A stretch of 60,365 nucleotides of DNA from a virus, in IMG/VR virus record IMGVR_UViG_3300009786_000013, positions 1 through 60,365 of that record. One strand, written 5' to 3'. The translations under genes and the position numbers were made by a program. Positions within the stretch are counted from its first letter, which is position 1. Each line of letters starts with the position of its first letter. Positions 1-60,365 of this stretch are shown here, one piece after another. The notes under the pieces were generated by a model. It made no database searches, was not told the origin of the DNA, and saw only the letters and a list, made by a program, of their open reading frames with translations.

Positions 1-1
1 A

Positions 2-976
2 CTCGGCCTGGACGACCACCTCATGTCCGTCGCCAACGCCCACGAAACCAACTGTTACCTTCTCCAGCAGCGCGTCCGCGACCCCAAGGGTCAACCGGGC
101 CTGGAGCGGGAGCCAGTCAACTTCGACCTCGTCGGGGAACTCGGCAAGACCGCATCCAGCAAGACCTCGAGCCCGAATGAGGAAAAGGACATCGTCCACC
201 TGCTTCTTACGGTGGGTAAGGCTGTCCACTACGACGACATTGAGAATCGGTTTTACCCCTCTGGTACGACCTCCAGATCACTTGAGGCTCTCGAGGGTGA
301 AGGCACCATCTACTGGAACCCAAGCTCGGAGATGATCTACCTGCGGAATCCAGGCAAGGCCAAGAAGGAGTATGGGCACAAGAGGGTCCGACTCGCCTTC
401 AACAAGTACAACGCCCCCGAGCTCATCGGCCAGCTCCTGACCGTCCTCAAGAAGGAGGGACTCAAGGATGCGGAGAACCAGATCAGGATGAAGAAGATCC
501 CGCAGCTCATCGAGAAGGCGTGGTCCGAGAGGGACGCCGCAGAACGCCTGGCTGCCACCTGGTTCGGTCGTACATCCACCGATTCCGGAGCTGGTTCGGC
601 CGAGGGGCACTTCTTCGACAACCCCGAGCGCCGCGAGGTCCGGGAGTTCCACGACACGGGGGCCGTGAGCAACGATCCCGCAGCAGCCGCACAGTCCGTG
701 GAGAACATGGAGGAGTACACGGAGGAGGCCAAGGCCCCCTCGGGCGACGTCACCTCCCCCGCCGATGCGGCGCAGGCCGCCAAGGCCGCACCGCCCACAC
801 CTGCAGAGATCAGGGAACTCCCCGGCGACGCCGCCGTGAGCACCCTCAATCGTTACATCATAAAGACCGAGGAGCCCGTCACGGGCGTCCCCGAATCCAG
901 GGACGATCTCCCGAAGCACCCCGAGGAGGGTGCCAAGGTGGGCCGGGCTTGGCGGGTCATGAAGGAGGAGAACTGA
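2..976 (+). CDS. Unknown protein with winged-helix-like segment, 5' end cut by window
   Basis: The reading frame is open to the window's left edge, and the first internal ATG (position 23) has no Shine-Dalgarno site, so the true start probably lies upstream. Counting from that ATG, residues about 53-105 look like a winged helix: a helix, a second helix, a recognition-like segment (TTSRSLEALEGEG) and a beta wing ending in MIYLRNP. Residues about 120-185 are helical and charged; the C-terminal third is low-complexity and rich in Ala, Pro and Glu. The gene ends one base before the next begins. Its place ahead of the terminase genes would suit a packaging or DNA-binding role, but that is inference; I do not recognise a family. 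Confidence 0.75.
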   Translation, partial: LGLDDHLMSVANAHETNCYLLQQRVRDPKGQPGLEREPVNFDLVGELGKTASSKTSSPNEEKDIVHLLLTVGKAVHYDDIENRFYPSGTTSRSLEALEGEGTIYWNPSSEMIYLRNPGKAKKEYGHKRVRLAFNKYNAPELIGQLLTVLKKEGLKDAENQIRMKKIPQLIEKAWSERDAAERLAATWFGRTSTDSGAGSAEGHFFDNPERREVREFHDTGAVSNDPAAAAQSVENMEEYTEEAKAPSGDVTSPADAAQAAKAAPPTPAEIRELPGDAAVSTLNRYIIKTEEPVTGVPESRDDLPKHPEEGAKVGRAWRVMKEEN

Positions 977-977
977 C

Positions 978-1514
978 ATGGCAAAGGGAACACAACCACC
1001 ATTCACCATACTTGTGGCGAACCTGAACTCTCCCTCCGACCCGAGTGCGGGCGTAGCTGCGGGGAAGGCGCGCATAGCATTCACGACGCAACTCGTCAGA
1101 AACGCTGACGGAAACTGTCGCACTGGGACACTTTCCGGCGCCGTATCCGGCTGCACGGCCTCCATCACCGTCACCACCGGGGGTGCGGATCCCGTGGCTC
1201 CGACAGCGCAGCTTGAGGATGTCATCCACATCGGTGGTGTTGAGATCATCGAGGACAGAGACTTCACTGTGACTGCCACGAACGCAGACGCCACCGCTAC
1301 GGCCCTCGCCACCGCCATCAACAACCTGGACGACTTCTCAGCCGAGGTGAACGGCGTCACGACCAACCAGGTGGACATCACAGGACCCATCGGCCCAGTG
1401 AAGATCCCCATCAAGATCGTGACCCGCTCCGGCAACTATTCGCTCTCCGGCAACGACGGCGACAATATGACCCAAGGCGGCCCTTCCATCGGCGCCCCCA
1501 CCATCACTTCATAG
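978..1514 (+). CDS. Probable virion protein, beta-rich, unknown
   Basis: A 178-aa protein rich in Thr, Ala and Val with an alternating pattern typical of beta structure. Around residues 92-120 it has a segment (FTVTATNADATATALATAI) of the kind that recurs in phage sheath, fibre and decoration proteins, where a beta strand is followed by an amphipathic Ala/Asn helix. No signal peptide or membrane segment is visible. It starts one base after the upstream gene, with an SD site (AAGGAGG) in that gene's last codons, and is followed by a 75-base gap. A minor structural role is likely from composition and context; no precise family is recognised. Confidence 0.7.
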   Translation: MAKGTQPPFTILVANLNSPSDPSAGVAAGKARIAFTTQLVRNADGNCRTGTLSGAVSGCTASITVTTGGADPVAPTAQLEDVIHIGGVEIIEDRDFTVTATNADATATALATAINNLDDFSAEVNGVTTNQVDITGPIGPVKIPIKIVTRSGNYSLSGNDGDNMTQGGPSIGAPTITS

Positions 1515-1589
1515 CCCCCCTGGGCGGTGACTCTCCTATTCTCGGTACGGTGGTAGGGCGTTCAACGTACTGTCCATAGGAGGAATGAC

Positions 1590-2270
1590 ATGCCCAGATC
1601 AAAGGGTCAGACAAAGGCCGCAAAGGTCGCAATACTCGCAAAGGCTCCCGCCGATGCGACCCGGGTAAGGGTGCTCGACGAGTTCGGCAAGGAGAAGTAC
1701 AGGGGCCTGGATGCCGTCCTGGACACTGACACCATCGACGTCAAGAAGGACGGATCCCCCGTGGTCATGAAGGGGAAGCCGGGCCGCAAGGGAAACCCCC
1801 GCAACGCCCCCGTGGCGAACCAGGCAGTTGCAGATGCCATCCGGCGCAAGGACGACATCCTCGACGAGGATCAAGTCCTGAATGCCGCCAAGCAGGCACC
1901 TGAGTCCTCGGAGGTTCTGCATCAGGTCATGATCCAACTCGCGGAGGAGGCGGCCAGTCTGAAGTTCGAGAGGACGGAGGCCGAGCGCAAGGGTGACGGC
2001 ACCAGCAACATCTCGCAGCGGCGAGCTCGCATCCTCCAGGCCGTCGGCGACACCTGGCTGAAGAGGAAGGCACAACTCACGACGCAGGGGTTGAACCTCG
2101 ATGGTCCCGAGTTCCAGGCTGTCTTCAGTCTCATCTCCGAGACCTTCAAGGATGCCATGCTCGAGGCGGGCGCTCGACCCGAGATGGTGGAAACCGTTTT
2201 CGCCAAGTTCGCAGGAAAACTTACTGATGAGTGGCAGGTGGAGGCCAAGCACCGCATGAAGGATTCATAG
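1590..2270 (+). CDS. Candidate terminase small subunit
   Basis: A 226-aa, mostly helical protein ending one base before TerL. An SD site (ATAGGAGG) sits just upstream of the ATG. The N-terminal 80 residues are basic (several Lys-rich and Arg-rich clusters) and could contact DNA; residues 110-226 form long amphipathic helices, including a Gln/Arg-rich helix around SNISQRRARILQAVGDTWL. Small terminase subunits normally sit directly upstream of TerL, combine a DNA-binding N-terminus with an oligomerising helical core, and are highly divergent. The call rests mainly on position, size and helicity; no diagnostic motif is visible. Confidence 0.5.
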   Translation: MPRSKGQTKAAKVAILAKAPADATRVRVLDEFGKEKYRGLDAVLDTDTIDVKKDGSPVVMKGKPGRKGNPRNAPVANQAVADAIRRKDDILDEDQVLNAAKQAPESSEVLHQVMIQLAEEAASLKFERTEAERKGDGTSNISQRRARILQAVGDTWLKRKAQLTTQGLNLDGPEFQAVFSLISETFKDAMLEAGARPEMVETVFAKFAGKLTDEWQVEAKHRMKDS

Positions 2271-2271
2271 G

Positions 2272-4095
2272 ATGGGATTGTCAGATGTGGCCCTCTCTGT
2301 GGGCAAAGTGGATTCGGGGAATGTGGAGGTGGCTGACATCATCACCTTCATTGAAGCTCCCTGGGGGCTCGGGATGAGGTTGTTCCCCGTCCAGAAGATC
2401 ATTCTCAAGGCCCACTACGGGATCCCCCTCGACGACAAGGCGACCTTCAAGCTCTCCGACTGGCAGAAGAAGGATTTTCGGGATGTCACCGAGGTCGAGT
2501 ACCTCCAGATGCTCCACAAGGAGGGCCGCTCCAACATCTCCGAGGTGGTTGAGGGGGACGAGCGGCGAGAGCTCATCCTCTCCATCGGTCGGCGGTCGGG
2601 CAAGACCACTCTGGCAGCCTGTGTGTCCGCCTATGAAACATATAAGCTCATGAAGAAGGGCGACCCGCAGGACTACTACGGCCTACCGAGCTCGAACAAC
2701 ATCCAGATCATCTCCGTCGCTACGGACAAGGATCAGGCGGGCCTACTCTACCAAGAGGTGTCGGGCCACTACCGCAACTGTGCCTTCTTCCACCCCTACA
2801 TGGCTAACAACACCATGTCGTATGCGCGGTTCCAGACCCCTCAGGACATTGAGCGGTACGGCAAGTACGAGGACGACCCCAACGCCAAGGCCACCGTCAA
2901 GATCACTTTCCGGAGCTGCGTGGCGAAGGGTCTTCGTGGTGCTGGTAACCTCGTGGTCATCTTGGATGAGGTCGCCCACTTCACCGACTCCGGCCAGAGC
3001 TCTGCGGCGGCGGTCTACAATGCGGTCACGCCCTCGACCTCGGCCTTTTCACCCAAGGATCCAACCGACTCGAGGATCCCCATCGGTCCAGTCGAGGGAC
3101 GCATCATCTCCATCAGCTCCCCTCTCGGCCGACAGGGCCAGTTCTACAAGCTGTTCCAGATCGCCATGCGCGGCGGGGCAGCCTCCAAGAACATGCTCGC
3201 CATCCAGGCTCCGACCTGGGAGGTGAACCCCACCGTTCCAGCAGGTGAGTTTCAGAAGCACTACGTGAAAGATGCCGCTGTGTTCTGGACCGAGTACGGC
3301 GGTGTGTTCACCGACCGCACGAAGGGGTGGATCGACAAGGAGGCCGATCTTATGGCCTGCATCGACCCCGCAGCTCGCCCCGCTCTCAGCGGCAAGGTCA
3401 GGCAGCCGCACTTCCTCGGGCTCGACCTCGGCCTTGTGGGCGATGGATCCGCCATCGCCATCGGGCACATCAACGAGGATCAGAGGATCATCGTCGATTA
3501 TGTGGACAAGATTCAGGCGGGGTACGGGGAGCACATCGGTAAGGACCGCCTTGAGTTCGAGGATGTGGCCGACTGGGTGTTGGCCCTCAGCAAGAGGTTC
3601 TATCTGGTTGAGGGGATGTTCGACCAGTGGGCGGGTATCCCGCTCGAGCAGGCACTTGTGAAGAGGGGTCTACGGCAGATGCGGGCTGAGTCAATGACGA
3701 AGCCGAAGGTGTCCGAGATGTTCCGCAACTTCAAGGACATGATGTTCGACCAGAGGGTCATCCTCTATGACCATCCGATCCCCGAGGGGAAGGATCACTG
3801 TCCCTACATTACGGAGATTCTGGAGCTTCAGGCCGAGTATCACTCTAAGTATGTCACCACGGTCGAGGCACCGAACATTGAGGGCAAGCACGACGATATG
3901 TCGGATGCTCTGATCCGTATGGTCTGGCTCGCCAGCAACGCTCTCGGCAAGCCCCGGTATATCGCCACCCTGAAGGTCCAGCGCGGCGGAGAGTCCCAGA
4001 CCTCCAGGCGTAGGAGGGCCCGCGTCAAGGCGCTGGCTGGCGGCACATCTCCTGACAGACAGGCGCCGCCGGGTTCAAAGGGGAGGAAGTGGTGA
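2272..4095 (+). CDS. terL: Terminase large subunit (ATPase-nuclease)
   Basis: DNA-packaging motor that docks on the portal, hydrolyses ATP to translocate DNA and cuts concatemers. The ATPase domain shows a Walker A-like GRRSGKT (residues 106-112) and a Walker B LVVILDE (227-233) with Asp232 and catalytic Glu233. The C-terminal RNase H-like nuclease shows a first acidic residue in FLGLDLG (Asp385) and the terminal acidic motif HDDMSD (540-545). The 607-aa length suits the family. It starts right after the small-subunit candidate and its stop overlaps the next start. All hallmark residues are present, so it should be active. Confidence 0.95.
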   Translation: MGLSDVALSVGKVDSGNVEVADIITFIEAPWGLGMRLFPVQKIILKAHYGIPLDDKATFKLSDWQKKDFRDVTEVEYLQMLHKEGRSNISEVVEGDERRELILSIGRRSGKTTLAACVSAYETYKLMKKGDPQDYYGLPSSNNIQIISVATDKDQAGLLYQEVSGHYRNCAFFHPYMANNTMSYARFQTPQDIERYGKYEDDPNAKATVKITFRSCVAKGLRGAGNLVVILDEVAHFTDSGQSSAAAVYNAVTPSTSAFSPKDPTDSRIPIGPVEGRIISISSPLGRQGQFYKLFQIAMRGGAASKNMLAIQAPTWEVNPTVPAGEFQKHYVKDAAVFWTEYGGVFTDRTKGWIDKEADLMACIDPAARPALSGKVRQPHFLGLDLGLVGDGSAIAIGHINEDQRIIVDYVDKIQAGYGEHIGKDRLEFEDVADWVLALSKRFYLVEGMFDQWAGIPLEQALVKRGLRQMRAESMTKPKVSEMFRNFKDMMFDQRVILYDHPIPEGKDHCPYITEILELQAEYHSKYVTTVEAPNIEGKHDDMSDALIRMVWLASNALGKPRYIATLKVQRGGESQTSRRRRARVKALAGGTSPDRQAPPGSKGRKW

Positions 4096-4343
4096 GCGAC
4101 TGGCAACCAAGCGCAACTGCCCATCGGATCATCATGAGGATCTTGGAGTCCTCGTTTGCCGACGAGGTGGTGCATATCCAGAAGGAGTATGACCATGTGG
4201 TCGGGGCCTTCGAGGCTGGGGGTGGTTCTTGGTATCGCTTCCATAGGGGATCCATAGAGGACATCCAGCTCTTGAAGAGGCTTGTGAAAGCAGCCGTGAA
4301 GAAGGGGCACATTTCAAGGCGGGGATTCCCGAATAGGAGATAG
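4092..4343 (+). CDS. Small unknown protein
   Basis: An 83-aa basic protein overlapping the end of terL. Two in-frame GTG codons are possible (4089 and 4092); I choose 4092 because it forms a GTGA overlap with the terL stop and lies five bases after the SD core GGAGG at 4082-4086, whereas 4089 is too close. The sequence is helical, with a C-terminal Lys/Arg-rich tail. No motif or membrane segment is recognisable. Translational coupling to terL suggests co-expression with packaging genes. Confidence 0.65.
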   Translation: MSDWQPSATAHRIIMRILESSFADEVVHIQKEYDHVVGAFEAGGGSWYRFHRGSIEDIQLLKRLVKAAVKKGHISRRGFPNRR

Positions 4344-4345
4344 AA

Positions 4346-4918
4346 ATGAGTGTGCAACTAAATATCACACAGCACGATGTGGACATGATGCTCATGGGGG
4401 ACACTCTGCCTGTCGAGGCAGGCCCCGTGCTTCGATCCAACGGATGGCGCGGGGGGACCTTTGTGGCTTACGCCACCGGCGACGGGCGCGATTTCACCGT
4501 GGAGATCTCGGACGGAGTCCTCGCCGTAGGGTTCCTCCTGTTCCCGAGTGAGGGCTACCCGCCGACCAGGGGCGGTGACCCGCATCAGAACTTCACCGCA
4601 TACCAACTCGCCACGGCCGGCGTCACCGCCGCAGCCTCCGGGGCATCCGTCCTCACGATGATCGCGGGCGGCGGGCGCTATCTCTTCAACCAGTTCGAGA
4701 CCACGGCGCTTGTCGGTGCCGGGACGAGGACGGGGGCCGCCATCACCTATGCACTCAACGACGATTTGAAGGTTTCCGAGAACGGCCTTTTGTGCAACGA
4801 CTCCGATGCAAACCTCCTGGCAGCTACGGGAGGGGCCTCAACTGTGTTCGTGGGGTATTGTTGTGTACCGCCCACCGCTGAAAGCGGTAGCAAGATCGGG
4901 GTGGATTTGAAGTTCTAA
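4346..4918 (+). CDS. Probable virion protein, unknown
   Basis: A 190-aa protein with no charged clusters and a beta-rich composition (many Gly, Ala, Thr, Val), typical of a phage surface or decoration protein. Features include GRDFTVEISDGVLAVGFLLF near residues 50-70 and a Gly/Ala-rich middle. A good SD site (ATAGGAGAT) precedes the ATG. It sits between terminase and portal, where some phages encode head-stabilising or minor capsid proteins. I do not recognise the family, and a structural role is inferred from composition and context only. Confidence 0.65.
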   Translation: MSVQLNITQHDVDMMLMGDTLPVEAGPVLRSNGWRGGTFVAYATGDGRDFTVEISDGVLAVGFLLFPSEGYPPTRGGDPHQNFTAYQLATAGVTAAASGASVLTMIAGGGRYLFNQFETTALVGAGTRTGAAITYALNDDLKVSENGLLCNDSDANLLAATGGASTVFVGYCCVPPTAESGSKIGVDLKF

Positions 4919-4925
4919 GGGGACA

Positions 4926-5231
4926 ATGATGGCCAAAAGGATCAGAGCAAATGCATCCCCCCACCCCGTTGACCGGGATGGGATGCGGAGGGTGGCAAGG
5001 GCTGAGGCCGAGTTGACCGCCGCTCTGAAGGTCTACTCCAAGTTTTCCTCTGGTGCAGGCCGCTCCCCCGCTCGTCGGAGAGCGGACGAGGCCGTGGGGG
5101 CCATCCGGGAAGCTCTGAAGAGGCTTGGGACTGTCAGGGGGGTTCACCCAGGGTATGACATGACTGATCCCGATCTTGCACCTGAGGGTACAAAGGTGGT
5201 CCGTAGGACCGAGCGGAGGGTTGCAGAATGA
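4926..5231 (+). CDS. Small basic helical protein upstream of portal
   Basis: A 101-aa basic protein; two adjacent ATG codons (4926, 4929) are possible starts behind a GGGGAC purine run. Its stop overlaps the portal start by four bases (ATGA), so the two are translationally coupled. Residues 18-35 include RRVARAEAEL, resembling the N-terminal RVAR-type motif seen in two small genes near 48 kb. Otherwise it is predicted helical, with a Pro/Asp-rich C-terminus. Function unknown; coupling hints at a portal-associated or early head role. Confidence 0.65.
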   Translation: MMAKRIRANASPHPVDRDGMRRVARAEAELTAALKVYSKFSSGAGRSPARRRADEAVGAIREALKRLGTVRGVHPGYDMTDPDLAPEGTKVVRRTERRVAE

Positions 5232-6934
5232 GCAAGAAGAAGATGATGCAGGAGCAGATCGAGGGGGCCGAGGAGGTCGCCAAGGTTCCCGGGCGTGAGA
5301 AGGTCTCCACGGGGAAACCCAAGAAGGTCGTCACCACGAACCTCCGGGCGAAGACCGCCTCGTTCCCCAACGGGGGCGGGACCATGGGGGGGTCCGGAGG
5401 GAACTTCTACAGCCCCGAGCTGTCAACGGACTTCCTCGAGCTTCCACAGTCTCTCGACGAGCAGCGCAACTACTATCGGTTTTTCTACCGTTCTGACCCC
5501 TTCGTAGGGCAGGCCATCGACCTCCACACCGAGCTCCCTCTCTCGAAGGTCCGCCTGAACATTCCGAAAGCCCAGGATCGGGATCTTGCCAGGAGGTCCC
5601 TTGAGTTCTGTGAGAAGTGGGCCCGGGATGTGGGCCTCCTGCACAGGCTTATTGAGATCGTCCACGACTACTACCTTCTTGGGGAGGTGTTCATCTTCGT
5701 GGAGGACGGCAGCCCCGACATGCCCGAGGACATCCGGCAGGAACTCGTTCGGGTGGTGAACGAGGAGACTGGCGATGCCGTCGAGGAGTGGCGGGATCGT
5801 GACGATGCTGATGCCAGAGCTGTTGACTGGCTCAAGAAGAACTACAAGGGATGGTCCGCCATCCGGGTCCTCCCACCGGAGCAGATCCACATGGAGGCGT
5901 TCCCTTTCACGGACGAGCGCATCATCGAGCTCATCCCTGACTCGAAGACCAAGGATCTGATCAACCAGGCCGATGCTGGGGATGCACAGGCATTTAGGGT
6001 TGTCGATTCTATGCCTGCGGATGTGGTCAGTTCCATCCGCATGGGGGAGAACATCTCCCTGAACACGGATCCAGAGGCAGGGTCGTTCGTCTACTACATG
6101 TCCCGCAAGAAGTCGCAGTACGAGGCCCGCGGACACAGCATCCTCGAGCGGTGCATCCGGACCCTTGTCTACCGTGACAAGCTCCGCCAGGCCCAGACCT
6201 CTATCGCCTCGAGGCACATGACTCCGATCCGGGTCGTCTACGGCGAGGATATGGACATGGGCGATGTTGAGGAGCTCAGGGACCAAGTGGACCTGGCCCT
6301 CCAGGACCCCGACTATTCCATCATCGCCAACTTCCAGATCAACTGGGAGGAGATGGGGGCCGACTCGAGGCTTCTCGACCTCTCCGGCGAGTATGATCTC
6401 ACCGACCGGCAGATCTATGCCGGTCTCGGGGTCACCGAGAGTCTACTGTCCGGAGAGTCCTCCTACTCTGGGGACCGCATCAACCTCGAAGTCATCAATA
6501 CGCGGTACATGCTCCTGCGGGAGATCCTCCAGGACATGGTTGAGGAGTACATCCTCAAGCCCATGTGTGCGCGCATGGGCTTCGTGGAGAAGACGGAGTC
6601 TGGGGACGAGGTTGTGTTCCCGAGGCTGTCCTTCACCCGGCTGTCCCTCCGCGACAATGCTGATACCTTCGACGCCCTGTTCAACCTCTATCAGAAGGGG
6701 TCTTTGGACATCGACATCATCCTGGAGCTCCTGAACATCGACCCCGAATCCACAAAGGAGAAGCTCGAGAGGGATCTGTTCGGACTCAACGACGCGACCT
6801 TCAACGAGGTTCTGCGCGGGGTTTACGGGGAGGTCGGCCGTGACTTGGCTGAGAACTCCGATGTCAGCGAGATCATCGCAGAGAAGCTCGGCCTCAAGTA
6901 TGCGAAACCCTCTGAAGAGGGTGGGCGGTTCTGA
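5228..6934 (+). CDS. Portal protein
   Basis: A 568-aa protein whose layout matches phage portal proteins: a disordered Lys-rich N-terminus (1-60), then the family-like entry segment YYRFFYRSDPFVGQAIDLH (about residues 79-97), a mixed wing domain, and a long helical region with IYAGLGVTESLLSGESSYSG (about 397-416), where portals typically carry the stem and crown junction (start of the 'GLP-E' type segment). Portals form the 12-subunit ring at one capsid vertex through which TerL pumps DNA. It follows terL by three small genes and overlaps its upstream neighbour by ATGA. No membrane segments are visible. Confidence 0.85.
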   Translation: MSKKKMMQEQIEGAEEVAKVPGREKVSTGKPKKVVTTNLRAKTASFPNGGGTMGGSGGNFYSPELSTDFLELPQSLDEQRNYYRFFYRSDPFVGQAIDLHTELPLSKVRLNIPKAQDRDLARRSLEFCEKWARDVGLLHRLIEIVHDYYLLGEVFIFVEDGSPDMPEDIRQELVRVVNEETGDAVEEWRDRDDADARAVDWLKKNYKGWSAIRVLPPEQIHMEAFPFTDERIIELIPDSKTKDLINQADAGDAQAFRVVDSMPADVVSSIRMGENISLNTDPEAGSFVYYMSRKKSQYEARGHSILERCIRTLVYRDKLRQAQTSIASRHMTPIRVVYGEDMDMGDVEELRDQVDLALQDPDYSIIANFQINWEEMGADSRLLDLSGEYDLTDRQIYAGLGVTESLLSGESSYSGDRINLEVINTRYMLLREILQDMVEEYILKPMCARMGFVEKTESGDEVVFPRLSFTRLSLRDNADTFDALFNLYQKGSLDIDIILELLNIDPESTKEKLERDLFGLNDATFNEVLRGVYGEVGRDLAENSDVSEIIAEKLGLKYAKPSEEGGRF

Positions 6935-6978
6935 GCCTATCCCCCGATACGGGGTAGGACCCCGTTGAAGGAGGCATT

Positions 6979-9231
6979 GTGCCGGAGGCAGGCAAAATCA
7001 GAAGGATGGCGGAGGACGAGATCCCCATGCTCCCCATCATGGAGCCTGGGTACAACCTCCGAGAGATGGCGAAGCAACTCGCCCTTCTTGAGGACCACCT
7101 GTTCCAGGAGGCCAAGCGATGCCCCGACTGCATCCGCAAGCACTTCCTCACCGTGGAGGCCCTGCTCGAGGAGGCCGTGACCCTCGACGAGTCCGGCGAC
7201 CTTGCAGAGCAAATCCCCGAGGTCGTGGACTGGATCCGCGAGCTCCAGGGTGAGTGGATCGATGGAACCAACCCCGCAGAGATAGCACAGGCCCTCCGAG
7301 GACTCCGCAAGCAGGTGTCGGAGGACGTGTTCGACGTCCGCGAGCTCCAGGCATCCTGTGTAGCAACCAGATACGCCGCCCTCACCTTCACCGTCCACGG
7401 GTACGAGTATCCGGATGATGGCCCCCACGCGAAACTCATGTCTCAGTACATGGCCCCGCCCGACGACAAGTACAGCGAGGCAAAGTGGAACCTGTACCGG
7501 GACTGGGCGAAGAAGCGGCGTGTGAGCAAGGACGACATGGAGGCCGTCCTGGAGGCGTTCGACAACGGCATGGCCAACTACGTCCTCCGAGGCCCCGCCC
7601 GCAAACCGAAGGATCTCGATGAGATCGCACGGCGCCTACAGATCAAGGTGGGGACCAAGTCGCCCGCCGAGCGTGAGGACGAAGAGGTCGAGAGACTGGT
7701 CCGCAGGAATCCGACGAAGAAGCCGCCACGCCACGACCTCCGCCGGGAGCGCATCCGGGTGGAGGACGACCCCGACATCGAAGATCTCGGCCAGGAGGGG
7801 GACAAGGACATCTCCCGCAACTTCAAGCGCGTGGGGTCCGAGCTCATCTCGAGTGTGATCCGGCTCCACCACCTCAAACTTGTCACGGCCGTGGTTCGGC
7901 GGCGAGTTGGGAGTCATTCACCGGGTGACACTTGGAAGTCAGATAGCGGTGCCTGGTACGGGATGAGTCCCGCCGGGACCACGCAGGGGTTCGAGGACGA
8001 TCAGGAAGCTGCCAAGGCCTTCGCCTCCGGCGGCGATGGGGAAGCACCCGAGGACGAGGCGCCCGAAGATACGGGTCCCTCTCGGGAGGATCTCGAGAAG
8101 GAGCTGGCCGAATCCGCCGGAAACGCGCACGACTCCATGGCGGACGCCGGCCTTCCGGACGCTTTTGACCAGGCCCTATCCGGCCTGGACGAGGCGGGGC
8201 AGGCCGAGATGGGCGCCGCGTATGCGGAGGCCCGGGCCGGATTGGTCGGTGGGGGACTATCTGCCGCCGAAGCGGAGAAGGCCCTGTCGGAACCCTACAC
8301 GGGTAGCGACCCCAAGAAGCTCGGGGCGGCATTGGCCGCTGCGGAGTACGCCAAGAAGGTCACCCTGAACCCGCTCATGTCGGGTGGCCCGATGTCGCCC
8401 CCGGGAAACATCTCCCCTCCCTCCCCAGAGCAAGTGGCCCGCCGGACCACCGAATCCTTCGAGAATGCGAAGGACATGTCTACCGACCAGAGGAAGGAGC
8501 AGGCGGACGGCCTGCTCGAGGAGATGAAGGGACTCGACGAGGGAACCGCCAGACATGCGGAGGCCAAGGCCGCCCTCCAGGGGCTCCAGCTCGCTGCAAT
8601 CGTGGACGGGGTGGACGAGGACGACTTCCCCGGCGGGAAGGAGGCGGCGCCTCCTAAGGCGTTCCAGTCGATGGTCAAGATGCTGGCCTCGCAGCCCGGC
8701 GGCCTCGCACTCCTCACGGCCCCCGCAGAAAAGATGTACGAACCGGACCACAGGGCCCTGCTCCAGCAGTCGATGAACGGTCTCTCCGATGAGGCTTTCA
8801 TGGAGGTCCTGGGCGGCTCCGACAGCGGACCTGGGTCCATAGCCAAGATGCTTGAGGACGCCGACGACCCTTCCATGAGGAGGCAACTCCGAGAGATGGC
8901 CATGGAGTGGCACATGGACGAGGCATCCATCCTGCCCGCCATCATCCAGGAGCAGAACCCGAATGCATCCCCACAGGAGATCACGGACCAACTCCGGGAG
9001 GCCGAGGACGACCAGGCCGACCTGGAGAGGCGCATCGGCGAGGGTTACGAAGACGACGGGGCCGATGAGGTTCTCCGGATCATAGAGGAGACAAGGCGGC
9101 AGCAAGTGGAGAACATTAGGGGGGAGGACGCCACCGGCCCTGCATCGGCCAATGCCGATGCATTTCTGGAAACTGGCGACCGCTCACAACTTCTCACAGG
9201 GACGGACCCCCCTCTCCCAAGCCCCCTGTGA
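6979..9231 (+). CDS. Large unknown protein between portal and prohead core genes
   Basis: A 750-aa, highly charged, mostly helical protein starting with GTG behind a strong SD (AAGGAGG at 6968-6974). The N-terminal 130 residues are helical and include CPDCIRKHFLTVEALLEEA (about residues 48-66), a CxxCxxKH element that could bind metal. Residues 205-285 are basic and Arg-rich; 340-420 are acidic and disordered; a long helical C-terminal half follows, with the last 40 residues disordered. The position suggests a head-associated or internal protein. A short hairpin (CCCCG-ATA-CGGGG) lies in the gap before it. No family is recognised. Confidence 0.75.
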   Translation: MPEAGKIRRMAEDEIPMLPIMEPGYNLREMAKQLALLEDHLFQEAKRCPDCIRKHFLTVEALLEEAVTLDESGDLAEQIPEVVDWIRELQGEWIDGTNPAEIAQALRGLRKQVSEDVFDVRELQASCVATRYAALTFTVHGYEYPDDGPHAKLMSQYMAPPDDKYSEAKWNLYRDWAKKRRVSKDDMEAVLEAFDNGMANYVLRGPARKPKDLDEIARRLQIKVGTKSPAEREDEEVERLVRRNPTKKPPRHDLRRERIRVEDDPDIEDLGQEGDKDISRNFKRVGSELISSVIRLHHLKLVTAVVRRRVGSHSPGDTWKSDSGAWYGMSPAGTTQGFEDDQEAAKAFASGGDGEAPEDEAPEDTGPSREDLEKELAESAGNAHDSMADAGLPDAFDQALSGLDEAGQAEMGAAYAEARAGLVGGGLSAAEAEKALSEPYTGSDPKKLGAALAAAEYAKKVTLNPLMSGGPMSPPGNISPPSPEQVARRTTESFENAKDMSTDQRKEQADGLLEEMKGLDEGTARHAEAKAALQGLQLAAIVDGVDEDDFPGGKEAAPPKAFQSMVKMLASQPGGLALLTAPAEKMYEPDHRALLQQSMNGLSDEAFMEVLGGSDSGPGSIAKMLEDADDPSMRRQLREMAMEWHMDEASILPAIIQEQNPNASPQEITDQLREAEDDQADLERRIGEGYEDDGADEVLRIIEETRRQQVENIRGEDATGPASANADAFLETGDRSQLLTGTDPPLPSPL

Positions 9232-9271
9232 CCATCCAGGGTCCCTCCTTTCGATGGAGCATCTATATGGA

Positions 9272-9381
9272 TTGACAATAATACGAGGGACGTTCGGTAG
9301 GGTATCGTTCGACCCGACCCGGGCACAAAATCATGGCTCCCCCGAGGGGCCTTCAATAGGACAAACGGAGGAACCCCCAAA
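9272..9381 (+). promoter_or_regulatory. Possible promoter and leader hairpin before acidic core gene
   Basis: This 150-base gap holds an AT-richer patch with TTGACA at 9272-9277 and GGTAGGGT at 9296-9303. The spacing between them is longer than the usual 17 bases for a sigma-70 pair, so it is a weak candidate; the second element matches a motif that recurs before other genes here. Further on, GGCTCCCCCGAGGGGCC (around 9333-9349) can form a short hairpin ahead of the ribosome site ACGGAGGA. Confidence 0.3.
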
Positions 9382-10017
9382 ATGTCACGAATCACTAAGC
9401 GGTCCGCTAAGGCCATCACCAATGACCTTGACCGACTCGCACAACTCTTCGAGAGCGCACACACTGAACTAGGCGTCCCTAAGAAGGTCGCCGCCGACTT
9501 CGCATACCGATGCGATCTCCTCTCCGACTATCTTGACAAGGCCGCTGGCGACGACGAGGACGCAGTCGAGGACATCGTCGATGGCGATGTCGAGAAGGTC
9601 ACTGAGGCTGACGAGCCCTACATGGCCGACAAGACCGAGCAGGACGAGCTCACTGAGCTCGGCGACATGGTCGAAAGTGGCGGCCTCGGCAAGGGTGCCA
9701 ACCTGAAGGCTCTGGCCGCGCAACTCATCCGCCTGGCAGACGAGGAAGCCGATGACGAAGAAGCGGATGATGAAGAAGCCGATGACGAAGAGGCTTCCAA
9801 GAAGTCCGCCAAGAAGTCCGACGACGACGACGACGACGACGCTGACGATGAGGAAGCCGATGAGGAAGCCGACGAGGAAGCATCCAAATCTGCCAAGCGT
9901 CTTGCCAAGCATCTGCTCCGCCTCCTGAAGGCCGGTGACGATGAGGGTGACGACGATGAGGCTGACGATGAGGAAGCTGACAAGGAAGCGAGTTTCGGCC
10001 ACGGGTACTCGCTTTAG
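9382..10017 (+). CDS. Acidic repeat protein, candidate prohead core/scaffold component
   Basis: A 211-aa protein with a helical N-terminus (1-60) followed by an extremely acidic region. From residue 120 it carries repeated DEEAD pentads alternating with Lys-rich breaks (ASKKSAKK), a run of seven Asp, another acidic block, an amphipathic basic helix (SKSAKRLAKHLLRLLKAG) and a last acidic block. T4 has a small, very acidic core protein (gp67) beside its protease and scaffold genes, and the gene order here is similar, so a core component cleaved by the prohead protease is plausible. This is inference: there is no sequence match I can point to. Confidence 0.7.
   Translation: MSRITKRSAKAITNDLDRLAQLFESAHTELGVPKKVAADFAYRCDLLSDYLDKAAGDDEDAVEDIVDGDVEKVTEADEPYMADKTEQDELTELGDMVESGGLGKGANLKALAAQLIRLADEEADDEEADDEEADDEEASKKSAKKSDDDDDDDADDEEADEEADEEASKSAKRLAKHLLRLLKAGDDEGDDDEADDEEADKEASFGHGYSL
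9739..9990 (+). repeat. 15-base tandem repeat coding acidic pentads
   Basis: Four near-identical 15-base units of the type GACGAGGAAGCCGAT are arranged head to tail from 9739, followed by degenerate copies to about 9990. Each unit encodes one DEEAD-type pentad. Unit-to-unit differences are mainly at third codon positions, which suggests selection on the peptide. The same unit recurs in the gene at 11951. Confidence 0.75.
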
Positions 10018-10035
10018 CCGAGGGAGGAGTATCCT

Positions 10036-10521
10036 GTGAGTGCATACACTGACTATCAGACCAGGGCTACGGAGTTCTCTGTGGGGGATGTTGTGTTTCC
10101 CTATGAGGCAGGCTCCGACAAGTCGGGGACGATTGTGTCCGTGTATCCCGCCATCGGGATGGTTGATGTGCAGTTTCCCAACGGCAGCAAGCGGTATCCA
10201 GTCGAAGACCTCCAGAGGGCCGATGGCCCTCGTCCGTCTGAATATGACTCCGTGCCCGGTGGGGCTGGATCCGTGAGCTTGCCGGGAGGCCCCTCCTCCG
10301 AGAAAGTCGCCTTGTACTGGGCCGTGAAGGATCGTGGCTACCATGCCACCAAGGCGGAGTGTCCGTCGGGTCCCTACTCGTGCCCCAAGTGCAAGGAGAC
10401 TCCCCTCAAGAAGGCCATCTACAAGAGGCGCGAAGGGGCCAGCGAGCATCTGTTCGCTTGTCCTGGGTGCATGTTCCTCATCAAGAATCTGGACATCCAC
10501 CACCATAGTGAGGGCATGTAG
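10036..10521 (+). CDS. SH3/KOW-like plus zinc-ribbon protein
   Basis: A 161-aa protein with a GTG start behind GGGAGGAG. Residues 13-62 look like a small SH3/KOW-type barrel (FSVGDVVFPYEAG, then GTIVSVYPAIGMVDVQFPNG). The C-terminal part carries Cys109, Cys116, Cys119, Cys142 and Cys145 in a CPKC...CPGC arrangement that should bind one zinc ion. It lies two bases upstream of the prohead protease gene, in the position of a prohead core gene. The domain reading is by eye; a nucleic-acid or protein-binding role in head assembly is possible but unproven. Confidence 0.7.
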   Translation: MSAYTDYQTRATEFSVGDVVFPYEAGSDKSGTIVSVYPAIGMVDVQFPNGSKRYPVEDLQRADGPRPSEYDSVPGGAGSVSLPGGPSSEKVALYWAVKDRGYHATKAECPSGPYSCPKCKETPLKKAIYKRREGASEHLFACPGCMFLIKNLDIHHHSEGM

Positions 10522-10523
10522 AC

Positions 10524-11921
10524 ATGGCTTTCATGAAACACGCCTACGCACATGTGGTGTCCCCGAAGTTCGATGACCGGGGCTGGGGGCGCATCCGTAC
10601 CGCATCGGGGTCGCCAGCAGCAGCAGTCACCGAACAGGCTACCGAGATCCTCGGAAAGTCATTCAACCCCGAAGAATACCTGCTCACACACGCAACCATC
10701 GTGTGCTCCGTGGACGCCGTTGAAGTTCCAGGGGTCAAGACGGGGGCCGTTGAGGAGGATGGGCAGAAGGTTGTCCGTACCTACACGGATTACCGAATCG
10801 CAGCTTCCTGCGACAAGTTCATCAACAACAACATGGATGCCTGGTCCAGGGATGTGCTGGTCAAGAGCTACAGGACCTTCATCGGAGCTCACAACTTTGT
10901 CGAGCACGTCCAGATCGAGGAACTCTCTAAGGGGCGCATCGTCGATGCCGTCGCCCGGGACATCGGGGACAGCATCTACATCGACATCCTGATCGCCACC
11001 GACCGTAGGCACGCCGACCTGGTGGCCGCCATTGAGTCGGGAGAGATGAGCACCATGTCCATGGGTTGCTCTGTTGACTTCACCATCTGCACCAAGTGTG
11101 GGCACGTTGCGGCCGACGAGACCGAGATGTGCAAGCATGTGAAGTACGAGAAGGGCAACTTCTTCCACGACGACCAGGGCCAGAAGCACAGGGTTGCCGA
11201 GCTGTGCGGTCACTCCGCCCTCGACCCCACTGGCGGCGTACAGTTTATTGAGGCGTCCTGGGTGGCTACACCGGCCTTTACCGGTGCTGTGATGAGGAAC
11301 ATCATCAAGCCGCAGGAGATGAGCGCAAGGGCCGCCAAGCAGGCCGAGAAGGTGCTCTCCACCCCTCCCGACGCATGGGTGGATCCTTTGGGATTGTCCA
11401 AAGCCGCCCGCATCGAGGCCGGATGGGGAGGAGATGATGAGGATGAGGCTCCCGCAGCTCCCGCAGCTCCCGCAAAGGGACCCTTCGATGATCTCGAGGA
11501 TGAGATCGTGGCAAAGATTCTTGAGAGAGCTCAAACTCGTCTCCAGAAGGATCTCGCCAAAGGGGATGCCGAGGTAGCCCTCTCTCCAGAGAACTCAACC
11601 TCAGCCCCCAATGACAACATAGTCAAGGAGGGGTTGAGCAAGCAGGCATACCTTTCCGGGTTGGGAGCCCTCGTGACCACATCGTCTAGCGATGCTGATC
11701 TGGTCAACCGGGTGGCAACTTTCAATGAGTCCGCAGGGATTAGCATCTCTGTTGGTATTTACCGTGCCGCCCTTTATGCGGGGCACACGGGTCAATATAG
11801 TGATTTCAAGGGGTTTCTTGGTGCTTGTGAGAATGCACTGGGTAGAAGGCCTACAACCGCTGAGTCTATGACATTGATCCGTCTGGGCCGGCTAATCTCG
11901 CAACGTACGGATCATCAATAA
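10524..11921 (+). CDS. Prohead maturation protease
   Basis: A 465-aa protein. Residues 1-270 match the phage prohead protease type (herpesvirus assemblin-like fold, as in T4 gp21): His-containing GAHNFVEHVQIEEL with His123 and His128, then a Ser-containing strand EMSTMSMGCSV with Ser176 and Ser179. Most likely His128 and Ser179 are catalytic. A small metal site follows: Cys189, Cys192, Cys203 and His205 (CTKC...CKH). The C-terminal 190 residues are acidic and Ala/Pro-rich, then helical, and may act as scaffold or be self-cleaved. Placement between core genes and the capsid gene supports the call. Exact catalytic residues are inferred. Confidence 0.85.
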   Translation: MAFMKHAYAHVVSPKFDDRGWGRIRTASGSPAAAVTEQATEILGKSFNPEEYLLTHATIVCSVDAVEVPGVKTGAVEEDGQKVVRTYTDYRIAASCDKFINNNMDAWSRDVLVKSYRTFIGAHNFVEHVQIEELSKGRIVDAVARDIGDSIYIDILIATDRRHADLVAAIESGEMSTMSMGCSVDFTICTKCGHVAADETEMCKHVKYEKGNFFHDDQGQKHRVAELCGHSALDPTGGVQFIEASWVATPAFTGAVMRNIIKPQEMSARAAKQAEKVLSTPPDAWVDPLGLSKAARIEAGWGGDDEDEAPAAPAAPAKGPFDDLEDEIVAKILERAQTRLQKDLAKGDAEVALSPENSTSAPNDNIVKEGLSKQAYLSGLGALVTTSSSDADLVNRVATFNESAGISISVGIYRAALYAGHTGQYSDFKGFLGACENALGRRPTTAESMTLIRLGRLISQRTDHQ

Positions 11922-11950
11922 CCCGGCGGAAGCCGCAGAGGAGCAAGACC

Positions 11951-13096
11951 ATGGCACGTGTACGAATGACACAACGGGGCCGCCGAGCGGCCAACCCACC
12001 CGCAAACCCGAGGGAGACCCCGGACCACCCCGCTTTCGAGCCGGATCCAGAAGTGGGGGACTACGGCATGAGCAGCGACTTCGCTGCAGAGCCTACTACG
12101 GGCCCATATCCGAACTCGGCACATCCCGCGACACCTGATGAGGGACCGTCCGACCATCCTGCAGCCAAGAAGGCAGCACGTGCCAAGTCAGCGCGTCAGC
12201 GCCGACGCGCAGCAGAGCGCAAGGCAGCCAAGTGCATCCGCATCGCTCAGTCCATGCTCGGCCCCGTCGCCACCACGGCGCAGGTTGAAGACCAGGCGGT
12301 CGACCTTATGGATCTGTCGGACAAGGCCATCAACACGGCCCTCCGTCGTCTGTCCAACTCGTTCCTGTCCGAGGATCAGAATGATCCGGGCGCGGACACC
12401 CTGGCCCCTGAAGGCGAGCCTGTCATCCAGTTGGATCCCGTGGCTGAAATGCCGCTGATGTCCGACCACGACATTGAGGCTGAGGAGCTTCTGGCCCTGA
12501 TGCTCGCAGAAGAGGCACCTGAGGCACCCGCTGTACCCGCAGCACCTGCCATGGAATCGCCGATGCCCGCTATGATGGAAGAGCCGATGGCTGACGAAGT
12601 CCCCATTCAGGCAGTTGGGGATGTTGTCCTTTCGCCTATGGGCGAGGATCCCATGGGTCTGGATGCCGCTCCCGCAACCGACGACATTCTCGCGGAGCTG
12701 TTCGGAGGCGGGCACATGGCCGCTGACGAGGAAGCGGATGACGAGGAAGCGGATGACGAGGAAGCTGACGATGAGGAAGCATCCAAGTCCGCAGCCGACG
12801 AGGAAGCTGACGACGAGGAAGCTGACGACGAGGAAGCATCCAAGAAGTCTGCCAAGAAGGGCGACGACGAGGAAGCTGATGAGGAAGAGGCTGACGACGA
12901 GGAAGCTGATGAGGAAGAGGCTTCCAAGAAGTCCGCACGCAAGGCTGCCTCGAAGCAGCGTCCCCGAGGTCGCAAGGCCAGCAAGGGTGCAAAGACCCTC
13001 GGTGCCGTGACCAAGGCCGCAGCCAAGAGTGAGATCAGTGATCTCAGCAAGCTGTGGGAAACTGCCCCTGACGTCAGTGACGTCTTCGGCGTGTAG
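11951..13096 (+). CDS. Acidic repeat protein, candidate scaffold/core protein
   Basis: A 381-aa protein between the protease and capsid genes, where T4 has its main scaffold. A Pro-rich N-terminus leads to a basic helix (residues about 75-100, KKAARAKSARQRRRAAERK), then acidic and Met/Pro-rich linkers, then blocks of DEEAD pentads separated by ASKKSAKK (residues 258-327), a basic stretch and a C-terminal amphipathic helix (SEISDLSKLWETA) that could bind the capsid protein, as scaffold C-termini often do. It shares its repeat block with the gene at 9382. Scaffold role is inferred from order and composition. Confidence 0.72.
   Translation: MARVRMTQRGRRAANPPANPRETPDHPAFEPDPEVGDYGMSSDFAAEPTTGPYPNSAHPATPDEGPSDHPAAKKAARAKSARQRRRAAERKAAKCIRIAQSMLGPVATTAQVEDQAVDLMDLSDKAINTALRRLSNSFLSEDQNDPGADTLAPEGEPVIQLDPVAEMPLMSDHDIEAEELLALMLAEEAPEAPAVPAAPAMESPMPAMMEEPMADEVPIQAVGDVVLSPMGEDPMGLDAAPATDDILAELFGGGHMAADEEADDEEADDEEADDEEASKSAADEEADDEEADDEEASKKSAKKGDDEEADEEEADDEEADEEEASKKSARKAASKQRPRGRKASKGAKTLGAVTKAAAKSEISDLSKLWETAPDVSDVFGV
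12725..12928 (+). repeat. Second array of acidic-pentad codon repeats
   Basis: The array is made of degenerate 15-base units such as GACGAGGAAGCGGAT and GACGAGGAAGCTGAC, interrupted twice by Lys-rich coding stretches. It is the same unit as the array at 9739-9990 and encodes the same pentad, so the two genes share a duplicated or exchanged module. Confidence 0.75.
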
Positions 13097-13105
13097 CGAC
13101 CCCCG

Positions 13106-13146
13106 AAGTCCCCCGGTCGGCCCCGTCCGTCCGGGGGACTTTCGTT
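13106..13146 (+). terminator. Rho-independent terminator after core gene
   Basis: A perfect 11-base stem, AAGTCCCCCGG (13106-13116) pairing with CCGGGGGACTT (13131-13141), encloses a 14-base loop and is followed by TTCGTT. It lies 10 bases after the stop of the acidic core gene and would separate core genes from the capsid transcript. Confidence 0.85.
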
Positions 13147-13176
13147 AGTCCGCCTATGAAGGACACCAATAGAGTA

Positions 13177-13270
13177 GGGACGGCCCGTCCCATGAAGGGC
13201 ACGGTCTGGTTTTCAGACCACAACAACCCACCTCCCCTAACAGGGAGCACTGCCTTTAGGAGATTTTATC
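13177..13270 (+). promoter_or_regulatory. Hairpin leader of the capsid transcript
   Basis: Two tandem hairpins lie in the leader: GGGACGG-C-CCGTCCC (13177-13191) and GGTCTG-GTTTT-CAGACC (13203-13219). They are followed by a CA-rich unstructured stretch and the ribosome site TTTAGGAGAT just before the ATG at 13271. The same design, down to the TTTAGGAGAT site, precedes the fibre-like gene at 29727. Such 5' hairpins can stabilise abundant mRNAs; a promoter probably lies between the terminator at 13106 and the first hairpin. The tight one-base loop makes the first element a possible DNA dyad (operator) instead. Confidence 0.55.
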
Positions 13271-13888
13271 ATGGCACTGCTTGGACAGGCGAGTGGTGGA
13301 TTTACTGAGAGTAGCTCGGCGCTACGCATTCTTCACGTCGGTATTCGTAATACCGTCGGAGTGCTTACCGACGACGCCTTCACTCAGGTCAATCCCCCCA
13401 TCATTACTACCAACGTTTCCGACCAGGTCGATACGACCGTGCTCGGTGTCCTTTCGGGCTCCGTCGCGTTCACTCGTCCGGACGAGGGAAGCAACTACAT
13501 TGGAGGTCCCATCGCGGGCAACAGTGGCGTTCGACCCCTCGGCGTCTTCATCAACACCGCCAACGGCAACTCGTACGAGAACACGCCCGGCACCAGCTCC
13601 GGTAAGGGACCCTACGTCTCCGCCCAGGGTTGCTACGCCAACAACCTGTTCGAGACGGCCAACATCGTTGACGCCGGCGCGTTGACCTACGCAACGGGTG
13701 ACCCCCTGCTCGCCAGCAGGAACGGCTACCTTACCAATGCTACAGCAGCGAACGACTCGCATGAGAGGCAGAACACTGCCGCTCTCAGTGAGCTCCTCGT
13801 TGCCGAAGCCTCTTCCACCCTCATCGGGATCCTCAAGATGCCTGCTGACGCAACCCAAGACGAAATCGTCTACGACCAGCGGGTCTGA
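13271..13888 (+). CDS. Probable capsid decoration or head-stabilising protein
   Basis: A 205-aa protein rich in Thr, Asn, Gly and Ala, low in charge, with a strong SD site. It sits directly upstream of the major capsid gene on the same transcript, the usual place for an HK97-type decoration protein. The C-terminal segment has a strand-helix pattern (SSTLIGILKMPADATQDEI). No trimer-forming motif can be read with certainty, so the role is inferred from position, size and likely strong expression. Confidence 0.7.
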   Translation: MALLGQASGGFTESSSALRILHVGIRNTVGVLTDDAFTQVNPPIITTNVSDQVDTTVLGVLSGSVAFTRPDEGSNYIGGPIAGNSGVRPLGVFINTANGNSYENTPGTSSGKGPYVSAQGCYANNLFETANIVDAGALTYATGDPLLASRNGYLTNATAANDSHERQNTAALSELLVAEASSTLIGILKMPADATQDEIVYDQRV

Positions 13889-13898
13889 GGAGAACATC

Positions 13899-14774
13899 AT
13901 GAGCAACGTATCAAATGCAGTGAAGCAAAAGATCATCTCCGAGTACATCAAGACCCCACAGGGTCGTGCCAAGCTCGCAGCCTCGATGACCCAACCGCTT
14001 CGTACCCGTCGGGACTACACCTCCGTTGGCCGCAAGACCTTTTTGGTCGAGCAGCTTCCGGACGGCGCCCTTCCGATCTACGACAAAGACCCTGATGTGA
14101 CGGCGTACGTCGTCGGCGAGGAAGGCCAGAACATTCTGGCTGTCACCAAGCCGCGTCGTGTGATCTTTCCGCTGTTCGAGATTGCCTCGAACCCGGAGAT
14201 CCCGCTGACCCAGATCAAGGAGCGCAGGTTCGACCTCATCGAGCGTGCCCAGGATCTTGCCCGTGCGCAGATTCAGGCCGCCGAGGACGAGCGTGTGTTC
14301 GCTGTTCTGGACAGTATCGCCGCCGTTGGTTTCGACAGCATCGCAGGTGGAACGAACGCCGACATTCCAGTCGTCGCTCCGATCACCGGCGCAGTGCTGG
14401 CCGACGCCTTCTCCCTCGTGGAGCGCCACGACCTTCGGGTCGCCCGGATCTTCATGAACGCCCGCGATTACGCTGATTTGCGTAAGTTCGGTCGGGACAT
14501 CCTGGACATTGAGTCTCAGGCTGCCCTTCTGAAGACGGGTCTCATGGGAACCCTCTGGGGTGCTCAAGTCATCGTCAGTCGTCTCGTGCCGGTCGGCACG
14601 GTGTACGTCTGCTGTGAGCCGGAAATGTTTGGTCGGATTCCTGTCCGTACCGAGCTGACTGTCCTCTCCGCAGACGACCCGAAGGCCCGCACCATCGGCT
14701 TCTCGGTGTTCGAGAACCTTGGCATCGGTGCCTACAACCCCCGCGGCCTCGCCCGTCTGAGCATCACCCGCTAA
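13899..14774 (+). CDS. Major capsid protein (HK97 fold)
   Basis: A 291-aa protein forming the capsid shell. I take ATG 13899, which has the SD site GAGGAGAA just upstream; a longer open frame starts at 13698 but lies wholly inside the preceding gene. An N-terminal helical arm (1-45) leads to a spine-helix region with IKERRFDLIERAQDLARAQI (about 110-130), an A-domain region with FMNARDYADLRKFGRDILD, and a final beta/P-domain run GFSVFENLGIGAYNPRGLAR, all typical of HK97-like capsid proteins. There is no long N-terminal scaffold domain, which fits with separately encoded core proteins. It is followed by a strong terminator. Confidence 0.88.
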   Translation: MSNVSNAVKQKIISEYIKTPQGRAKLAASMTQPLRTRRDYTSVGRKTFLVEQLPDGALPIYDKDPDVTAYVVGEEGQNILAVTKPRRVIFPLFEIASNPEIPLTQIKERRFDLIERAQDLARAQIQAAEDERVFAVLDSIAAVGFDSIAGGTNADIPVVAPITGAVLADAFSLVERHDLRVARIFMNARDYADLRKFGRDILDIESQAALLKTGLMGTLWGAQVIVSRLVPVGTVYVCCEPEMFGRIPVRTELTVLSADDPKARTIGFSVFENLGIGAYNPRGLARLSITR

Positions 14775-14818
14775 CGGTGATGTGAAGCGGACCCGGTTAT
14801 CTGGGTAGAACCGTACTG

Positions 14819-14862
14819 AAGCCCCCTTCCTGCCTCGGCAGGTTGGGGGCTTCTTCTATTTT
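14819..14862 (+). terminator. Strong rho-independent terminator after capsid gene
   Basis: AAGCCCCC (14819-14826) pairs with GGGGGCTT (14845-14852), and inside it CCTGCC-TC-GGCAGG (14829-14842) forms a second perfect stem, giving one long nearly continuous hairpin. CTTCTATTTT follows. It lies 45 bases after the capsid stop and should end the capsid transcript. Confidence 0.92.
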
Positions 14863-14953
14863 GGGGGCCCCCCATCCATCCGTCGGTTTATACCCGATAG
14901 CTGTCCCCGTGTAGAGATGGGGTTCGCACTCGGAACCTGACTGGAGGACGGCC

Positions 14954-17900
14954 GTGGCAAAGAATGATGTGTATAACTCGAACTTCGGGGCACCTACCTT
15001 CGAGTCTCTGACCCGGGGAGTTGGCAAGGTGGGGGTCGATGCGGATTACCGCAACGACGGCCCCGACTATGATGATGCCCCGCAGATCACCTTCTACGGC
15101 AACGTAGTCCCGCCGGACATCGACCAGCCCGACACGGTGTCTCCCGCACTTGAGCTCCTCGACCCCGTCCCAGATACCTATTTAGGCCTCGGTGCGGGTG
15201 CCGGTTCCGAGCTGGTTTTCCTCGCTACCTTCAACGAGCAACTCCTGAACTTCGAGATCCTTGGCAACTGGGCCCTTTCTGGCCCCGGCTCCACGGGCAT
15301 GTCCATGAGCTCCGTGGTCCTCTCCTCTGGACCTACCGCCGAGGGCAAGTGGGTCTATGGGGTCTATGCGAGTCATGGATCCCTCACTGAAGGTATCCTG
15401 ACTCTGGCCATCAACCCAGGCTCCGCAAACTCAGCAACCACAATCCGGGATGCCTTCGGAAACGCTGTGGCTTCCGAGACATTCGACTGGTTCATCGACC
15501 TGACCCGCCCTCGGGTGGATGCCATGACCCCAGACCCGGATACGCAACCTCTCTTGATACTTGGCAACAACTGGGGCGACGGCTCATCTCTTGTCTGGTT
15601 CGACCTGACTTGGAATGAGTACATCCCCAACAATACGGCGGACAACACCGCCCGCTACACCATGCATCTCAAGGATGGCGGTGGGAACACCCTCGCATCC
15701 GCGGCCCCTATCACGGCGTACCCACTCTCCAGCAACATCCCCTCCTTCTCGGGCGACGGGGACATGGTCACGCGAGTGAAGTTCACCCAGCCGAGTACGT
15801 CCTTGCTGAATCAGACGGCCTCTGTCGAGCTCGTCCTCAATCAAGTCAATATGATCCTGGACCGTGCCGGTAACGACATGCTCGCCGAGGGCACCACCTA
15901 TGTGTGGTCCGTGGACACGCAGGCCCCGACTTGGACCAGAGCAGATCCGACTTGCACCACCGTCACCCCTCCCATTCAACTCTCCCCCGGTGTAGTTGTC
16001 GGGCCCGAGTTCACTGAGGTGGAGTTCGATGAGTTCTTTGAGTCGGTGGACGGTCAAGGCCCCATCTACGATCCCGCCAACTGGATCATAGATGGGATGG
16101 CTGCCAACAGCCCCCAGGCCGTGAGTGTGGCCAGCGTGGTACGCACCACCAGTTTCGGTGCTTCTCCGTCCAGGTATAAAGCCAACTTCGTTTCAAGCAG
16201 TGGTATCGCGTCTAATGAGACGGGTCCCATGACCGTGACTCTGACCAATGTGGCGGACATTTCTGGGAACGCATTTGTTGGGGCCCCCCTCTCTTTCACT
16301 CACCACAGGGTGATTGATGACAATGGTTCGGACTTGGGCGCGCAGTACCCCACTGCCACCTACACCCCCTCGGGGACCGCACCCCCCGGATGGAATGGTG
16401 CTATCCAAGTGGATTTCGTGGGCGTTGTTCAGCCGATGACAGTTGCCAGAGCGGCAGCCGCATGGGATCTCGATCTTCCCGCCGGCGTTGCCTTTTCGAG
16501 GGTGGATCAAGTCACAGGGGCCCACGGGGTTACCGCACACCAGATCCATTTCACTTGGTCTGGCTTCTCCGGTGTTGGGACTGTCAAAGTCAAACCCGCA
16601 GGTCTGAATCTGGCTTGGGACGCCCAAGGACCGGAAGGCGTTCGGGCCAAAGTCGGATGTGCTGGAGCTGGTGGTCGACCCCTTTCGTATGCCGCACAGA
16701 GCTGGGTAGATCCAGCCACTTACTGGCACGAGGTCATCATTGACACCACGGGGCCCTCCATCTTGTCTTGGTCACCCTCTGCGGGGGTCACCGCTGCCGC
16801 TTCATTCGGGTCGTCAATCACTGTGACGTTCGACAAGCCCATCCAAGAGACCGTCTCTGTGTCGATTGCTCCCAATATCGCCAGTGGATCCTCCATCATT
16901 GTAGGGGCGGTTGCTTACCCTTCAGCGACTACACTTACGATCCCCTTGAGCACCTTCACTGTTGAAGCGGGGGATGCTTTCATCATCACCCTTGCGAACG
17001 TGCAGGATCTCAACGGGAGCTCACTTGAGGGATCCAACTCAGCAGCATGGACCCTCGCGGACACCGACTCTCCTTACATTATGAGTACGTTGTCGATCAT
17101 GTCCACCGTGGACGCAAACGGGGATGTGGAGAGTCCCTGGGGGCACAGCGCCTCCTGGGATCTGGATTTCACCTCGATCCCAACGAATGACTATCTTGGT
17201 GTTCAAGGTGTCGTGATCGGTTGGAATGAACCCACCGTCGGCTTTCAGTCCACTGGAAGTGGGACCTTCGCGCCTAGCAACTGGGAAGTCACGATGGGCG
17301 CCAACGGCGACGCGTTCCCCAGTGACTGCATCGTTGAGATTATCGCAGCGGATAGCACACTGGGGACTCCTGACGGCCTGTGGGATCAGTCTGGGAACCC
17401 TGCGCTCCAAACTCAGGGCCACACCCTCAGCCAGGTGATGTTCCTTCATTGTGTGGATCAGGCAGGTGCTCCTCGGATCATCACGGCAGCGGTGGCCGCC
17501 GCAGGTGTCCGTATCAAGCCCCTCACTGGGATCGTCGATATTGCCGGCAACAACGTCGTTGCGGGTCATGCGCCTATCCTTCTTTCCTGCACAGCTCCCG
17601 AGGTCGCGCCTACCGCGGCGGTGCTTAGTGGGAGTTTGGATGCCGGCGGATCGGATTCGGTGGACTTGCAGTTCACAGATTCGGATAACCCACAGGTGGC
17701 TCATCACTACAAAATGTTCACGAGCACCGATGGTGGGTCATCATGGGTTTTTGGTGAGACCCACTATGCCCCCAGCTCGAGCACGGCGGGCAGCTTGGGG
17801 TGGAGTACCCCGTACTCCTTCAAGATCATTTCCTACAACTCTTCAGAGTCCCTTGCTATCGACAGCAACGTGGTCGCTGTCACCACTCCTGTTGAACCCT

Positions 17901-20900
17901 CGGTGTATTATTCGCCGGGTGCCCTCTCCTCTAAAGCCCAACCTCTCTCCCCTGAGAACTATGGGGGCAGTGGTTACCTTCCGGACTCCGCTTTCGATGC
18001 TTCCGGCAACCTTATTACACCCCTCACCATCTCGGATCTCGAAGGTATTGGATCTCCTAGTAACGATGCCTACGGCAGTAATGCTGTGACGCTCCGTCCC
18101 GACGGTGACGGTCGATGGATCTTTGTTCTGGGTGTAGTCCAGAGTCCCGCCGAGATTTCAGCGGGAGGCAGTCTGACAGGATCTGCGACTGGAACCGATG
18201 CGGAGCTCTACAACGGGTGGTCACTGGCCTCACATGTCGAATACACCTACTTTGACCTCGACGATGTCAACGATGTCGACGGGTTCATGATCAACTCCGG
18301 TACGGGTGCTTTACTACCCAACCGTCCAGTGCATACCGTCGCACTCACCAAGGGCGCTCAAAACGGCCTGGGGACGAGTGCGAAGCTCGGCTACCTGGTG
18401 TTCCCGAACACCGATTCGGAGGACGACTGGAACAACGTGTTTACGGATTCTGTGTCCAACTTCGGATCCGCTTCCGCAGGGAACGACAGGTTCTCGTGGC
18501 TCCCCCCACTCGCTCCTTCCACACGGTATGTCGTGGCTTTCAGGACCGTTCACATGGACGGTGCCGCTGCTGGAGCTGCGCAGTATGGCGATTGGATGAT
18601 CTTCACGGGAGCGGGGAACTCCGGAGTTTCCGCTGTTGATTATGCAGGGTCGGGGTGGTCGAACCACATCGACATCATCGCCGGCAACGGAGCCTTCGAC
18701 GGGGCCCTCGAAGGGGCCGACGGGAGGCTGGTAACTCTGGCACCCTATCTACCCGAACACCCTGCAGTAGATGCCCCCGTCCTCGAGATCGAGGACGCAG
18801 TGACCTTGAAGGTGTCGTGGCCTCATGCCCCAGTTACCAGCAAGATGGGTCTGGTCCCCGACAACGACACAGATTTCTTTAGGGCCGAGTTGTTCAAAGA
18901 TGGGGTACTCGCTGTGGCATCCGATGTTACTTTCCATGGTCCAGGCCATGCAAGTCCTACGGGAGCTGTGGTGGAGCAGTTTTTCGGCCTCGGGGCCGCA
19001 CTCTCCGAGAGTCATACATGGCAAGCTCGTGTGTCCGTCCGCAACTTTGCAGGTGTCCTTTCAGTAGCCACCTCCGCAGTACAGGCATCCGGTCTCGGTG
19101 GCATGTCCAACCAGGTGGTCACCACGGAGGTGTACACTAGCACTCCGTTTTACGTGGGCATTACAGCGCACAGCATCGGTGGCTCCCCCGTTTCTGTTGG
19201 CAGTGCGAATGGCACATCGGCAGTTCAGGACTCCGCCTTTGATGGGGTCATCCGGTTCACCTTCTACAACGATTGGGACAACAGCTCCCCGACCACGATG
19301 CCCAGCTTCCCTGCGGGCGTTGCATGGGGTGATTGCTACACCGTGAGGGTTGCCGACGATGTCCTCGGAGTAGATGGTAACTCTGGCAGCGAGACCTCTG
19401 TGACTTGGCGACCCCTGACCTCAGGAGAGATCGGATCCGTGGGGTTTGTGCAGGACGCTTGGTATCACCAGTTCGACTTTTCGGCCCTCAAGCAGCACGG
19501 TCGCTGGATTCAGATCGTCATCCACGGTGAGAATGGGGTTGTCGCCCTTCCAGAGGGCGCAGGGGCATCACCCCACATTATGCTCCCCGCCACCCTGCCC
19601 GATTCGCCGAACTGGGTGGGTGAGGCCGCCGGCGCAGGTTCACGTCACTGCGAGGAGGCCGCTGTAGGGACTGGGACCGATGCCAATACACACTACATCG
19701 GTGAACACTGGTACAACATCGTCTGGCACACCAACGGCCCCGTTGTCTTGGACCCTGGGTTCACTAGTTCGGGTTCTCCATCGGGCTATCAAGGTGCCGC
19801 CGTGTTCCGTCATGTGTGGCACGCCGAAGATGCCACTCTCCAGTCGACGATGGGAGTGAACTCCAGTGCTGCATCCCAGGGTTGGGTTATGGCTAAGAGC
19901 TATGCCCATGGAAATGCCGTCCCAGAGTGGGGTTGGTTCCGGGGTTATGACCAGCATGATCATAAGAACTGGTACGACGAAGTTGCCTTTGGCTACCCAG
20001 TCTCGAATGCTACCTGGGGGGCCATTGAGGATCCCAGCAAAACACCTAGCTGGGGAAAGACCTCTGGGTGGGGGGCTCAGGGAAGTAATGCGGTTGCTGC
20101 CAATATCGTCATGAGTTTCTGGGCTGTTACGGACTATCCTCTTGTATCTGGCCCCTACCAGAGTGAGCAACGGATGGTCTACGGGATGGGAACCACAGCC
20201 CTCACCCCTTATTATTACGAGGGTGAAGTGTTCGTGGAGGACAGTGGCGGCAACCTGGTCACAGCTCGCTCTCAAGGGTGGCTACTCGAGGCACATGGCT
20301 TTGTCCATGGAGGCACCCATGCAGGGCGCGGGATCCTTCAGGTTATTGTTACCGATGCGGGGGGTGCAAGTAGCTCGCCCTTGTGGGATTCAAATCTTGC
20401 AGGTGTCTCCCCACCTCTCAAGATCTCCATCTTCGATGTGAAGAGTTCATTCAACAACACGACTTCCCAGTTCCAGTTCTTGGACTTCCGGGTGGTGGAT
20501 CTTCAGCGGGCTTCACTCACGGCTTCGGGCAACACCTTCCCGTGGACCAGTCCCGCCAACCCATCTGATTGGAAGTCACAGGTCGCTTGCACCCTTACCT
20601 TCGCACAAGGTTCCGGAACCTACACCCCTTACTGGACTCACCTGGGGGACAGCACCTACTCGAATGGGGTCACCACCCAGACTATCAGCAACAGCGTCTT
20701 GATGGCGGACAACGCGGTCATCGCTGTTTGGACGGCAGCCGCAACGACTCCTTATGTTGGCATGCATGCCGGCTGGACTTTTGTAGATGCTACGAGCTCG
20801 TCTCCCGCCCACCGCAAGATCGTTACGGGGTCCACGGTGTTGTACTACGAGATCGAATCAGGACTCTACTGGAGCGACACCCATTGGGATCACAGCAAGG

Positions 20901-20944
20901 TCGCCTCTGGTTCCTACATAATCATTTACTGTGAGCACGGGTAG
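14954..20944 (+). CDS. Giant Ig-like repeat fibre protein
   Basis: A 1996-aa protein with a GTG start behind CTGGAGGAC. It is a chain of beta-sandwich modules. Several match the SbsA Ig-like pattern, in which a 'P..G......I.VTF' strand opens each domain and a 'D.NG' strand precedes its end; clear examples are IDTTGPSILSWSPSAGV... (about residues 595-700) and DLTRPRVDAMTPDPD (about 183-330). Fibronectin-like segments follow (about 880-980 and 1260-1370). The last 600 residues are Trp/His/Gly-rich and not modular, and may be a receptor-binding head. No signal peptide or membrane segment. It follows the capsid terminator and precedes an S74 chaperone gene, so a trimeric head or tail fibre is likely; which one cannot be told. 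Confidence 0.8.
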   Translation: MAKNDVYNSNFGAPTFESLTRGVGKVGVDADYRNDGPDYDDAPQITFYGNVVPPDIDQPDTVSPALELLDPVPDTYLGLGAGAGSELVFLATFNEQLLNFEILGNWALSGPGSTGMSMSSVVLSSGPTAEGKWVYGVYASHGSLTEGILTLAINPGSANSATTIRDAFGNAVASETFDWFIDLTRPRVDAMTPDPDTQPLLILGNNWGDGSSLVWFDLTWNEYIPNNTADNTARYTMHLKDGGGNTLASAAPITAYPLSSNIPSFSGDGDMVTRVKFTQPSTSLLNQTASVELVLNQVNMILDRAGNDMLAEGTTYVWSVDTQAPTWTRADPTCTTVTPPIQLSPGVVVGPEFTEVEFDEFFESVDGQGPIYDPANWIIDGMAANSPQAVSVASVVRTTSFGASPSRYKANFVSSSGIASNETGPMTVTLTNVADISGNAFVGAPLSFTHHRVIDDNGSDLGAQYPTATYTPSGTAPPGWNGAIQVDFVGVVQPMTVARAAAAWDLDLPAGVAFSRVDQVTGAHGVTAHQIHFTWSGFSGVGTVKVKPAGLNLAWDAQGPEGVRAKVGCAGAGGRPLSYAAQSWVDPATYWHEVIIDTTGPSILSWSPSAGVTAAASFGSSITVTFDKPIQETVSVSIAPNIASGSSIIVGAVAYPSATTLTIPLSTFTVEAGDAFIITLANVQDLNGSSLEGSNSAAWTLADTDSPYIMSTLSIMSTVDANGDVESPWGHSASWDLDFTSIPTNDYLGVQGVVIGWNEPTVGFQSTGSGTFAPSNWEVTMGANGDAFPSDCIVEIIAADSTLGTPDGLWDQSGNPALQTQGHTLSQVMFLHCVDQAGAPRIITAAVAAAGVRIKPLTGIVDIAGNNVVAGHAPILLSCTAPEVAPTAAVLSGSLDAGGSDSVDLQFTDSDNPQVAHHYKMFTSTDGGSSWVFGETHYAPSSSTAGSLGWSTPYSFKIISYNSSESLAIDSNVVAVTTPVEPSVYYSPGALSSKAQPLSPENYGGSGYLPDSAFDASGNLITPLTISDLEGIGSPSNDAYGSNAVTLRPDGDGRWIFVLGVVQSPAEISAGGSLTGSATGTDAELYNGWSLASHVEYTYFDLDDVNDVDGFMINSGTGALLPNRPVHTVALTKGAQNGLGTSAKLGYLVFPNTDSEDDWNNVFTDSVSNFGSASAGNDRFSWLPPLAPSTRYVVAFRTVHMDGAAAGAAQYGDWMIFTGAGNSGVSAVDYAGSGWSNHIDIIAGNGAFDGALEGADGRLVTLAPYLPEHPAVDAPVLEIEDAVTLKVSWPHAPVTSKMGLVPDNDTDFFRAELFKDGVLAVASDVTFHGPGHASPTGAVVEQFFGLGAALSESHTWQARVSVRNFAGVLSVATSAVQASGLGGMSNQVVTTEVYTSTPFYVGITAHSIGGSPVSVGSANGTSAVQDSAFDGVIRFTFYNDWDNSSPTTMPSFPAGVAWGDCYTVRVADDVLGVDGNSGSETSVTWRPLTSGEIGSVGFVQDAWYHQFDFSALKQHGRWIQIVIHGENGVVALPEGAGASPHIMLPATLPDSPNWVGEAAGAGSRHCEEAAVGTGTDANTHYIGEHWYNIVWHTNGPVVLDPGFTSSGSPSGYQGAAVFRHVWHAEDATLQSTMGVNSSAASQGWVMAKSYAHGNAVPEWGWFRGYDQHDHKNWYDEVAFGYPVSNATWGAIEDPSKTPSWGKTSGWGAQGSNAVAANIVMSFWAVTDYPLVSGPYQSEQRMVYGMGTTALTPYYYEGEVFVEDSGGNLVTARSQGWLLEAHGFVHGGTHAGRGILQVIVTDAGGASSSPLWDSNLAGVSPPLKISIFDVKSSFNNTTSQFQFLDFRVVDLQRASLTASGNTFPWTSPANPSDWKSQVACTLTFAQGSGTYTPYWTHLGDSTYSNGVTTQTISNSVLMADNAVIAVWTAAATTPYVGMHAGWTFVDATSSSPAHRKIVTGSTVLYYEIESGLYWSDTHWDHSKVASGSYIIIYCEHG

Positions 20945-20952
20945 GAGGTCAC

Positions 20953-21594
20953 ATGGCACAACAAGGTACATCCGGGATGTTTTCCGCCGTAATGGCGAAC
21001 CTGACACCCGCACATCTGTCGGCATACGAGGGTGCGGGGGTCACGAACGGCATCCTCGACGCAACATTCGATCCAGCGGAGTCAACTTCTGGGTTTTCCA
21101 GTGGCATGTATGAGTACGATCCTGCTGCGGATGCATCCCTCGGGTCCTGGCTCGATTGGGACACCCGGATCATCGAACTCGGGGGATCCGATCAGAGTGT
21201 GTTCGACCTCGGCACTCCCTCACGCCGCTGGCGCAACATCTACACCGAAACTGGGGTGGATGTTCTCTCTGACGGGACCCGCAAGAGGTTCATCCGGGAT
21301 TGCGAACTCGGTGTCGGGTTTCTCATGCGGCTTCGGCCCGTGAGCTTCTCTTGGAAGAGGGGAGCTTCGGGAACATTTCACGGGTTCATCGGGCAGGAGG
21401 TTGCCGAGGCTACGAAGGGCCTTCCGTTTTCCGGTGTTGCCGAAAGCGACGGGACATACAGCCTTCGGTACACGGAGCTCTTTGCTCCCCTTGTGAAGGC
21501 CGTTCAGGAGCAGCAGGCCACCATCACCTCCCTCAAGGACGAGCTCGCCGTCCTACGATCCAAACTGGACATCCTGGCCGCCGCTATTGGGTAG
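20953..21594 (+). CDS. S74-type intramolecular chaperone domain protein (fibre tip/chaperone)
   Basis: A 213-aa protein. Residues 1-90 resemble the short beta segment that precedes fibre tips, with GTPSRRWRNIYTETGVDVLS leading into SDGTRKRFI (Ser106, Asp107, Lys111), the peptidase S74 (endosialidase-type chaperone) active-site signature. This is followed by the family's LRPVSFSWK and GFIGQEV elements and a C-terminal coiled coil (residues 175-212). In known members this domain helps a fibre trimerise and then cuts itself off before the Ser. Here it is a separate small gene eight bases after the giant fibre, so it may act in trans or as part of a short fibre of its own. Confidence 0.85.
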   Translation: MAQQGTSGMFSAVMANLTPAHLSAYEGAGVTNGILDATFDPAESTSGFSSGMYEYDPAADASLGSWLDWDTRIIELGGSDQSVFDLGTPSRRWRNIYTETGVDVLSDGTRKRFIRDCELGVGFLMRLRPVSFSWKRGASGTFHGFIGQEVAEATKGLPFSGVAESDGTYSLRYTELFAPLVKAVQEQQATITSLKDELAVLRSKLDILAAAIG

Positions 21595-21642
21595 TGTGTG
21601 ACGTGGATTCCACTTGAGGGATCCTCGGAGCATGGAGATCCA

Positions 21643-21924
21643 ATGACGGACAGGAACCTCTTCGAGAAGGTTTTGTTCCCGGAGGGCGTGTCCCACATGG
21701 GGACCTATGCCAATGCCTTCAGAGTCACCGACGACGGGGCCGGGGAGATGTTCCTCGACTTCATGGTCTATTCGGGACAGGAGGAGGAGGCCGAGATGGT
21801 GTCGAGGGTCAGGGTGAGGCAGGACTTCGTCCAGTCCATCCTCGAGCATCTCGCATCATTCGTGGAGGCCGAAAGAGACAGCAGCGGCATATTCCGCCTT
21901 GTGTCCGGGCCAGACATCAACTGA
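21643..21924 (+). CDS. DUF3467-like small protein
   Basis: A 93-aa protein. I choose ATG 21643 over GTG 21598 because only the former has an SD-like site (TGGAGAT). The pattern YANAFRVTDDGAGEMFLDF... followed by VSRVRVRQDFVQSILEHLASFV resembles DUF3467 proteins, which are small bacterial and phage proteins of unknown function with a 'YANxxxV...E..LDF' start and a helix near the end. The resemblance is from memory, without a search. It has a GGGTAGTGT motif upstream, overlapping the previous stop. Confidence 0.65.
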   Translation: MTDRNLFEKVLFPEGVSHMGTYANAFRVTDDGAGEMFLDFMVYSGQEEEAEMVSRVRVRQDFVQSILEHLASFVEAERDSSGIFRLVSGPDIN

Positions 21925-21971
21925 AGGGTATTGTATGTGGGTCCACCCCGATCCACGGAGGAGAAACAGAC

Positions 21972-22745
21972 ATGGCAAGTATAGAGTTCAAGAAGGGCAA
22001 CCCCCTCAAGCTGAGGGCCACCACGCAAATCCACCTCGGCAAGGTTGAGAAATACATCAACGCTGGCGACATCATCGAGTTCGACGGGCAGACCCTCGAC
22101 CTCGGGGGCGGTGAGATCCATAATCTTCCGCAACTCCGGGGAGCTGTCCTTTCGGGATGGCTCGTTCCTGAATCCGACACCACCACCGTGTATACGCCGA
22201 AGCCGGCAGACATCAAGATCAGGCCGGCCCTGTCCGCTGACAAGGAGCGGGGTGCCGCCATGAAGGTGGAGAAGGTGGAGCATGAGGAGCGCGTCGTGGG
22301 AACCATCGGCAAACCTGCCGAGAACACCGACAGAGGGGCCAGCGGTGAGGGCGTCCCCGTGGGGCGTGTCATGACACCTGCCGTGCAGACACCCATCGTG
22401 AAGGACTCCGCCTCAGCTGCGCGCGAGGCATCCAGACTCGACTCGACCACCCCACCAAAGGTCGAGGCCACCGCCACCGGCGACGTCGATCAGCCCATCA
22501 TTGGGGAGACCCTGACCGACATTCTCCCGAATGCGGCATCCTCTGGAAGGACAATCGCTGCGAAGCCCTCCGGTAAGAGCGTACGACTCGCCAACGGTGA
22601 CGATTGGGACATGGGTCGGCACTGGCGCACCCGAGCCCGGGACGCCCTGCGTAAGTACTCCGGAGACACCGCAGGGTTGGCCGCTGTGAGGGCCGTTGAG
22701 GTCCCTAGCGTCCACAAGTTCATTGACGGCCGGACCAACAAGTAG
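21972..22745 (+). CDS. Unknown, probable virion-associated protein
   Basis: A 257-aa protein with a clear SD site (GGAGGAGAAACAG). Residues 1-70 look like a compact beta domain (LKLRATTQIHLGKVEKYINAG, then IIEFDGQTLDLGGG), residues 70-200 are disordered and Pro/Ala/Thr-rich, and a basic helical tail follows (GRHWRTRARDALRKYSGDT). A small folded head with a long flexible tail is common among minor virion proteins. No family recognised. Downstream lies the SD-burying stem at 22759-22813. Confidence 0.65.
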   Translation: MASIEFKKGNPLKLRATTQIHLGKVEKYINAGDIIEFDGQTLDLGGGEIHNLPQLRGAVLSGWLVPESDTTTVYTPKPADIKIRPALSADKERGAAMKVEKVEHEERVVGTIGKPAENTDRGASGEGVPVGRVMTPAVQTPIVKDSASAAREASRLDSTTPPKVEATATGDVDQPIIGETLTDILPNAASSGRTIAAKPSGKSVRLANGDDWDMGRHWRTRARDALRKYSGDTAGLAAVRAVEVPSVHKFIDGRTNK

Positions 22746-22758
22746 CTGAAACGGTACT

Positions 22759-22813
22759 CCTCCTATCTCCCACAAGGTTGTGGGCCCTCGGAGGCCCCCA
22801 GAGAGATAGGAGG
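22759..22813 (+). promoter_or_regulatory. Stem that buries the SD site of the next gene
   Basis: CCTCCTATCTC (22759-22769) is perfectly complementary to GAGATAGGAGG (22803-22813), and the right arm contains the whole SD site AGGAGG of the GTG start at 22819. Inside the 11-bp stem, CCACA-AGGT-TGTGG (22770-22783) and GGGCC...GGCCC (22782-22797, sharing bases) can form further hairpins, so the RNA could be a branched junction. No T-run follows, so it is not a standard terminator. The visible effect would be to lower translation initiation unless the stem is opened. Confidence 0.65.
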
Positions 22814-22818
22814 CCAGA

Positions 22819-23226
22819 GTGTCGGAGAAGGACAGAAAAGCAAGTAGCCAGGCTGCATGGGCCCTTCTGACCGAGGGCGTTTCGGAAGCTCGCGTCCTCA
22901 CCCACAGGGTGAGGCACATGCTTGACCGCGCACAGGCCGCCGCTGCCGAGTCAGCGGACCGGGAGGCGATCTACCGCGCACTCGGGGATCTTCTGGAGGG
23001 TGCTCCCGAGAGACTGGACAATCTTGAGCGTGTACTCGACCGGACCGGGTACGCCCTGTCGAAAATGGGCGAGGAGTTCCTCAAGGGACGTATCCCCCTG
23101 GATGACAGGTATGAGGTGGATGAGGCCGTGAAGGCTGTTCCTGGGTTCTCTCCTGGGACCCGCCGCAAGTCGTCCCCGAGCCCATCAAGGGTCACGGAGA
23201 GGTACTTGGTGCGGGGGAGAGGGTGA
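22819..23226 (+). CDS. Unknown helical protein
   Basis: A 135-aa protein starting with GTG, five bases after the SD site AGGAGG that lies in the predicted stem above. It is almost entirely helical to residue 95 (TEGVSEARVLTHRVRHMLDRAQ, then ERLDNLERVLDRTGYALSKM), with a disordered basic tail. Its stop overlaps the start of the PAP2/SWIM fusion gene (GTGA), so whatever controls this gene should also control that one through translational coupling. Function unknown. Confidence 0.65.
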   Translation: MSEKDRKASSQAAWALLTEGVSEARVLTHRVRHMLDRAQAAAAESADREAIYRALGDLLEGAPERLDNLERVLDRTGYALSKMGEEFLKGRIPLDDRYEVDEAVKAVPGFSPGTRRKSSPSPSRVTERYLVRGRG

Positions 23227-25250
23227 AGTCCAGGGAAGCCTACCGATCTCCTGACTCGCTACCGGGTACGACGACTTACCGGGATGAGGGATCCGCGAAG
23301 GGACTCCCGCCAGACAAGGGCGATGGCGGCGGCCATCAAGACCCCGATTCCGCCTCGAGGCGGGAGCGTGCGCTCCCCGCGCCCGGTGGATCCGACTCCG
23401 AGGAGAAACCCCCCTCCCAGCCAGTCTACAACCTTCCTGGCCCGTCCGACTCCCACCCCGACGGCAGCCTCCACAAGGACAGGGTCCGCACCAAGGGTGT
23501 GCCAGGCGAGCAGTACGATCCAGAGCCCATCGACCAACCTGGCGGTGGTTTCCGCCGGAGGACTCTCCAAGGAGTAGAGGCCGGCAAGAAGAAGCCCTTC
23601 CCGACGAACAAGCAAAAGAAGCAGAAGGGGAAGGCGTACCTGTACTCTCGCCGCTGGTACAAGAAGAACCGCAAGAAGAAGATCATGAAGGTCAAGCGGA
23701 AGTACAGGGTCGAGAAGAACAAGGGCTGGAAGAAGAGAGACATCAAGAACCGGAACAACCCATCCAAGGACAAGAGGTTCCAGCGTAAGCCGGGGGGTGG
23801 CTACAAGGATCCCGCAGATCGCTCCAAGGATTGGAGGGGCGGGGACAAGCGGACCAAACTCAAGGTGAAGCGGAAGAACGCCGCATTCGATGAGGGCCTC
23901 CTCCGCAGGACCCCACCAGCAGCTTCCACAGTCGGGGCCGAGCTGGAACTCATGCTCGAGCTCCAGGAGGATCTCCGGGGCGATTTCATGGACTTCATCC
24001 TGTGGTTGGAGGATGTCGGACCCGCCGAGGTGTTCTTTGCGGAGCTGGAGGAACTCGGCCTCGAGATGCCCCTGGATGAGGTGTATGAGATAGCGGAAGG
24101 GGCGGCAGCGGTGGCCCGAACCCTCAAGGACACTTTCGCCAGGCCAAGACCTGTCGACACAGCTCTCGAGTACGGCATCCCTCTGGAGGCCGTGGGGGAG
24201 CACCCCTCATGGTCCTATCCGAGTACCCATGTCCTCCAGGCAGAGCTTCTCGCACGGTACTTGTCCCATATCCATCCAGAGTACGGGGAGCATTTCCGCT
24301 CCCTGGCCGACGATGTCGCCCGTTCCAGGGTGGTCGGGGGGATGCACTTCCCGAGCGATTGCGAGTACGCAATCGACCTCGCCGATGAGATGGAGGAAGA
24401 CATGATTCAGGAGTGGGGGTACTCGGACGACGCCGCTGGCCGTGTGGCCAGGCGGGCCGACTTCTTCCGCGACCAGGAGTGGAACCCTCAAAGGTCCGAC
24501 GACTCGAGGGAACCGAGCTCCGTCCCCGAAGGCGATGATGTCCCCTCCCAGTCCCCTTCCGGCCTGACATCGTGGGTAGGTCAGCAGGAGGAGCGGGAGA
24601 ACGGGACCCCAGCACATGGGCACCCAGTAGACCGAGACCGTCCTGGAGCTCCAGGCTCCGCCAGGGTGATCCCGAGAGGCCAGGGGTTCTCTGGCCGGAC
24701 CGCCAACCGCCAGCTCGTGGCAGCCAAGCTCGCCGAGATCATGGGCGGCACGGCGCAGAAGGTCCAGCAGAGGGCCGACACCCTGTCGGTCAAGATGACC
24801 CGGGTGATCGGGAAGTCCCCCATGTGGCTGTTCAACGTGTCCGGCGGGGAGAACATCCACCGGGTCAGACTCAAGGCTGTGCGGAAGGGGAACGTCCGGA
24901 CGCTCGCCAAGGCCGACGTCCTGGTGAGCTGCGACTGCGAGTTCTGGCGGTGGCAGGGTCCCGAGCACTGGGCGAAGGCCGGGGGGTATCTCTATGGACG
25001 CCCCCGGGGATCCGCCTCGAGTCCCGCCGTTCGCGACCCGAACGGGGAACACCGGGCCTGCAAGCATGTGGTCGCCGTTCTCCGGAAGGCGAAGGGGTAC
25101 AGCTTCAGGACGAGGAACCAAGATAAGAAGATGCGGGAGCTCCGGCGGAATAAGACCGCCTCCCCGTGGGATCTTCTCATATCTGTCTTGATCCCCTCAC
25201 CGGGTAATGTGGCGGAGAGACACGGGAGGAGGCGAGATGCCGAACTATGA
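23223..25250 (+). CDS. Basic domain / PAP2-type phosphatase / SWIM zinc-finger fusion
   Basis: A 675-aa protein with no close parallel I can name. Residues 1-118 are disordered; 119-219 are extremely Lys/Arg-rich and probably bind nucleic acid. Residues 230-395 hold all three signatures of the PAP2/class A acid phosphatase superfamily: KX6RP (Lys302 to Pro310), a PSGH-type YPSTH (His336) and SRX5HX3D (Ser368-Arg369, His375, Asp379), so an active vanadium-haloperoxidase-like phosphatase site is expected. Residues 400-480 are disordered. Residues 490-640 end in a SWIM-type zinc motif, Cys570-x-Cys572 ... Cys613-x-His615. No membrane helices are visible, so it is probably soluble or virion-bound. 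Its substrate is unknown. Confidence 0.82.
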   Translation: MKSREAYRSPDSLPGTTTYRDEGSAKGLPPDKGDGGGHQDPDSASRRERALPAPGGSDSEEKPPSQPVYNLPGPSDSHPDGSLHKDRVRTKGVPGEQYDPEPIDQPGGGFRRRTLQGVEAGKKKPFPTNKQKKQKGKAYLYSRRWYKKNRKKKIMKVKRKYRVEKNKGWKKRDIKNRNNPSKDKRFQRKPGGGYKDPADRSKDWRGGDKRTKLKVKRKNAAFDEGLLRRTPPAASTVGAELELMLELQEDLRGDFMDFILWLEDVGPAEVFFAELEELGLEMPLDEVYEIAEGAAAVARTLKDTFARPRPVDTALEYGIPLEAVGEHPSWSYPSTHVLQAELLARYLSHIHPEYGEHFRSLADDVARSRVVGGMHFPSDCEYAIDLADEMEEDMIQEWGYSDDAAGRVARRADFFRDQEWNPQRSDDSREPSSVPEGDDVPSQSPSGLTSWVGQQEERENGTPAHGHPVDRDRPGAPGSARVIPRGQGFSGRTANRQLVAAKLAEIMGGTAQKVQQRADTLSVKMTRVIGKSPMWLFNVSGGENIHRVRLKAVRKGNVRTLAKADVLVSCDCEFWRWQGPEHWAKAGGYLYGRPRGSASSPAVRDPNGEHRACKHVVAVLRKAKGYSFRTRNQDKKMRELRRNKTASPWDLLISVLIPSPGNVAERHGRRRDAEL

Positions 25251-25626
25251 GTATCAGTGCGGGAGTTGTGAGCTCCACTTCGAGCAACGCCTCCCTATCG
25301 CCCGTCATGATGAGGCCCAGGACTGCCCCGACTGCGGGACGCCTGAAGCCAACAAGCTCGTGTCCGCCGTGGGGTTCATCCTCAAGGGCGACGGATGGGC
25401 GGGCAAGAACAACCGCATCAAGAACCAAATGGCGCAGAAGAATCGACGTCTGGACACTAAAGGCGGTGAGATGAAGCGAGATGCTCCAGTGGCCTCGCTG
25501 TCTCCCAATGTAGAGGGTGAACAGACGGGGAGCTGGGCGGAAGCCAAGGCACTTGCAGCCAGTAAGGGCAAGGAAACAACGTCATACGACTCCTATATCC
25601 GCAAGGAGAAGGCAGGTAGATCATGA
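25237..25626 (+). CDS. FmdB-type zinc-ribbon protein
   Basis: A 129-aa protein. I start it at ATG 25237, placed after GGGAGGAGG, which overlaps the preceding gene by 14 bases and gives the typical MPNYEYQCGSC opening. Cys8, Cys11, Cys30 and Cys33 form a zinc ribbon of the FmdB/regulatory-protein type, a family common in phages with no settled role. The ribbon is followed by VGFILKGDGW, also usual in this family, then a basic helical tail. A related gene lies at 41919. GGGTAATGT is found 26 bases before the start. Confidence 0.78.
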   Translation: MPNYEYQCGSCELHFEQRLPIARHDEAQDCPDCGTPEANKLVSAVGFILKGDGWAGKNNRIKNQMAQKNRRLDTKGGEMKRDAPVASLSPNVEGEQTGSWAEAKALAASKGKETTSYDSYIRKEKAGRS

Positions 25627-26336
25627 GAGGCATCGTAGCTAGCATCCGGGAGAGACTCCCGAACCACATCGACATGGTGATTCCGGTTGAGGCCGGGGTA
25701 TCCCAGTACCGCATCCGTGCAGCGAACAACCTGGACACGGCGGCAACTGGGACCACGGATGTCGTGTTCACCGTGCAGTCGAAGGGTTTCTTCCGCTCTC
25801 CGGGCGTGGCTTCCAAGAAGCACCACATCCCCCACGGATCCGGTCGGGACAAGGCCGTCACCCGCGCCATCTTCGATCCAATGGACTACTACGACCCCAC
25901 CGTGGGGGCCACCGATGTGATCCCGCAGGATGATGACATTCTGTTCATGCGGATCGAGCGTTACCTGGACGCCCTGGACAACTGGGAGGCCGCTGGACCG
26001 ATCAACGTGATCCTCCCCGCTTCGGCCATGAGGGTGGGTCGTCCGATCCTCACGCTCTACGGCACGGCCCCGCAAGTGGGGGTCGCTGGGAGCAAGCCCC
26101 CTGCTACCGCCATGCACCTCCACCTGCCCGCTTATACGGCGGAGATGAAGATCATCAACCTCGATGCTGCCAACGACCTACTGGTCGCGTTCGGCACGGG
26201 ACAGACGCTCGCCGTCGTCCCCGCAGGCGGCGACATCCGGCTCTCGTCGGCGAATGCCACGGAGATTCTGCTCGGAGCTGACACGGGCGCCGTCCTGTTT
26301 TCGGCGTTCCTGACTCTGATGAATGGCCCGTCGTAA
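25623..26336 (+). CDS. Probable virion structural protein
   Basis: A 237-aa protein whose start overlaps the previous stop (ATGA). Mixed strands with Pro/Gly turns, a region of conserved-looking aromatic and Asp residues (DPMDYYDPTVGATDV) and a C-terminal run of short beta strands (LLVAFGTGQTLAVVPAGG) suggest a compact beta fold such as a head or neck accessory protein. No motif assigns it further. Low confidence in function, good confidence that it is a real gene. Confidence 0.65.
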   Translation: MRGIVASIRERLPNHIDMVIPVEAGVSQYRIRAANNLDTAATGTTDVVFTVQSKGFFRSPGVASKKHHIPHGSGRDKAVTRAIFDPMDYYDPTVGATDVIPQDDDILFMRIERYLDALDNWEAAGPINVILPASAMRVGRPILTLYGTAPQVGVAGSKPPATAMHLHLPAYTAEMKIINLDAANDLLVAFGTGQTLAVVPAGGDIRLSSANATEILLGADTGAVLFSAFLTLMNGPS

Positions 26337-26449
26337 CGGGGGGTGCGGTGGACGTGTGCGGTACGCCGTCTATACCGATGATAAATGATAGGAAGCCGGA
26401 GCCAAGTCCAAGTCGGGCAGGGCCATGAACATTCAAGGAGAAATCTGAA
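26337..26449 (+). promoter_or_regulatory. Intergenic gap before structural gene, AT-richer patch
   Basis: A 113-base gap without a gene. It contains CTATACCGATGATAAATGAT (26372-26391), clearly more AT-rich than its surroundings and a possible promoter region, and ends with the ribosome site TCAAGGAGAAA. No clear -35/-10 pair and no long hairpin can be defended. Confidence 0.25.
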
Positions 26450-27193
26450 ATGCCTTACATCTGCCTACGACGAACTGACATGGGGGACGCCCTTTCGCAG
26501 GGAACCTTCTACGTCGGAGACCTGACCCCCAACGCGGGCCAGAAGATTCTACACGCTGGAGAGCCCGTCTTCGGGATCGACCCCACTGGGAACAACGTGG
26601 AGCCTTCGGCCTATGCTGGACCCATCATCCCCGTGGCGACGAGCGCTGGTTCCACCGTGCTCACTGAAGACCCGGGCGACACGAGTGGCGTCACCAGTGC
26701 CGAGTACACGGGCCTATCGGCCTTCCTGCTCGACAACTGCGTGGACGGTGCCGATGCGGGCACCCTGTCCGCAGCCGACGCCCTCACCATCTCCACAGCC
26801 CTTGTGGCCGAGATGAGGACCAACGGCGGTGCCATGACGAGCGCAGCTATTGAGACCATCATCCAGGTCACCGACGCTGCGGTCACCGTGGCGGCCTCGG
26901 AGATTCAGAACGCTGGCTTCGTTGCCGGCGTCCTGCGTTGTCTGGCTGGTGCGACCTACACGGTTCCCATCACGACCGAGATCTTCGCTGCTGGTGGTAA
27001 TGCTACCGCTGCTGGTGGTTCGTTCACTGCTGCGAACACCCGCCGCTGTGGTCTGATCACTCTGACGGACAGCCTCACGGAGTCCATTCGTGTCGGTCAG
27101 CTCGAAGGGTTCATCGCTGCGGGGTTCTCATACCTGGGAACCGCTGCTGCAGCCGTGGTGGTGTATGACGACGATGGTTCCGTCCTTTCGTAA
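26450..27193 (+). CDS. Probable abundant virion protein, unknown
   Basis: A 247-aa, low-charge protein rich in Ala, Thr, Gly and Val, with a good SD site (AAGGAGAAA). The sequence alternates short strands and Ala-rich helices (SAADALTISTALVAEM, then TDAAVTVAASEIQNAGFVAGVL), as in capsid-decorating or fibre-base proteins. Cys occurs singly, without zinc spacing. No family recognised. Composition and its own 113-base leader suggest separate, strong expression. Confidence 0.68.
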   Translation: MPYICLRRTDMGDALSQGTFYVGDLTPNAGQKILHAGEPVFGIDPTGNNVEPSAYAGPIIPVATSAGSTVLTEDPGDTSGVTSAEYTGLSAFLLDNCVDGADAGTLSAADALTISTALVAEMRTNGGAMTSAAIETIIQVTDAAVTVAASEIQNAGFVAGVLRCLAGATYTVPITTEIFAAGGNATAAGGSFTAANTRRCGLITLTDSLTESIRVGQLEGFIAAGFSYLGTAAAAVVVYDDDGSVLS

Positions 27194-27269
27194 GTGATCG
27201 GGTCTTGATCCGGTCAGGGGGCGTTGAAGACGTTCTCTGGCTTCACTTATGGAGGAGGGCATTCACGGC

Positions 27270-27503
27270 ATGGTAGAAGAAAAGCGATACAGAACCTCGG
27301 ATCTTTACTACGCAGCATATCTGCGCGTGGCAGGGGTCCCTCTCATTGAGACTGCTCGTGAGGGCGGCAGGGTCTATTTCGTTTTCGAGTCCGTTGAGGG
27401 CCTCCGTGACTTGAAGAACGAGTATTTCAACCGCAAGGCAAAGGTTCCGGCCTTGAGCTATGCCGACGAGATCAGGTCCATGAAGGCCCTGACCCACATG
27501 TAG
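27270..27503 (+). CDS. DUF5659-like small protein (copy 1)
   Basis: A 77-aa protein. I place the start at ATG 27270, about ten bases after GGAGGAGGG; the ATG at 27249 lies before that site and lacks one of its own. The pattern YRTSDLYYAAYLRVAGVPL followed by GRVYFVFE and DLKNEYFNRKAKVPALSYADEI matches what I recall of the DUF5659 family, found in phages and bacteria with unknown function. A shorter relative is encoded at 28887. The role is unknown; the family is small, soluble and conserved. Confidence 0.72.
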   Translation: MVEEKRYRTSDLYYAAYLRVAGVPLIETAREGGRVYFVFESVEGLRDLKNEYFNRKAKVPALSYADEIRSMKALTHM

Positions 27504-27570
27504 GGATCCCCATGCACCCGAGACCAGTCTCCGGCTTCCACCCGATGGTCACGATTGAGGGGGCCCCCAC

Positions 27571-28464
27571 ATGGCGATAGCATTTTCACCCGGGCAGGAA
27601 ACGAGTCGGGGCGACCTGGACATCTTCCTTACGAACTCGTCGGGCAACTCATCGAATGCCTACGCCATCTCCTATGCTGTCTACTTCTTCGACCCCGCCA
27701 CCGAGGAGGAGGTCCTCATCGGCTCCGCCACCAGGACGGCGGTGAATCCTACGGTCGGGGAGTACTATGCTGCGCTTCTGGTACCCCCTTCAGCGGCGGC
27801 CGGGACCTACCGCATCCGGTGGACATTCAACGAGTTTTCCAGCAGCCCCGCACAGTTGGTCGTTCAGGAGTTCGCAGTCGTGGAGTCTTCAGCTCTGCTT
27901 GCAGCCACCTACTCGGATCAAGAGCAGTCGATGATCGACAAACTCCGGCTCCTCCTCCGTGACCAGAATCCAGACAAGTTCTATCACTTCAGGCCGCCAG
28001 AGCATGAGGGGGCCGTAGGGTCCTACAACCGGGTCTTCGGGCAGATCTGGGAGGATGCCGAGCTCCTGGAGTACATCGAGCGCGGCCTCGACTGGTGGAA
28101 CATGTTCCCGCCAGAGACAGAGGAACTCAACACCGTCCACAACCTGGTGATCCGGAAGCCCACCTGGCGCACTGCGATTCTGTGGTCGGCCATCACGCAC
28201 GCCTGCTTCGCCCTCATGGCGAACTGGACCGCCGACGAGTTCGATTACTCTATTGGGGGCGTCAGCCTCAGCCTCGAGCGGTCGTCCAAGTATGAGAGCT
28301 TGAAGTCGAACGCCGAGGGGCAGTTCGACAAGGCCACTGAAGCTAAGGCCCGCACGGTGAAGATCATGCGGGGGCTCTCGCAACCCAAGTACGGGATCGG
28401 TATCCGCTCCGCCTTCGGTCCCCATGTGGGACGTGGCGTCCTCGGACCCCGCAACTTTCTGTAG
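27571..28464 (+). CDS. Putative Ig-like neck or head-completion protein
   Basis: A 297-aa protein in two parts. Residues 1-110 form a beta-sandwich-like domain (ISYAVYFFDPATEEEVLIG, then AAGTYRIRWTFNEF), resembling carbohydrate- or protein-binding Ig-like domains. Residues 115-260 are helical, with WNMFPPETEELNTV and a hydrophobic helix (TAILWSAITHACFALMANW) that could be buried or membrane-associated. The helical part recalls head-tail connector proteins. An N-terminal beta domain fused to a helical body is unusual; the assignment is tentative. Confidence 0.6.
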   Translation: MAIAFSPGQETSRGDLDIFLTNSSGNSSNAYAISYAVYFFDPATEEEVLIGSATRTAVNPTVGEYYAALLVPPSAAAGTYRIRWTFNEFSSSPAQLVVQEFAVVESSALLAATYSDQEQSMIDKLRLLLRDQNPDKFYHFRPPEHEGAVGSYNRVFGQIWEDAELLEYIERGLDWWNMFPPETEELNTVHNLVIRKPTWRTAILWSAITHACFALMANWTADEFDYSIGGVSLSLERSSKYESLKSNAEGQFDKATEAKARTVKIMRGLSQPKYGIGIRSAFGPHVGRGVLGPRNFL

Positions 28465-28514
28465 ACTCAGCGGTACGGCGGCTATCTCTCCGTCATGTAC
28501 GAGGAGGATGAGCC

Positions 28515-28877
28515 TTGGCACAGCACGGCGATACAGTCACATTCCACGTTTTGTTTGTGGATTCGTTCAATGACGGCATGGTCGTCGCGGACGCAACCAT
28601 CGAGGTGTTCACCTTCAATGCAGATGGTGTACGCACGGTTCTTGCTGCTGCGGGCACCGCCATGGACGCGGACGCCGAGAACGGCCACTACAGTTACCAG
28701 TTCGAGGTGGACGGTGACTGGACCGGACTCGGCTACAGCCCCCGCATCCATGCCCTCATGCAGGCCACTGACCCCGTGGGCGGCGGTAAGATCCTGGCAG
28801 AAGACTCCGCCGATATTTACCCAAAGGGGGGTACTTCCAGCACGGGCGGGGGGATGACCGCCAAACTTGTTCAATAG
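28515..28877 (+). CDS. Small beta-sandwich protein, TTG start
   Basis: A 120-aa protein starting with TTG 28515, placed correctly after GAGGAGGATGAG; an overlapping frame from ATG 28495 has Pro/Arg/Thr-biased composition typical of a shadow. The product is one Ig-like or macroglobulin-like beta domain (VADATIEVFTFNADG, then NGHYSYQFEVDGDWTG), similar in type to the N-terminal domain of the gene at 27571. It may form part of the same virion substructure. No specific family is named. Confidence 0.62.
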   Translation: MAQHGDTVTFHVLFVDSFNDGMVVADATIEVFTFNADGVRTVLAAAGTAMDADAENGHYSYQFEVDGDWTGLGYSPRIHALMQATDPVGGGKILAEDSADIYPKGGTSSTGGGMTAKLVQ

Positions 28878-28886
28878 GAGGCGCCA

Positions 28887-29126
28887 TTGTCCGACACCCT
28901 CAAACTGACCGACTTCCGGATGGCGGGGTTCCTGCTCGCCAGGGATGTGCAGTTCAAGGGTACGGAGTCCGACGGGTCTGATGTCGTGTTCGTGTTCGAT
29001 GATACGGGCGGCATCGCATCCAAGACCCTCGACCTATATCCGGGGTCTGCCGAACAGAAGTATGATGCGGCCTGCAAGACCATGCACGACATGGTCAAGA
29101 TCAGGAAACGGTCGAGGAGGCGCTGA
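28887..29126 (+). CDS. DUF5659-like small protein (copy 2)
   Basis: A 79-aa protein with a TTG start behind ATAGGAGGCGCC. Like the gene at 27270 it has the short order F-LLARDVQFKG, a beta strand VVFVFDD, then a helix AEQKYDAACKTMHDMVKI, so it appears to be a distant second copy of the DUF5659-like fold, with a basic C-terminus (RKRSRRR). Its stop overlaps the next start (TGATG). Function unknown. Confidence 0.62.
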   Translation: MSDTLKLTDFRMAGFLLARDVQFKGTESDGSDVVFVFDDTGGIASKTLDLYPGSAEQKYDAACKTMHDMVKIRKRSRRR

Positions 29127-29554
29127 TGGACATCGGATACCGGGAGTATGTGGCCGTCCTCGAGCATGAGCTCCACGAGGCCGCCGAGAGGATTCAAGCT
29201 CTCGACGCCAGTCAGCAGGAGGTCAACGCCCGCCACCAGGCCGTCGTACACACGACCGATGTTGAGATCGAACGCCTGATGAGGGATGCCGGGATACTGG
29301 ACCAGGTGCAGGAGCAGCGCACGCACAGGCGGGAGAGCTTGAAGAAATCGCAGGAGGAGCTGGACGAGATCGGCCAGGAGATGGACGAGCTCGCAGCCGT
29401 TCGGAAGTACCTCCTACATCGGGGGCGTGAGGCGTCCCACGAGCTTGAAAAACCTCCGGAAACCCTTTCTGTGGGCCCCACAGAAGACGTTTTGGAGGAC
29501 GATAAAAAGAAAAACATGCCCTCCGAAGGCGTTAGCCGCGGGGGTGTTGAATAG
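29126..29554 (+). CDS. Coiled-coil protein
   Basis: A 142-aa protein translationally coupled to the DUF5659-like gene upstream. Residues 5-105 form nearly continuous amphipathic helix with heptad spacing (HELHEAAERIQALDASQQEV, later LKKSQEELDEIGQEMDELA), so a dimeric coiled coil is expected; the tail is disordered and acidic. Coiled-coil proteins at this place could be fibre-attachment or assembly factors. No family recognised. Confidence 0.65.
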   Translation: MDIGYREYVAVLEHELHEAAERIQALDASQQEVNARHQAVVHTTDVEIERLMRDAGILDQVQEQRTHRRESLKKSQEELDEIGQEMDELAAVRKYLLHRGREASHELEKPPETLSVGPTEDVLEDDKKKNMPSEGVSRGGVE

Positions 29555-29560
29555 CCACCC

Positions 29561-29726
29561 TATACGAGACTACTATAGGTGAGCGGATCCTTCTGAGGAC
29601 CGTCGGATTGGATTGATTGCCCTATCGGCAGCCGGCTTGCAGCCGGTGTGGCGGACACCTGTGGTGTTCAAGCCTCGGATTGTTACGCCAATCAACCACC
29701 ACCAACCTCTTTAGGAGATCTTCATC
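29561..29726 (+). promoter_or_regulatory. Hairpin leader of fibre-like gene
   Basis: This gap holds CCTAT...ATAGG (29561-29581), then two tandem hairpins, CCGGCT-TGC-AGCCGG (29632-29646) and GGACACC-TGT-GGTGTTC (29653-29669), then a CA-rich linker and TTTAGGAGAT before the ATG. The arrangement copies the leader of the capsid transcript at 13177, which suggests the same purpose: a stable, efficiently translated mRNA. No promoter is certain. Confidence 0.5.
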
Positions 29727-31988
29727 ATGGCAGCTATCACACGACTTCTCGGCCTTCCCTCGGGATCAGGCCAACTCTCAAGGGCAGCAGGCGGCGCGCT
29801 CGCCGGCACTGGCGGCATCGACAGTGCCTCCCTTCTCTTTTCGTCCTGCAACATCGCAGTTGAGTCGGCGGCCTCTGGCACCACCAACTCCCTCTCACTC
29901 GGCTACTACGCCATCAACACCGACGGCACCTCCAGTGTCCCTCTGGTCTCAATCAACGGCGACCCCAACAACGCCAGCCACCACCTGCTTCTCGGGCCGG
30001 CTGCAGCGGATCCAGATGGTGCCAAGGTCGGCATCCGGGCAGAGACCCTCTTCTTCCAGGCCAAAAGCGGCACTGATGCTACCACGGCTGTCATTGATGG
30101 CCACTGGAGCGTCGGCACATCGGCTCTGATGGGCGCAAGCGGCGGGATTCGCAACGCCGACATCTACGGCGCACTCACTGTTCACGGTGACCTTCTCGTG
30201 GATGGCACCACGATCACCGTCAACGCGGAAGATATGCTCGTTGAAGACAACATGATCCTGCTCAACGCAGGTCCGACTTCTTCCACGGCATTGGCCGGTT
30301 GGGCTGTTCAGTCCTACTACTCCGATGTCGCTTCGGAGGCGGACCAGAACTTCCACCGTCAGTTCCTTGGTGGGTTCGGAGGCAGTGACCCTGCAATCGG
30401 CACTCAGGAGGCTACCCCCGGCGGTTCGGCTCTCAGTGATCTCGCGAAGATCAACATTCAGGGATTTGCGAGCGCTCTGTCCTCAACCACCAACTACTAC
30501 AATGGCATGTGGATCAAGATCGATGACACGGGTCATAACGGTCACGGCGATGTTCGTAAGATCACGGCCTGGGATGCCACCAACAAGCTCCTCACCGTTA
30601 CCCCGGACTTCTCCGCCCAGGTCGAAGCGACCGCCAAGGTCCAGATCTACATCGACCAGGTCGGTATGCTTTGGGACGAGTCGCAGGACATATTCAAGCT
30701 GGCTTCGGTCAAGCCGGACGGTTCGGCGCACATGCCTGTCGGACTCGGACTTGACATGCTCATGTGTGGTTACGGGATCGAGTTGAACTCGAGTGGCCCG
30801 AACTCGAATGAGCCTTCTCCCTACAACGACAACGGAACCGTCTACGCCAAGACCGTCGGCGGCATCGAGGAGCTGTTCTTCGTCTCCATGGACGGTGGCG
30901 GCAATACGGTGGGCCCGGTTCAGGTCACCTCGAACGGTGGTGTGAACGCAGCGATCACAGGCGACCTCTCGGTTGACGGCCAGAACGCCATCATCAACGC
31001 AGACGCCGGTGATGACCAGGTCGGTGCCTTGAAGGTTCGCTGGGATAGTGACAGCGACAACGGGACGCTTGTCCCCTTGCAGGTGTCACTGTCGGGAACG
31101 GCCTCGGCGGCTGGCTCCGATGTCGTGGAACTGTCCACCAAGGCATTGAGCATCCACTCTCAAACGGGTGCCGTCACCGAAGGTGCCACTCAGTCCATGA
31201 CTCTGCGCCTCGGCGATGGAGTCGACGCTGGTGCTGACCGTGCAGCGAAGCTCGTCTTCCACGGTCGCGCACATGGCGGAGGTACACAGGTCAACCAGAG
31301 TGCTTCCTTCGTTCTGGAGGACAACGGCAACTACGAGGGTGACCTCAGCCTTGACAAGCAGCTCCGGATGGCTGGCAACATCCTCCCGGATCGTTCGGCA
31401 AGGACTCTCGGGTCTGCTGTCGCTGGCGGCGCCGCTGGTGACCAGCGTTGGTCCGATGCCTTCTTCAAGGGGTTGGATGTTTATAGCAACTCGAATAGCA
31501 TCACCCTCGAGGTCGAGGACGACGGCTCCGCACACCAGTTCCTGAAGCTCACTTCGGGTCGCATCGCGGGCAACGTCGGCAAACTGGCGGTGATCAACGC
31601 AGCCACCGGCAACCTGGCTGCAACGGACCTCGTGTGCATCGACCCCGCATCGGGAACGATGGCGAAGGCTGATGCTGGTGCTAGTAGCACCTCGATGCCC
31701 ATCGGCATCATGTTGGCTGACTGCACGGCGACGGCATCCGTTCTCGGCAAGGTGTCGCAGCTCGGAACGTGTGCAACGGTCTCTTGTGTTGCACCTAGCA
31801 GCACCATGCCGGCTGGATCTCCTGTGTTCCTGTCGGGGACGGCTGGGAAGGTGCAGTTCACCATGCCCAGCACCGCGGGTGACTACGTGGTGCAGGTCGG
31901 GATCTCCCAGGCTTCAGCCGGGACCTCATCGACCAGTGTGGTCATTTCGTTCCTTCCCGCGTTCATGAGGATCGCTAACGGAAGCTAA
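29727..31988 (+). CDS. Fibre-like virion protein
   Basis: A 753-aa protein with repetitive beta composition. The segment YGALTVHGDLLVDGTTITV followed by MLVEDNMILLNAG (about residues 149-180) is the type found at the base of phage tail fibres (for example cyanophage fibres with a 'gdLtVtGtt..i..eD..i.LN' pattern). The middle is beta-helical in style, with Asn/Gly turns. The last 110 residues form a compact domain with PVFLSGTAGKVQFTMPS, similar to one in the gene at 32794. A structural fibre or appendage is likely. It is preceded by a hairpin leader and followed by a terminator, so it seems to be its own transcript. Confidence 0.75.
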   Translation: MAAITRLLGLPSGSGQLSRAAGGALAGTGGIDSASLLFSSCNIAVESAASGTTNSLSLGYYAINTDGTSSVPLVSINGDPNNASHHLLLGPAAADPDGAKVGIRAETLFFQAKSGTDATTAVIDGHWSVGTSALMGASGGIRNADIYGALTVHGDLLVDGTTITVNAEDMLVEDNMILLNAGPTSSTALAGWAVQSYYSDVASEADQNFHRQFLGGFGGSDPAIGTQEATPGGSALSDLAKINIQGFASALSSTTNYYNGMWIKIDDTGHNGHGDVRKITAWDATNKLLTVTPDFSAQVEATAKVQIYIDQVGMLWDESQDIFKLASVKPDGSAHMPVGLGLDMLMCGYGIELNSSGPNSNEPSPYNDNGTVYAKTVGGIEELFFVSMDGGGNTVGPVQVTSNGGVNAAITGDLSVDGQNAIINADAGDDQVGALKVRWDSDSDNGTLVPLQVSLSGTASAAGSDVVELSTKALSIHSQTGAVTEGATQSMTLRLGDGVDAGADRAAKLVFHGRAHGGGTQVNQSASFVLEDNGNYEGDLSLDKQLRMAGNILPDRSARTLGSAVAGGAAGDQRWSDAFFKGLDVYSNSNSITLEVEDDGSAHQFLKLTSGRIAGNVGKLAVINAATGNLAATDLVCIDPASGTMAKADAGASSTSMPIGIMLADCTATASVLGKVSQLGTCATVSCVAPSSTMPAGSPVFLSGTAGKVQFTMPSTAGDYVVQVGISQASAGTSSTSVVISFLPAFMRIANGS

Positions 31989-31996
31989 TCCATAAC

Positions 31997-32070
31997 GGTG
32001 TCCTCGGACACCATTGGATGACAACCTTGAGACCCCCGTCGGGATTCGTTCCGGCGGGGGTTTCTTCGTT
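31997..32070 (+). terminator. Hairpin plus rho-independent terminator
   Basis: GGTGTCC-TC-GGACACC (31997-32012) is a perfect dyad just after the stop. The terminator proper is an imperfect stem with GACCCCCGTCGG (32031-32042) pairing to CCGGCGGGGGTTT (32051-32063) around an eight-base loop, followed by CTTCGTTT. It should end the fibre-gene transcript. Confidence 0.85.
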
Positions 32071-32127
32071 TGCGCCCCTATCCCCCACGCCATTCGACAC
32101 GGGTAGTGTTCCAACTGGAGGATGTTC

Positions 32128-32448
32128 ATGGCGGTCAAGAAGAATAGCGAGAAGCAGGTCCGGATGGGCCTCGGGGAGGCGGTCAAGCGTCTTCTCAACC
32201 TGGAGATCAGGTTCAATCAGGGCCCACGTACGGACGAGCTCGTAGCCGAGAGGGAGATGCTCCTCACAGCTCTGAACGCCGTGGAGCTCGACCTCGGGTT
32301 CGACTGCAACGAGGACGGGGTGCCGGACACCGTGGAGATCTTCCAGAAGTCGGCGGCGACATCCTGCTGCCGCATCCTTCCCACAGACGGGAGTCGCCGG
32401 AAGGCGGCCCCCAAGCGAGCTCGCAAGAGCTCGAGGAGCAAGAAATAA
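32128..32448 (+). CDS. Small protein with EF-hand-like loop
   Basis: A 106-aa protein. I choose ATG 32128, six bases after GGAGG (32117-32121); ATG 32122 is too close to it. Residues 1-60 are helical; then comes DCNEDGVPDTVEIF (about 59-72), a DxNxDGxxD loop as in calcium-binding EF-hand and dockerin-type sites, then a Lys/Arg-rich tail (KAAPKRARKSSRSKK). GGGTAGTGT precedes it at 32101. Calcium binding is a guess from the loop; function unknown. Confidence 0.65.
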   Translation: MAVKKNSEKQVRMGLGEAVKRLLNLEIRFNQGPRTDELVAEREMLLTALNAVELDLGFDCNEDGVPDTVEIFQKSAATSCCRILPTDGSRRKAAPKRARKSSRSKK

Positions 32449-32792
32449 TGGATGTACTGCTTTGGCTGGCCGCGACCTATGGCCTCTGCTTCGGAATCAT
32501 GAACGATAAGGGGAGGATCCTGACCAACCTTCTGCGGAGGATCCCAGTCGGCAGGGATGACGACGGCGTATCATTCTTCGACCGGATGTTCGCCTGTTCG
32601 TACTGTACGGGCGCCCACTGCGGGTGGGTGGTCTGGCTACTGTTCTGGGGCTCCACGGGTGAGCCTCCGGCGGAGGGGTGGCACGCTGCGGCCTCCGTAC
32701 CGCTGTGGATGATCGCCTCCGGTGCATGGTGCTACCTGGCCGACTCCCTGGGTCGGCTGGCCGAAGGACACACGCCCATCGAGGGAGGCTGA
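32448..32792 (+). CDS. Small membrane protein with CxYC motif
   Basis: A 114-aa protein overlapping the previous stop (TAATG). It has an N-terminal hydrophobic segment (MDVLLWLAATYGLCFGI), a central FFDRMFACSYCTGAHCGW leading into VVWLLFW, and a third hydrophobic segment near residues 82-98. The CxxCxGxH-type motif at the membrane edge recalls small DUF1360-like membrane proteins of phages and bacteria; the match is from memory. It could be a membrane or lysis-related accessory, unproven. Confidence 0.62.
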   Translation: MDVLLWLAATYGLCFGIMNDKGRILTNLLRRIPVGRDDDGVSFFDRMFACSYCTGAHCGWVVWLLFWGSTGEPPAEGWHAAASVPLWMIASGAWCYLADSLGRLAEGHTPIEGG

Positions 32793-32793
32793 T

Positions 32794-33336
32794 ATGCCCA
32801 TCGCCAGTGCAGGAGGAGCCGGAGGAGGCGGAGGAGGGGGGACCCCCGATCCCACCGTATCCGGAGCTGTGACGCTGTCGACGGGCGAGGCTGCATCAGC
32901 CGTGACCGTCCCAGAGACGCAGGTCGTCTCCACCGTGGATCCCAACACAGGCGAGGTGACGGAGGAGGAGGTGGCCGTGGATTTCTCACAGGGAGCTGCG
33001 GTAGCCCTCATCAACACTGGGGCGACCCAGGAGTTCAGACTCTGCTCGGCCTTTCCAGGCACGGGGTTCGCGGGATCGTTCTTCGGGTTCCTGTTCCAGG
33101 CTGTCGATGCGGACTCGAGTGGAGCCATCATCGTGTCGGCGAGGGGGTCGAAGGTGACAGCTCTGGTGGTGGGTGATGCAGACCTGGTCCCTGGAAACCC
33201 GGTGTTTCTGGGTGAGGTGGCGGGTCGCGTGACGCAGACACCCCCGGAGACTGTCGGCACGCATCTGTTGAAGATCGGGTTCGCCGTGGCCGTGGATCAG
33301 ATCATCCTCGCCCCCGACTTTCCCATCCTCGTGTAG
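32794..33336 (+). CDS. Small virion protein sharing a C-terminal domain with the fibre-like gene
   Basis: A 180-aa protein. The start is ATG 32794 after GGGAGG; the open frame extends upstream to 32722 inside the previous gene without support. The N-terminus carries a Gly-rich run. The C-terminal 110 residues contain GNPVFLGEVAGRVTQTPPE and a closing strand, clearly similar in order to the end of the protein at 29727, so both probably contain the same surface domain. Its stop codon touches the 3' end of the convergent tRNA gene. Confidence 0.7.
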   Translation: MPIASAGGAGGGGGGGTPDPTVSGAVTLSTGEAASAVTVPETQVVSTVDPNTGEVTEEEVAVDFSQGAAVALINTGATQEFRLCSAFPGTGFAGSFFGFLFQAVDADSSGAIIVSARGSKVTALVVGDADLVPGNPVFLGEVAGRVTQTPPETVGTHLLKIGFAVAVDQIILAPDFPILV

Positions 33337-33413
33337 TGGCGTCCCCGGCAGGAGTCGAACCTGCGGCCTACCGCTTAGGAGGCGGTCGCTCTATCCGTCT
33401 GAGCTACGGGGAC
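33337..33413 (-). tRNA. tRNA-Arg (anticodon CCT)
   Basis: On the minus strand a full cloverleaf can be folded: 7-bp acceptor GTCCCCG/CGGGGAC, D stem GCTC/GAGC, anticodon stem ACCGC/GCGGT around loop CTCCTAA (anticodon CCT, reading AGG), a 5-base variable loop, T stem GCAGG/CCTGC with loop TTCGACT, G discriminator and an encoded CCA end. All stems pair perfectly and length is 77 with CCA. AGG is used often in the surrounding phage genes, so it may help translate them. It lies 11 bases after the stop of the last minus-strand gene and is probably co-transcribed with that block. Confidence 0.96.
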
Positions 33414-33424
33414 TCGTCCAGACT

Positions 33425-33772
33425 CTACTCAATGGCCCTGAACCGTTCGAGCTTCTCGGCGAAGCCTGAATGGGGTTGCGTCGATCCATAGGCGAGCCAC
33501 ACCTTGCGACCCTCCTGCGTCGGGTCGATGATCATGCGGGTGTACCCATCGTCCGAGAGGTAGACAATCCATGTTCCTCCGTAAGAGGCATCCTCGGCAT
33601 CGGCATCGTCGTTGTTACGGCAAATCGTCCTGCCTGTGAGGTATTCGTCGATGGTGCGGGCGGATGCCTTCAGGACGGCCTGTGCATCGCTCTGTGGCCT
33701 GTCCAACTCGAGCTGTGTGCAGACCTTCACAATCGCTGCAAGAGCCTCACGCGCTTCCTGGTGGCCTACCAT
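33425..33772 (-). CDS. Unknown small protein, minus-strand block
   Basis: A 115-aa protein. I start it at the ATG whose complement ends at 33772 (MVGHQEAREAL), which overlaps the stop of the upstream gene as ATGGTAG; a longer frame to 33817 lies inside that gene. The N-terminal half is helical; the C-terminal half has strands (GTWIVYLSDDGYTRMIID). No motif recognised. It is last of four genes before the tRNA. Confidence 0.62.
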   Translation of the reverse strand: MVGHQEAREALAAIVKVCTQLELDRPQSDAQAVLKASARTIDEYLTGRTICRNNDDADAEDASYGGTWIVYLSDDGYTRMIIDPTQEGRKVWLAYGSTQPHSGFAEKLERFRAIE

Positions 33773-34443
33773 CGTCCGTCCTCGACTCGCTTGGCCCACT
33801 TCTCCATGGTCTCGCACAGTCGCTTCCGGATCTCCTCCCCGACGTTCTTGGAATCCTCGGACTCAAAGGCGTACGCCCGTAGGTTCTCCCGGACGACGTC
33901 GAAGCCCCATTCCTCCGCTCTGGTGTAGAGGATGAACCACTCGAAGGGGTGCAGGGATAGCCACATGCGTGTGAGGGTGATGGTCTCGTCGCACCACGGG
34001 TGCTCGCACTCGTCGAGATCCTTGCGGTTCCACTTTCTGAAATCCTCGGGGTCGTGTTCCCACTCCGCCCGTTGCTCGTCGGATGCCTCCTTGATGGCGT
34101 CCTCCAGAGATTCAGAGAGAATATCGACGCTCCGTCTGTTCCAGTCCGAGATCGCCTTCTCGACGGTCTGTGGGAGGCCCACCTGATTGCCGGTGTCGCC
34201 CAGGATCCAGTCGAGGCCGAGGATGCACCAGTCTACGACTATCGACTCGTCCACGCGGGACGAGTAGTGAGAGAATCCACCCTCAGAGTTGTAGTCCTTG
34301 ACGGCCTTCTCAACCTCACTGTCATACACATGTCCGTCGCTGTAGCTCGAGAACAATGGCTGGCAGCGGGCCAGAAAGCGCTTCGCCTCGACCTTCCCGA
34401 TGTGTCGGGGGTCTGTCGTGTCCTGTGTCTTGGTAGCTTCCAT
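33766..34443 (-). CDS. Unknown protein, minus-strand block
   Basis: A 225-aa acidic, Trp-rich, helical protein. The start is set at 34443 (MEATKTQDTTDP) because AGGAG lies seven bases before it, whereas the longer start at 34464 lacks a site. Sequence such as DESIVVDWCILGLDWILGD and SLHPFEWFILYTRAEEWGF shows buried aromatic helices. Overlaps the following gene by seven bases. I know no family; a cytoplasmic, non-structural role fits its strand and composition. Confidence 0.62.
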   Translation of the reverse strand: MEATKTQDTTDPRHIGKVEAKRFLARCQPLFSSYSDGHVYDSEVEKAVKDYNSEGGFSHYSSRVDESIVVDWCILGLDWILGDTGNQVGLPQTVEKAISDWNRRSVDILSESLEDAIKEASDEQRAEWEHDPEDFRKWNRKDLDECEHPWCDETITLTRMWLSLHPFEWFILYTRAEEWGFDVVRENLRAYAFESEDSKNVGEEIRKRLCETMEKWAKRVEDGRW

Positions 34444-34451
34444 GTCCGCTC

Positions 34452-34850
34452 CTATTGACTCCACCCATCGTCGCCGATGTGGTGGTCTGAAAGGGCGCGC
34501 ACGGCGCCCGTGTACTTGTACTTGTAGGGGAACACCTCGTCAGAGGCCTTCCCGATCCGCTTGCAGAAGTCGGTGTCGTCCTGCCATGCGAAGCCGCCGT
34601 CAGGGAGGAAGACTCCCGTGCCGCAGTGCTCCCCCGAGGAGGACTCATCGATCTCAAGCAGGGCATATGCCTCCGTGCCGTCCGCAAAGCGCACGACGCC
34701 GTTGACCATGACCACTCCGATGGGGCCTCCAGCGGATGCGGAGTGCCGCACCTCGTCGAGGAGGTGCCGCTTGCGACCCCCCGCCGTGAAGGTGGGCTTA
34801 CGCCCCGCTCCGAAGTCGATGGTGATCTTGTTTCCTTTTGTGGTCTTCAT
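34452..34850 (-). CDS. Unknown small protein, minus-strand block
   Basis: A 132-aa protein with a perfect SD site (TAGGAGG) before the ATG at 34850; a longer frame to 34916 overlaps the upstream gene and is not supported. It opens with a basic strand-turn-strand region (KGNKITIDFGAGRKPTFTAGG) and continues with short strands (GPIGVVMVNGVVRFADGTEA). Probably a small beta-rich cytoplasmic protein; function unknown. Confidence 0.65.
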   Translation of the reverse strand: MKTTKGNKITIDFGAGRKPTFTAGGRKRHLLDEVRHSASAGGPIGVVMVNGVVRFADGTEAYALLEIDESSSGEHCGTGVFLPDGGFAWQDDTDFCKRIGKASDEVFPYKYKYTGAVRALSDHHIGDDGWSQ

Positions 34851-34858
34851 GGTTCCTC

Positions 34859-35227
34859 CTATGCCCGCTTCACGGCGGCGGCGGGGAACTTGTAGCTCTT
34901 GCCGGTGCGGATGCACTCTGCGCTGATCGGGTACTTGCGGCGACGGGGGTTGATGCCCGTGACACGGTAGGTGCCGTTGTAGGTGGTGAACTCCCGTCCG
35001 AAGTCTCCGACGGTGAGGTCGTAGAGGGGGGCGAGGCGGGCGAAGTCGGCGGGGATGCCGTCCTCCGTCTCACACACGAACGTGAACTTCACGGTGAAGT
35101 TGGTGTCGCTGAAGCGTCCAGCCTCCCGCTTGAGGGTCAGTCCGTACTGCTCGGCGACCATCTGGAGGGCCATTTCGGCGTCGTCCGCGATGGGCTTGAT
35201 AGTCTGTCGGTTCATTTGAGTGATCAT
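34859..35227 (-). CDS. Conserved-looking unknown, first gene of minus-strand block
   Basis: A 122-aa protein with an SD site (GAAGGAG) before the ATG at 35227. Layout: a helix (DDAEMALQMVAEQYGLTLKR), a strand with FTVKFTFVCE, then LYDLTVGDFGREFTTYNGTYRVTGI and KYPISAECIRTGKSYKFP. This strand pattern recalls small hypothetical proteins common in diverse phages, but I cannot name a family. It is promoter-proximal in the block, so the promoter should lie in the 35228-35386 gap. Confidence 0.65.
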   Translation of the reverse strand: MITQMNRQTIKPIADDAEMALQMVAEQYGLTLKREAGRFSDTNFTVKFTFVCETEDGIPADFARLAPLYDLTVGDFGREFTTYNGTYRVTGINPRRRKYPISAECIRTGKSYKFPAAAVKRA

Positions 35228-35386
35228 GACGCGCTCCTTCGATGGCGTTTTGTTTCATCTTCCACCCTATGTACGGACGGGATTCTCCAATGGACCCCCC
35301 GCTGGCTCCGCTGAGGGCCAATATCCGTCCTATCCCTCGATAAGAGTGCGGCCTGAAGTGGCCCCTGCAAAGTCGGAGGCTGGTTG
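35228..35386. promoter_or_regulatory. Divergent intergenic region with dyad
   Basis: This 159-base gap separates the minus-strand block from the plus-strand genes and must hold at least the minus-strand promoter. GGACGGGAT (35275-35283) can pair with ATCCGTCC (35323-35330) with one bulged base, making a large dyad with further pairing inside (GGACCC with GGGCC). This could be an operator or a structured RNA. No -10/-35 pair is convincing by eye. The + gene's SD site GGAGG is at 35375-35379. Confidence 0.4.
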
Positions 35387-35662
35387 ATGACAAGCTCATT
35401 TGATAGGATTATGGATGTGGGGACGAAGTTCCTCGCCATCCTCATCATCCCGACACTCCTCTGGGTGGTGAAACTTGAGGTGGAACTCGCTGTTGCCTCT
35501 GAACAGAGACAGGTGATGTCGGTGAAACTGGTGCAGATGGATCAAGAGAACAAGGCTGTCCTTCATTCCATCCAGACCAACACCCTGGCTCTCGGCAAGC
35601 TGAGTACGAAGATGGACGGCGTGAAGGAGTCCTTGGACGAGATCAAGGATAGGTTGCCATGA
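35387..35662 (+). CDS. Small membrane protein with coiled coil
   Basis: A 91-aa protein; ATG 35387 is chosen because GGAGG lies seven bases before it (a TTG at 35384 is also in frame). One membrane helix (FLAILIIPTLLWVVKLEV, about residues 16-33) is followed by an amphipathic coiled coil to the end. With the overlapping next gene it forms a pair of small single-helix membrane proteins; such pairs occur in lysis cassettes, but no endolysin is in this window. Function unproven. Confidence 0.65.
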   Translation: MTSSFDRIMDVGTKFLAILIIPTLLWVVKLEVELAVASEQRQVMSVKLVQMDQENKAVLHSIQTNTLALGKLSTKMDGVKESLDEIKDRLP

Positions 35663-35973
35663 GTCCGAAGCAAAAGTCCCGCCTGGGGTGGTACGTGTTC
35701 TTGTTCGCCTTCCTCCCCTCGGTGTTCCTCATCCCCTGTATTATGAACGGCATCGGCCAATGCGGATCCCAGAAGGCAGAGGCCGCCAGCCCGAGTGGGT
35801 TGGCCACTCCGTCCCTGGATACTGTTGAACATCTTCCCGACATCGTGGAAGAGGACTTCCCCGGCATCGGTCGGGAACACAGGCGCGTCCTTGTGGAACA
35901 GCGCACATTGGTGCAGAGGGCTGTCCAGCAGGTTGAATCCATTGAGGATTCCTTGCCGGTCATTGTTGAGTAA
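35659..35973 (+). CDS. Small membrane-anchored protein
   Basis: A 104-aa protein overlapping the previous gene by ATGA. The N-terminus is basic (MSPKQKSRLG) followed by a hydrophobic helix (WYVFLFAFLPSVFLIPCIM, residues 11-29), as in an uncleaved signal anchor; there is no good lipobox because the residue before the Cys is Pro. The remainder is a Pro-rich linker and an amphipathic helix. Likely exported or anchored with its coupled partner. A spanin-like role is possible but not shown. Confidence 0.62.
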   Translation: MSPKQKSRLGWYVFLFAFLPSVFLIPCIMNGIGQCGSQKAEAASPSGLATPSLDTVEHLPDIVEEDFPGIGREHRRVLVEQRTLVQRAVQQVESIEDSLPVIVE

Positions 35974-36068
35974 CCCCCCCTTGGAAACCACCTGTGGCAT
36001 GGTCGGTATCATTCCGATGCCCCGTCCGTGTTGGGTGGGAATGGTTCACACTCAGGAGGAGATGGAAA

Positions 36069-36257
36069 ATGGATAGCACAACCGAAAATACCGTCACGGC
36101 GATGATCAGTACTCTCACCGAGGCACTCAACGATGCGAACAAGCACGACAGCGGCGTGAAGGCGGCCGGTACTCGGCTCCGCAACGCCATGTTGGAGATC
36201 ACCAAGGACGCGAAGATCGTCCGAACCCAGGTCCTCAACGACCGCAAGGGAGCCTAA
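36069..36257 (+). CDS. Hc1-like histone-H1-type small protein
   Basis: A 62-aa protein; the start at ATG 36069 follows AGGAGGAGATGG, while the frame's upstream extension to 35994 has no SD support. Residues 15-60 (NDANKHDSGVKAAGTRLRN, then LEITKDAKIVRTQVLND) resemble the N-terminal helical domain of chlamydial-type histone H1-like Hc1 proteins, with their KAAGTRxRKAM pattern. The Lys/Ala-rich tail of full Hc1 proteins is missing here, though the next gene begins with one. DNA binding or virion packaging is possible. Confidence 0.68.
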   Translation: MDSTTENTVTAMISTLTEALNDANKHDSGVKAAGTRLRNAMLEITKDAKIVRTQVLNDRKGA

Positions 36258-36276
36258 AAACATGGAGGCCACAGAA

Positions 36277-36621
36277 ATGACCAAGAAGACCAAGGGTGCC
36301 AAGAAGGCAGCCGTCAAGGAGGCAGCGGGAGCTGTCGAGGAAGCAGCCACTGAGGCTGCAGCCACCTTGAATCTTTCCCCCGAGGATCTCCAGATCCTCG
36401 CTCGTTACCGTTCCGGCGGTGAGGACTGTCTCCGTGAGATCGGCCAGATCGAGATCCGAAAGGCCCGTCTGATCGGCTCCTACGGCCAGCTCGAGCAGGC
36501 TTCTCAAACGAAGCTCCAGGAAGTCGGTAAGGCACTCGGGATCGACGAGGGCGTCGCCTGGTCTGTCCAGCCCGACGGATCCGTCGTACTCCACGAGGGG
36601 ACGATGACCGAGGGGGGTTAG
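36277..36621 (+). CDS. Lys/Ala-rich N-terminus plus helical domain protein
   Basis: A 114-aa protein. ATG 36277 is preferred over 36262 because GGAGG lies eight bases before it. Residues 1-32 are a Lys/Ala/Glu-rich stretch (KKTKGAKKAAVKEAAGAVEE), of histone-tail style; residues 35-95 form a helical bundle (LSPEDLQILARYRSGGEDCL, then SYGQLEQASQTKLQEVGKAL), ending in a strand. It sits between the Hc1-like gene and the neck genes, two bases before the next start. No family recognised. Confidence 0.65.
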   Translation: MTKKTKGAKKAAVKEAAGAVEEAATEAAATLNLSPEDLQILARYRSGGEDCLREIGQIEIRKARLIGSYGQLEQASQTKLQEVGKALGIDEGVAWSVQPDGSVVLHEGTMTEGG

Positions 36622-36622
36622 C

Positions 36623-37990
36623 GTGGTAGCGGGGTGGGAACCTTCCAGCGGGGAGCGTCCTACGCCGCCCGCCAACTGCATGGTGACGAGTCCCTACGAG
36701 GTAGGGGTGTACGATCTGCGCTGGGATGATCCCTCCACGCTCACAGCCAACTCCGTCTGGAATGTGGTTGGCGTCAACGTCTACCGTTCAGATGCCTCCG
36801 ACCGGGGGCCATTCCGAAGACTCAATGAGTACCCGGTCGGAGGCGGCTTCTACAGAGATGCCACCGACAACGCCCTGGTGCGCCGCGAGGTGGTTGCCTG
36901 GGACGAGGGGTGGTCCTCCAGGGGTGAGTCCGCCAACAGTGGGCGCTGGAAGCTCAAGACTCGCTGGCCGATGGTCAAGCAGGATGGGCAGGCCATCCCC
37001 GCCGACTCCCCCACCGATGTCATGGTGGAGGTCGATGGCGTGGTTGCCGAGATCCATGAGGTGCTTGGCACGACCGGCGAGGTGATCCTCGTCAATACCC
37101 CCATCTACGACGAGGCCCTCCAGAAGAACCGCCCGCCCGTTGTCCCGACGGGGCCAGACTCCAAGGTCACGGTCACCTACTACAGGTCAGCCAACCTGAC
37201 ACCCGGGGTCGCCCTCGAGCGCAAGGTGTTCTACAGGATCACGACCGTCGCTGCGACGGATGACGGTCTGGTGGAAACCGAGCTCGAACAGTGCCCTCCC
37301 ATCACGCCCACCGCCGTCGAGGAGCTCGACTACATCTGGCGGGAGGCCATCCGGCGGAACCAGTGGATCCTCCAGCAAGGCGGGGAGCGGGTGAAACTGT
37401 TCGTCCGCAAGCAGTCAGGGGTCTCCTGTGACTGCGGCTTGGATCCCCACACCCGGGAGTTCACGGGGCAGCCCTCGAACCGTTGCGAACGGTGTTTCGG
37501 GACCGGTTGGCTCGGGGGATACGAGGGACCCTACGAGATTATCGTGGCCCCTGACGATTCTGAACGACGTGTGGCGCAGACCCCCACGGGACGGCGAGTC
37601 GAGCACACCTATGAGGTGTTCATGGGCCCGAGCCCAATGGTCACGATGCGGGACTTCATCGTGAAGCAGACCAACGAGCGATATTCCGTAGGGGCCGTCA
37701 GGCGCCCCACCAACAGGGGCAACATCCTTCAGCAGCACTTCAACATCGGACTCCTCGACGAGGGGGACATCCGCTACAGGATCCCGATGGACGGCACTGA
37801 GGCCCTTGTATGGCCCGAGACCAGGTACAGCCACAGCGCAGTTGCACCCGCTGCCGGCCAGCACCCCCACGATCCCCCACACCCTGTCGGACCCGACGCT
37901 ACTACGCCTATGGGAACCGAGAAGGGGGACCACGCCGATGAGAACGAGAAGCGTGGAAGAACCCCTGTCTGGTCCAACCAGAATACATAG
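36623..37990 (+). CDS. Neck/head-closure-type protein with zinc finger
   Basis: A 455-aa protein with a GTG start. Residues 15-215 look like Ig or fibronectin-type strands (YEVGVYDLRWDDPSTL, NVYRSDASDRGPFRR). Then come a helix, REAIRRNQWILQQGGE, and a zinc site with Cys269-x-Cys271 and Cys288-xx-Cys291 in CDCG ... RCERCFGTGWLGGYEGPY, a DnaJ-like knuckle that I recall in neck or connector proteins of several myoviruses. The C-terminal 90 residues are mostly disordered. Position ahead of a tail-completion-type protein supports a neck role. Confidence 0.68.
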   Translation: MVAGWEPSSGERPTPPANCMVTSPYEVGVYDLRWDDPSTLTANSVWNVVGVNVYRSDASDRGPFRRLNEYPVGGGFYRDATDNALVRREVVAWDEGWSSRGESANSGRWKLKTRWPMVKQDGQAIPADSPTDVMVEVDGVVAEIHEVLGTTGEVILVNTPIYDEALQKNRPPVVPTGPDSKVTVTYYRSANLTPGVALERKVFYRITTVAATDDGLVETELEQCPPITPTAVEELDYIWREAIRRNQWILQQGGERVKLFVRKQSGVSCDCGLDPHTREFTGQPSNRCERCFGTGWLGGYEGPYEIIVAPDDSERRVAQTPTGRRVEHTYEVFMGPSPMVTMRDFIVKQTNERYSVGAVRRPTNRGNILQQHFNIGLLDEGDIRYRIPMDGTEALVWPETRYSHSAVAPAAGQHPHDPPHPVGPDATTPMGTEKGDHADENEKRGRTPVWSNQNT

Positions 37991-37998
37991 GGGGATCC

Positions 37999-38550
37999 GT
38001 GGCTAAGAAGATGAAGATGAAGATGAAGCTGGAGCATGTGGGGGGTGCCTACGGCAAACCCCTCGCCAGGCGCGTCGATGCGAAGCTCCAGAAGTCGGAC
38101 CTCCAGCGGTTCGGTGAGCTCATGGTGAAGTATGTCGTCGAGGAGGCCCGCAAGTCGGGAGGGCGCTCGAGCTCCATTCCCAAGACGGAGAAGTTCTTCA
38201 AGTCGTTTTCTTACCAGATCAAGGGGTCCAGCACCGTCCAGATCACATCGACCTGGCCCTGGATCGACACCCTTGTGAAAGGGGCCGCCGACGGAGCCAG
38301 TGCAAAGGCGGGCAAACCTTTCCGCATGGAGTGGCTCACGAAGGAGGCGGGGGTCCACGCCGTCCCCATGGTCGATGAGCAGGGCCAAGTCATCATCCGC
38401 GCCGCCCCTCTCACGAAGGCCGATGCCTGGATCCATCCGGGAATCGCTCGGCACACGTTCATTCGCAGGGGTGTTGAGAAGGCCAAGGAGGAGTTTGCCA
38501 AGAGCTTCTGCAAGGAGATCCTCGAGTCTGCAATAGGGGGTCGCCGGTGA
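37999..38550 (+). CDS. Putative tail-completion / HK97 gp10-like protein
   Basis: A 183-aa, basic protein starting with GTG behind AGGGGGATCC. It shows the layout of HK97 gp10-like proteins: a helix, a middle beta domain with TSTWPWIDTLVKGA and the terminal HTFIRRGVEKAKEEFAKSF helix typical of that family. These proteins sit at the tail-head joint. The Lys-rich first ten residues are a flexible tail. Overlaps the next gene by GTGA. The call rests on the order of elements and context. Confidence 0.62.
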   Translation: MAKKMKMKMKLEHVGGAYGKPLARRVDAKLQKSDLQRFGELMVKYVVEEARKSGGRSSSIPKTEKFFKSFSYQIKGSSTVQITSTWPWIDTLVKGAADGASAKAGKPFRMEWLTKEAGVHAVPMVDEQGQVIIRAAPLTKADAWIHPGIARHTFIRRGVEKAKEEFAKSFCKEILESAIGGRR

Positions 38551-39227
38551 CCTCACGCGTTTCAAGGGTGCGGGTCACATGCCTGTGCGACAGCATAAGG
38601 CTCCCTGACCTCGGGATCACACTTCGGAGAGGGGATTCCCAGATCATGTCGGAGATGCAGGTCGAAGGATCAAAGGATGTCTCGAGGGCCGTCAGATCGA
38701 GGGCCGTCAAAATGACCGTGTTTCTCGGACCCCGCCGGATCCTTCCAAATAAGCCACCCAAATCCAAACCCATCAAGCCAACTCCCAAGCCCCATGTTGC
38801 GCCCCCAGTTGATGTGGCCGCCCTCTTGAGAGAGGCCGCCGCCGCCGCTCTGGACCCGCATGTGGCTGCCCTGTCGAGTCAAATCGACGCAGCCGCGGCC
38901 TCTGCTACCGACAAGGCTATGGGGAAGATCGTGGAGGTCCTCTCCCAAATGAAGGATCAGGTAGGTGCCGCACCCGCACCCCAACCCGTCGTGGATCCAG
39001 AGTGGTTGGAGGCGGTCGTACGCTCGGCACTCGCCAGCTCCGTGGTCCTTTCTACTGGACCCGCATCCGACGGTGACATGCCTATGTTCATACCTTCAGG
39101 CATGGCCGACGGCATCCAGGGGGATGTGGGGACGGTGGAGGAATCATCTACCGGATCCGGGGTGGATGAGGCTCGTGAGGCTCTGAAGGCCCTCCGGAAG
39201 AAGAAGCGGGATGCGACGGATGGGTAG
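38547..39227 (+). CDS. Unknown virion-associated protein, Pro/Ala-rich
   Basis: A 226-aa protein coupled to the previous gene (GTGA). The first 60 residues form a small beta domain (VRVTCLCDSIRLPDLGITL, then MTVFLGPRR), followed by a Pro/Lys-rich linker, an Ala-rich helical segment (DVAALLREAAAAAL ... MGKIVEVLSQMKDQV) and a disordered end with a charged helix. Function unknown; a small folded domain with a long linker and coil suits a scaffold or connector part. Confidence 0.6.
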   Translation: MTSRVSRVRVTCLCDSIRLPDLGITLRRGDSQIMSEMQVEGSKDVSRAVRSRAVKMTVFLGPRRILPNKPPKSKPIKPTPKPHVAPPVDVAALLREAAAAALDPHVAALSSQIDAAAASATDKAMGKIVEVLSQMKDQVGAAPAPQPVVDPEWLEAVVRSALASSVVLSTGPASDGDMPMFIPSGMADGIQGDVGTVEESSTGSGVDEAREALKALRKKKRDATDG

Positions 39228-39247
39228 GATCGAATCAGGAGGCACCC

Positions 39248-40288
39248 ATGTCTGAAAACGAAAAACCCAAGAAGAAAAGCCCGAAGGCCAAGCCACAGCT
39301 CGGTGTTGGACTTGATGTGGGGACCATGAACATCGTTTCGGCCCGCAAGGGTGCCGACGGCATCGGGACCAAGCGCGTCCGGGACGCCTTCTTGGATCTC
39401 CCCATCGAGAGCAAGAAGATGCTGAAACTGTCGGGCGTGTCCTATGCGGAACGCGACGACGAACTCCTCATCATCGGCGATGCAGCTCTTGAAACTGCCA
39501 ACGTGTTCGGTAGGGAGGCGCGCCGCCCACTGGCCGCAGGGCTTGTTTCCTCATCGGAGGTGGACGCCCTCGACGTCCTCGGTCTGCTTGTGCGGAACGT
39601 CCTCGGCGAACCCGCCACTGAAAACGAGGTCTGTTTCTTCTCCGTCCCAGCCAACCCCATCGACCAGCCGGACAAGGATGTCATCTACCACAAGGGTGTG
39701 TTCGAGAAGATCGTATCCGAGTGCGGTTATGACGCCCACGCCTCCAACGAGGCCATGGCCATCATCTTTGCGGAGACGGCCAAGGACGGTTTCTCCGGGG
39801 TTGCCCTCTCATTCGGGAGCGGCATGACCAACATCGCCCTGGCCGTGAACACCATCGAGGGGTTGAGCTTCTCGGTGGCCCGCGGTGGGGACTGGATTGA
39901 CCGAGGTGCCTCCAAGTCTATTGGATCCACGCAGGCACGCATCTGCGCCATCAAGGAGCAGGGCGTGGACCTGAACAACCCTGTTGGGCGGGAGCAGGAG
40001 GCCATCGTCTTCTACTACAAGAACCTGGTTGAGTATGCCCTCGACCAGATCGCCGACAGGTTCAAACTCATCCAGGGCCAGTTCGCATTACCCCGCGCCA
40101 TCCCCTTGGTGGTGTCCGGGGGTACAAGTCTTGCCACTGGGTTCGTGGATTTCTTCAAGGAGTGCTTCGAGCGGAAGCGCAAGAGGTTCCCCATCGAGAT
40201 CAGCGAGATCAGGCACGCCAGCGATCCAATGAACGCCGTGGCCTATGGGATGCTCGTACAAGCCATGCAGGAGTATGAAGATGAGTAG
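39248..40288 (+). CDS. Actin-like ATPase
   Basis: A 346-aa member of the actin/MreB/ParM/Hsp70 ATPase superfamily. The phosphate-1 motif is GVGLDVGTMN (residues 19-28, Asp23); the phosphate-2 motif is LSFGSGMTNI (187-196), where the usual Asp is replaced by Ser188; the adenosine motif is VVSGGTSLATGF near residue 290. The N-terminal 18 residues are a Lys-rich tail. Family members bind ATP and most form filaments. It lies inside the neck/tail operon, with the following gene overlapping its stop, and GGGTAGGAT precedes it. Whether it polymerises or was recruited as a virion or assembly factor cannot be told. Confidence 0.85.
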   Translation: MSENEKPKKKSPKAKPQLGVGLDVGTMNIVSARKGADGIGTKRVRDAFLDLPIESKKMLKLSGVSYAERDDELLIIGDAALETANVFGREARRPLAAGLVSSSEVDALDVLGLLVRNVLGEPATENEVCFFSVPANPIDQPDKDVIYHKGVFEKIVSECGYDAHASNEAMAIIFAETAKDGFSGVALSFGSGMTNIALAVNTIEGLSFSVARGGDWIDRGASKSIGSTQARICAIKEQGVDLNNPVGREQEAIVFYYKNLVEYALDQIADRFKLIQGQFALPRAIPLVVSGGTSLATGFVDFFKECFERKRKRFPIEISEIRHASDPMNAVAYGMLVQAMQEYEDE

Positions 40289-40643
40289 CAACAGTAAGAC
40301 CGACCTGGTCCTCGGCATCCTCGGGGATGTTCTTCCAACAGAGCCGGTCATCAAGCCGGAACCCGTTACCGAAGAACAGAGCCTTGGGGGTTTCATCGAG
40401 GGTGAGGCCGAGGGCGACCACGGCGGAATCTACGAGGGAGCCATGTGCCTCGGAGTCGAGCTCACGAACCAGACCGACCTCGGTGACGGGTTCGGAGTCG
40501 ACGGTGCGGGGGATTTCACAGCCGGCAAGCTCGTCTACTATGGCGGCGGCAAAGGCCGTCAATACCTTGGGGACATGGAGCAGATTCATGTAGTCCGCAA
40601 GGATGGAACCCTCACTATCACCGGCCTTATCAGGACGGAGTAG
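40281..40643 (+). CDS. Unknown small protein coupled to actin-like gene
   Basis: A 120-aa protein. ATG 40281 overlaps the actin-like gene's stop by eight bases and lies after AGGAG, so translation is coupled. The N-terminus is acidic and flexible (VTEEQSLGGFIEGEAEGDHG), and the C-terminal half is a beta domain (AGKLVYYGGGKGRQYLGD, then VVRKDGTLTITGLI). It may be a partner or adaptor of the actin-like protein, given the tight overlap. No family recognised. Confidence 0.65.
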   Translation: MSSNSKTDLVLGILGDVLPTEPVIKPEPVTEEQSLGGFIEGEAEGDHGGIYEGAMCLGVELTNQTDLGDGFGVDGAGDFTAGKLVYYGGGKGRQYLGDMEQIHVVRKDGTLTITGLIRTE

Positions 40644-40658
40644 CACCGTGGAGGGTTC

Positions 40659-41855
40659 GTGTACTACCAGCTCACAGAGGCACTGAAGCGGAGGTTCATC
40701 CTCGAGCTCCGTCGTATGTGGGCCGCACACCCGAAATACCAGGACCTCGTCGGGAACATCCAGGGTAAGTACACGTTCAAGGAGCGCCCTCAGTACGGCA
40801 TCATCGTGAAGACCTCGGGAGCTACGAAGGTGGAGCTCGCCGCCGACAACTTCATAGGGACCGTCCACAGTTATGCCTACCTGGCCCGTGTCGATTCCTT
40901 TCCCGGTCAGTCCATCGAGTGGATCCGGGAGCATACTCCCGCCATCCAGAAGAACGGGGGCCGCTTCCCCTCGCCAGCCGGGGTCTACTACATCGAGGTC
41001 ACCGAGTACGACCCCCAGCGGGGAATGGGCCAGTTCTGGGTGGACCGCCTCCTGGATGTTTGGAACGAGCCCGTCACGATGTCCTCTCCTTTGGAGGGCC
41101 GTCTTCAGAGGGTCCCCCTTCCTGGAACGCTGGCTCTCTATGAGGCTCCAAGCGGCACCCTCCTTCACGAGGGCGGTGCCTATGAATATGATTCGACCGA
41201 CGGCACCATCACACTGAAGAAAGCTCTCGGAAAGGGTTTGAGCCTTTCTGCAGACTACAGATTCCCGGCGGCATCCGTTGGTCCCTACGACTTTGCCGAC
41301 CTCCGTGCGAACATCGCCGCCATTCCGGGTGTAGTCCTCGCTTTCGGCCGTATGGCCTCAAAGGGTGATCGTGCTGCCGTGGTGGTGTCCCGGAGGCGAT
41401 CCCCCGTGGCCCTCGAGTACGGCGGCAAGTGGGAAGTGAGCCTCGACTTCGATGTGCTGTCCAGGGACCAGTATTCGCAGATGGAGATCTCCGACCGTAC
41501 GATCACATGGATCTACGGCGTCCTCCGTCCCCGTGTGTCCCACGAGGGTATCGAGATCTTGGATGTGTCGTTCGGAGGGGAGGCGGAGGAGATCTTCGAC
41601 GAGAACGCCGATGACTACTTCTACAATGCCTCATTCTCCGCAACCGTTCAGACGGATTGGGGGATCCAGGTTCCGCTAGGGCCCGAGCTCCGATCCATAT
41701 CTCCTGCATCTGCGGCGGATTCAAGAGCTGTGGAGGAGAACCCAGGGATGCAGGACGGTAAGATAAATCCTGTATCTCCGGGCGGGTTGGGGTTGCGGCC
41801 AGTGCGGGATCCGTTCTTCTCAGGACGGTCCAATACCTTCGAGGTGATCCGTTGA
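40659..41855 (+). CDS. Probable neck / tail-terminator-type virion protein
   Basis: A 398-aa protein with a GTG start after CGTGGAGGG. Layout: an N-terminal helix (TEALKRRFILELRRMWAA), strands, an aromatic-rich middle (GVYYIEVTEYDPQRGMGQFW), a beta hairpin region and a C-terminal domain with EYGGKWEVSLDFDVLSRDQ and SDRTITWIYGVLRP, whose strand-helix order resembles tail-terminator proteins, which measure and cap the tail. The last 60 residues are disordered. Location directly before the sheath gene supports a neck or tail-end role. Confidence 0.6.
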   Translation: MYYQLTEALKRRFILELRRMWAAHPKYQDLVGNIQGKYTFKERPQYGIIVKTSGATKVELAADNFIGTVHSYAYLARVDSFPGQSIEWIREHTPAIQKNGGRFPSPAGVYYIEVTEYDPQRGMGQFWVDRLLDVWNEPVTMSSPLEGRLQRVPLPGTLALYEAPSGTLLHEGGAYEYDSTDGTITLKKALGKGLSLSADYRFPAASVGPYDFADLRANIAAIPGVVLAFGRMASKGDRAAVVVSRRRSPVALEYGGKWEVSLDFDVLSRDQYSQMEISDRTITWIYGVLRPRVSHEGIEILDVSFGGEAEEIFDENADDYFYNASFSATVQTDWGIQVPLGPELRSISPASAADSRAVEENPGMQDGKINPVSPGGLGLRPVRDPFFSGRSNTFEVIR

Positions 41856-41918
41856 TCCGGCCTCTCGGTGGACCCCCTATACCCACCTGCAATCAGGGAC
41901 GAAGTAACGGAGGATGCT

Positions 41919-42404
41919 ATTCCACTCTACAGCTACCAATGTGAAGACTGCGGTCTACGGTTCGACAGGCGGATGTCCGCCTCAAGAGCTGGAGATGCCG
42001 TCGGGTGCAAGTGTGGGGAGCAGGCATCTAGGGTTGTTCCGGATTCAGTACAGACCACCTTCAACCCGAAGGGGGACGGTACGATCCAGCCACAGAACAC
42101 TGGTGTTTCGTCCTACGATGCCAATGTGGATCGTGTGATTGGAGAACATGCAAGAGGAAGCTGGGATGCAATAGCCCAGAGACATACCCGAAAGAGGGAG
42201 GTTCTTCGGAACAACCCTGGAAAGACGGGTTGGGATCTCGGTAGGACCTTGGACGGCGACTACCAACCCATGAAAACTGAGGAGAGAGGCGCCGCCGAGA
42301 TGGCGCGTGGGCTCCACGGTAAGGCTCTAGGGATGCTTGAGCGCCACAAAAAGAGGCGAAAGAAGGCGACTGACGCGGGTCAAGCTGCCAACCACCAGTC
42401 CTGA
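41919..42404 (+). CDS. FmdB-type zinc-ribbon protein with probable ATT start
   Basis: A 161-aa protein. The frame has no ATG/GTG/TTG at the expected place. A GTG lies at 41868 but has no SD site and adds a disordered leader. ATT 41919 lies five bases after GGAGG (41909-41913) and gives the standard opening xPLYSYQCEDCG, placing Cys8, Cys11 and Cys30 exactly as in the paralogue at 25237; a CxC (30, 32) closes the ribbon. The remainder is basic and helical (GARGSWDAI-like and Lys/Arg-rich end). If ATT is not used, the start is 41868. Confidence 0.65.
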   Translation: MPLYSYQCEDCGLRFDRRMSASRAGDAVGCKCGEQASRVVPDSVQTTFNPKGDGTIQPQNTGVSSYDANVDRVIGEHARGSWDAIAQRHTRKREVLRNNPGKTGWDLGRTLDGDYQPMKTEERGAAEMARGLHGKALGMLERHKKRRKKATDAGQAANHQS

Positions 42405-42543
42405 AGGACTTGGATAGATGAACAGAAAGATAGAAATACCATCCGTGCTTACCCAACCCGCCCTCGAGGCGTGGAAAACACCGACAACGCACTAACCGCG
42501 AATCAGTTATTTCGGCCCGGAAGGGCCGCTAAGGAGACCCGTC
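42405..42543 (+). promoter_or_regulatory. Sheath leader with GGAA-loop hairpin
   Basis: A 139-base gap before the sheath gene. CGGCCC-GGAA-GGGCCG (42513-42528) is a perfect 6-bp stem with a GNRA tetraloop, ending two bases before the SD site AAGGAG (42531-42536). The upstream part is AT-richer (AGATGAACAGAAAGATAGAA, 42415-42434) and may hold the promoter, but no element is convincing. Confidence 0.5.
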
Positions 42544-45500
42544 ATGGCCTTTGATTTCAAGAACCCCTACGCCCCCCCAGGCATCTACACCGAAACCAAG
42601 TACGAGAACCCCCTCGCTGGGAACCTCTCGTCACTGAACATTCCGATGCTGATCGGTCCTGGCAACGAGATCCTCTCGCAGTCCGGTCTTGAAGTCGTTC
42701 GGGGCAGCTCCAGCACCATCGACCAGTCGGTCCCTACGGAGGATGTCACTGGAAGGGCAGTCCTCGACATCGCGGACAACGGAACCATCACCCTCGGTGC
42801 TTGGGATGGCGTTGCGATGAAGTGCCAGGTTCGCAACTTCCCCATCGTCACAGGCGATGGCTCTGGGACCTCGACCACGAAGGCAACCGATGTGGTCGCC
42901 TTCCTCAACGATACGCCCATCGTGGTGCTCTCCGTGGACGGGGTCAACGGAGTTGTTGAGCTGTCCACCGTTCCCGTAGCAGGGGACGAGGTCCGCATCA
43001 CCTACTTCTTCAACAGGACCGACACGGCCGCCACCGACGATGTGTCCGACCAGGTGTCCGCCGACGGTGCCCTCCTTCAAGGATCCGTGGGTGAGAACTT
43101 CACCATCACCGAAGACCTGGACGATGCATTCATCGTCTCCGTTGACGGGGCAGCTGCTACCACCATCACACTTCCTCCGGGTACGTGGGAGGCAGCGCAG
43201 ATCGCCGCATCCATCTCTGCCGCTGGGGAAGGGTCCCTTTCTGCGTCCACCTTTACGAACTACCTCGGGGATGTTTGCATTTCGTTGTCCGCCGACCTGT
43301 CCCTCTCGGTAGGGGCTGGCACCGCCAACGCCGCTCTCGGTTTCAACGCTGGAGCGGCCACCGCCCGGACGTCCACCTTCCATGTGTTTCAGGGACCCAT
43401 CGTGGATGGTTCCAACGGTGGCGTGACCACCACGACACCGTCCCATGTCACCGTCACCGTCAATGGTGCCGCTGCGGAGGTCGCCTCCGTTGACGGCGCA
43501 AACCGCGCTGTGACCCTCTCGGTTGCACCCGCCGTCGGATCCACCGTAGTGATCAACTACAAGTGGAACTCGTGGCAGGACACCTTTGACTACCTGGCCA
43601 ACATCGGCGTGCTGGAGGTGTCCACCTGTGGCATCACCACAGGTCGCTCTGATTATGTGCAGGGTGTCGACTTCGTTCTGAAGGACGACGCGCTTCTCTG
43701 GGGCACCGCAGCCATCGTTTCGGCGGTCTCCGCAACCGCGGGCACCGAGGAGTTTGGCACCGTTCAGATTTCGGCGGCCCTCGTTGACGCCAAGGCATAC
43801 CTCCAGTCGTGCCCCGCCGTGACGGATGCCGTCGGCGGATCGTCCAACACGAGTCGTACCGTGTTCAAGCTCCAGGCCGTTCCGACGACTGGCAACGGGC
43901 GGAACAGTCCCCTCGGGACCAGCTTGTTCCAGACGGTCAGCAACAGTCGCATCGACGTCCCCACCGACAGGCCCGATCTGGTGACGGCCTATTGGGGCTT
44001 CGGTGTACAGGATGCCCTCGTCCGGGGATCCGTTTCCGTTCTCAAGGTTGACTCGGCCTCTGCAGAGATCACTCTGGCCGACCCCATCCCTGTTGGAGCT
44101 TCGGTCTACGCCACCTTCTACTACAACACCCTGAAGGATGAGGAATACACCCTCACCTGCGAGTCGGCCGGGGGTTCCGGATCTGGAACCTATTCGGTAG
44201 CCGACTCCGACGGCAACGCGCTGTTCTCAACCGTGTTCGGCTCCCGTGGAGTCGGTCTGGCCGAGGATCCCGTGTTCCCGAGTGGTTCCGTCAAGATGCC
44301 CGATGCCCGCCACGAGGTGATCGGAGGGGATGCCTTCACTGGACCCCTCGAGGAGGATGTGACCGTCGAGTTCATCGACAAGTTCGCTACGCCTCCGAAG
44401 TGGACATACCCTGGACCGGGACCCTTCTGGTTCGCGTCAGGTACATCGGATGACCTCGAGCTCACCGTGGTCGGCAACGCCGTGACCTCGGACATGACCC
44501 TCGATCTCTCGAAGCCCTCCGGCTTCACCGGCGGTGGCGGCGCGTGCGCTTTCATCATCGGTTCCGAAGTCGCATACGACGACGCAGGTGCTTCCACACA
44601 CACCATCGCAACTGGAACGGACGACGGCATCCACATCAACGTGGATGGGGTCTCCCTGGATGCGACGGCTGGCGCTGGCGCCGACAACGTGTCTGCATAC
44701 GCTGATGCCCTCAACGCTGTGTCCGTGACCACGGCGGCAGAGTACACCTCTGCCGGCCGGTTCTCCGGGTGGGTCTGCGGTGCGGGTGATTACGACACCA
44801 TCACCTTCCACTGGACCGGATCGACCTCCGGTGTTTCCGGGCTCAAGGTGTGTACGATTGCCGCTGACACCTATGCCACCCCTGCGGATCTCGCTGCGGC
44901 GGTACAGACTGCGTTCACGACTCCCGCCGTACCATTCGGAGATGCCGACGATGCACCGGGCATCGCCGTGTCAGCCAACACCAAGGGCCAACTCGTGTTC
45001 GCCGTGACGACCTCGACCAATGACGTCACTGGCGGCGTGCTCGAGTTCATCGGGGATGGGAGTGCCACCGACTTCTGCGTACTCGCAGGAATCGACTGTG
45101 ACACAGACACCGCGCGCGGCCAGACCAAGATCCTGGCCGGTTCCCCCGTGGCGAAGCAGTACTCCATCGCGGGTGCTGGTGCCGAGTTGATGCACGACAG
45201 GCTTCTCCTTCGGAACCGGCTCCTGGCCGGTGGCAGCTCCATCCACCCTGAGTCCATCGAGGCTCAGGCATCGGTTGAGATCGTCTCCGGAAACGCGCTC
45301 GCCTTCCTCGGGATTGATTCGGGCACCATCGTGTATGCGAACTGCGATGCCGTCATTCGACCCGCCACCATGACCGCACAGACCGGCTGGTCCGGCGGGC
45401 AGAACGGCGGACAGCCCGTTGTGACCTTCTATGATGGGACGAACCCGAGCAACCCCGACAACACGACCCTCAAGTTCAACATCGACGGATACCCCGTCGA

Positions 45501-47451
45501 GGTCGGCTTCGGGGGGAATGGTGCCGGTGCTGATGTGGCTTTCGGTCCCGCTGTTGCGGGCAACGGATCGGTGATCGACCTGATCGCCACCGCCATCGCC
45601 GCTGTACATGACGACTATGCTGCCGCCGCAAACGTCATCACCGCTGGCCTGGTTTCGCAGGAGGGTGCGACGCTTCGCATCACAAGTGCGGCATCGGGTC
45701 CGAGCTCGTCGCTGTCGGTTTCCGACGGTACGGCCAACGGCGTCCTCGGGTTCACCAACAACTCGTCGGCGTCCCGGTCTTCGGTGACCACACAGGCGGC
45801 TGCCAATGCTGCCAACAGTCACGGTGCCGACATCGACTGGCTCCTGGCCTGGACCGGCGTGGTAGGCACCATTTCCGGGGTTGCTCTCGCTGATGCGGCA
45901 GTTGCCGCCGACGGCAAGGGGTACATCTACATTCAGGGCAACTTCACGGGCACAGCAGCGTCCGTGGCCGTGGATGAGGATGCAGCCACCAGCGCACTCC
46001 TTCCGGGTACGGGACTCCTTGCCGAGGACGGCGACGGAGCTGTGGGTGAGGCTGGAGTTTCCGGGTTCACTGTCACCTCCTCCGCTGCAAGCGGTTCGGG
46101 TTCGGCGGACACCTCGAGTCTCCAGACCACTGGTCTCGGACAGGATGGCGTGGTGGGGCAGACCTACCGCGACTCCATCACGGGTCTGTCGTTCACTGTT
46201 CTCCCCCTCGAGGGCGGGAACAACTACACGGACGGCGACACGGCCACCTTCACCCTCAAGGTGAGGGAGGCATCCACTTGTGATGCGAACATCCCCGTGA
46301 ACACCATCCCGGGCATCAGCCTTGTGGTGTCGAACACCGTTGGTGTTTCCGAAGCGGACACCGCTGCCATCGAATGCAACGAGCGTGGTGGGGCGGAGCC
46401 GGCCATCGGTGACATCTACTATGTCAGCTATGACTTCTCGAAGAGGGACTACTCTCCGAGGGTGTACACCAAGATGAGCTCAATCGAGCGCGCCTTTGGT
46501 CTGCCTGGAGCCGACAGTCCGACCGCCCTTGCGGCGTACCTCATGCTCCTCAATGGTGCATCCGCAGTCGGTGTCAAGCAGGTGAAGAAGGACGCGGGGT
46601 CCACCAATGCAGGTGTCGCCTCGTACACCAACGCCCTCGATGAGTTGGAGGGCCTCCTTCCGGGTCGCATCCGGCCGAGTGTGCTCGTCCCGCTCGTCCC
46701 CTACACCCTGGAGCTTGCCCAGTACCTCAGTGCTCACTGCGCTATCCAGTCGGACATCCGGCACCGGGCAGAGCGCACCGCAATCCTCGGCTTCCAGGCT
46801 GGGACTCAGCCTTCGGAGGCTGCGGACGCAGCCAAGAGTGTGGGCGATGCGAGGATCCGCCTCCTGTACCCCGACATGCTTACCGTCACTACGACGGACG
46901 CTGACGGACGGGATACCGAGCAGCTCATCGACGGTCGTTATCTGGCGGCCATGATGGCGGCGCGTTCATCCAGCCCCAACCGCGACCCAGCGTCCCCGTG
47001 GACGGGGACCAAGTTCGTTGGGACCAACGGGCTCTCCCGCATCCTGGATCCTGTCACCCAGAACCAGGTGGCTGCAGCCGGGGTCTCTGTCTGCGAGGAC
47101 AGGCCTCCGTTCATCAAGGTGCGGCACGGTCTGACCACGGACATGTCCAGCATCATGACGAAGACTCCGACGGTTGCCCAGATTGCGGATTTCGTCCAGC
47201 AGCAGTCCCGGGACACTCTGGAAGGGTTCATCGGCGTCAAGTTCCTGCCGCAGATTCTCACGCAGGTTGAGGGCAGGATCGCTACGATGTTCAAGACCAT
47301 GGTGCAGGGCCAGATTGTGGCGGGGTACACGGGCATCAAGGCAAGCCTCGACCCGAACGATCCAACTGCGGCCAAGGTTGAGGCGTTTTATCAGCCGGTC
47401 TTCCCGCTGCTCTACATCGTCCTGACCTTCAACATCAGGGCGTCGCTGTAG
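42544..47451 (+). CDS. Tail sheath protein, very long
   Basis: Contractile tail sheath. The N-terminus (NPYAPPGIYTETKYENP) and the C-terminal 340 residues are sheath-like: YVSYDFSKRDYSPRVYTK near residue 1290, then the domain with LVPLVPYTLELAQYLSAHC and a typical ending FQPV-type run VFPLLYIVLTFNIRAS. At 1635 aa it is about two and a half times T4 gp18; the extra roughly 900 residues between the two conserved ends are Thr/Ala/Gly-rich beta repeats (for example around residues 110-300, 690-800 and 970-1100) that would project from the sheath surface. Strong SD and hairpin leader fit high expression. Confidence 0.88.
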   Translation: MAFDFKNPYAPPGIYTETKYENPLAGNLSSLNIPMLIGPGNEILSQSGLEVVRGSSSTIDQSVPTEDVTGRAVLDIADNGTITLGAWDGVAMKCQVRNFPIVTGDGSGTSTTKATDVVAFLNDTPIVVLSVDGVNGVVELSTVPVAGDEVRITYFFNRTDTAATDDVSDQVSADGALLQGSVGENFTITEDLDDAFIVSVDGAAATTITLPPGTWEAAQIAASISAAGEGSLSASTFTNYLGDVCISLSADLSLSVGAGTANAALGFNAGAATARTSTFHVFQGPIVDGSNGGVTTTTPSHVTVTVNGAAAEVASVDGANRAVTLSVAPAVGSTVVINYKWNSWQDTFDYLANIGVLEVSTCGITTGRSDYVQGVDFVLKDDALLWGTAAIVSAVSATAGTEEFGTVQISAALVDAKAYLQSCPAVTDAVGGSSNTSRTVFKLQAVPTTGNGRNSPLGTSLFQTVSNSRIDVPTDRPDLVTAYWGFGVQDALVRGSVSVLKVDSASAEITLADPIPVGASVYATFYYNTLKDEEYTLTCESAGGSGSGTYSVADSDGNALFSTVFGSRGVGLAEDPVFPSGSVKMPDARHEVIGGDAFTGPLEEDVTVEFIDKFATPPKWTYPGPGPFWFASGTSDDLELTVVGNAVTSDMTLDLSKPSGFTGGGGACAFIIGSEVAYDDAGASTHTIATGTDDGIHINVDGVSLDATAGAGADNVSAYADALNAVSVTTAAEYTSAGRFSGWVCGAGDYDTITFHWTGSTSGVSGLKVCTIAADTYATPADLAAAVQTAFTTPAVPFGDADDAPGIAVSANTKGQLVFAVTTSTNDVTGGVLEFIGDGSATDFCVLAGIDCDTDTARGQTKILAGSPVAKQYSIAGAGAELMHDRLLLRNRLLAGGSSIHPESIEAQASVEIVSGNALAFLGIDSGTIVYANCDAVIRPATMTAQTGWSGGQNGGQPVVTFYDGTNPSNPDNTTLKFNIDGYPVEVGFGGNGAGADVAFGPAVAGNGSVIDLIATAIAAVHDDYAAAANVITAGLVSQEGATLRITSAASGPSSSLSVSDGTANGVLGFTNNSSASRSSVTTQAAANAANSHGADIDWLLAWTGVVGTISGVALADAAVAADGKGYIYIQGNFTGTAASVAVDEDAATSALLPGTGLLAEDGDGAVGEAGVSGFTVTSSAASGSGSADTSSLQTTGLGQDGVVGQTYRDSITGLSFTVLPLEGGNNYTDGDTATFTLKVREASTCDANIPVNTIPGISLVVSNTVGVSEADTAAIECNERGGAEPAIGDIYYVSYDFSKRDYSPRVYTKMSSIERAFGLPGADSPTALAAYLMLLNGASAVGVKQVKKDAGSTNAGVASYTNALDELEGLLPGRIRPSVLVPLVPYTLELAQYLSAHCAIQSDIRHRAERTAILGFQAGTQPSEAADAAKSVGDARIRLLYPDMLTVTTTDADGRDTEQLIDGRYLAAMMAARSSSPNRDPASPWTGTKFVGTNGLSRILDPVTQNQVAAAGVSVCEDRPPFIKVRHGLTTDMSSIMTKTPTVAQIADFVQQQSRDTLEGFIGVKFLPQILTQVEGRIATMFKTMVQGQIVAGYTGIKASLDPNDPTAAKVEAFYQPVFPLLYIVLTFNIRASL

Positions 47452-47478
47452 GAGTTGGACTCTGAATAGGGGGTCCCG

Positions 47479-48102
47479 ATGGACTACAGAACCGTAGTAA
47501 GAAGCATGATCGACGAGCTCGCTGACACCCCTTCGGGGGTGCCAGCGGATTCCGTCCTCAACCACATGGTGGGGAGGGTTGCAGACATGCACGAGAACAA
47601 GACCGCTGCCGGCGTCTACAAGAGTGTAGAGAAAGCCTTCCACGAGGCCGTCGAGGACAGGGACGGATCCTTCGGGAAGTTCAAGTGGAAGGGCAAGCAG
47701 GTCACCAGCGTGGACGACGACGAGGGCTTCAACATCGACGTGGAGACTCCTGAGGAAGGCTCCATGGAGATGGAGATCAGTTTCTTCTGGGAGGACGACA
47801 CCGGCGAAGCCATAGAGAGATACGTCGAGAAGACCGTGCATCATGCACTGAAGGATCTCGATGTCGAGTTCGGCGACCGGGACCAGGACGACGTCTACGG
47901 GGAGATCCCCATCGGCTTCTTCGCTGACAACCCCGACCAGGAGTTCGCCTCCGACTTTGCACAGGTCTACGCCACCCCGAACGGGAGGGACAAGATCCTC
48001 AAGATCAAGGTCCGGGGAGCGCTCGGTAGAGGTGGCCTCCTGGAGTTCTGGATAGATGTCCAGATCCAGGTCGGCCTTGAAGTGGTCGTGGAGCCTATGT
48101 GA
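47479..48102 (+). CDS. Unknown acidic protein downstream of sheath
   Basis: A 207-aa acidic protein with an SD-like purine run (GGGGGTC) upstream. The first 55 residues are helical (VVRSMIDELADTPSG), then alternating strands with many Asp/Glu (MEMEISFFWEDDTGEAIER) and an ending beta hairpin (LEFWIDVQIQVGLEVVVEP). It has no zinc or membrane motif. It overlaps the next start by one base. Possibly a sheath-associated or assembly protein; no family recognised. Confidence 0.62.
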   Translation: MDYRTVVRSMIDELADTPSGVPADSVLNHMVGRVADMHENKTAAGVYKSVEKAFHEAVEDRDGSFGKFKWKGKQVTSVDDDEGFNIDVETPEEGSMEMEISFFWEDDTGEAIERYVEKTVHHALKDLDVEFGDRDQDDVYGEIPIGFFADNPDQEFASDFAQVYATPNGRDKILKIKVRGALGRGGLLEFWIDVQIQVGLEVVVEPM

Positions 48103-48335
48103 TGGACGGACCAGATCCAAAGCGGGTTGCCCGCGCAGCGGCGAAGAAGGACATGGGGGGAACCAAGCTCCGCAGCGCCCTCTACGAGTCCGGGGACAAG
48201 ATCACCTCCCTGGAGGACCTGGCCGGAGATGCCCCCCTCGATGCCGACTCCAAGTACAAGAATCTGGTGAAGAAACTGTCCCGGGCGCATGACGATCTGC
48301 GGAAGCACCTCGACGCTAACTACAACTGGGACTGA
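48102..48335 (+). CDS. Small protein with RVAR-type N-terminus (copy 1)
   Basis: A 77-aa protein; ATG 48102 overlaps the previous stop (TGATG), while an in-frame GTG at 48099 is less likely. It begins MDGPDPKRVARAAAKK, nearly the same as the next gene's opening, then helices (DADSKYKNLVKKLSRAHDDL). The shared start suggests a sorting, targeting or binding peptide rather than chance. Function unknown. Confidence 0.62.
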   Translation: MDGPDPKRVARAAAKKDMGGTKLRSALYESGDKITSLEDLAGDAPLDADSKYKNLVKKLSRAHDDLRKHLDANYNWD

Positions 48336-48344
48336 GGAGACAAT

Positions 48345-48689
48345 ATGAACAAACCAAATCCAAGGCGGGTCGCCCGACGGGCTGCATCCATGTCGAACAC
48401 CCACCGGGACCTCATCCTGGACGCTATGGGATCCCTCAAGGACAGCCTCGAGGACTCCTTCGACTCCGGCGACCAGCACGATCTGGCCGCCTACATGGAC
48501 GACGGTGAGGCGCTCCATTTCGCACCGTGGATCAACGACAACTTCGACGACTTCCAGGAACATCTGTTCGCCATCTTGGAGAACTTCGACAACCCGGACG
48601 GCTACGGATCCATGAGCCGCGAGCTCCGGGACGAGCTCACCTACTACCCGAAGCGGGACTATATGTCTCTCACCCGTAAGCTCCGCTGA
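48345..48689 (+). CDS. Small protein with RVAR-type N-terminus (copy 2)
   Basis: A 114-aa acidic protein with a good SD (TGAGGAGA). It begins MNKPNPRRVARRAASMS, matching the preceding gene's N-terminus, then diverges: helices rich in Asp and Phe (LEDSFDSGDQHDLAAYMDD, then NDNFDDFQEHLFAILENF). Acidic aromatic helices suggest a soluble binding protein. No family recognised; the two genes may be a diverged pair sharing only the peptide. Confidence 0.64.
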   Translation: MNKPNPRRVARRAASMSNTHRDLILDAMGSLKDSLEDSFDSGDQHDLAAYMDDGEALHFAPWINDNFDDFQEHLFAILENFDNPDGYGSMSRELRDELTYYPKRDYMSLTRKLR

Positions 48690-48694
48690 TCCAC

Positions 48695-49156
48695 ATGGCG
48701 CGGTATGCGAGCGTTTATTTCTCGCCAGGTAGAGGCGCCGACGATGTGGTCATCGGGTTCATCGACCGCTGCGAGGAGTCCCTGGATGCTGCGGTCTACT
48801 CCATCACCCACGACGGGATAGCCGAAGCCCTCATCAGGGCGCATGGACGCGGCGTGGCCGTGCGGGTACTCACCGACAAGTCCCAGGCCGGTTCGAGGTA
48901 CGCCGATGACGAGCTCATGGAGGCTGCTGGGATACCCCTCCTCCGGGACACCCAGACAGGGGCGATGCACAATAAGTTCATGATCGGCGACGGCAGGGCC
49001 GTCGGCACGGGGTCTTTCAACTGGACGGCCAACGCAGCTCGCCGCAACGCGGAGAACTTCGTCGTCCTCCGCCTCTCATATGTCGTTTCGGCTTTCAAGG
49101 GGGAGTTCGACAGACTGTGGGCGGCCAACGGGCTCCCCTCGGTGGACGCCCTATAA
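48695..49156 (+). CDS. PLD-superfamily nuclease/phosphodiesterase, single HKD
   Basis: A 153-aa protein with one complete HKD motif: His92-x-Lys94-x4-Asp99-x6-Gly106-Ser107 within HNKFMIGDGRAVGTGSFN. The fold is completed by ESLDAAVYSITHDGIAEALI and RGVAVRVLTDKSQAGSRY, as in Nuc-type endonucleases of the phospholipase D superfamily, which dimerise to join two HKD motifs at one active site. There is no signal peptide, so the enzyme acts in the cytoplasm or the virion. It lies six bases after a small tail-region gene with no clear SD. Lipid substrate is less likely than DNA at this size. Confidence 0.85.
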   Translation: MARYASVYFSPGRGADDVVIGFIDRCEESLDAAVYSITHDGIAEALIRAHGRGVAVRVLTDKSQAGSRYADDELMEAAGIPLLRDTQTGAMHNKFMIGDGRAVGTGSFNWTANAARRNAENFVVLRLSYVVSAFKGEFDRLWAANGLPSVDAL

Positions 49157-49209
49157 TCTGGATGGTAGCAGGGGCAGCATGGACATGACCCCTCAAATAG
49201 GAGAATACC
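49152..49209 (+). promoter_or_regulatory. TATAAT-containing leader of tube gene
   Basis: TATAAT (49152-49157) overlaps the stop of the nuclease gene, a perfect sigma-70 -10 box, but no matching -35 is present at 17 bases (CGGGCT). The SD site is ATAGGAGAA, followed by ACC before the tube gene's ATG. Candidate promoter only. Confidence 0.3.
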
Positions 49210-50097
49210 ATGACAGCGCAGAACAATGACAAGACCCCATCCCTCGGATTGCAGGGTCAGAGTTACCTGTATGACTATGGGACCAGTCCCAACACCAGGA
49301 CTGCTGTGTCGCAGAAGGTACGCATCCTGACTCCTGTGTATGGCGACAACACCGCCCTGCATCAGATGGGCGTGGTCTCGTCATTCGCCCCCACTATGAG
49401 TCGGAGCGTGGAGCCTGTTCGCGGCATCGGCTTCGGTGACAAGATCGCTGAGCTCGTCCCGAGCGTGACGGAACCCGTCACAGGTTCCTTCGAGCGTGCC
49501 CTCCTGTACTTGTGCAACCTCTGGCAGGCCGCTGGCTATGCCTCGGGCGTGGACGGTCCTGTGAGGAGTTTGGCCCACCATCGCTGGCCCTTCGACATCG
49601 AGCAGCAACTCGTGTTCTCGACCCTTGCCGACACTGACGTGAACGTGGCCAACAACGGCTACGGCGGTGACAGCGGCGACTTCGACGGCGGTATCAAGGC
49701 GGTCACATACCCCACGGGGACTACGGACGGCGTCAACTTTGAGGGAGGGCCTTCGGCGACCCAGAGCGGCTCGGATGCGTTATCCAACCCTAATACTGGC
49801 ACGACAGCACCAGGCCACACGGCCATCATCACCATGTACGAAGCGTGCTGGTTCACTGGGTGGAACACATCCTTTGCCAAGGATGCGGGCATGATCATGG
49901 AAACCGGTGAAGTGATGGTTTCCGATGTTCACGATTTCTCGTCCCTGTACGGAGAGTTCCTGGCAACAGGCAACGACCCGACCATCGGCCAGCTCGGTTC
50001 GGTCAGGTTCCACAGCTCGACAGGCTCCGCACAGAGTGGCGGCGGTGCTGGGCAGATGTTCGGTGCTGACGAACCCGAAGTCGAAGAACCCGAATAG
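49210..50097 (+). CDS. Probable tail tube protein
   Basis: A 295-aa, low-charge protein with a strong SD, following the sheath by four small genes and preceding chaperone and tape-measure genes, the usual position for the inner tube. Features include an N-terminal flexible segment, VGGVVSSFAP-like strand (VVSSFAPTMSRSVEPVRGIG), EPVTGSFERALLYLCNLWQ and a final Gly/Glu-rich tail. Loops with Asn/Gly (ANNGYGGDSGDFDGG) fit a surface-exposed insertion. No direct motif proves it, so this is position-based. Confidence 0.7.
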   Translation: MTAQNNDKTPSLGLQGQSYLYDYGTSPNTRTAVSQKVRILTPVYGDNTALHQMGVVSSFAPTMSRSVEPVRGIGFGDKIAELVPSVTEPVTGSFERALLYLCNLWQAAGYASGVDGPVRSLAHHRWPFDIEQQLVFSTLADTDVNVANNGYGGDSGDFDGGIKAVTYPTGTTDGVNFEGGPSATQSGSDALSNPNTGTTAPGHTAIITMYEACWFTGWNTSFAKDAGMIMETGEVMVSDVHDFSSLYGEFLATGNDPTIGQLGSVRFHSSTGSAQSGGGAGQMFGADEPEVEEPE

Positions 50098-50149
50098 TTG
50101 GGTAGGGATGCCGGGTAGTGTGCCTTACTGGGGAGACAGCCTATAACCG

Positions 50150-50198
50150 GTAGGGTTCTCGTCTCTCCCGGTGACTTCCCGGAAGGAGATAGAGAACA
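50150..50198 (+). promoter_or_regulatory. Leader with tandem GGGTAnnGT-type motifs
   Basis: Just upstream, GGTAGGGAT (50101-50109), GGGTAGTGT (50113-50121) and GGTAGGGTT (50150-50158) occur within 60 bases. In the same stretch GGGGAGAC (50130s) can pair with GTCTCTCCC, with a bulge, around the third copy. The SD GGAAGGAGAT ends the leader. The region is a good candidate for the promoter of the chaperone and tape-measure genes. Confidence 0.35.
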
Positions 50199-51299
50199 AT
50201 GATCGACATCACCGCCCTTCGCAAGGCATTGGAACCCATTGGAACCCGGAATGTCCCCGAGGTTTCATTCGACTTCAACGGGACGCTCATCGTCCTCATG
50301 CCCCTGCGCCCAGCCGAAGAGGTCGCCGTCCAGAAGTGGGCTGCCGCTGCGGTCATGGACGATGACGAGGGGACCACCACCTCTGGTGTGGAGTATCTCG
50401 ACCGGTTCAAGTTCGGATGCCTCGGGTTCTCCGTCACACGCGTCGGAAGCATGGATCTGCGGCATGTGGAGCATGTGGAGACGGGGGAGATTCTCCCCAA
50501 CGGGACGGCTGTAAAGGTCACCAAGGATCATGCCGTACGCGACATCATCGCTGGATGGCCCCGCCCGGTCCTGGATGCCCTCTTCAAGAAGTTCACCGAG
50601 ATGATGGAGCGGTACGAGTTGGAGGCCGACAAGATGGTTTCCTATGACCCCGTTGACAAGGAGGCCGAGATCGCCCGCCTTGAGGAGAAGATCGGCAGGC
50701 TCCGTAACTCTGCGCCCACAAATCCTGTTTCTGAAGCCGTTGCCGAAGTCGCTACCGCAAAGGAAGCGGTCGATGCCGTCAAGTCCGCGGTCGAGTCTGC
50801 GGTCAAGTCCGCTGAACCTCTTACGGAATCGTCTGACCCCGTAGGTGCAGAGCGTTCTCCTGTGATCCCATCCTCGGCACAACCCGTGCAGAGGGAGACC
50901 CCCGTTGAGTCGGAAACTGTGGATTTCGCGGCCCCCTTTGTGGAGGAGTCAGAGGATCCAGAGGAGAAAGAAGCCTCCAAATCCGTCAACCCAGGGTTCA
51001 TCGACAAGGATGATGAGTCAGCTCTTGGTGAAGAGGCCGCCAGGATCAGTGAGATCCGCAAGAGGGCTGGGATGAAGACGGCGAAGGCAGCTGCACAGGC
51101 TTCCCGGGTCGGGCGGGTCGTTGCCCCGCACCATGCAGCTCGTGAGACAGCCAGTGAGACAGGGGGGGATGTAAAGGACGGAATCCCCGTGTTCAGGCCA
51201 CCCACGCAGGAGATTTCCGGAAGGGAGGCCACCCACGCAGAAGAGGCATCCCACAGCTCCAGCACGGAGAACCCAAAGTTCCGTCCTCCTGGGAGATAG
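50199..51299 (+). CDS. Putative tail assembly chaperone
   Basis: A 366-aa protein. Residues 1-160 are folded (FNGTLIVLMPLRPAEEVAV, then VRDIIAGWPRPVLDALFKKF), similar in plan to tail assembly chaperones that bind the tape measure; the rest is disordered and rich in Ala, Ser, Glu and Lys. Such genes lie between tube and tape measure and are often expressed as a short and an extended form. Here the next gene is in the same reading frame, separated only by TAG-CCT, so readthrough rather than frameshifting could extend it. The call is positional. Confidence 0.6.
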   Translation: MIDITALRKALEPIGTRNVPEVSFDFNGTLIVLMPLRPAEEVAVQKWAAAAVMDDDEGTTTSGVEYLDRFKFGCLGFSVTRVGSMDLRHVEHVETGEILPNGTAVKVTKDHAVRDIIAGWPRPVLDALFKKFTEMMERYELEADKMVSYDPVDKEAEIARLEEKIGRLRNSAPTNPVSEAVAEVATAKEAVDAVKSAVESAVKSAEPLTESSDPVGAERSPVIPSSAQPVQRETPVESETVDFAAPFVEESEDPEEKEASKSVNPGFIDKDDESALGEEAARISEIRKRAGMKTAKAAAQASRVGRVVAPHHAARETASETGGDVKDGIPVFRPPTQEISGREATHAEEASHSSSTENPKFRPPGR

Positions 51300-51302
51300 C
51301 CT

Positions 51303-52532
51303 ATGGCGACCCTTCCCGCCACGACTCCTGAACAGCGTAGCGGGTTGTGGGGAGATGTTAGAGAACTGATCTCTCCAGGCTTTCTGACTCATAGGGTTGA
51401 ACTCGATGGCGTCAGGATCTGCATTCGACCTCCACACCCATCGGATCTCTTCATGGTGGGCGCTGCAGCAGATGTAGACTCCCCAGAGTGGCTCGAGGAC
51501 ATAATATCTCGGTGCATCTGGATGGTGGACGGCATCAATCTACTAGGGGATAGAGGGATTCTCCCCACCGTGCGTGCCGTCGTTCGTGCCCTTCCCGTTC
51601 CTGCCCGAGCATCTCTATTCTATGCCGTTCTCGGCCTCTTCTACCGATCCCGGAGAGCTCATTCAGCGGTTTACGCTTACTGCTACGAGAATGATTCCCG
51701 GAATCTCTGGCGCAGCCTTGGAAAGCAGTGGCCCGTGGGCGACCACATCACGGGAGTCCCCGGATCCGCATCCCTCGGTCCCAATCATGTCCAAATAGTT
51801 TGGTCAATGTGGAACGATGCGGAGGACGACAGGTTGCAGGATCAGTATCAGTGGGCACTGACCAAGAACTCGATGGGAGTTCATGCCCCGAAAGGCATCA
51901 AGAAGGTCGATGCCTCCGATAAGAAGGAGGCTGAAAGGGTAGAGAAAGACCGTCAGAGGGTTCTCGACAAGCACTTCTACATGATTACGGGTGTGATCGA
52001 CGATTTAGGGAAACTCGTGGGCGGCCAGGAAGCACTCAAGGGAGAGCTCACTTCGGCGCATACAGCCGATGAGCTTGCGGACGAGATGCGCCGTTGGGTC
52101 GCAGGCGATGACGATCATCACGATACGGTTGTCCGTCAGTATAAGGACCGCATCCGCCAGAACATGGTGGTCGAGGCAGAACGGCAGCGTGTGAATCTCG
52201 AGAATCTCCGTCGCGAGGCGGAACTGCGATCCGAGGAGTATGGCGGTGTCCCCGCACCTATCATTGGGTACACGCTCGAGCAGGTGCGGAATCTCATGGA
52301 GGAGAAGGGCACAACCCCGACTGGGGGGCGGGTGATCCACTCCCCCAGTGGTAGGAACAGGACCTATGACAAGTGGGTCGATAATGAACCTGGCGCAGGG
52401 GCATTGGACCCATCCAGTGGGGAACTGCGAGTGACTGGGACGATCCCCAAGCCCACCCCCAAGACTCCTGACAACAGGACGCTCAATGAGCGGATCGCCG
52501 CCAGACAACCCCGCACGGAGGGTGACGACTGA
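51303..52532 (+). CDS. Putative second tail assembly chaperone
   Basis: A 409-aa protein in the same frame as the preceding gene, three bases after its stop, with its own GGGAG site at 51290. The N-terminal 180 residues are folded (GFLTHRVELDGVRICIRPP, then ALPVPARASLFYAVLGLFYR), followed by helical charged segments (KKEAERVEKDRQRVLDKHF, DRIRQNMVVEAERQRVNLE) and a disordered Pro-rich tail. Its position ahead of the tape measure and its size fit a chaperone or tape-binding protein. Overlaps the tape measure start (TGATG). Confidence 0.58.
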   Translation: MATLPATTPEQRSGLWGDVRELISPGFLTHRVELDGVRICIRPPHPSDLFMVGAAADVDSPEWLEDIISRCIWMVDGINLLGDRGILPTVRAVVRALPVPARASLFYAVLGLFYRSRRAHSAVYAYCYENDSRNLWRSLGKQWPVGDHITGVPGSASLGPNHVQIVWSMWNDAEDDRLQDQYQWALTKNSMGVHAPKGIKKVDASDKKEAERVEKDRQRVLDKHFYMITGVIDDLGKLVGGQEALKGELTSAHTADELADEMRRWVAGDDDHHDTVVRQYKDRIRQNMVVEAERQRVNLENLRREAELRSEEYGGVPAPIIGYTLEQVRNLMEEKGTTPTGGRVIHSPSGRNRTYDKWVDNEPGAGALDPSSGELRVTGTIPKPTPKTPDNRTLNERIAARQPRTEGDD

Positions 52533-55500
52533 TGTCTACCGTACTCGATGTCATTCTACGGGCTCAGGTTCAAGGCCTTGACGACTTCACCAAGAACCTC
52601 CGCTCGGCTGCGGAGGAGTCGTTCGATCTCGACTACTCCAGACTTGAAAAGGGTTTCAAGAAGGCGGGGGACCAGTTCACCAAGATGATGAAGCAGGCGG
52701 TGGACCTGGACATCAAGTTCGACGTCTCCAGCCTCCGCACCCTCAAGCGGGAGTACACCTCCCAGATGGGGGCCGCCGCTGTGGAGGTTGCCAACCTTGA
52801 GAGGAAACTCAAGGAGGGGAACCTTGACGCTCTTGGGAAGCGGGCGGCCAAGGCCGCAGTCCAGACGCAGAAGTTGGCGATGAAGGAGGCCCAGAAAAGG
52901 TTCGATAAGGAGATCAAGACACAGTCCCGGGTGCTCGACATGGCCACCCAGCACGTTGAAATGGTCAAGAAGGGCTACTCCGAGGCCGCCTCCGAGCTCT
53001 CCGACGGGTTCTCGGACGCTGTCGGGGATCTTTCGTCAGCTCTACAGAGTGGGGACCTCGGCGGCATGCTCAAGGGTCTCGGGAAGAGTGCGAAGGGGAT
53101 GGGCGGCAAGATGGAGGGCAAAGCTGCTGCAGCTGGCCCGCAGGCCGGCGGCATGACGAAGATGCTGGGCGGCATCGGCAAACTTATGGGCAAACTCGGG
53201 CCCGCCCTGATGGCAGTCGGTGCCATCGCTGGTGCATTCATGATGGTGGCTAAACTGATCATGGACGCTGACGACAAGGTGAAGGAGTTCAACAAGGAGC
53301 TCGTGGACAGCGTGGGTGGGGCTACCCTGCTGGCCTCCCAGTTCGGGGATGTGGGGAAGTCGATGAAGTCCGTGCGGGACTTCGCCCGAGGGCTCAAGTC
53401 CCAATGGTCCCTGAAGGCTATGGACAAGGAGCTCGTCGGCATCATTGGAGGCTTCGACGAGGCCGGTCACACCATGAACGAGATGACCAATGATCTCGAG
53501 GATATGACGTCTGCGGCGGCCGACTTCTCACACAACATGGAGATCGCCCTCACCTATTCAAGGCTTCTCGGGATCGATTCCAAGCAGATGGCTACCGACA
53601 TGGGGACCTATATGGAGGAACTCGGTCTGACCATCGACGGTGTTGCGGCCCGGTTCTCCTCCGTTACGAGGGCCGCCATGGATTCTGGGTTCGGGGTCAA
53701 GCGGTTCTATTCGATGGTCCTACAGGCCACCTCCGGGATGAGCATGTACAACGTGCGCCTCGAGGAGGCCTCCGGGCTCCTCATCCGCATCGGGAAGATT
53801 CTGGGGTCCAAGGTCGGCGGGGAGTTCATGTCCAAGCTCGGCAAGGGGTTCGTCGATGAGTCCATGGTGGACCGCTACAAGCGGGTCATGCTCACCGGGA
53901 CCAAGCGCATGAAGGGCATCTTCATGCGCTCCGCCGAGGACACCGCCCTGGACTTCACGGGGAAACTCGCCGACAAACTCAAGGGCAACAAGGAGCTCCA
54001 ATCCGCCCTCACGGATGCCATGTCGGATGTGAAGGGGGCCGGGGGGGCCATCAAAACGCTCGGTGGGGGCGGGGCACTCGGTAAGGAGGATCGGGCTGCA
54101 CTTATCAAGAGTCTGGGCTCAATGACTGACAAGCAGCAGGCGGTCATGCTGGCGAAGATCCGGGGCCAGGACGCCGACCTTGCGCGCGAGCTGGACAAAC
54201 TCGTCGATGTGTCCCGCGGGGCGACCGGCAAGCAGGGCGACCTTGTGAAGCACCTCGACTCCCTCGATATGGGCGGCAAGCTGAACGCCCTGATGAACTC
54301 GGCCAAGGGTCTGTTCGGGAAGGAGCTGTACCAGCTCAGTGCCAAGCAGCTCGCCGCCGTGGAGTCCGCAACGGGCTTGTCCGGCGAGGCCCTGAAGGAG
54401 ATGATGCAGATCAGCAAGGGCTTGGACGGCCAGTGGTCGATGCTCAAGAGCCTCAAGGGGAAGCAGGTGCAGGACCCCTTGGACGCCACGAAGAAGATCG
54501 CCCAGGAGTATGCGGGCAAGAGCGCCGAGGAGATCAAGAAGGCCCAGGCTGCGCAGGTCAAGTCCTCAGGGGCATACATGACCAAGACGGGGGACATTGT
54601 CGCCGCCAAGATCGACAAGGAGGGTGCCATTATCGCCGAGTCCATGACCCCCCTGAAGAACCTGGGCGACTATGTGCAGTCATCAGGGGACACATACGCT
54701 GGATCCATGGGTGATCAGGTGGCAGAGGACATCGAGTTGGCCCGGGAGATTGCCGACAACACCTGGAAGACGTCCAACGCCCTCGAGATGGGGGTCACCT
54801 GGTTCCTCGAGCGCATCTACGATGTGTGCCAGGGCATCTTGAAGTGGGTCATGCCCGGGATGTCGGAGGACGAGAGGGAGAACCGTGGCGAGGCGGTCAA
54901 GAACCTGGATGCGGTCGCGAAGGATCTTCGGGAGAAGAAGAATGACATGCGGATGGAAATCCGTGGAGAGCAGAAGAAACTGAAGAAGGAGACCGACCCC
55001 GCCAAGAGGGATGTCATCAAACTGAACCTGGAGAAGATGACGGAGGAGATGGAGAAGATGGACTTCCTGTCGAAGACATATCAGAAGGCAGGGAGAGACG
55101 CGTCCAATGACGACAAGTCCGGCAACTACGGCATATTCGGATGGTTCGGGTCGGACAGGTCCACGGAGGACTTTGAGAAGACGGCCATGACCAAGGCCGC
55201 CACCGACGATGAAACGAAGCTGCGGGCGCAGAAGACCATGCCGACGACGATGACGAGGGTGGCACACGAAGCGGAGATTGCTTTCACCGCAAGCGAGAGG
55301 GATTCATCGACGAAGGCACTGGAGGACGCCATCAACGGCCTCCTCGCTGACAAGGATCGGGGGCGGACTGGCAAACTCACCGAGAAGGAGCTCGCAAAAG
55401 CGGTTGTTACAGCGAACAATACGATCAAGGCCAACGTTGGCGAGGGTAGATACGACGACGCGAAGATCAAGTTCAAGGGCAGCACTAAGAAGTATGGGGG

Positions 55501-56608
55501 CAAGGGGGGAGGCCATTCGTACAACCCTGCGCAGCTCAACATCGGGCAAACAGACATATCCCCGCAGATCCTCTCAAACGAGGAGGTCACTGAGACCGAG
55601 ACGCGATTCCGGTTGAAGCCAGGCGCCCAAATGGCCGCCAAGAACAGAAATCCATCAGGTAAGGGGGGCTTTACAATGAAGTCGAGAGCGGAGAACCCCG
55701 AGCTCTACGAGAGTTACCAGCATTCGGAGACCTCGAAGCAGAGTACGTTCGACCCCGAGAAGCTCGGTAAGTCCATCGAGGTGATCAGGGAGGCCGAAAT
55801 CCAGGCGGCGCAGGAGAAGGCACTCCAGGCCACAATAGGTTCTATGGTAGGAGACACCTCCGCCATCGCAGAGGGGATCCGCAAAGAGGGCGAGGCACGG
55901 AAGGTGGAGATTGCCCGTCTCAAGACGGTGCAGACTGCCACCGAGAAGCTCGAGAAGGGCGAATACGCCGTCGCCTACGCCAAGGAATATGTAAAGGCCA
56001 TCAAGAAGGAGAAGGCACTGGACGTCGCAAGGGCGGCAGGTCTTACAGGGCGCTCGGCAGAGGTAGCAGCGGACGCCCTCGTCGCTGGCAAGGCCCCCGC
56101 AAACGTCGTTGCGGGCCTGAAGGGGACCCGAACCCGGAAGAAGGCCGACGGCAGCGGCAGCGAAACAGTTAGGAAGACGGCGGGTATGGAGGGCATTCTC
56201 GGCTCCGAGTTTGGAAAACTGTGGAGTAAGATCGAAGCGGGCCGCGCCAAAGACTTCCTGTATGTGGCGGGCGAGGGGGTCACGCACATCCCTGAAACGA
56301 CCCAGATGATCGGGGTCGATCAGAGGGACACGATCAAGAGGGGACTCGATGCCGACGGGAAGGCGACCCTGATGGGGAGTTACTCCGGCAGCCCCGCCAA
56401 CCGGGCCCTGGCCGGGGGAGGTGTCAACCGGGGCGTCTCGGGCCCCGCCAGTGGCGCACCGGGCGCACCGGGTGCATCTGGCGCATCTGGCGCCGTCTCC
56501 ATCCACGTACGCAACGACACGGACGCCAGGCGCCTCGTCAAGCTCATCCAGACGACTGTGGGAGCGATGAACGGCGGTGGCACGGGTAGGCGAAGGGGGA
56601 AGGCATAG
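52532..56608 (+). CDS. Tape measure protein
   Basis: A 1358-aa protein that sets tail length. It begins like other tape measures (LRAQVQGLDDFTKNLRSA), continues with long helices, has a hydrophobic segment (PALMAVGAIAGAFMMVAKLI, about residues 222-241) that may insert in the host membrane, long coiled coils (about 800-870, KKLKKETDPAKRDVIKLNLE) and a Gly/Ala/Pro-rich tail. Taking about 0.15 nm per residue, it would span a tail near 200 nm, a family-based estimate. A short segment GEGVTHIPETTQMIGVDQRD near residue 1247 recalls the C-terminus of other tape measures. Confidence 0.85.
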   Translation: MSTVLDVILRAQVQGLDDFTKNLRSAAEESFDLDYSRLEKGFKKAGDQFTKMMKQAVDLDIKFDVSSLRTLKREYTSQMGAAAVEVANLERKLKEGNLDALGKRAAKAAVQTQKLAMKEAQKRFDKEIKTQSRVLDMATQHVEMVKKGYSEAASELSDGFSDAVGDLSSALQSGDLGGMLKGLGKSAKGMGGKMEGKAAAAGPQAGGMTKMLGGIGKLMGKLGPALMAVGAIAGAFMMVAKLIMDADDKVKEFNKELVDSVGGATLLASQFGDVGKSMKSVRDFARGLKSQWSLKAMDKELVGIIGGFDEAGHTMNEMTNDLEDMTSAAADFSHNMEIALTYSRLLGIDSKQMATDMGTYMEELGLTIDGVAARFSSVTRAAMDSGFGVKRFYSMVLQATSGMSMYNVRLEEASGLLIRIGKILGSKVGGEFMSKLGKGFVDESMVDRYKRVMLTGTKRMKGIFMRSAEDTALDFTGKLADKLKGNKELQSALTDAMSDVKGAGGAIKTLGGGGALGKEDRAALIKSLGSMTDKQQAVMLAKIRGQDADLARELDKLVDVSRGATGKQGDLVKHLDSLDMGGKLNALMNSAKGLFGKELYQLSAKQLAAVESATGLSGEALKEMMQISKGLDGQWSMLKSLKGKQVQDPLDATKKIAQEYAGKSAEEIKKAQAAQVKSSGAYMTKTGDIVAAKIDKEGAIIAESMTPLKNLGDYVQSSGDTYAGSMGDQVAEDIELAREIADNTWKTSNALEMGVTWFLERIYDVCQGILKWVMPGMSEDERENRGEAVKNLDAVAKDLREKKNDMRMEIRGEQKKLKKETDPAKRDVIKLNLEKMTEEMEKMDFLSKTYQKAGRDASNDDKSGNYGIFGWFGSDRSTEDFEKTAMTKAATDDETKLRAQKTMPTTMTRVAHEAEIAFTASERDSSTKALEDAINGLLADKDRGRTGKLTEKELAKAVVTANNTIKANVGEGRYDDAKIKFKGSTKKYGGKGGGHSYNPAQLNIGQTDISPQILSNEEVTETETRFRLKPGAQMAAKNRNPSGKGGFTMKSRAENPELYESYQHSETSKQSTFDPEKLGKSIEVIREAEIQAAQEKALQATIGSMVGDTSAIAEGIRKEGEARKVEIARLKTVQTATEKLEKGEYAVAYAKEYVKAIKKEKALDVARAAGLTGRSAEVAADALVAGKAPANVVAGLKGTRTRKKADGSGSETVRKTAGMEGILGSEFGKLWSKIEAGRAKDFLYVAGEGVTHIPETTQMIGVDQRDTIKRGLDADGKATLMGSYSGSPANRALAGGGVNRGVSGPASGAPGAPGASGASGAVSIHVRNDTDARRLVKLIQTTVGAMNGGGTGRRRGKA

Positions 56609-57289
56609 ATGGCTGATTTCGCAGATGCCATCAAGTCCGCCTTCTATTCGGCGGAGGACGCTGACAACGGCATGGGCGTGCGCCCTGTCATATTCGATGT
56701 CATATCCCCGGACGGGGAGACCAGCCTCCTCCCTGACGACCTGAAGATGGTCCTGCACGTCAACCCCAGCTCCCTGCAGGTCACCTACGAGAAGCTGATC
56801 GAGCGCATCCAGACGTTGGGTGGGTGGGTGGAGCAGCACTGGGGCGACGGAGCTGTGAACCTCACCCTCGAGATGGCGACGGGCGGGTTCATGCGACTCG
56901 GATCCGGCCTGTCGAACGTCACGGGTCCCAACCAATCCAACGCTGTCATCGCTCCAGTGAGTGAACAAGCTATGGATCTCGGCGGAACCCGGAGGGAAAC
57001 GATAGCCTACGACAAGTATTTGGACATGCTGGCACTGTTCCACCACAACGGATCGATCTACGACTCCCGCGGGGCCATCGCCATGCAGGGCATGATCAAG
57101 ATCACCTTCGACGGCATGTCGTGGTTCGGGTGGTTCAACTCCTTCTCCGTACAGGAGGAGGCTGACAAGCCTTACCAGTTCTCCCTCTCCGCAGCCTTCA
57201 CCGTGCAGCGGGAGGTCTTCGAGCTCCGCACGTTCCCAGCTCTCGGCGACAACTGGGCAGACGGGTTCAAGCCCAGCGGGGGTGTGTGA
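56609..57289 (+). CDS. Baseplate / tail-base component (paralogue A)
   Basis: A 226-aa protein directly after the tape measure. It carries a core made of VLHVNPSSLQVTYEKLIERI (about residues 49-68), a central strand region (AVNLTLEMATGGFMRL) and MSWFGWFNSFSVQEEADK (about 170-187). The same core is found, longer, in the next gene (LLINPSSMNIQYQKLQQF), so the two are paralogues. Proteins of this plan sit at the tail base in contractile systems. Overlaps the next start. Confidence 0.7.
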   Translation: MADFADAIKSAFYSAEDADNGMGVRPVIFDVISPDGETSLLPDDLKMVLHVNPSSLQVTYEKLIERIQTLGGWVEQHWGDGAVNLTLEMATGGFMRLGSGLSNVTGPNQSNAVIAPVSEQAMDLGGTRRETIAYDKYLDMLALFHHNGSIYDSRGAIAMQGMIKITFDGMSWFGWFNSFSVQEEADKPYQFSLSAAFTVQREVFELRTFPALGDNWADGFKPSGGV

Positions 57290-59328
57290 TGGGGTGGCAA
57301 ACCGACAATGAAGCTGCGGTCAAGGCGGTCAAGGAGGCAAAGACCGTTCAGGAGGTGTCCAACGCCGTTCCGTGGCCCCCAGGGAGGGAGGATCACTACA
57401 ATGCCGGGTTCCTCATGCAGTACGGACCCGAGGATCTAGGGGGGAACGGATCGACCTGGTACGGATCCGAGGCCGCTGCACTCAAGGCGGCCCAGAAGGA
57501 GGCTCTTGCAGGGCTCGCAAAGGACGACGGGGATCGTGGATCTGAAGAATACTTCTTCAACACCGATTGGTCCAAGGCAACCGACTCGTACAGGACCGTG
57601 GTCTATCAAGGTAGGCCCCCGATGGAACTCGACTCATCCATCAAGACAACATCCATCGACTCGGCCTGGGACCTCGTGTCGCAGTACAGACATCAGCCCT
57701 CTGAGGTGTTCTCGAAGCTCTCCAATCAGCGCATAGACATGAACTTCTCGCCACAGCCGGGGCCGCCCATCTCCGGGGAGAACGCCTTCCTCCGGACCCT
57801 GTCCCCCTTCACCATCCGACTCCTCCCGCCGGAGGACATGATGGAGCAGGCATCCGCAACTACGACGGTCACGACCAGCTATGCCATCGCACAGGCAGCT
57901 GCGAACGCCGCCGGGTTCGGGTCTCCTGATCTCGGGTCTGACTCCCTGGCCAACGTCCAGGCGGCCACCGCCGGCATGGCGGCTACAGGGGCATTGAACA
58001 CGAAGAAGGCGGGCATCATGACTACGCACGACCTGGCTTCAATCTACAGCCAGGTCGCAGCCATGGCCATGACGCCCCCTCTCGTGCTGTTGATCAACCC
58101 CTCAAGCATGAACATCCAGTACCAGAAGCTCCAGCAGTTCCAGACGAGGACGCGGAATGGCTACATCTTCCAATCCTGGGGGGAGGCGCAACCGACCATC
58201 AGCTTCTCGGGCCGCATCGGGGCATTCTACGCATCGGAGAGCCTTTCGGAGTCGAGGGCATGGGCGAACTTCGGGTACACCCCCTGGGGGATCTTCCAAG
58301 GGGGTTACGGGGAAACATCCACATCCACGGGAGTCCAGGAAGCGTCCCGACGGGATTCGGCATCATTTCAGAACCTTATGGGGTTGTTCCAGGTCTACCG
58401 GAACAATGCCTACGTCCGGGACGGTGTGTCCGGATCTGGGGCCAACCACATGATCGGGATGGTCTGCATCGAGTATGACCAGTGGGCCTACTATGGCCAC
58501 TTCGGGAAGTTCGACCTCTCCTTCACGCAGGAGACCAACCTCGGAGGCATCAACTACAGCTTCGACTTCACATGCTCCCGAATCGAGGACAGGGCCACAT
58601 CCTCCTACCATGTGCGTCCTCTTGAATCCCCCCTCAACATACAGTCGGGCGGGAGTATGCTCGATGCGGCTGGGAACACGGATCCCGTGGCCGCCGCCCT
58701 TGCGGGCAACCAGGGAGACATGGAGGAACCCCGGTGGATGAAGGAGGGGTTCGCCTGGCCTGCCTACGAAACAACGAATCAGACGGAGACCGTCGTCGGG
58801 TACGGGTCCGAGTCCTGGGACAGCAAGATGGGCGGCAAGGGTTGGGAGGGGACTGGCCTCCCAGGGAAGACTGAATGGGATGCTGATGAAATGGACGAGC
58901 CTGTGCCTGATACGGAACCTGTGTCTTATTCTGATGATGAGGCCGGAGATTCCGCACAGTCCGTGGACGCGGTCCTGGCCCTTGTAGCCACCCTCGGGAT
59001 CGATGACACTGATGCCCTTGCGGAGATCACCGCCCTCCTTGAGATCCTCGCCACCCAGCAGCAGATCATCTCGGATCTTCCCTACCCGCCGGTGACCCCC
59101 GTGGATCTTGCCGCTGCCGAGACTGCAACGAGGGCTGCCGTTGCCGCAATCGACCAGATGATCGCAATCATATACACGCTCGACCCAGACCTCTCCCTGC
59201 TGGAGAGGTCGCAGGCGGTGTCGAAACTGGTGAAGGCCCGCAACAACCTCCGGGTGTATTGGGAGGCCATCAACCCAGGGGCGGTGACGGCCACAATAGA
59301 TCCGGGCGTGTCCGGGGTAGATTTCTAA
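57289..59328 (+). CDS. Baseplate / tail-base component (paralogue B)
   Basis: A 679-aa protein from ATG 57289 (a GTG three bases before is also in frame). Residues 1-120 are disordered and charged, then the paralogous core LLINPSSMNIQYQKLQQFQT (about residue 266), WGEAQPTISFSGRIGAFYA, ending with YYGHFGKFDLSFTQETNLGG (about 398-417). The last 200 residues are acidic linker and a helical segment. Given its size and paralogy to the preceding gene, it is likely a larger baseplate wedge or hub part. Confidence 0.7.
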   Translation: MGWQTDNEAAVKAVKEAKTVQEVSNAVPWPPGREDHYNAGFLMQYGPEDLGGNGSTWYGSEAAALKAAQKEALAGLAKDDGDRGSEEYFFNTDWSKATDSYRTVVYQGRPPMELDSSIKTTSIDSAWDLVSQYRHQPSEVFSKLSNQRIDMNFSPQPGPPISGENAFLRTLSPFTIRLLPPEDMMEQASATTTVTTSYAIAQAAANAAGFGSPDLGSDSLANVQAATAGMAATGALNTKKAGIMTTHDLASIYSQVAAMAMTPPLVLLINPSSMNIQYQKLQQFQTRTRNGYIFQSWGEAQPTISFSGRIGAFYASESLSESRAWANFGYTPWGIFQGGYGETSTSTGVQEASRRDSASFQNLMGLFQVYRNNAYVRDGVSGSGANHMIGMVCIEYDQWAYYGHFGKFDLSFTQETNLGGINYSFDFTCSRIEDRATSSYHVRPLESPLNIQSGGSMLDAAGNTDPVAAALAGNQGDMEEPRWMKEGFAWPAYETTNQTETVVGYGSESWDSKMGGKGWEGTGLPGKTEWDADEMDEPVPDTEPVSYSDDEAGDSAQSVDAVLALVATLGIDDTDALAEITALLEILATQQQIISDLPYPPVTPVDLAAAETATRAAVAAIDQMIAIIYTLDPDLSLLERSQAVSKLVKARNNLRVYWEAINPGAVTATIDPGVSGVDF

Positions 59329-60365
59329 ATGGCGGACAACCAACAGACGAATCGACCCTACGGGGGAACATGGCGCCCCAATCGCAGGGGCCTCGTCCAG
59401 TACACGCCGGACTGCCTCGTCTTCATCAACGGTGACATCGAGCTCTCCACCATGCAGGCGACCCGCAAGAAGGTCCCCTTGCAGCCCTTCATCACGGCGG
59501 TGTCCGTGGACTCGTCCACCGAGGCGGGAGGGGCATCCGCATCCATCTCGATGTCTATCCCCATGAACTTCGCCAGCGAGTATTTCAGGGAGGGTGAGTC
59601 GGTACTCATGCCCGGGCTCGAGGTCCATATCTACATGAGGGGATTCCACCCCATTCCCGGTGTGGCCTCCATGGAGACCGACTCGGCCACGGCAGACGAG
59701 CTCTCGGGCATTGTCGAGGAGCTGGGGGCCGACCCCAAGAAGCTCGCCGTCCGTCCCTGGTATCACTGCTTCCACGGCGTCACCATCAGCTCGAGTCATT
59801 CATATTCGGGCGGGTTCTACGAGGCAGGCCTCGAGTGCGCCGGGATGCTGCACTTCTGGCAGTTCATGGACATGTCCACGAACGCCTCCCTCTTCGGATC
59901 CCGTCCGAGGGGATCCCAACTCAATATGAGTCTGGTAGGACACAACTACACCAACATGTCCCCATTCTCGATCATCTACTCACTCTTCCGGGACACGGCG
60001 GGAGCTGCAGGAGCGGTGGCATGGGCTCTTTCAAGCTCGTCCAACCAGTCGGGCATGAACGCCGACGGGGACTTCAGCTTGTTCGAGGCCACCTCGCTCT
60101 ACTGGCAGAAGCGGTTCGCCTCGAAGATGTATGGCCTCCGGATGTTCGGGGCCAACGGGGAGATGTTCACCACGGCGCAGGCCGCCGTCATCGGGAGGAT
60201 GAGCTCGTCCCAGCTCTCCAGGACGGCGCTGGCGGCGTACAAGGCGCAGAGTAAACAGAAAAGTTCAGCAAAAGACCCCCTGAAGGCCCACGGACAGACC
60301 CCCGCCAGGTTCCTCGCTCCCGGGGTCGTAGCGATTGCGCCCAAATGGACGGTTTCCTCGACCAC
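59329..60365 (+). CDS. Putative baseplate protein, 3' end beyond window
   Basis: The frame starts at ATG 59329, immediately after the previous stop (TAA), and is open to the last base, giving at least 345 residues. The N-terminus has a strand-rich domain (DCLVFINGDIELSTMQATR, then FITAVSVDSSTEAGGASASI) of a type used in hub proteins, followed by a region with LEVHIYMRGFHPIPGVAS and, near residues 170-190, FYEAGLECAGMLHFWQFMDM. Location suggests a baseplate hub or wedge component. Too incomplete to assign further. Confidence 0.72.
   Translation, partial: MADNQQTNRPYGGTWRPNRRGLVQYTPDCLVFINGDIELSTMQATRKKVPLQPFITAVSVDSSTEAGGASASISMSIPMNFASEYFREGESVLMPGLEVHIYMRGFHPIPGVASMETDSATADELSGIVEELGADPKKLAVRPWYHCFHGVTISSSHSYSGGFYEAGLECAGMLHFWQFMDMSTNASLFGSRPRGSQLNMSLVGHNYTNMSPFSIIYSLFRDTAGAAGAVAWALSSSSNQSGMNADGDFSLFEATSLYWQKRFASKMYGLRMFGANGEMFTTAQAAVIGRMSSSQLSRTALAAYKAQSKQKSSAKDPLKAHGQTPARFLAPGVVAIAPKWTVSST

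Follow-up and report, generated by a model that had tools for sequence, protein, structure and literature searches.

The gene at 39248-40288 encodes an actin-like protein in the midst of phage virion genes, and it raises the question of what such a protein is and what it could be doing there. The stretch analyzed, here called the window, is a virus record of 60,365 bases, and its virus is taken to be a phage because of a tail sheath gene (gene 49, Table 1); a weak terminase match was also found at 2272-4095. The reading frame opens with an ATG, spans exactly these positions and lies in a tightly spaced run of plus-strand genes. A first-pass annotation made from the letters had described an actin-like ATPase with phosphate-1, phosphate-2 (LSFGSGMT, Ser188) and adenosine motifs, and both the protein type and the motifs stand as read.

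The protein matches the Pfam Volactin profile PF25216 over its full length (profile positions 3-321 of 321) with 234.6 bits and an E-value of 2.5e-69, the cut-off being 35. Volactin is the sole strong family match in Pfam, that to FtsA being sub-threshold, and PHROG gave no match for the protein. A profile search of the window for MreB (PF06723) returned nothing at E 0.001, and the protein has no Pfam match to ParM or the plasmid-partition actin family, which rules out membership of either group. By tblastn, volactins on Haloarcula and Natrinema plasmids are 38% identical over 94% of the length. On sequence evidence, then, the window protein is a volactin encoded by a phage.

Structure prediction points in the same direction. 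An AlphaFold2 model of the single chain, built from an alignment of 115 relatives, has an actin fold (pLDDT 91.7, pTM 0.89), and residues 1-11 are its one segment below a pLDDT of 50. Its top Foldseek match in the PDB is the MamK double-helical filament (E 2.5e-15, TM 0.70), further solved relatives being MreB, BeeR (TM 0.71) and actins, and MamK is also the one PDB match of the family profile (E 1.3e-10). In a viral structure library the nearest entries were Hsp70s and Gp506 of phage G, with nothing of volactin type among the matches. Neither a fold other than actin nor a place in an ordinary ParM clade was found. The Lys-rich tail described in the first-pass annotation is misplaced: the lysines cluster in the disordered N-terminus (residues 1-17), which is not conserved in relatives, and the modelled protein stops at the end of the actin core.

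Table 1. Features of the volactin gene and of the surrounding module in the window.
Feature	Position	Strand	Basis or remark
Gene 41, small, conserved, upstream end of module	36262..36621	+	Homologs in 42/80 volactin loci
Gene 42, virion-structural type, start 36623 or 36707	36623..37990	+	PHROG 1004 virion structural, E 0.0065 (weak)
Gene 43, neck-type (weak label)	37999..38550	+	Neck1, E 0.008 in 1/49 relatives
Gene 44, conserved N-terminal domain and low-complexity tail	38547..39227	+	Homolog comparison
Shine-Dalgarno of volactin gene, AGGAGG (perfect)	39237..39242	+	Sequence reading
Volactin gene (gene 45), 346 aa	39248..40288	+	PF25216 match; actin-fold ATPase by family and model
Phosphate-1 motif VGLDVGTMNIV, residues 20-30 (GLDVGTMN 21-28)	39305..39337	+	Sequence reading and alignment
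E168, catalytic-Glu position, aligned with MamK E143	39749..39751	+	Profile alignment
Phosphate-2 motif ALSFGSGMTNI, residues 186-196	39803..39835	+	Sequence reading and alignment
S188, in place of actin/MreB Asp and MamK D161	39809-39811	+	Profile alignment
GGDWID motif, residues 213-218	39884..39901	+	G214, D215 and D218 invariant in alignment
Adenosine motif, residues 287-299, LVVSGGTSLATGF (VSGGTS 289-294)	40106..40144	+	Sequence reading and alignment
Gene 46, overlaps volactin 3' end	40281..40643	+	Divergent homolog in one other phage contig (L011) only
Gene 47, between volactin and sheath, tail-terminator position	40659..41855	+	63/80 loci, median identity 50%
Gene 48, zinc-ribbon, FmdB-like	41868..42404	+	PHROG FmdB-like, E 0.064; 57/80 loci
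Gene 49, tail sheath, 1635 aa	42544..47451	+	PHROG 2839, E 7.1e-27

The active site is shared across the family, including its departure from other actins. D23 and G25 of the phosphate-1 motif are kept in the phage and haloarchaeal relatives and, with few exceptions, in the other cellular ones, the GGDWID motif is one that we take to be the counterpart of MreB GGDxxD, and a Glu stands at the position of E168 in 175/175 aligned rows. At the phosphate-2 Asp position a Ser was found in all 174 readable rows (83 phage, 51 haloarchaeal, 40 other cellular). Because the collection scans had partly used the phosphate-2 motif as bait, the count was repeated on loci recruited solely with the Pfam profile, where Ser and Glu were each present in 45/45. 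Judged from these alignments, the exchange of Asp for Ser is a trait of the whole volactin family. Ser188 is thus constant rather than the local substitution it had first seemed, and its family-wide invariance rules out a degraded active site. In MamK, mutation of E143 or D161 is reported to abolish ATPase activity and filament dynamics, and D161A filaments are static (PMC5059902); in the prophage actin AlpC, the corresponding phosphate-2 mutant D301A forms rare, less dynamic filaments (PMC4446434). Since volactins lack this Asp, their turnover may be slow or dependent on another residue. VolA of Haloferax, the one volactin for which this has been demonstrated, forms dynamic, cytoplasm-spanning filaments in vivo (PMC10869688), so the Ser, read in haloarchaeal volactins other than that of H. 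volcanii, is probably compatible with filament dynamics. Its presence throughout the family raises the question of how nucleotide hydrolysis and turnover proceed in a volactin actin.

The gene also has a recurrent setting. An alignment scan of IMG/VR found 501 viral stretches encoding volactin relatives, of which the best 80, on contigs of up to 618,736 bases, were taken as the set of loci. When all window genes were compared with these 80 loci by tblastn, the series 41-42-43-(44)-volactin-47-48-49 (sheath) was recurrent. The order 42-43-volactin-47-48 is kept in 124/124 phage loci holding all five genes, and gene 43, the steadiest upstream neighbor, lies within 5 kb of volactin in 164/165, the contigs being fewer than these loci because loci overlap. 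Other phages therefore do share the neighborhood, as the first-pass annotation had proposed to check, and its placement of the gene between neck and sheath genes is firm on the sheath side, the neck labels being weak. Gene 42 has homologs at 61/80 loci with a median identity of 53%. Genes 42, 43 and 47 gave nothing significant against PDB profiles, nor did a fold search with gene 43; the function of gene 47 is assigned by position, since it has neither a PDB nor a Pfam match. The overlapping gene 46, once suggested as a dedicated partner of volactin, does not recur in a way that would fit that role (Table 1), and no conserved adjoining adaptor with a DNA-binding signature was found among the loci compared. 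Gene 44, which lies between gene 43 and volactin in 49/55 loci, is the best partner candidate and is offered as a lead only. A scan for promoters and terminators gave no signal above chance.

Two further features of the window lie outside this series. A 675-aa protein of the structural region (23223-25250) carries a PAP2-superfamily phosphatase domain (PF01569, 35.7 bits, above the 27.2 cut-off) and has homologs in loci L036, L038, L066 and L079. At 33337-35227, a minus-strand island with a tRNA-Arg(CCT) and four small genes interrupts the plus-strand morphogenesis genes.

Volactins of this kind extend to very large phages. By tblastn, the uncultured huge phage LR745208 (485 kb) encodes one that is 72.5% identical to that of the window, and LR756511 (595 kb) one that is 28.8% identical (L007:20001-21020); a gp25 baseplate gene lies about 14 kb upstream of the latter, and the neighbor set of the window phage is absent there. 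In 22 records searched whole, volactin was free of internal stops and single-copy, apart from one 297,104-base contig with two copies (L050:10028-11038 and L073:2129-3130), each following its own gene 42-43 set; the module may have been duplicated, or the assembly may have fused two phages. In a tree that left out LR756511 and whose root was not inferred, phage volactins form one clade (SH-aLRT 99), with the haloarchaeal clade (SH-aLRT 100) and the bacterial volactins separate. Origin from a haloarchaeal virus is unsupported, as the phage sequences do not branch from within the haloarchaeal clade. Phage-type volactins at 71-72% identity were also met on contigs binned in one bacterial and one Thermoplasmata MAG (L086 and L087); these are probably phage contigs in those bins, or else a hint at the host.

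Since recruitment by volactin favors loci that have it, loci were recruited a second time by gene 42 or gene 47. Volactin was present in 61/72 and 54/63 of these new loci, respectively (~85%), and several of the others end early. Eight loci hold genes 42 and 47 with volactin missing, and consist of genes 42, 43, 47, 48 and 49, with gene 44 in half of them (4/8). Neither volactin, tubulin nor MreB was found elsewhere on the contigs searched, one of 536 kb and some of them fragments, and so no replacement by a tubulin or another actin was seen. On a tree of genes 42 and 47 (69 loci), absence of volactin requires five changes, on well-supported branches and at scattered tips. Volactin is present throughout this tree, and the simplest reading is that it was ancestral in the phage group and was lost at least five times. 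These losses leave the neck and tail genes undisturbed. In 19 matched pairs the median dN/dS of volactin is 0.08, compared with 0.09, 0.20 and 0.10 for genes 42, 43 and 47. An initial view of volactin as the single best-conserved gene of the module had to be softened: the scan was ranked by volactin identity, genes 26 and 54 have similar median identities across the 80 loci, and in the matched pairs the constraint on volactin exceeds that on gene 42 by little. Taken together, the comparisons indicate that volactin is dispensable yet strongly selected.

A gene that is fixed in its module, strongly selected and cleanly lost several times is more easily read as a late-acting aid to virion production than as an indispensable part of the neck or tail. 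The actin fold, the catalytic Glu and the kinship with MamK and haloarchaeal volactin favor a filament. Phage volactin would thus be a late-made filament or cytoskeleton that organizes virion assembly, a reading to which we give about even weight. Volactin would polymerize late in infection, alongside the neck and tail gene products, and its filaments would place heads, tails or finished particles, or would reshape the host to make room. Polymerization is most likely, by analogy with haloarchaeal volactin and with MamK, the nearest solved filament; late expression is suggested by the operon position; and we infer the job in assembly or positioning. That some cellular volactins are found in gas-vesicle clusters, beside other large protein assemblies, also counts for this reading. 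More tentatively, and somewhat short of an even chance, a widespread clade of huge phages could possess its own volactin cytoskeleton, produced together with the neck and tail proteins, that moves or orders virions, an actin counterpart of the PhuZ spindle acting on assembly instead of DNA.

An alternative that we think unlikely is an Hsp70-like, actin-fold assembly chaperone or minor structural protein that drives folding or joining of neck and tail parts through nucleotide binding and may remain in the finished particle, a fate known for the Hsp70 homolog of closteroviruses. The location, which at nearly every locus is after gene 43 and ahead of gene 47 and the sheath, a conservation equal to that of the best conserved structural genes and the resemblance of the model to viral Hsp70 homologs all fit it. 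However, at least five lineages, including the 536-kb contig, retain the 42-43-47-48-49 order with no volactin, MreB or tubulin match, and the protein ends with the actin core and has no Hsp70 substrate-binding domain. The first-pass annotation had left a choice between a filament and a head or tail assembly chaperone; the filament remains the best reading, and an obligatory chaperone is unlikely because these lineages lost volactin and kept their neck-type and sheath genes. Volactin is unlikely to be a permanent structural component of the neck or tail. Against the assembly filament itself count the missing phosphate-2 Asp, the lack of a conserved dedicated adaptor among the loci compared, and the chance that its place among the tail genes is simply one where an insertion is tolerated.

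Two other roles compete with the assembly filament. Volactin could co-polymerize or compete with a host actin (volactin, MreB, MamK or similar) and thereby block division or alter cell shape, with the late operon setting the timing; haloarchaeal volactin does act in cell shape (PMC10869688), and dispensability with repeated loss is what a host-dependent accessory gene would display. The phage clade is, however, not nested in any cellular clade. Late structural operons are, moreover, an unusual home for takeover genes, and we doubt this explanation. Still less probable is a ParM- or AlpC-like filament for DNA partition or transport. Phage actins such as AlpC of CGP3 do move viral DNA (PMC4446434) and the fold is that of a MamK-like filament, but Pfam matches to ParM and MreB are lacking, no conserved adaptor with a DNA-binding signature was recognized next to it, gene 46 being unconserved and gene 44 a conserved candidate partner, and volactin resides among virion genes rather than replication or partition genes. 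The first-pass placement of an actin-like protein in the neck/tail operon is upheld: the gene keeps a steady place in that module, and its product is not ParM, MreB or a known Alp.

The cytoskeletons that phages are known to own are the PhuZ tubulin of nucleus-forming jumbo phages and, rarely, partition actins resembling ParM. Volactin belongs to a different actin family and appears as a long-standing, strongly selected resident of the morphogenesis module in a large phage group, with contigs of up to 619 kb. No published description of volactin in phages was found by full-text search, a source that leaves most subscription papers and bioRxiv preprints outside its scope. No phage actin is mentioned in a 2026 review of jumbo phages (PMC13282480), a 2021 comparative genomics survey (PMC7824862) or the huge-phage paper (PMC7162821), and studies of this kind of actin have so far been confined to its part in the cell shape of salt-loving archaea.

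Nor is volactin a haloarchaeal peculiarity: several bacterial phyla have it too, and in some of them gas-vesicle genes lie next to it. Such clusters were seen in Anaerolineae, Desulfobacterales, Patescibacteria and Acidobacteria records (L101:9899-10930, L105:9983-11065, L100 and L104), with GvpL/GvpF Pfam matches of E 2e-59 to 2e-70 in L101 and L105, and they also hold DnaK, AAA ATPase and ArsA-like genes; a connection of volactin with gas vesicles has, to our knowledge, not been published. Omnitrophota (L090:9986-12599; L088, L089, L091-L093, L096-L099 and L102) carry a tandem pair of divergent volactins in a conserved cluster, flanked by a ParA-type ATPase, a coiled-coil gene and further coiled-coil genes. 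This cluster, from its gene content, looks like a cytoskeletal system, and volactin exceeds the cut-off in 5/145 Omnitrophota genomes. In Magnetococcales (L107-L109, L114, L131 and L132), the volactin gene follows one for a FimV-type protein; this cluster is conserved, and its surroundings show no obvious magnetosome genes.

Among known systems, haloarchaeal volactin (VolA, HVO_2015, PF25216) is closest: the family is common to both, identity to haloarchaeal members is about 38%, and the phosphate-1, Ser-type phosphate-2, GGDWID and adenosine motifs are the same. The phage gene differs in belonging to a neck/tail module, in forming its own clade and in lacking the acidic C-terminal extension. 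MamK of magnetotactic bacteria (5LJV, 5JYG) provides the best solved fold and the one PDB profile match, with its catalytic Glu aligned, whereas identity is 18%, MamK has Asp161 where volactins have Ser, and no magnetosome genes lie near the window gene. Phage Alps, among them AlpC of prophage CGP3, are likewise phage-encoded actin folds (PMC4446434), yet AlpC pairs with the DNA-binding AlpA and has the phosphate-2 Asp D301, and the window protein has no match to that sequence family. The PhuZ tubulin of nucleus-forming jumbo phages is also a phage-encoded cytoskeleton of very large phages, although of tubulin rather than actin fold, and tubulin PF00091 was found in 0/22 and 0/9 records of the window's phage group, a profile search that a divergent PhuZ could escape. 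PhuZ is a non-essential filament that is missing from some relatives (PMC13282480), and in logic it would be a fair analogue of phage volactin.
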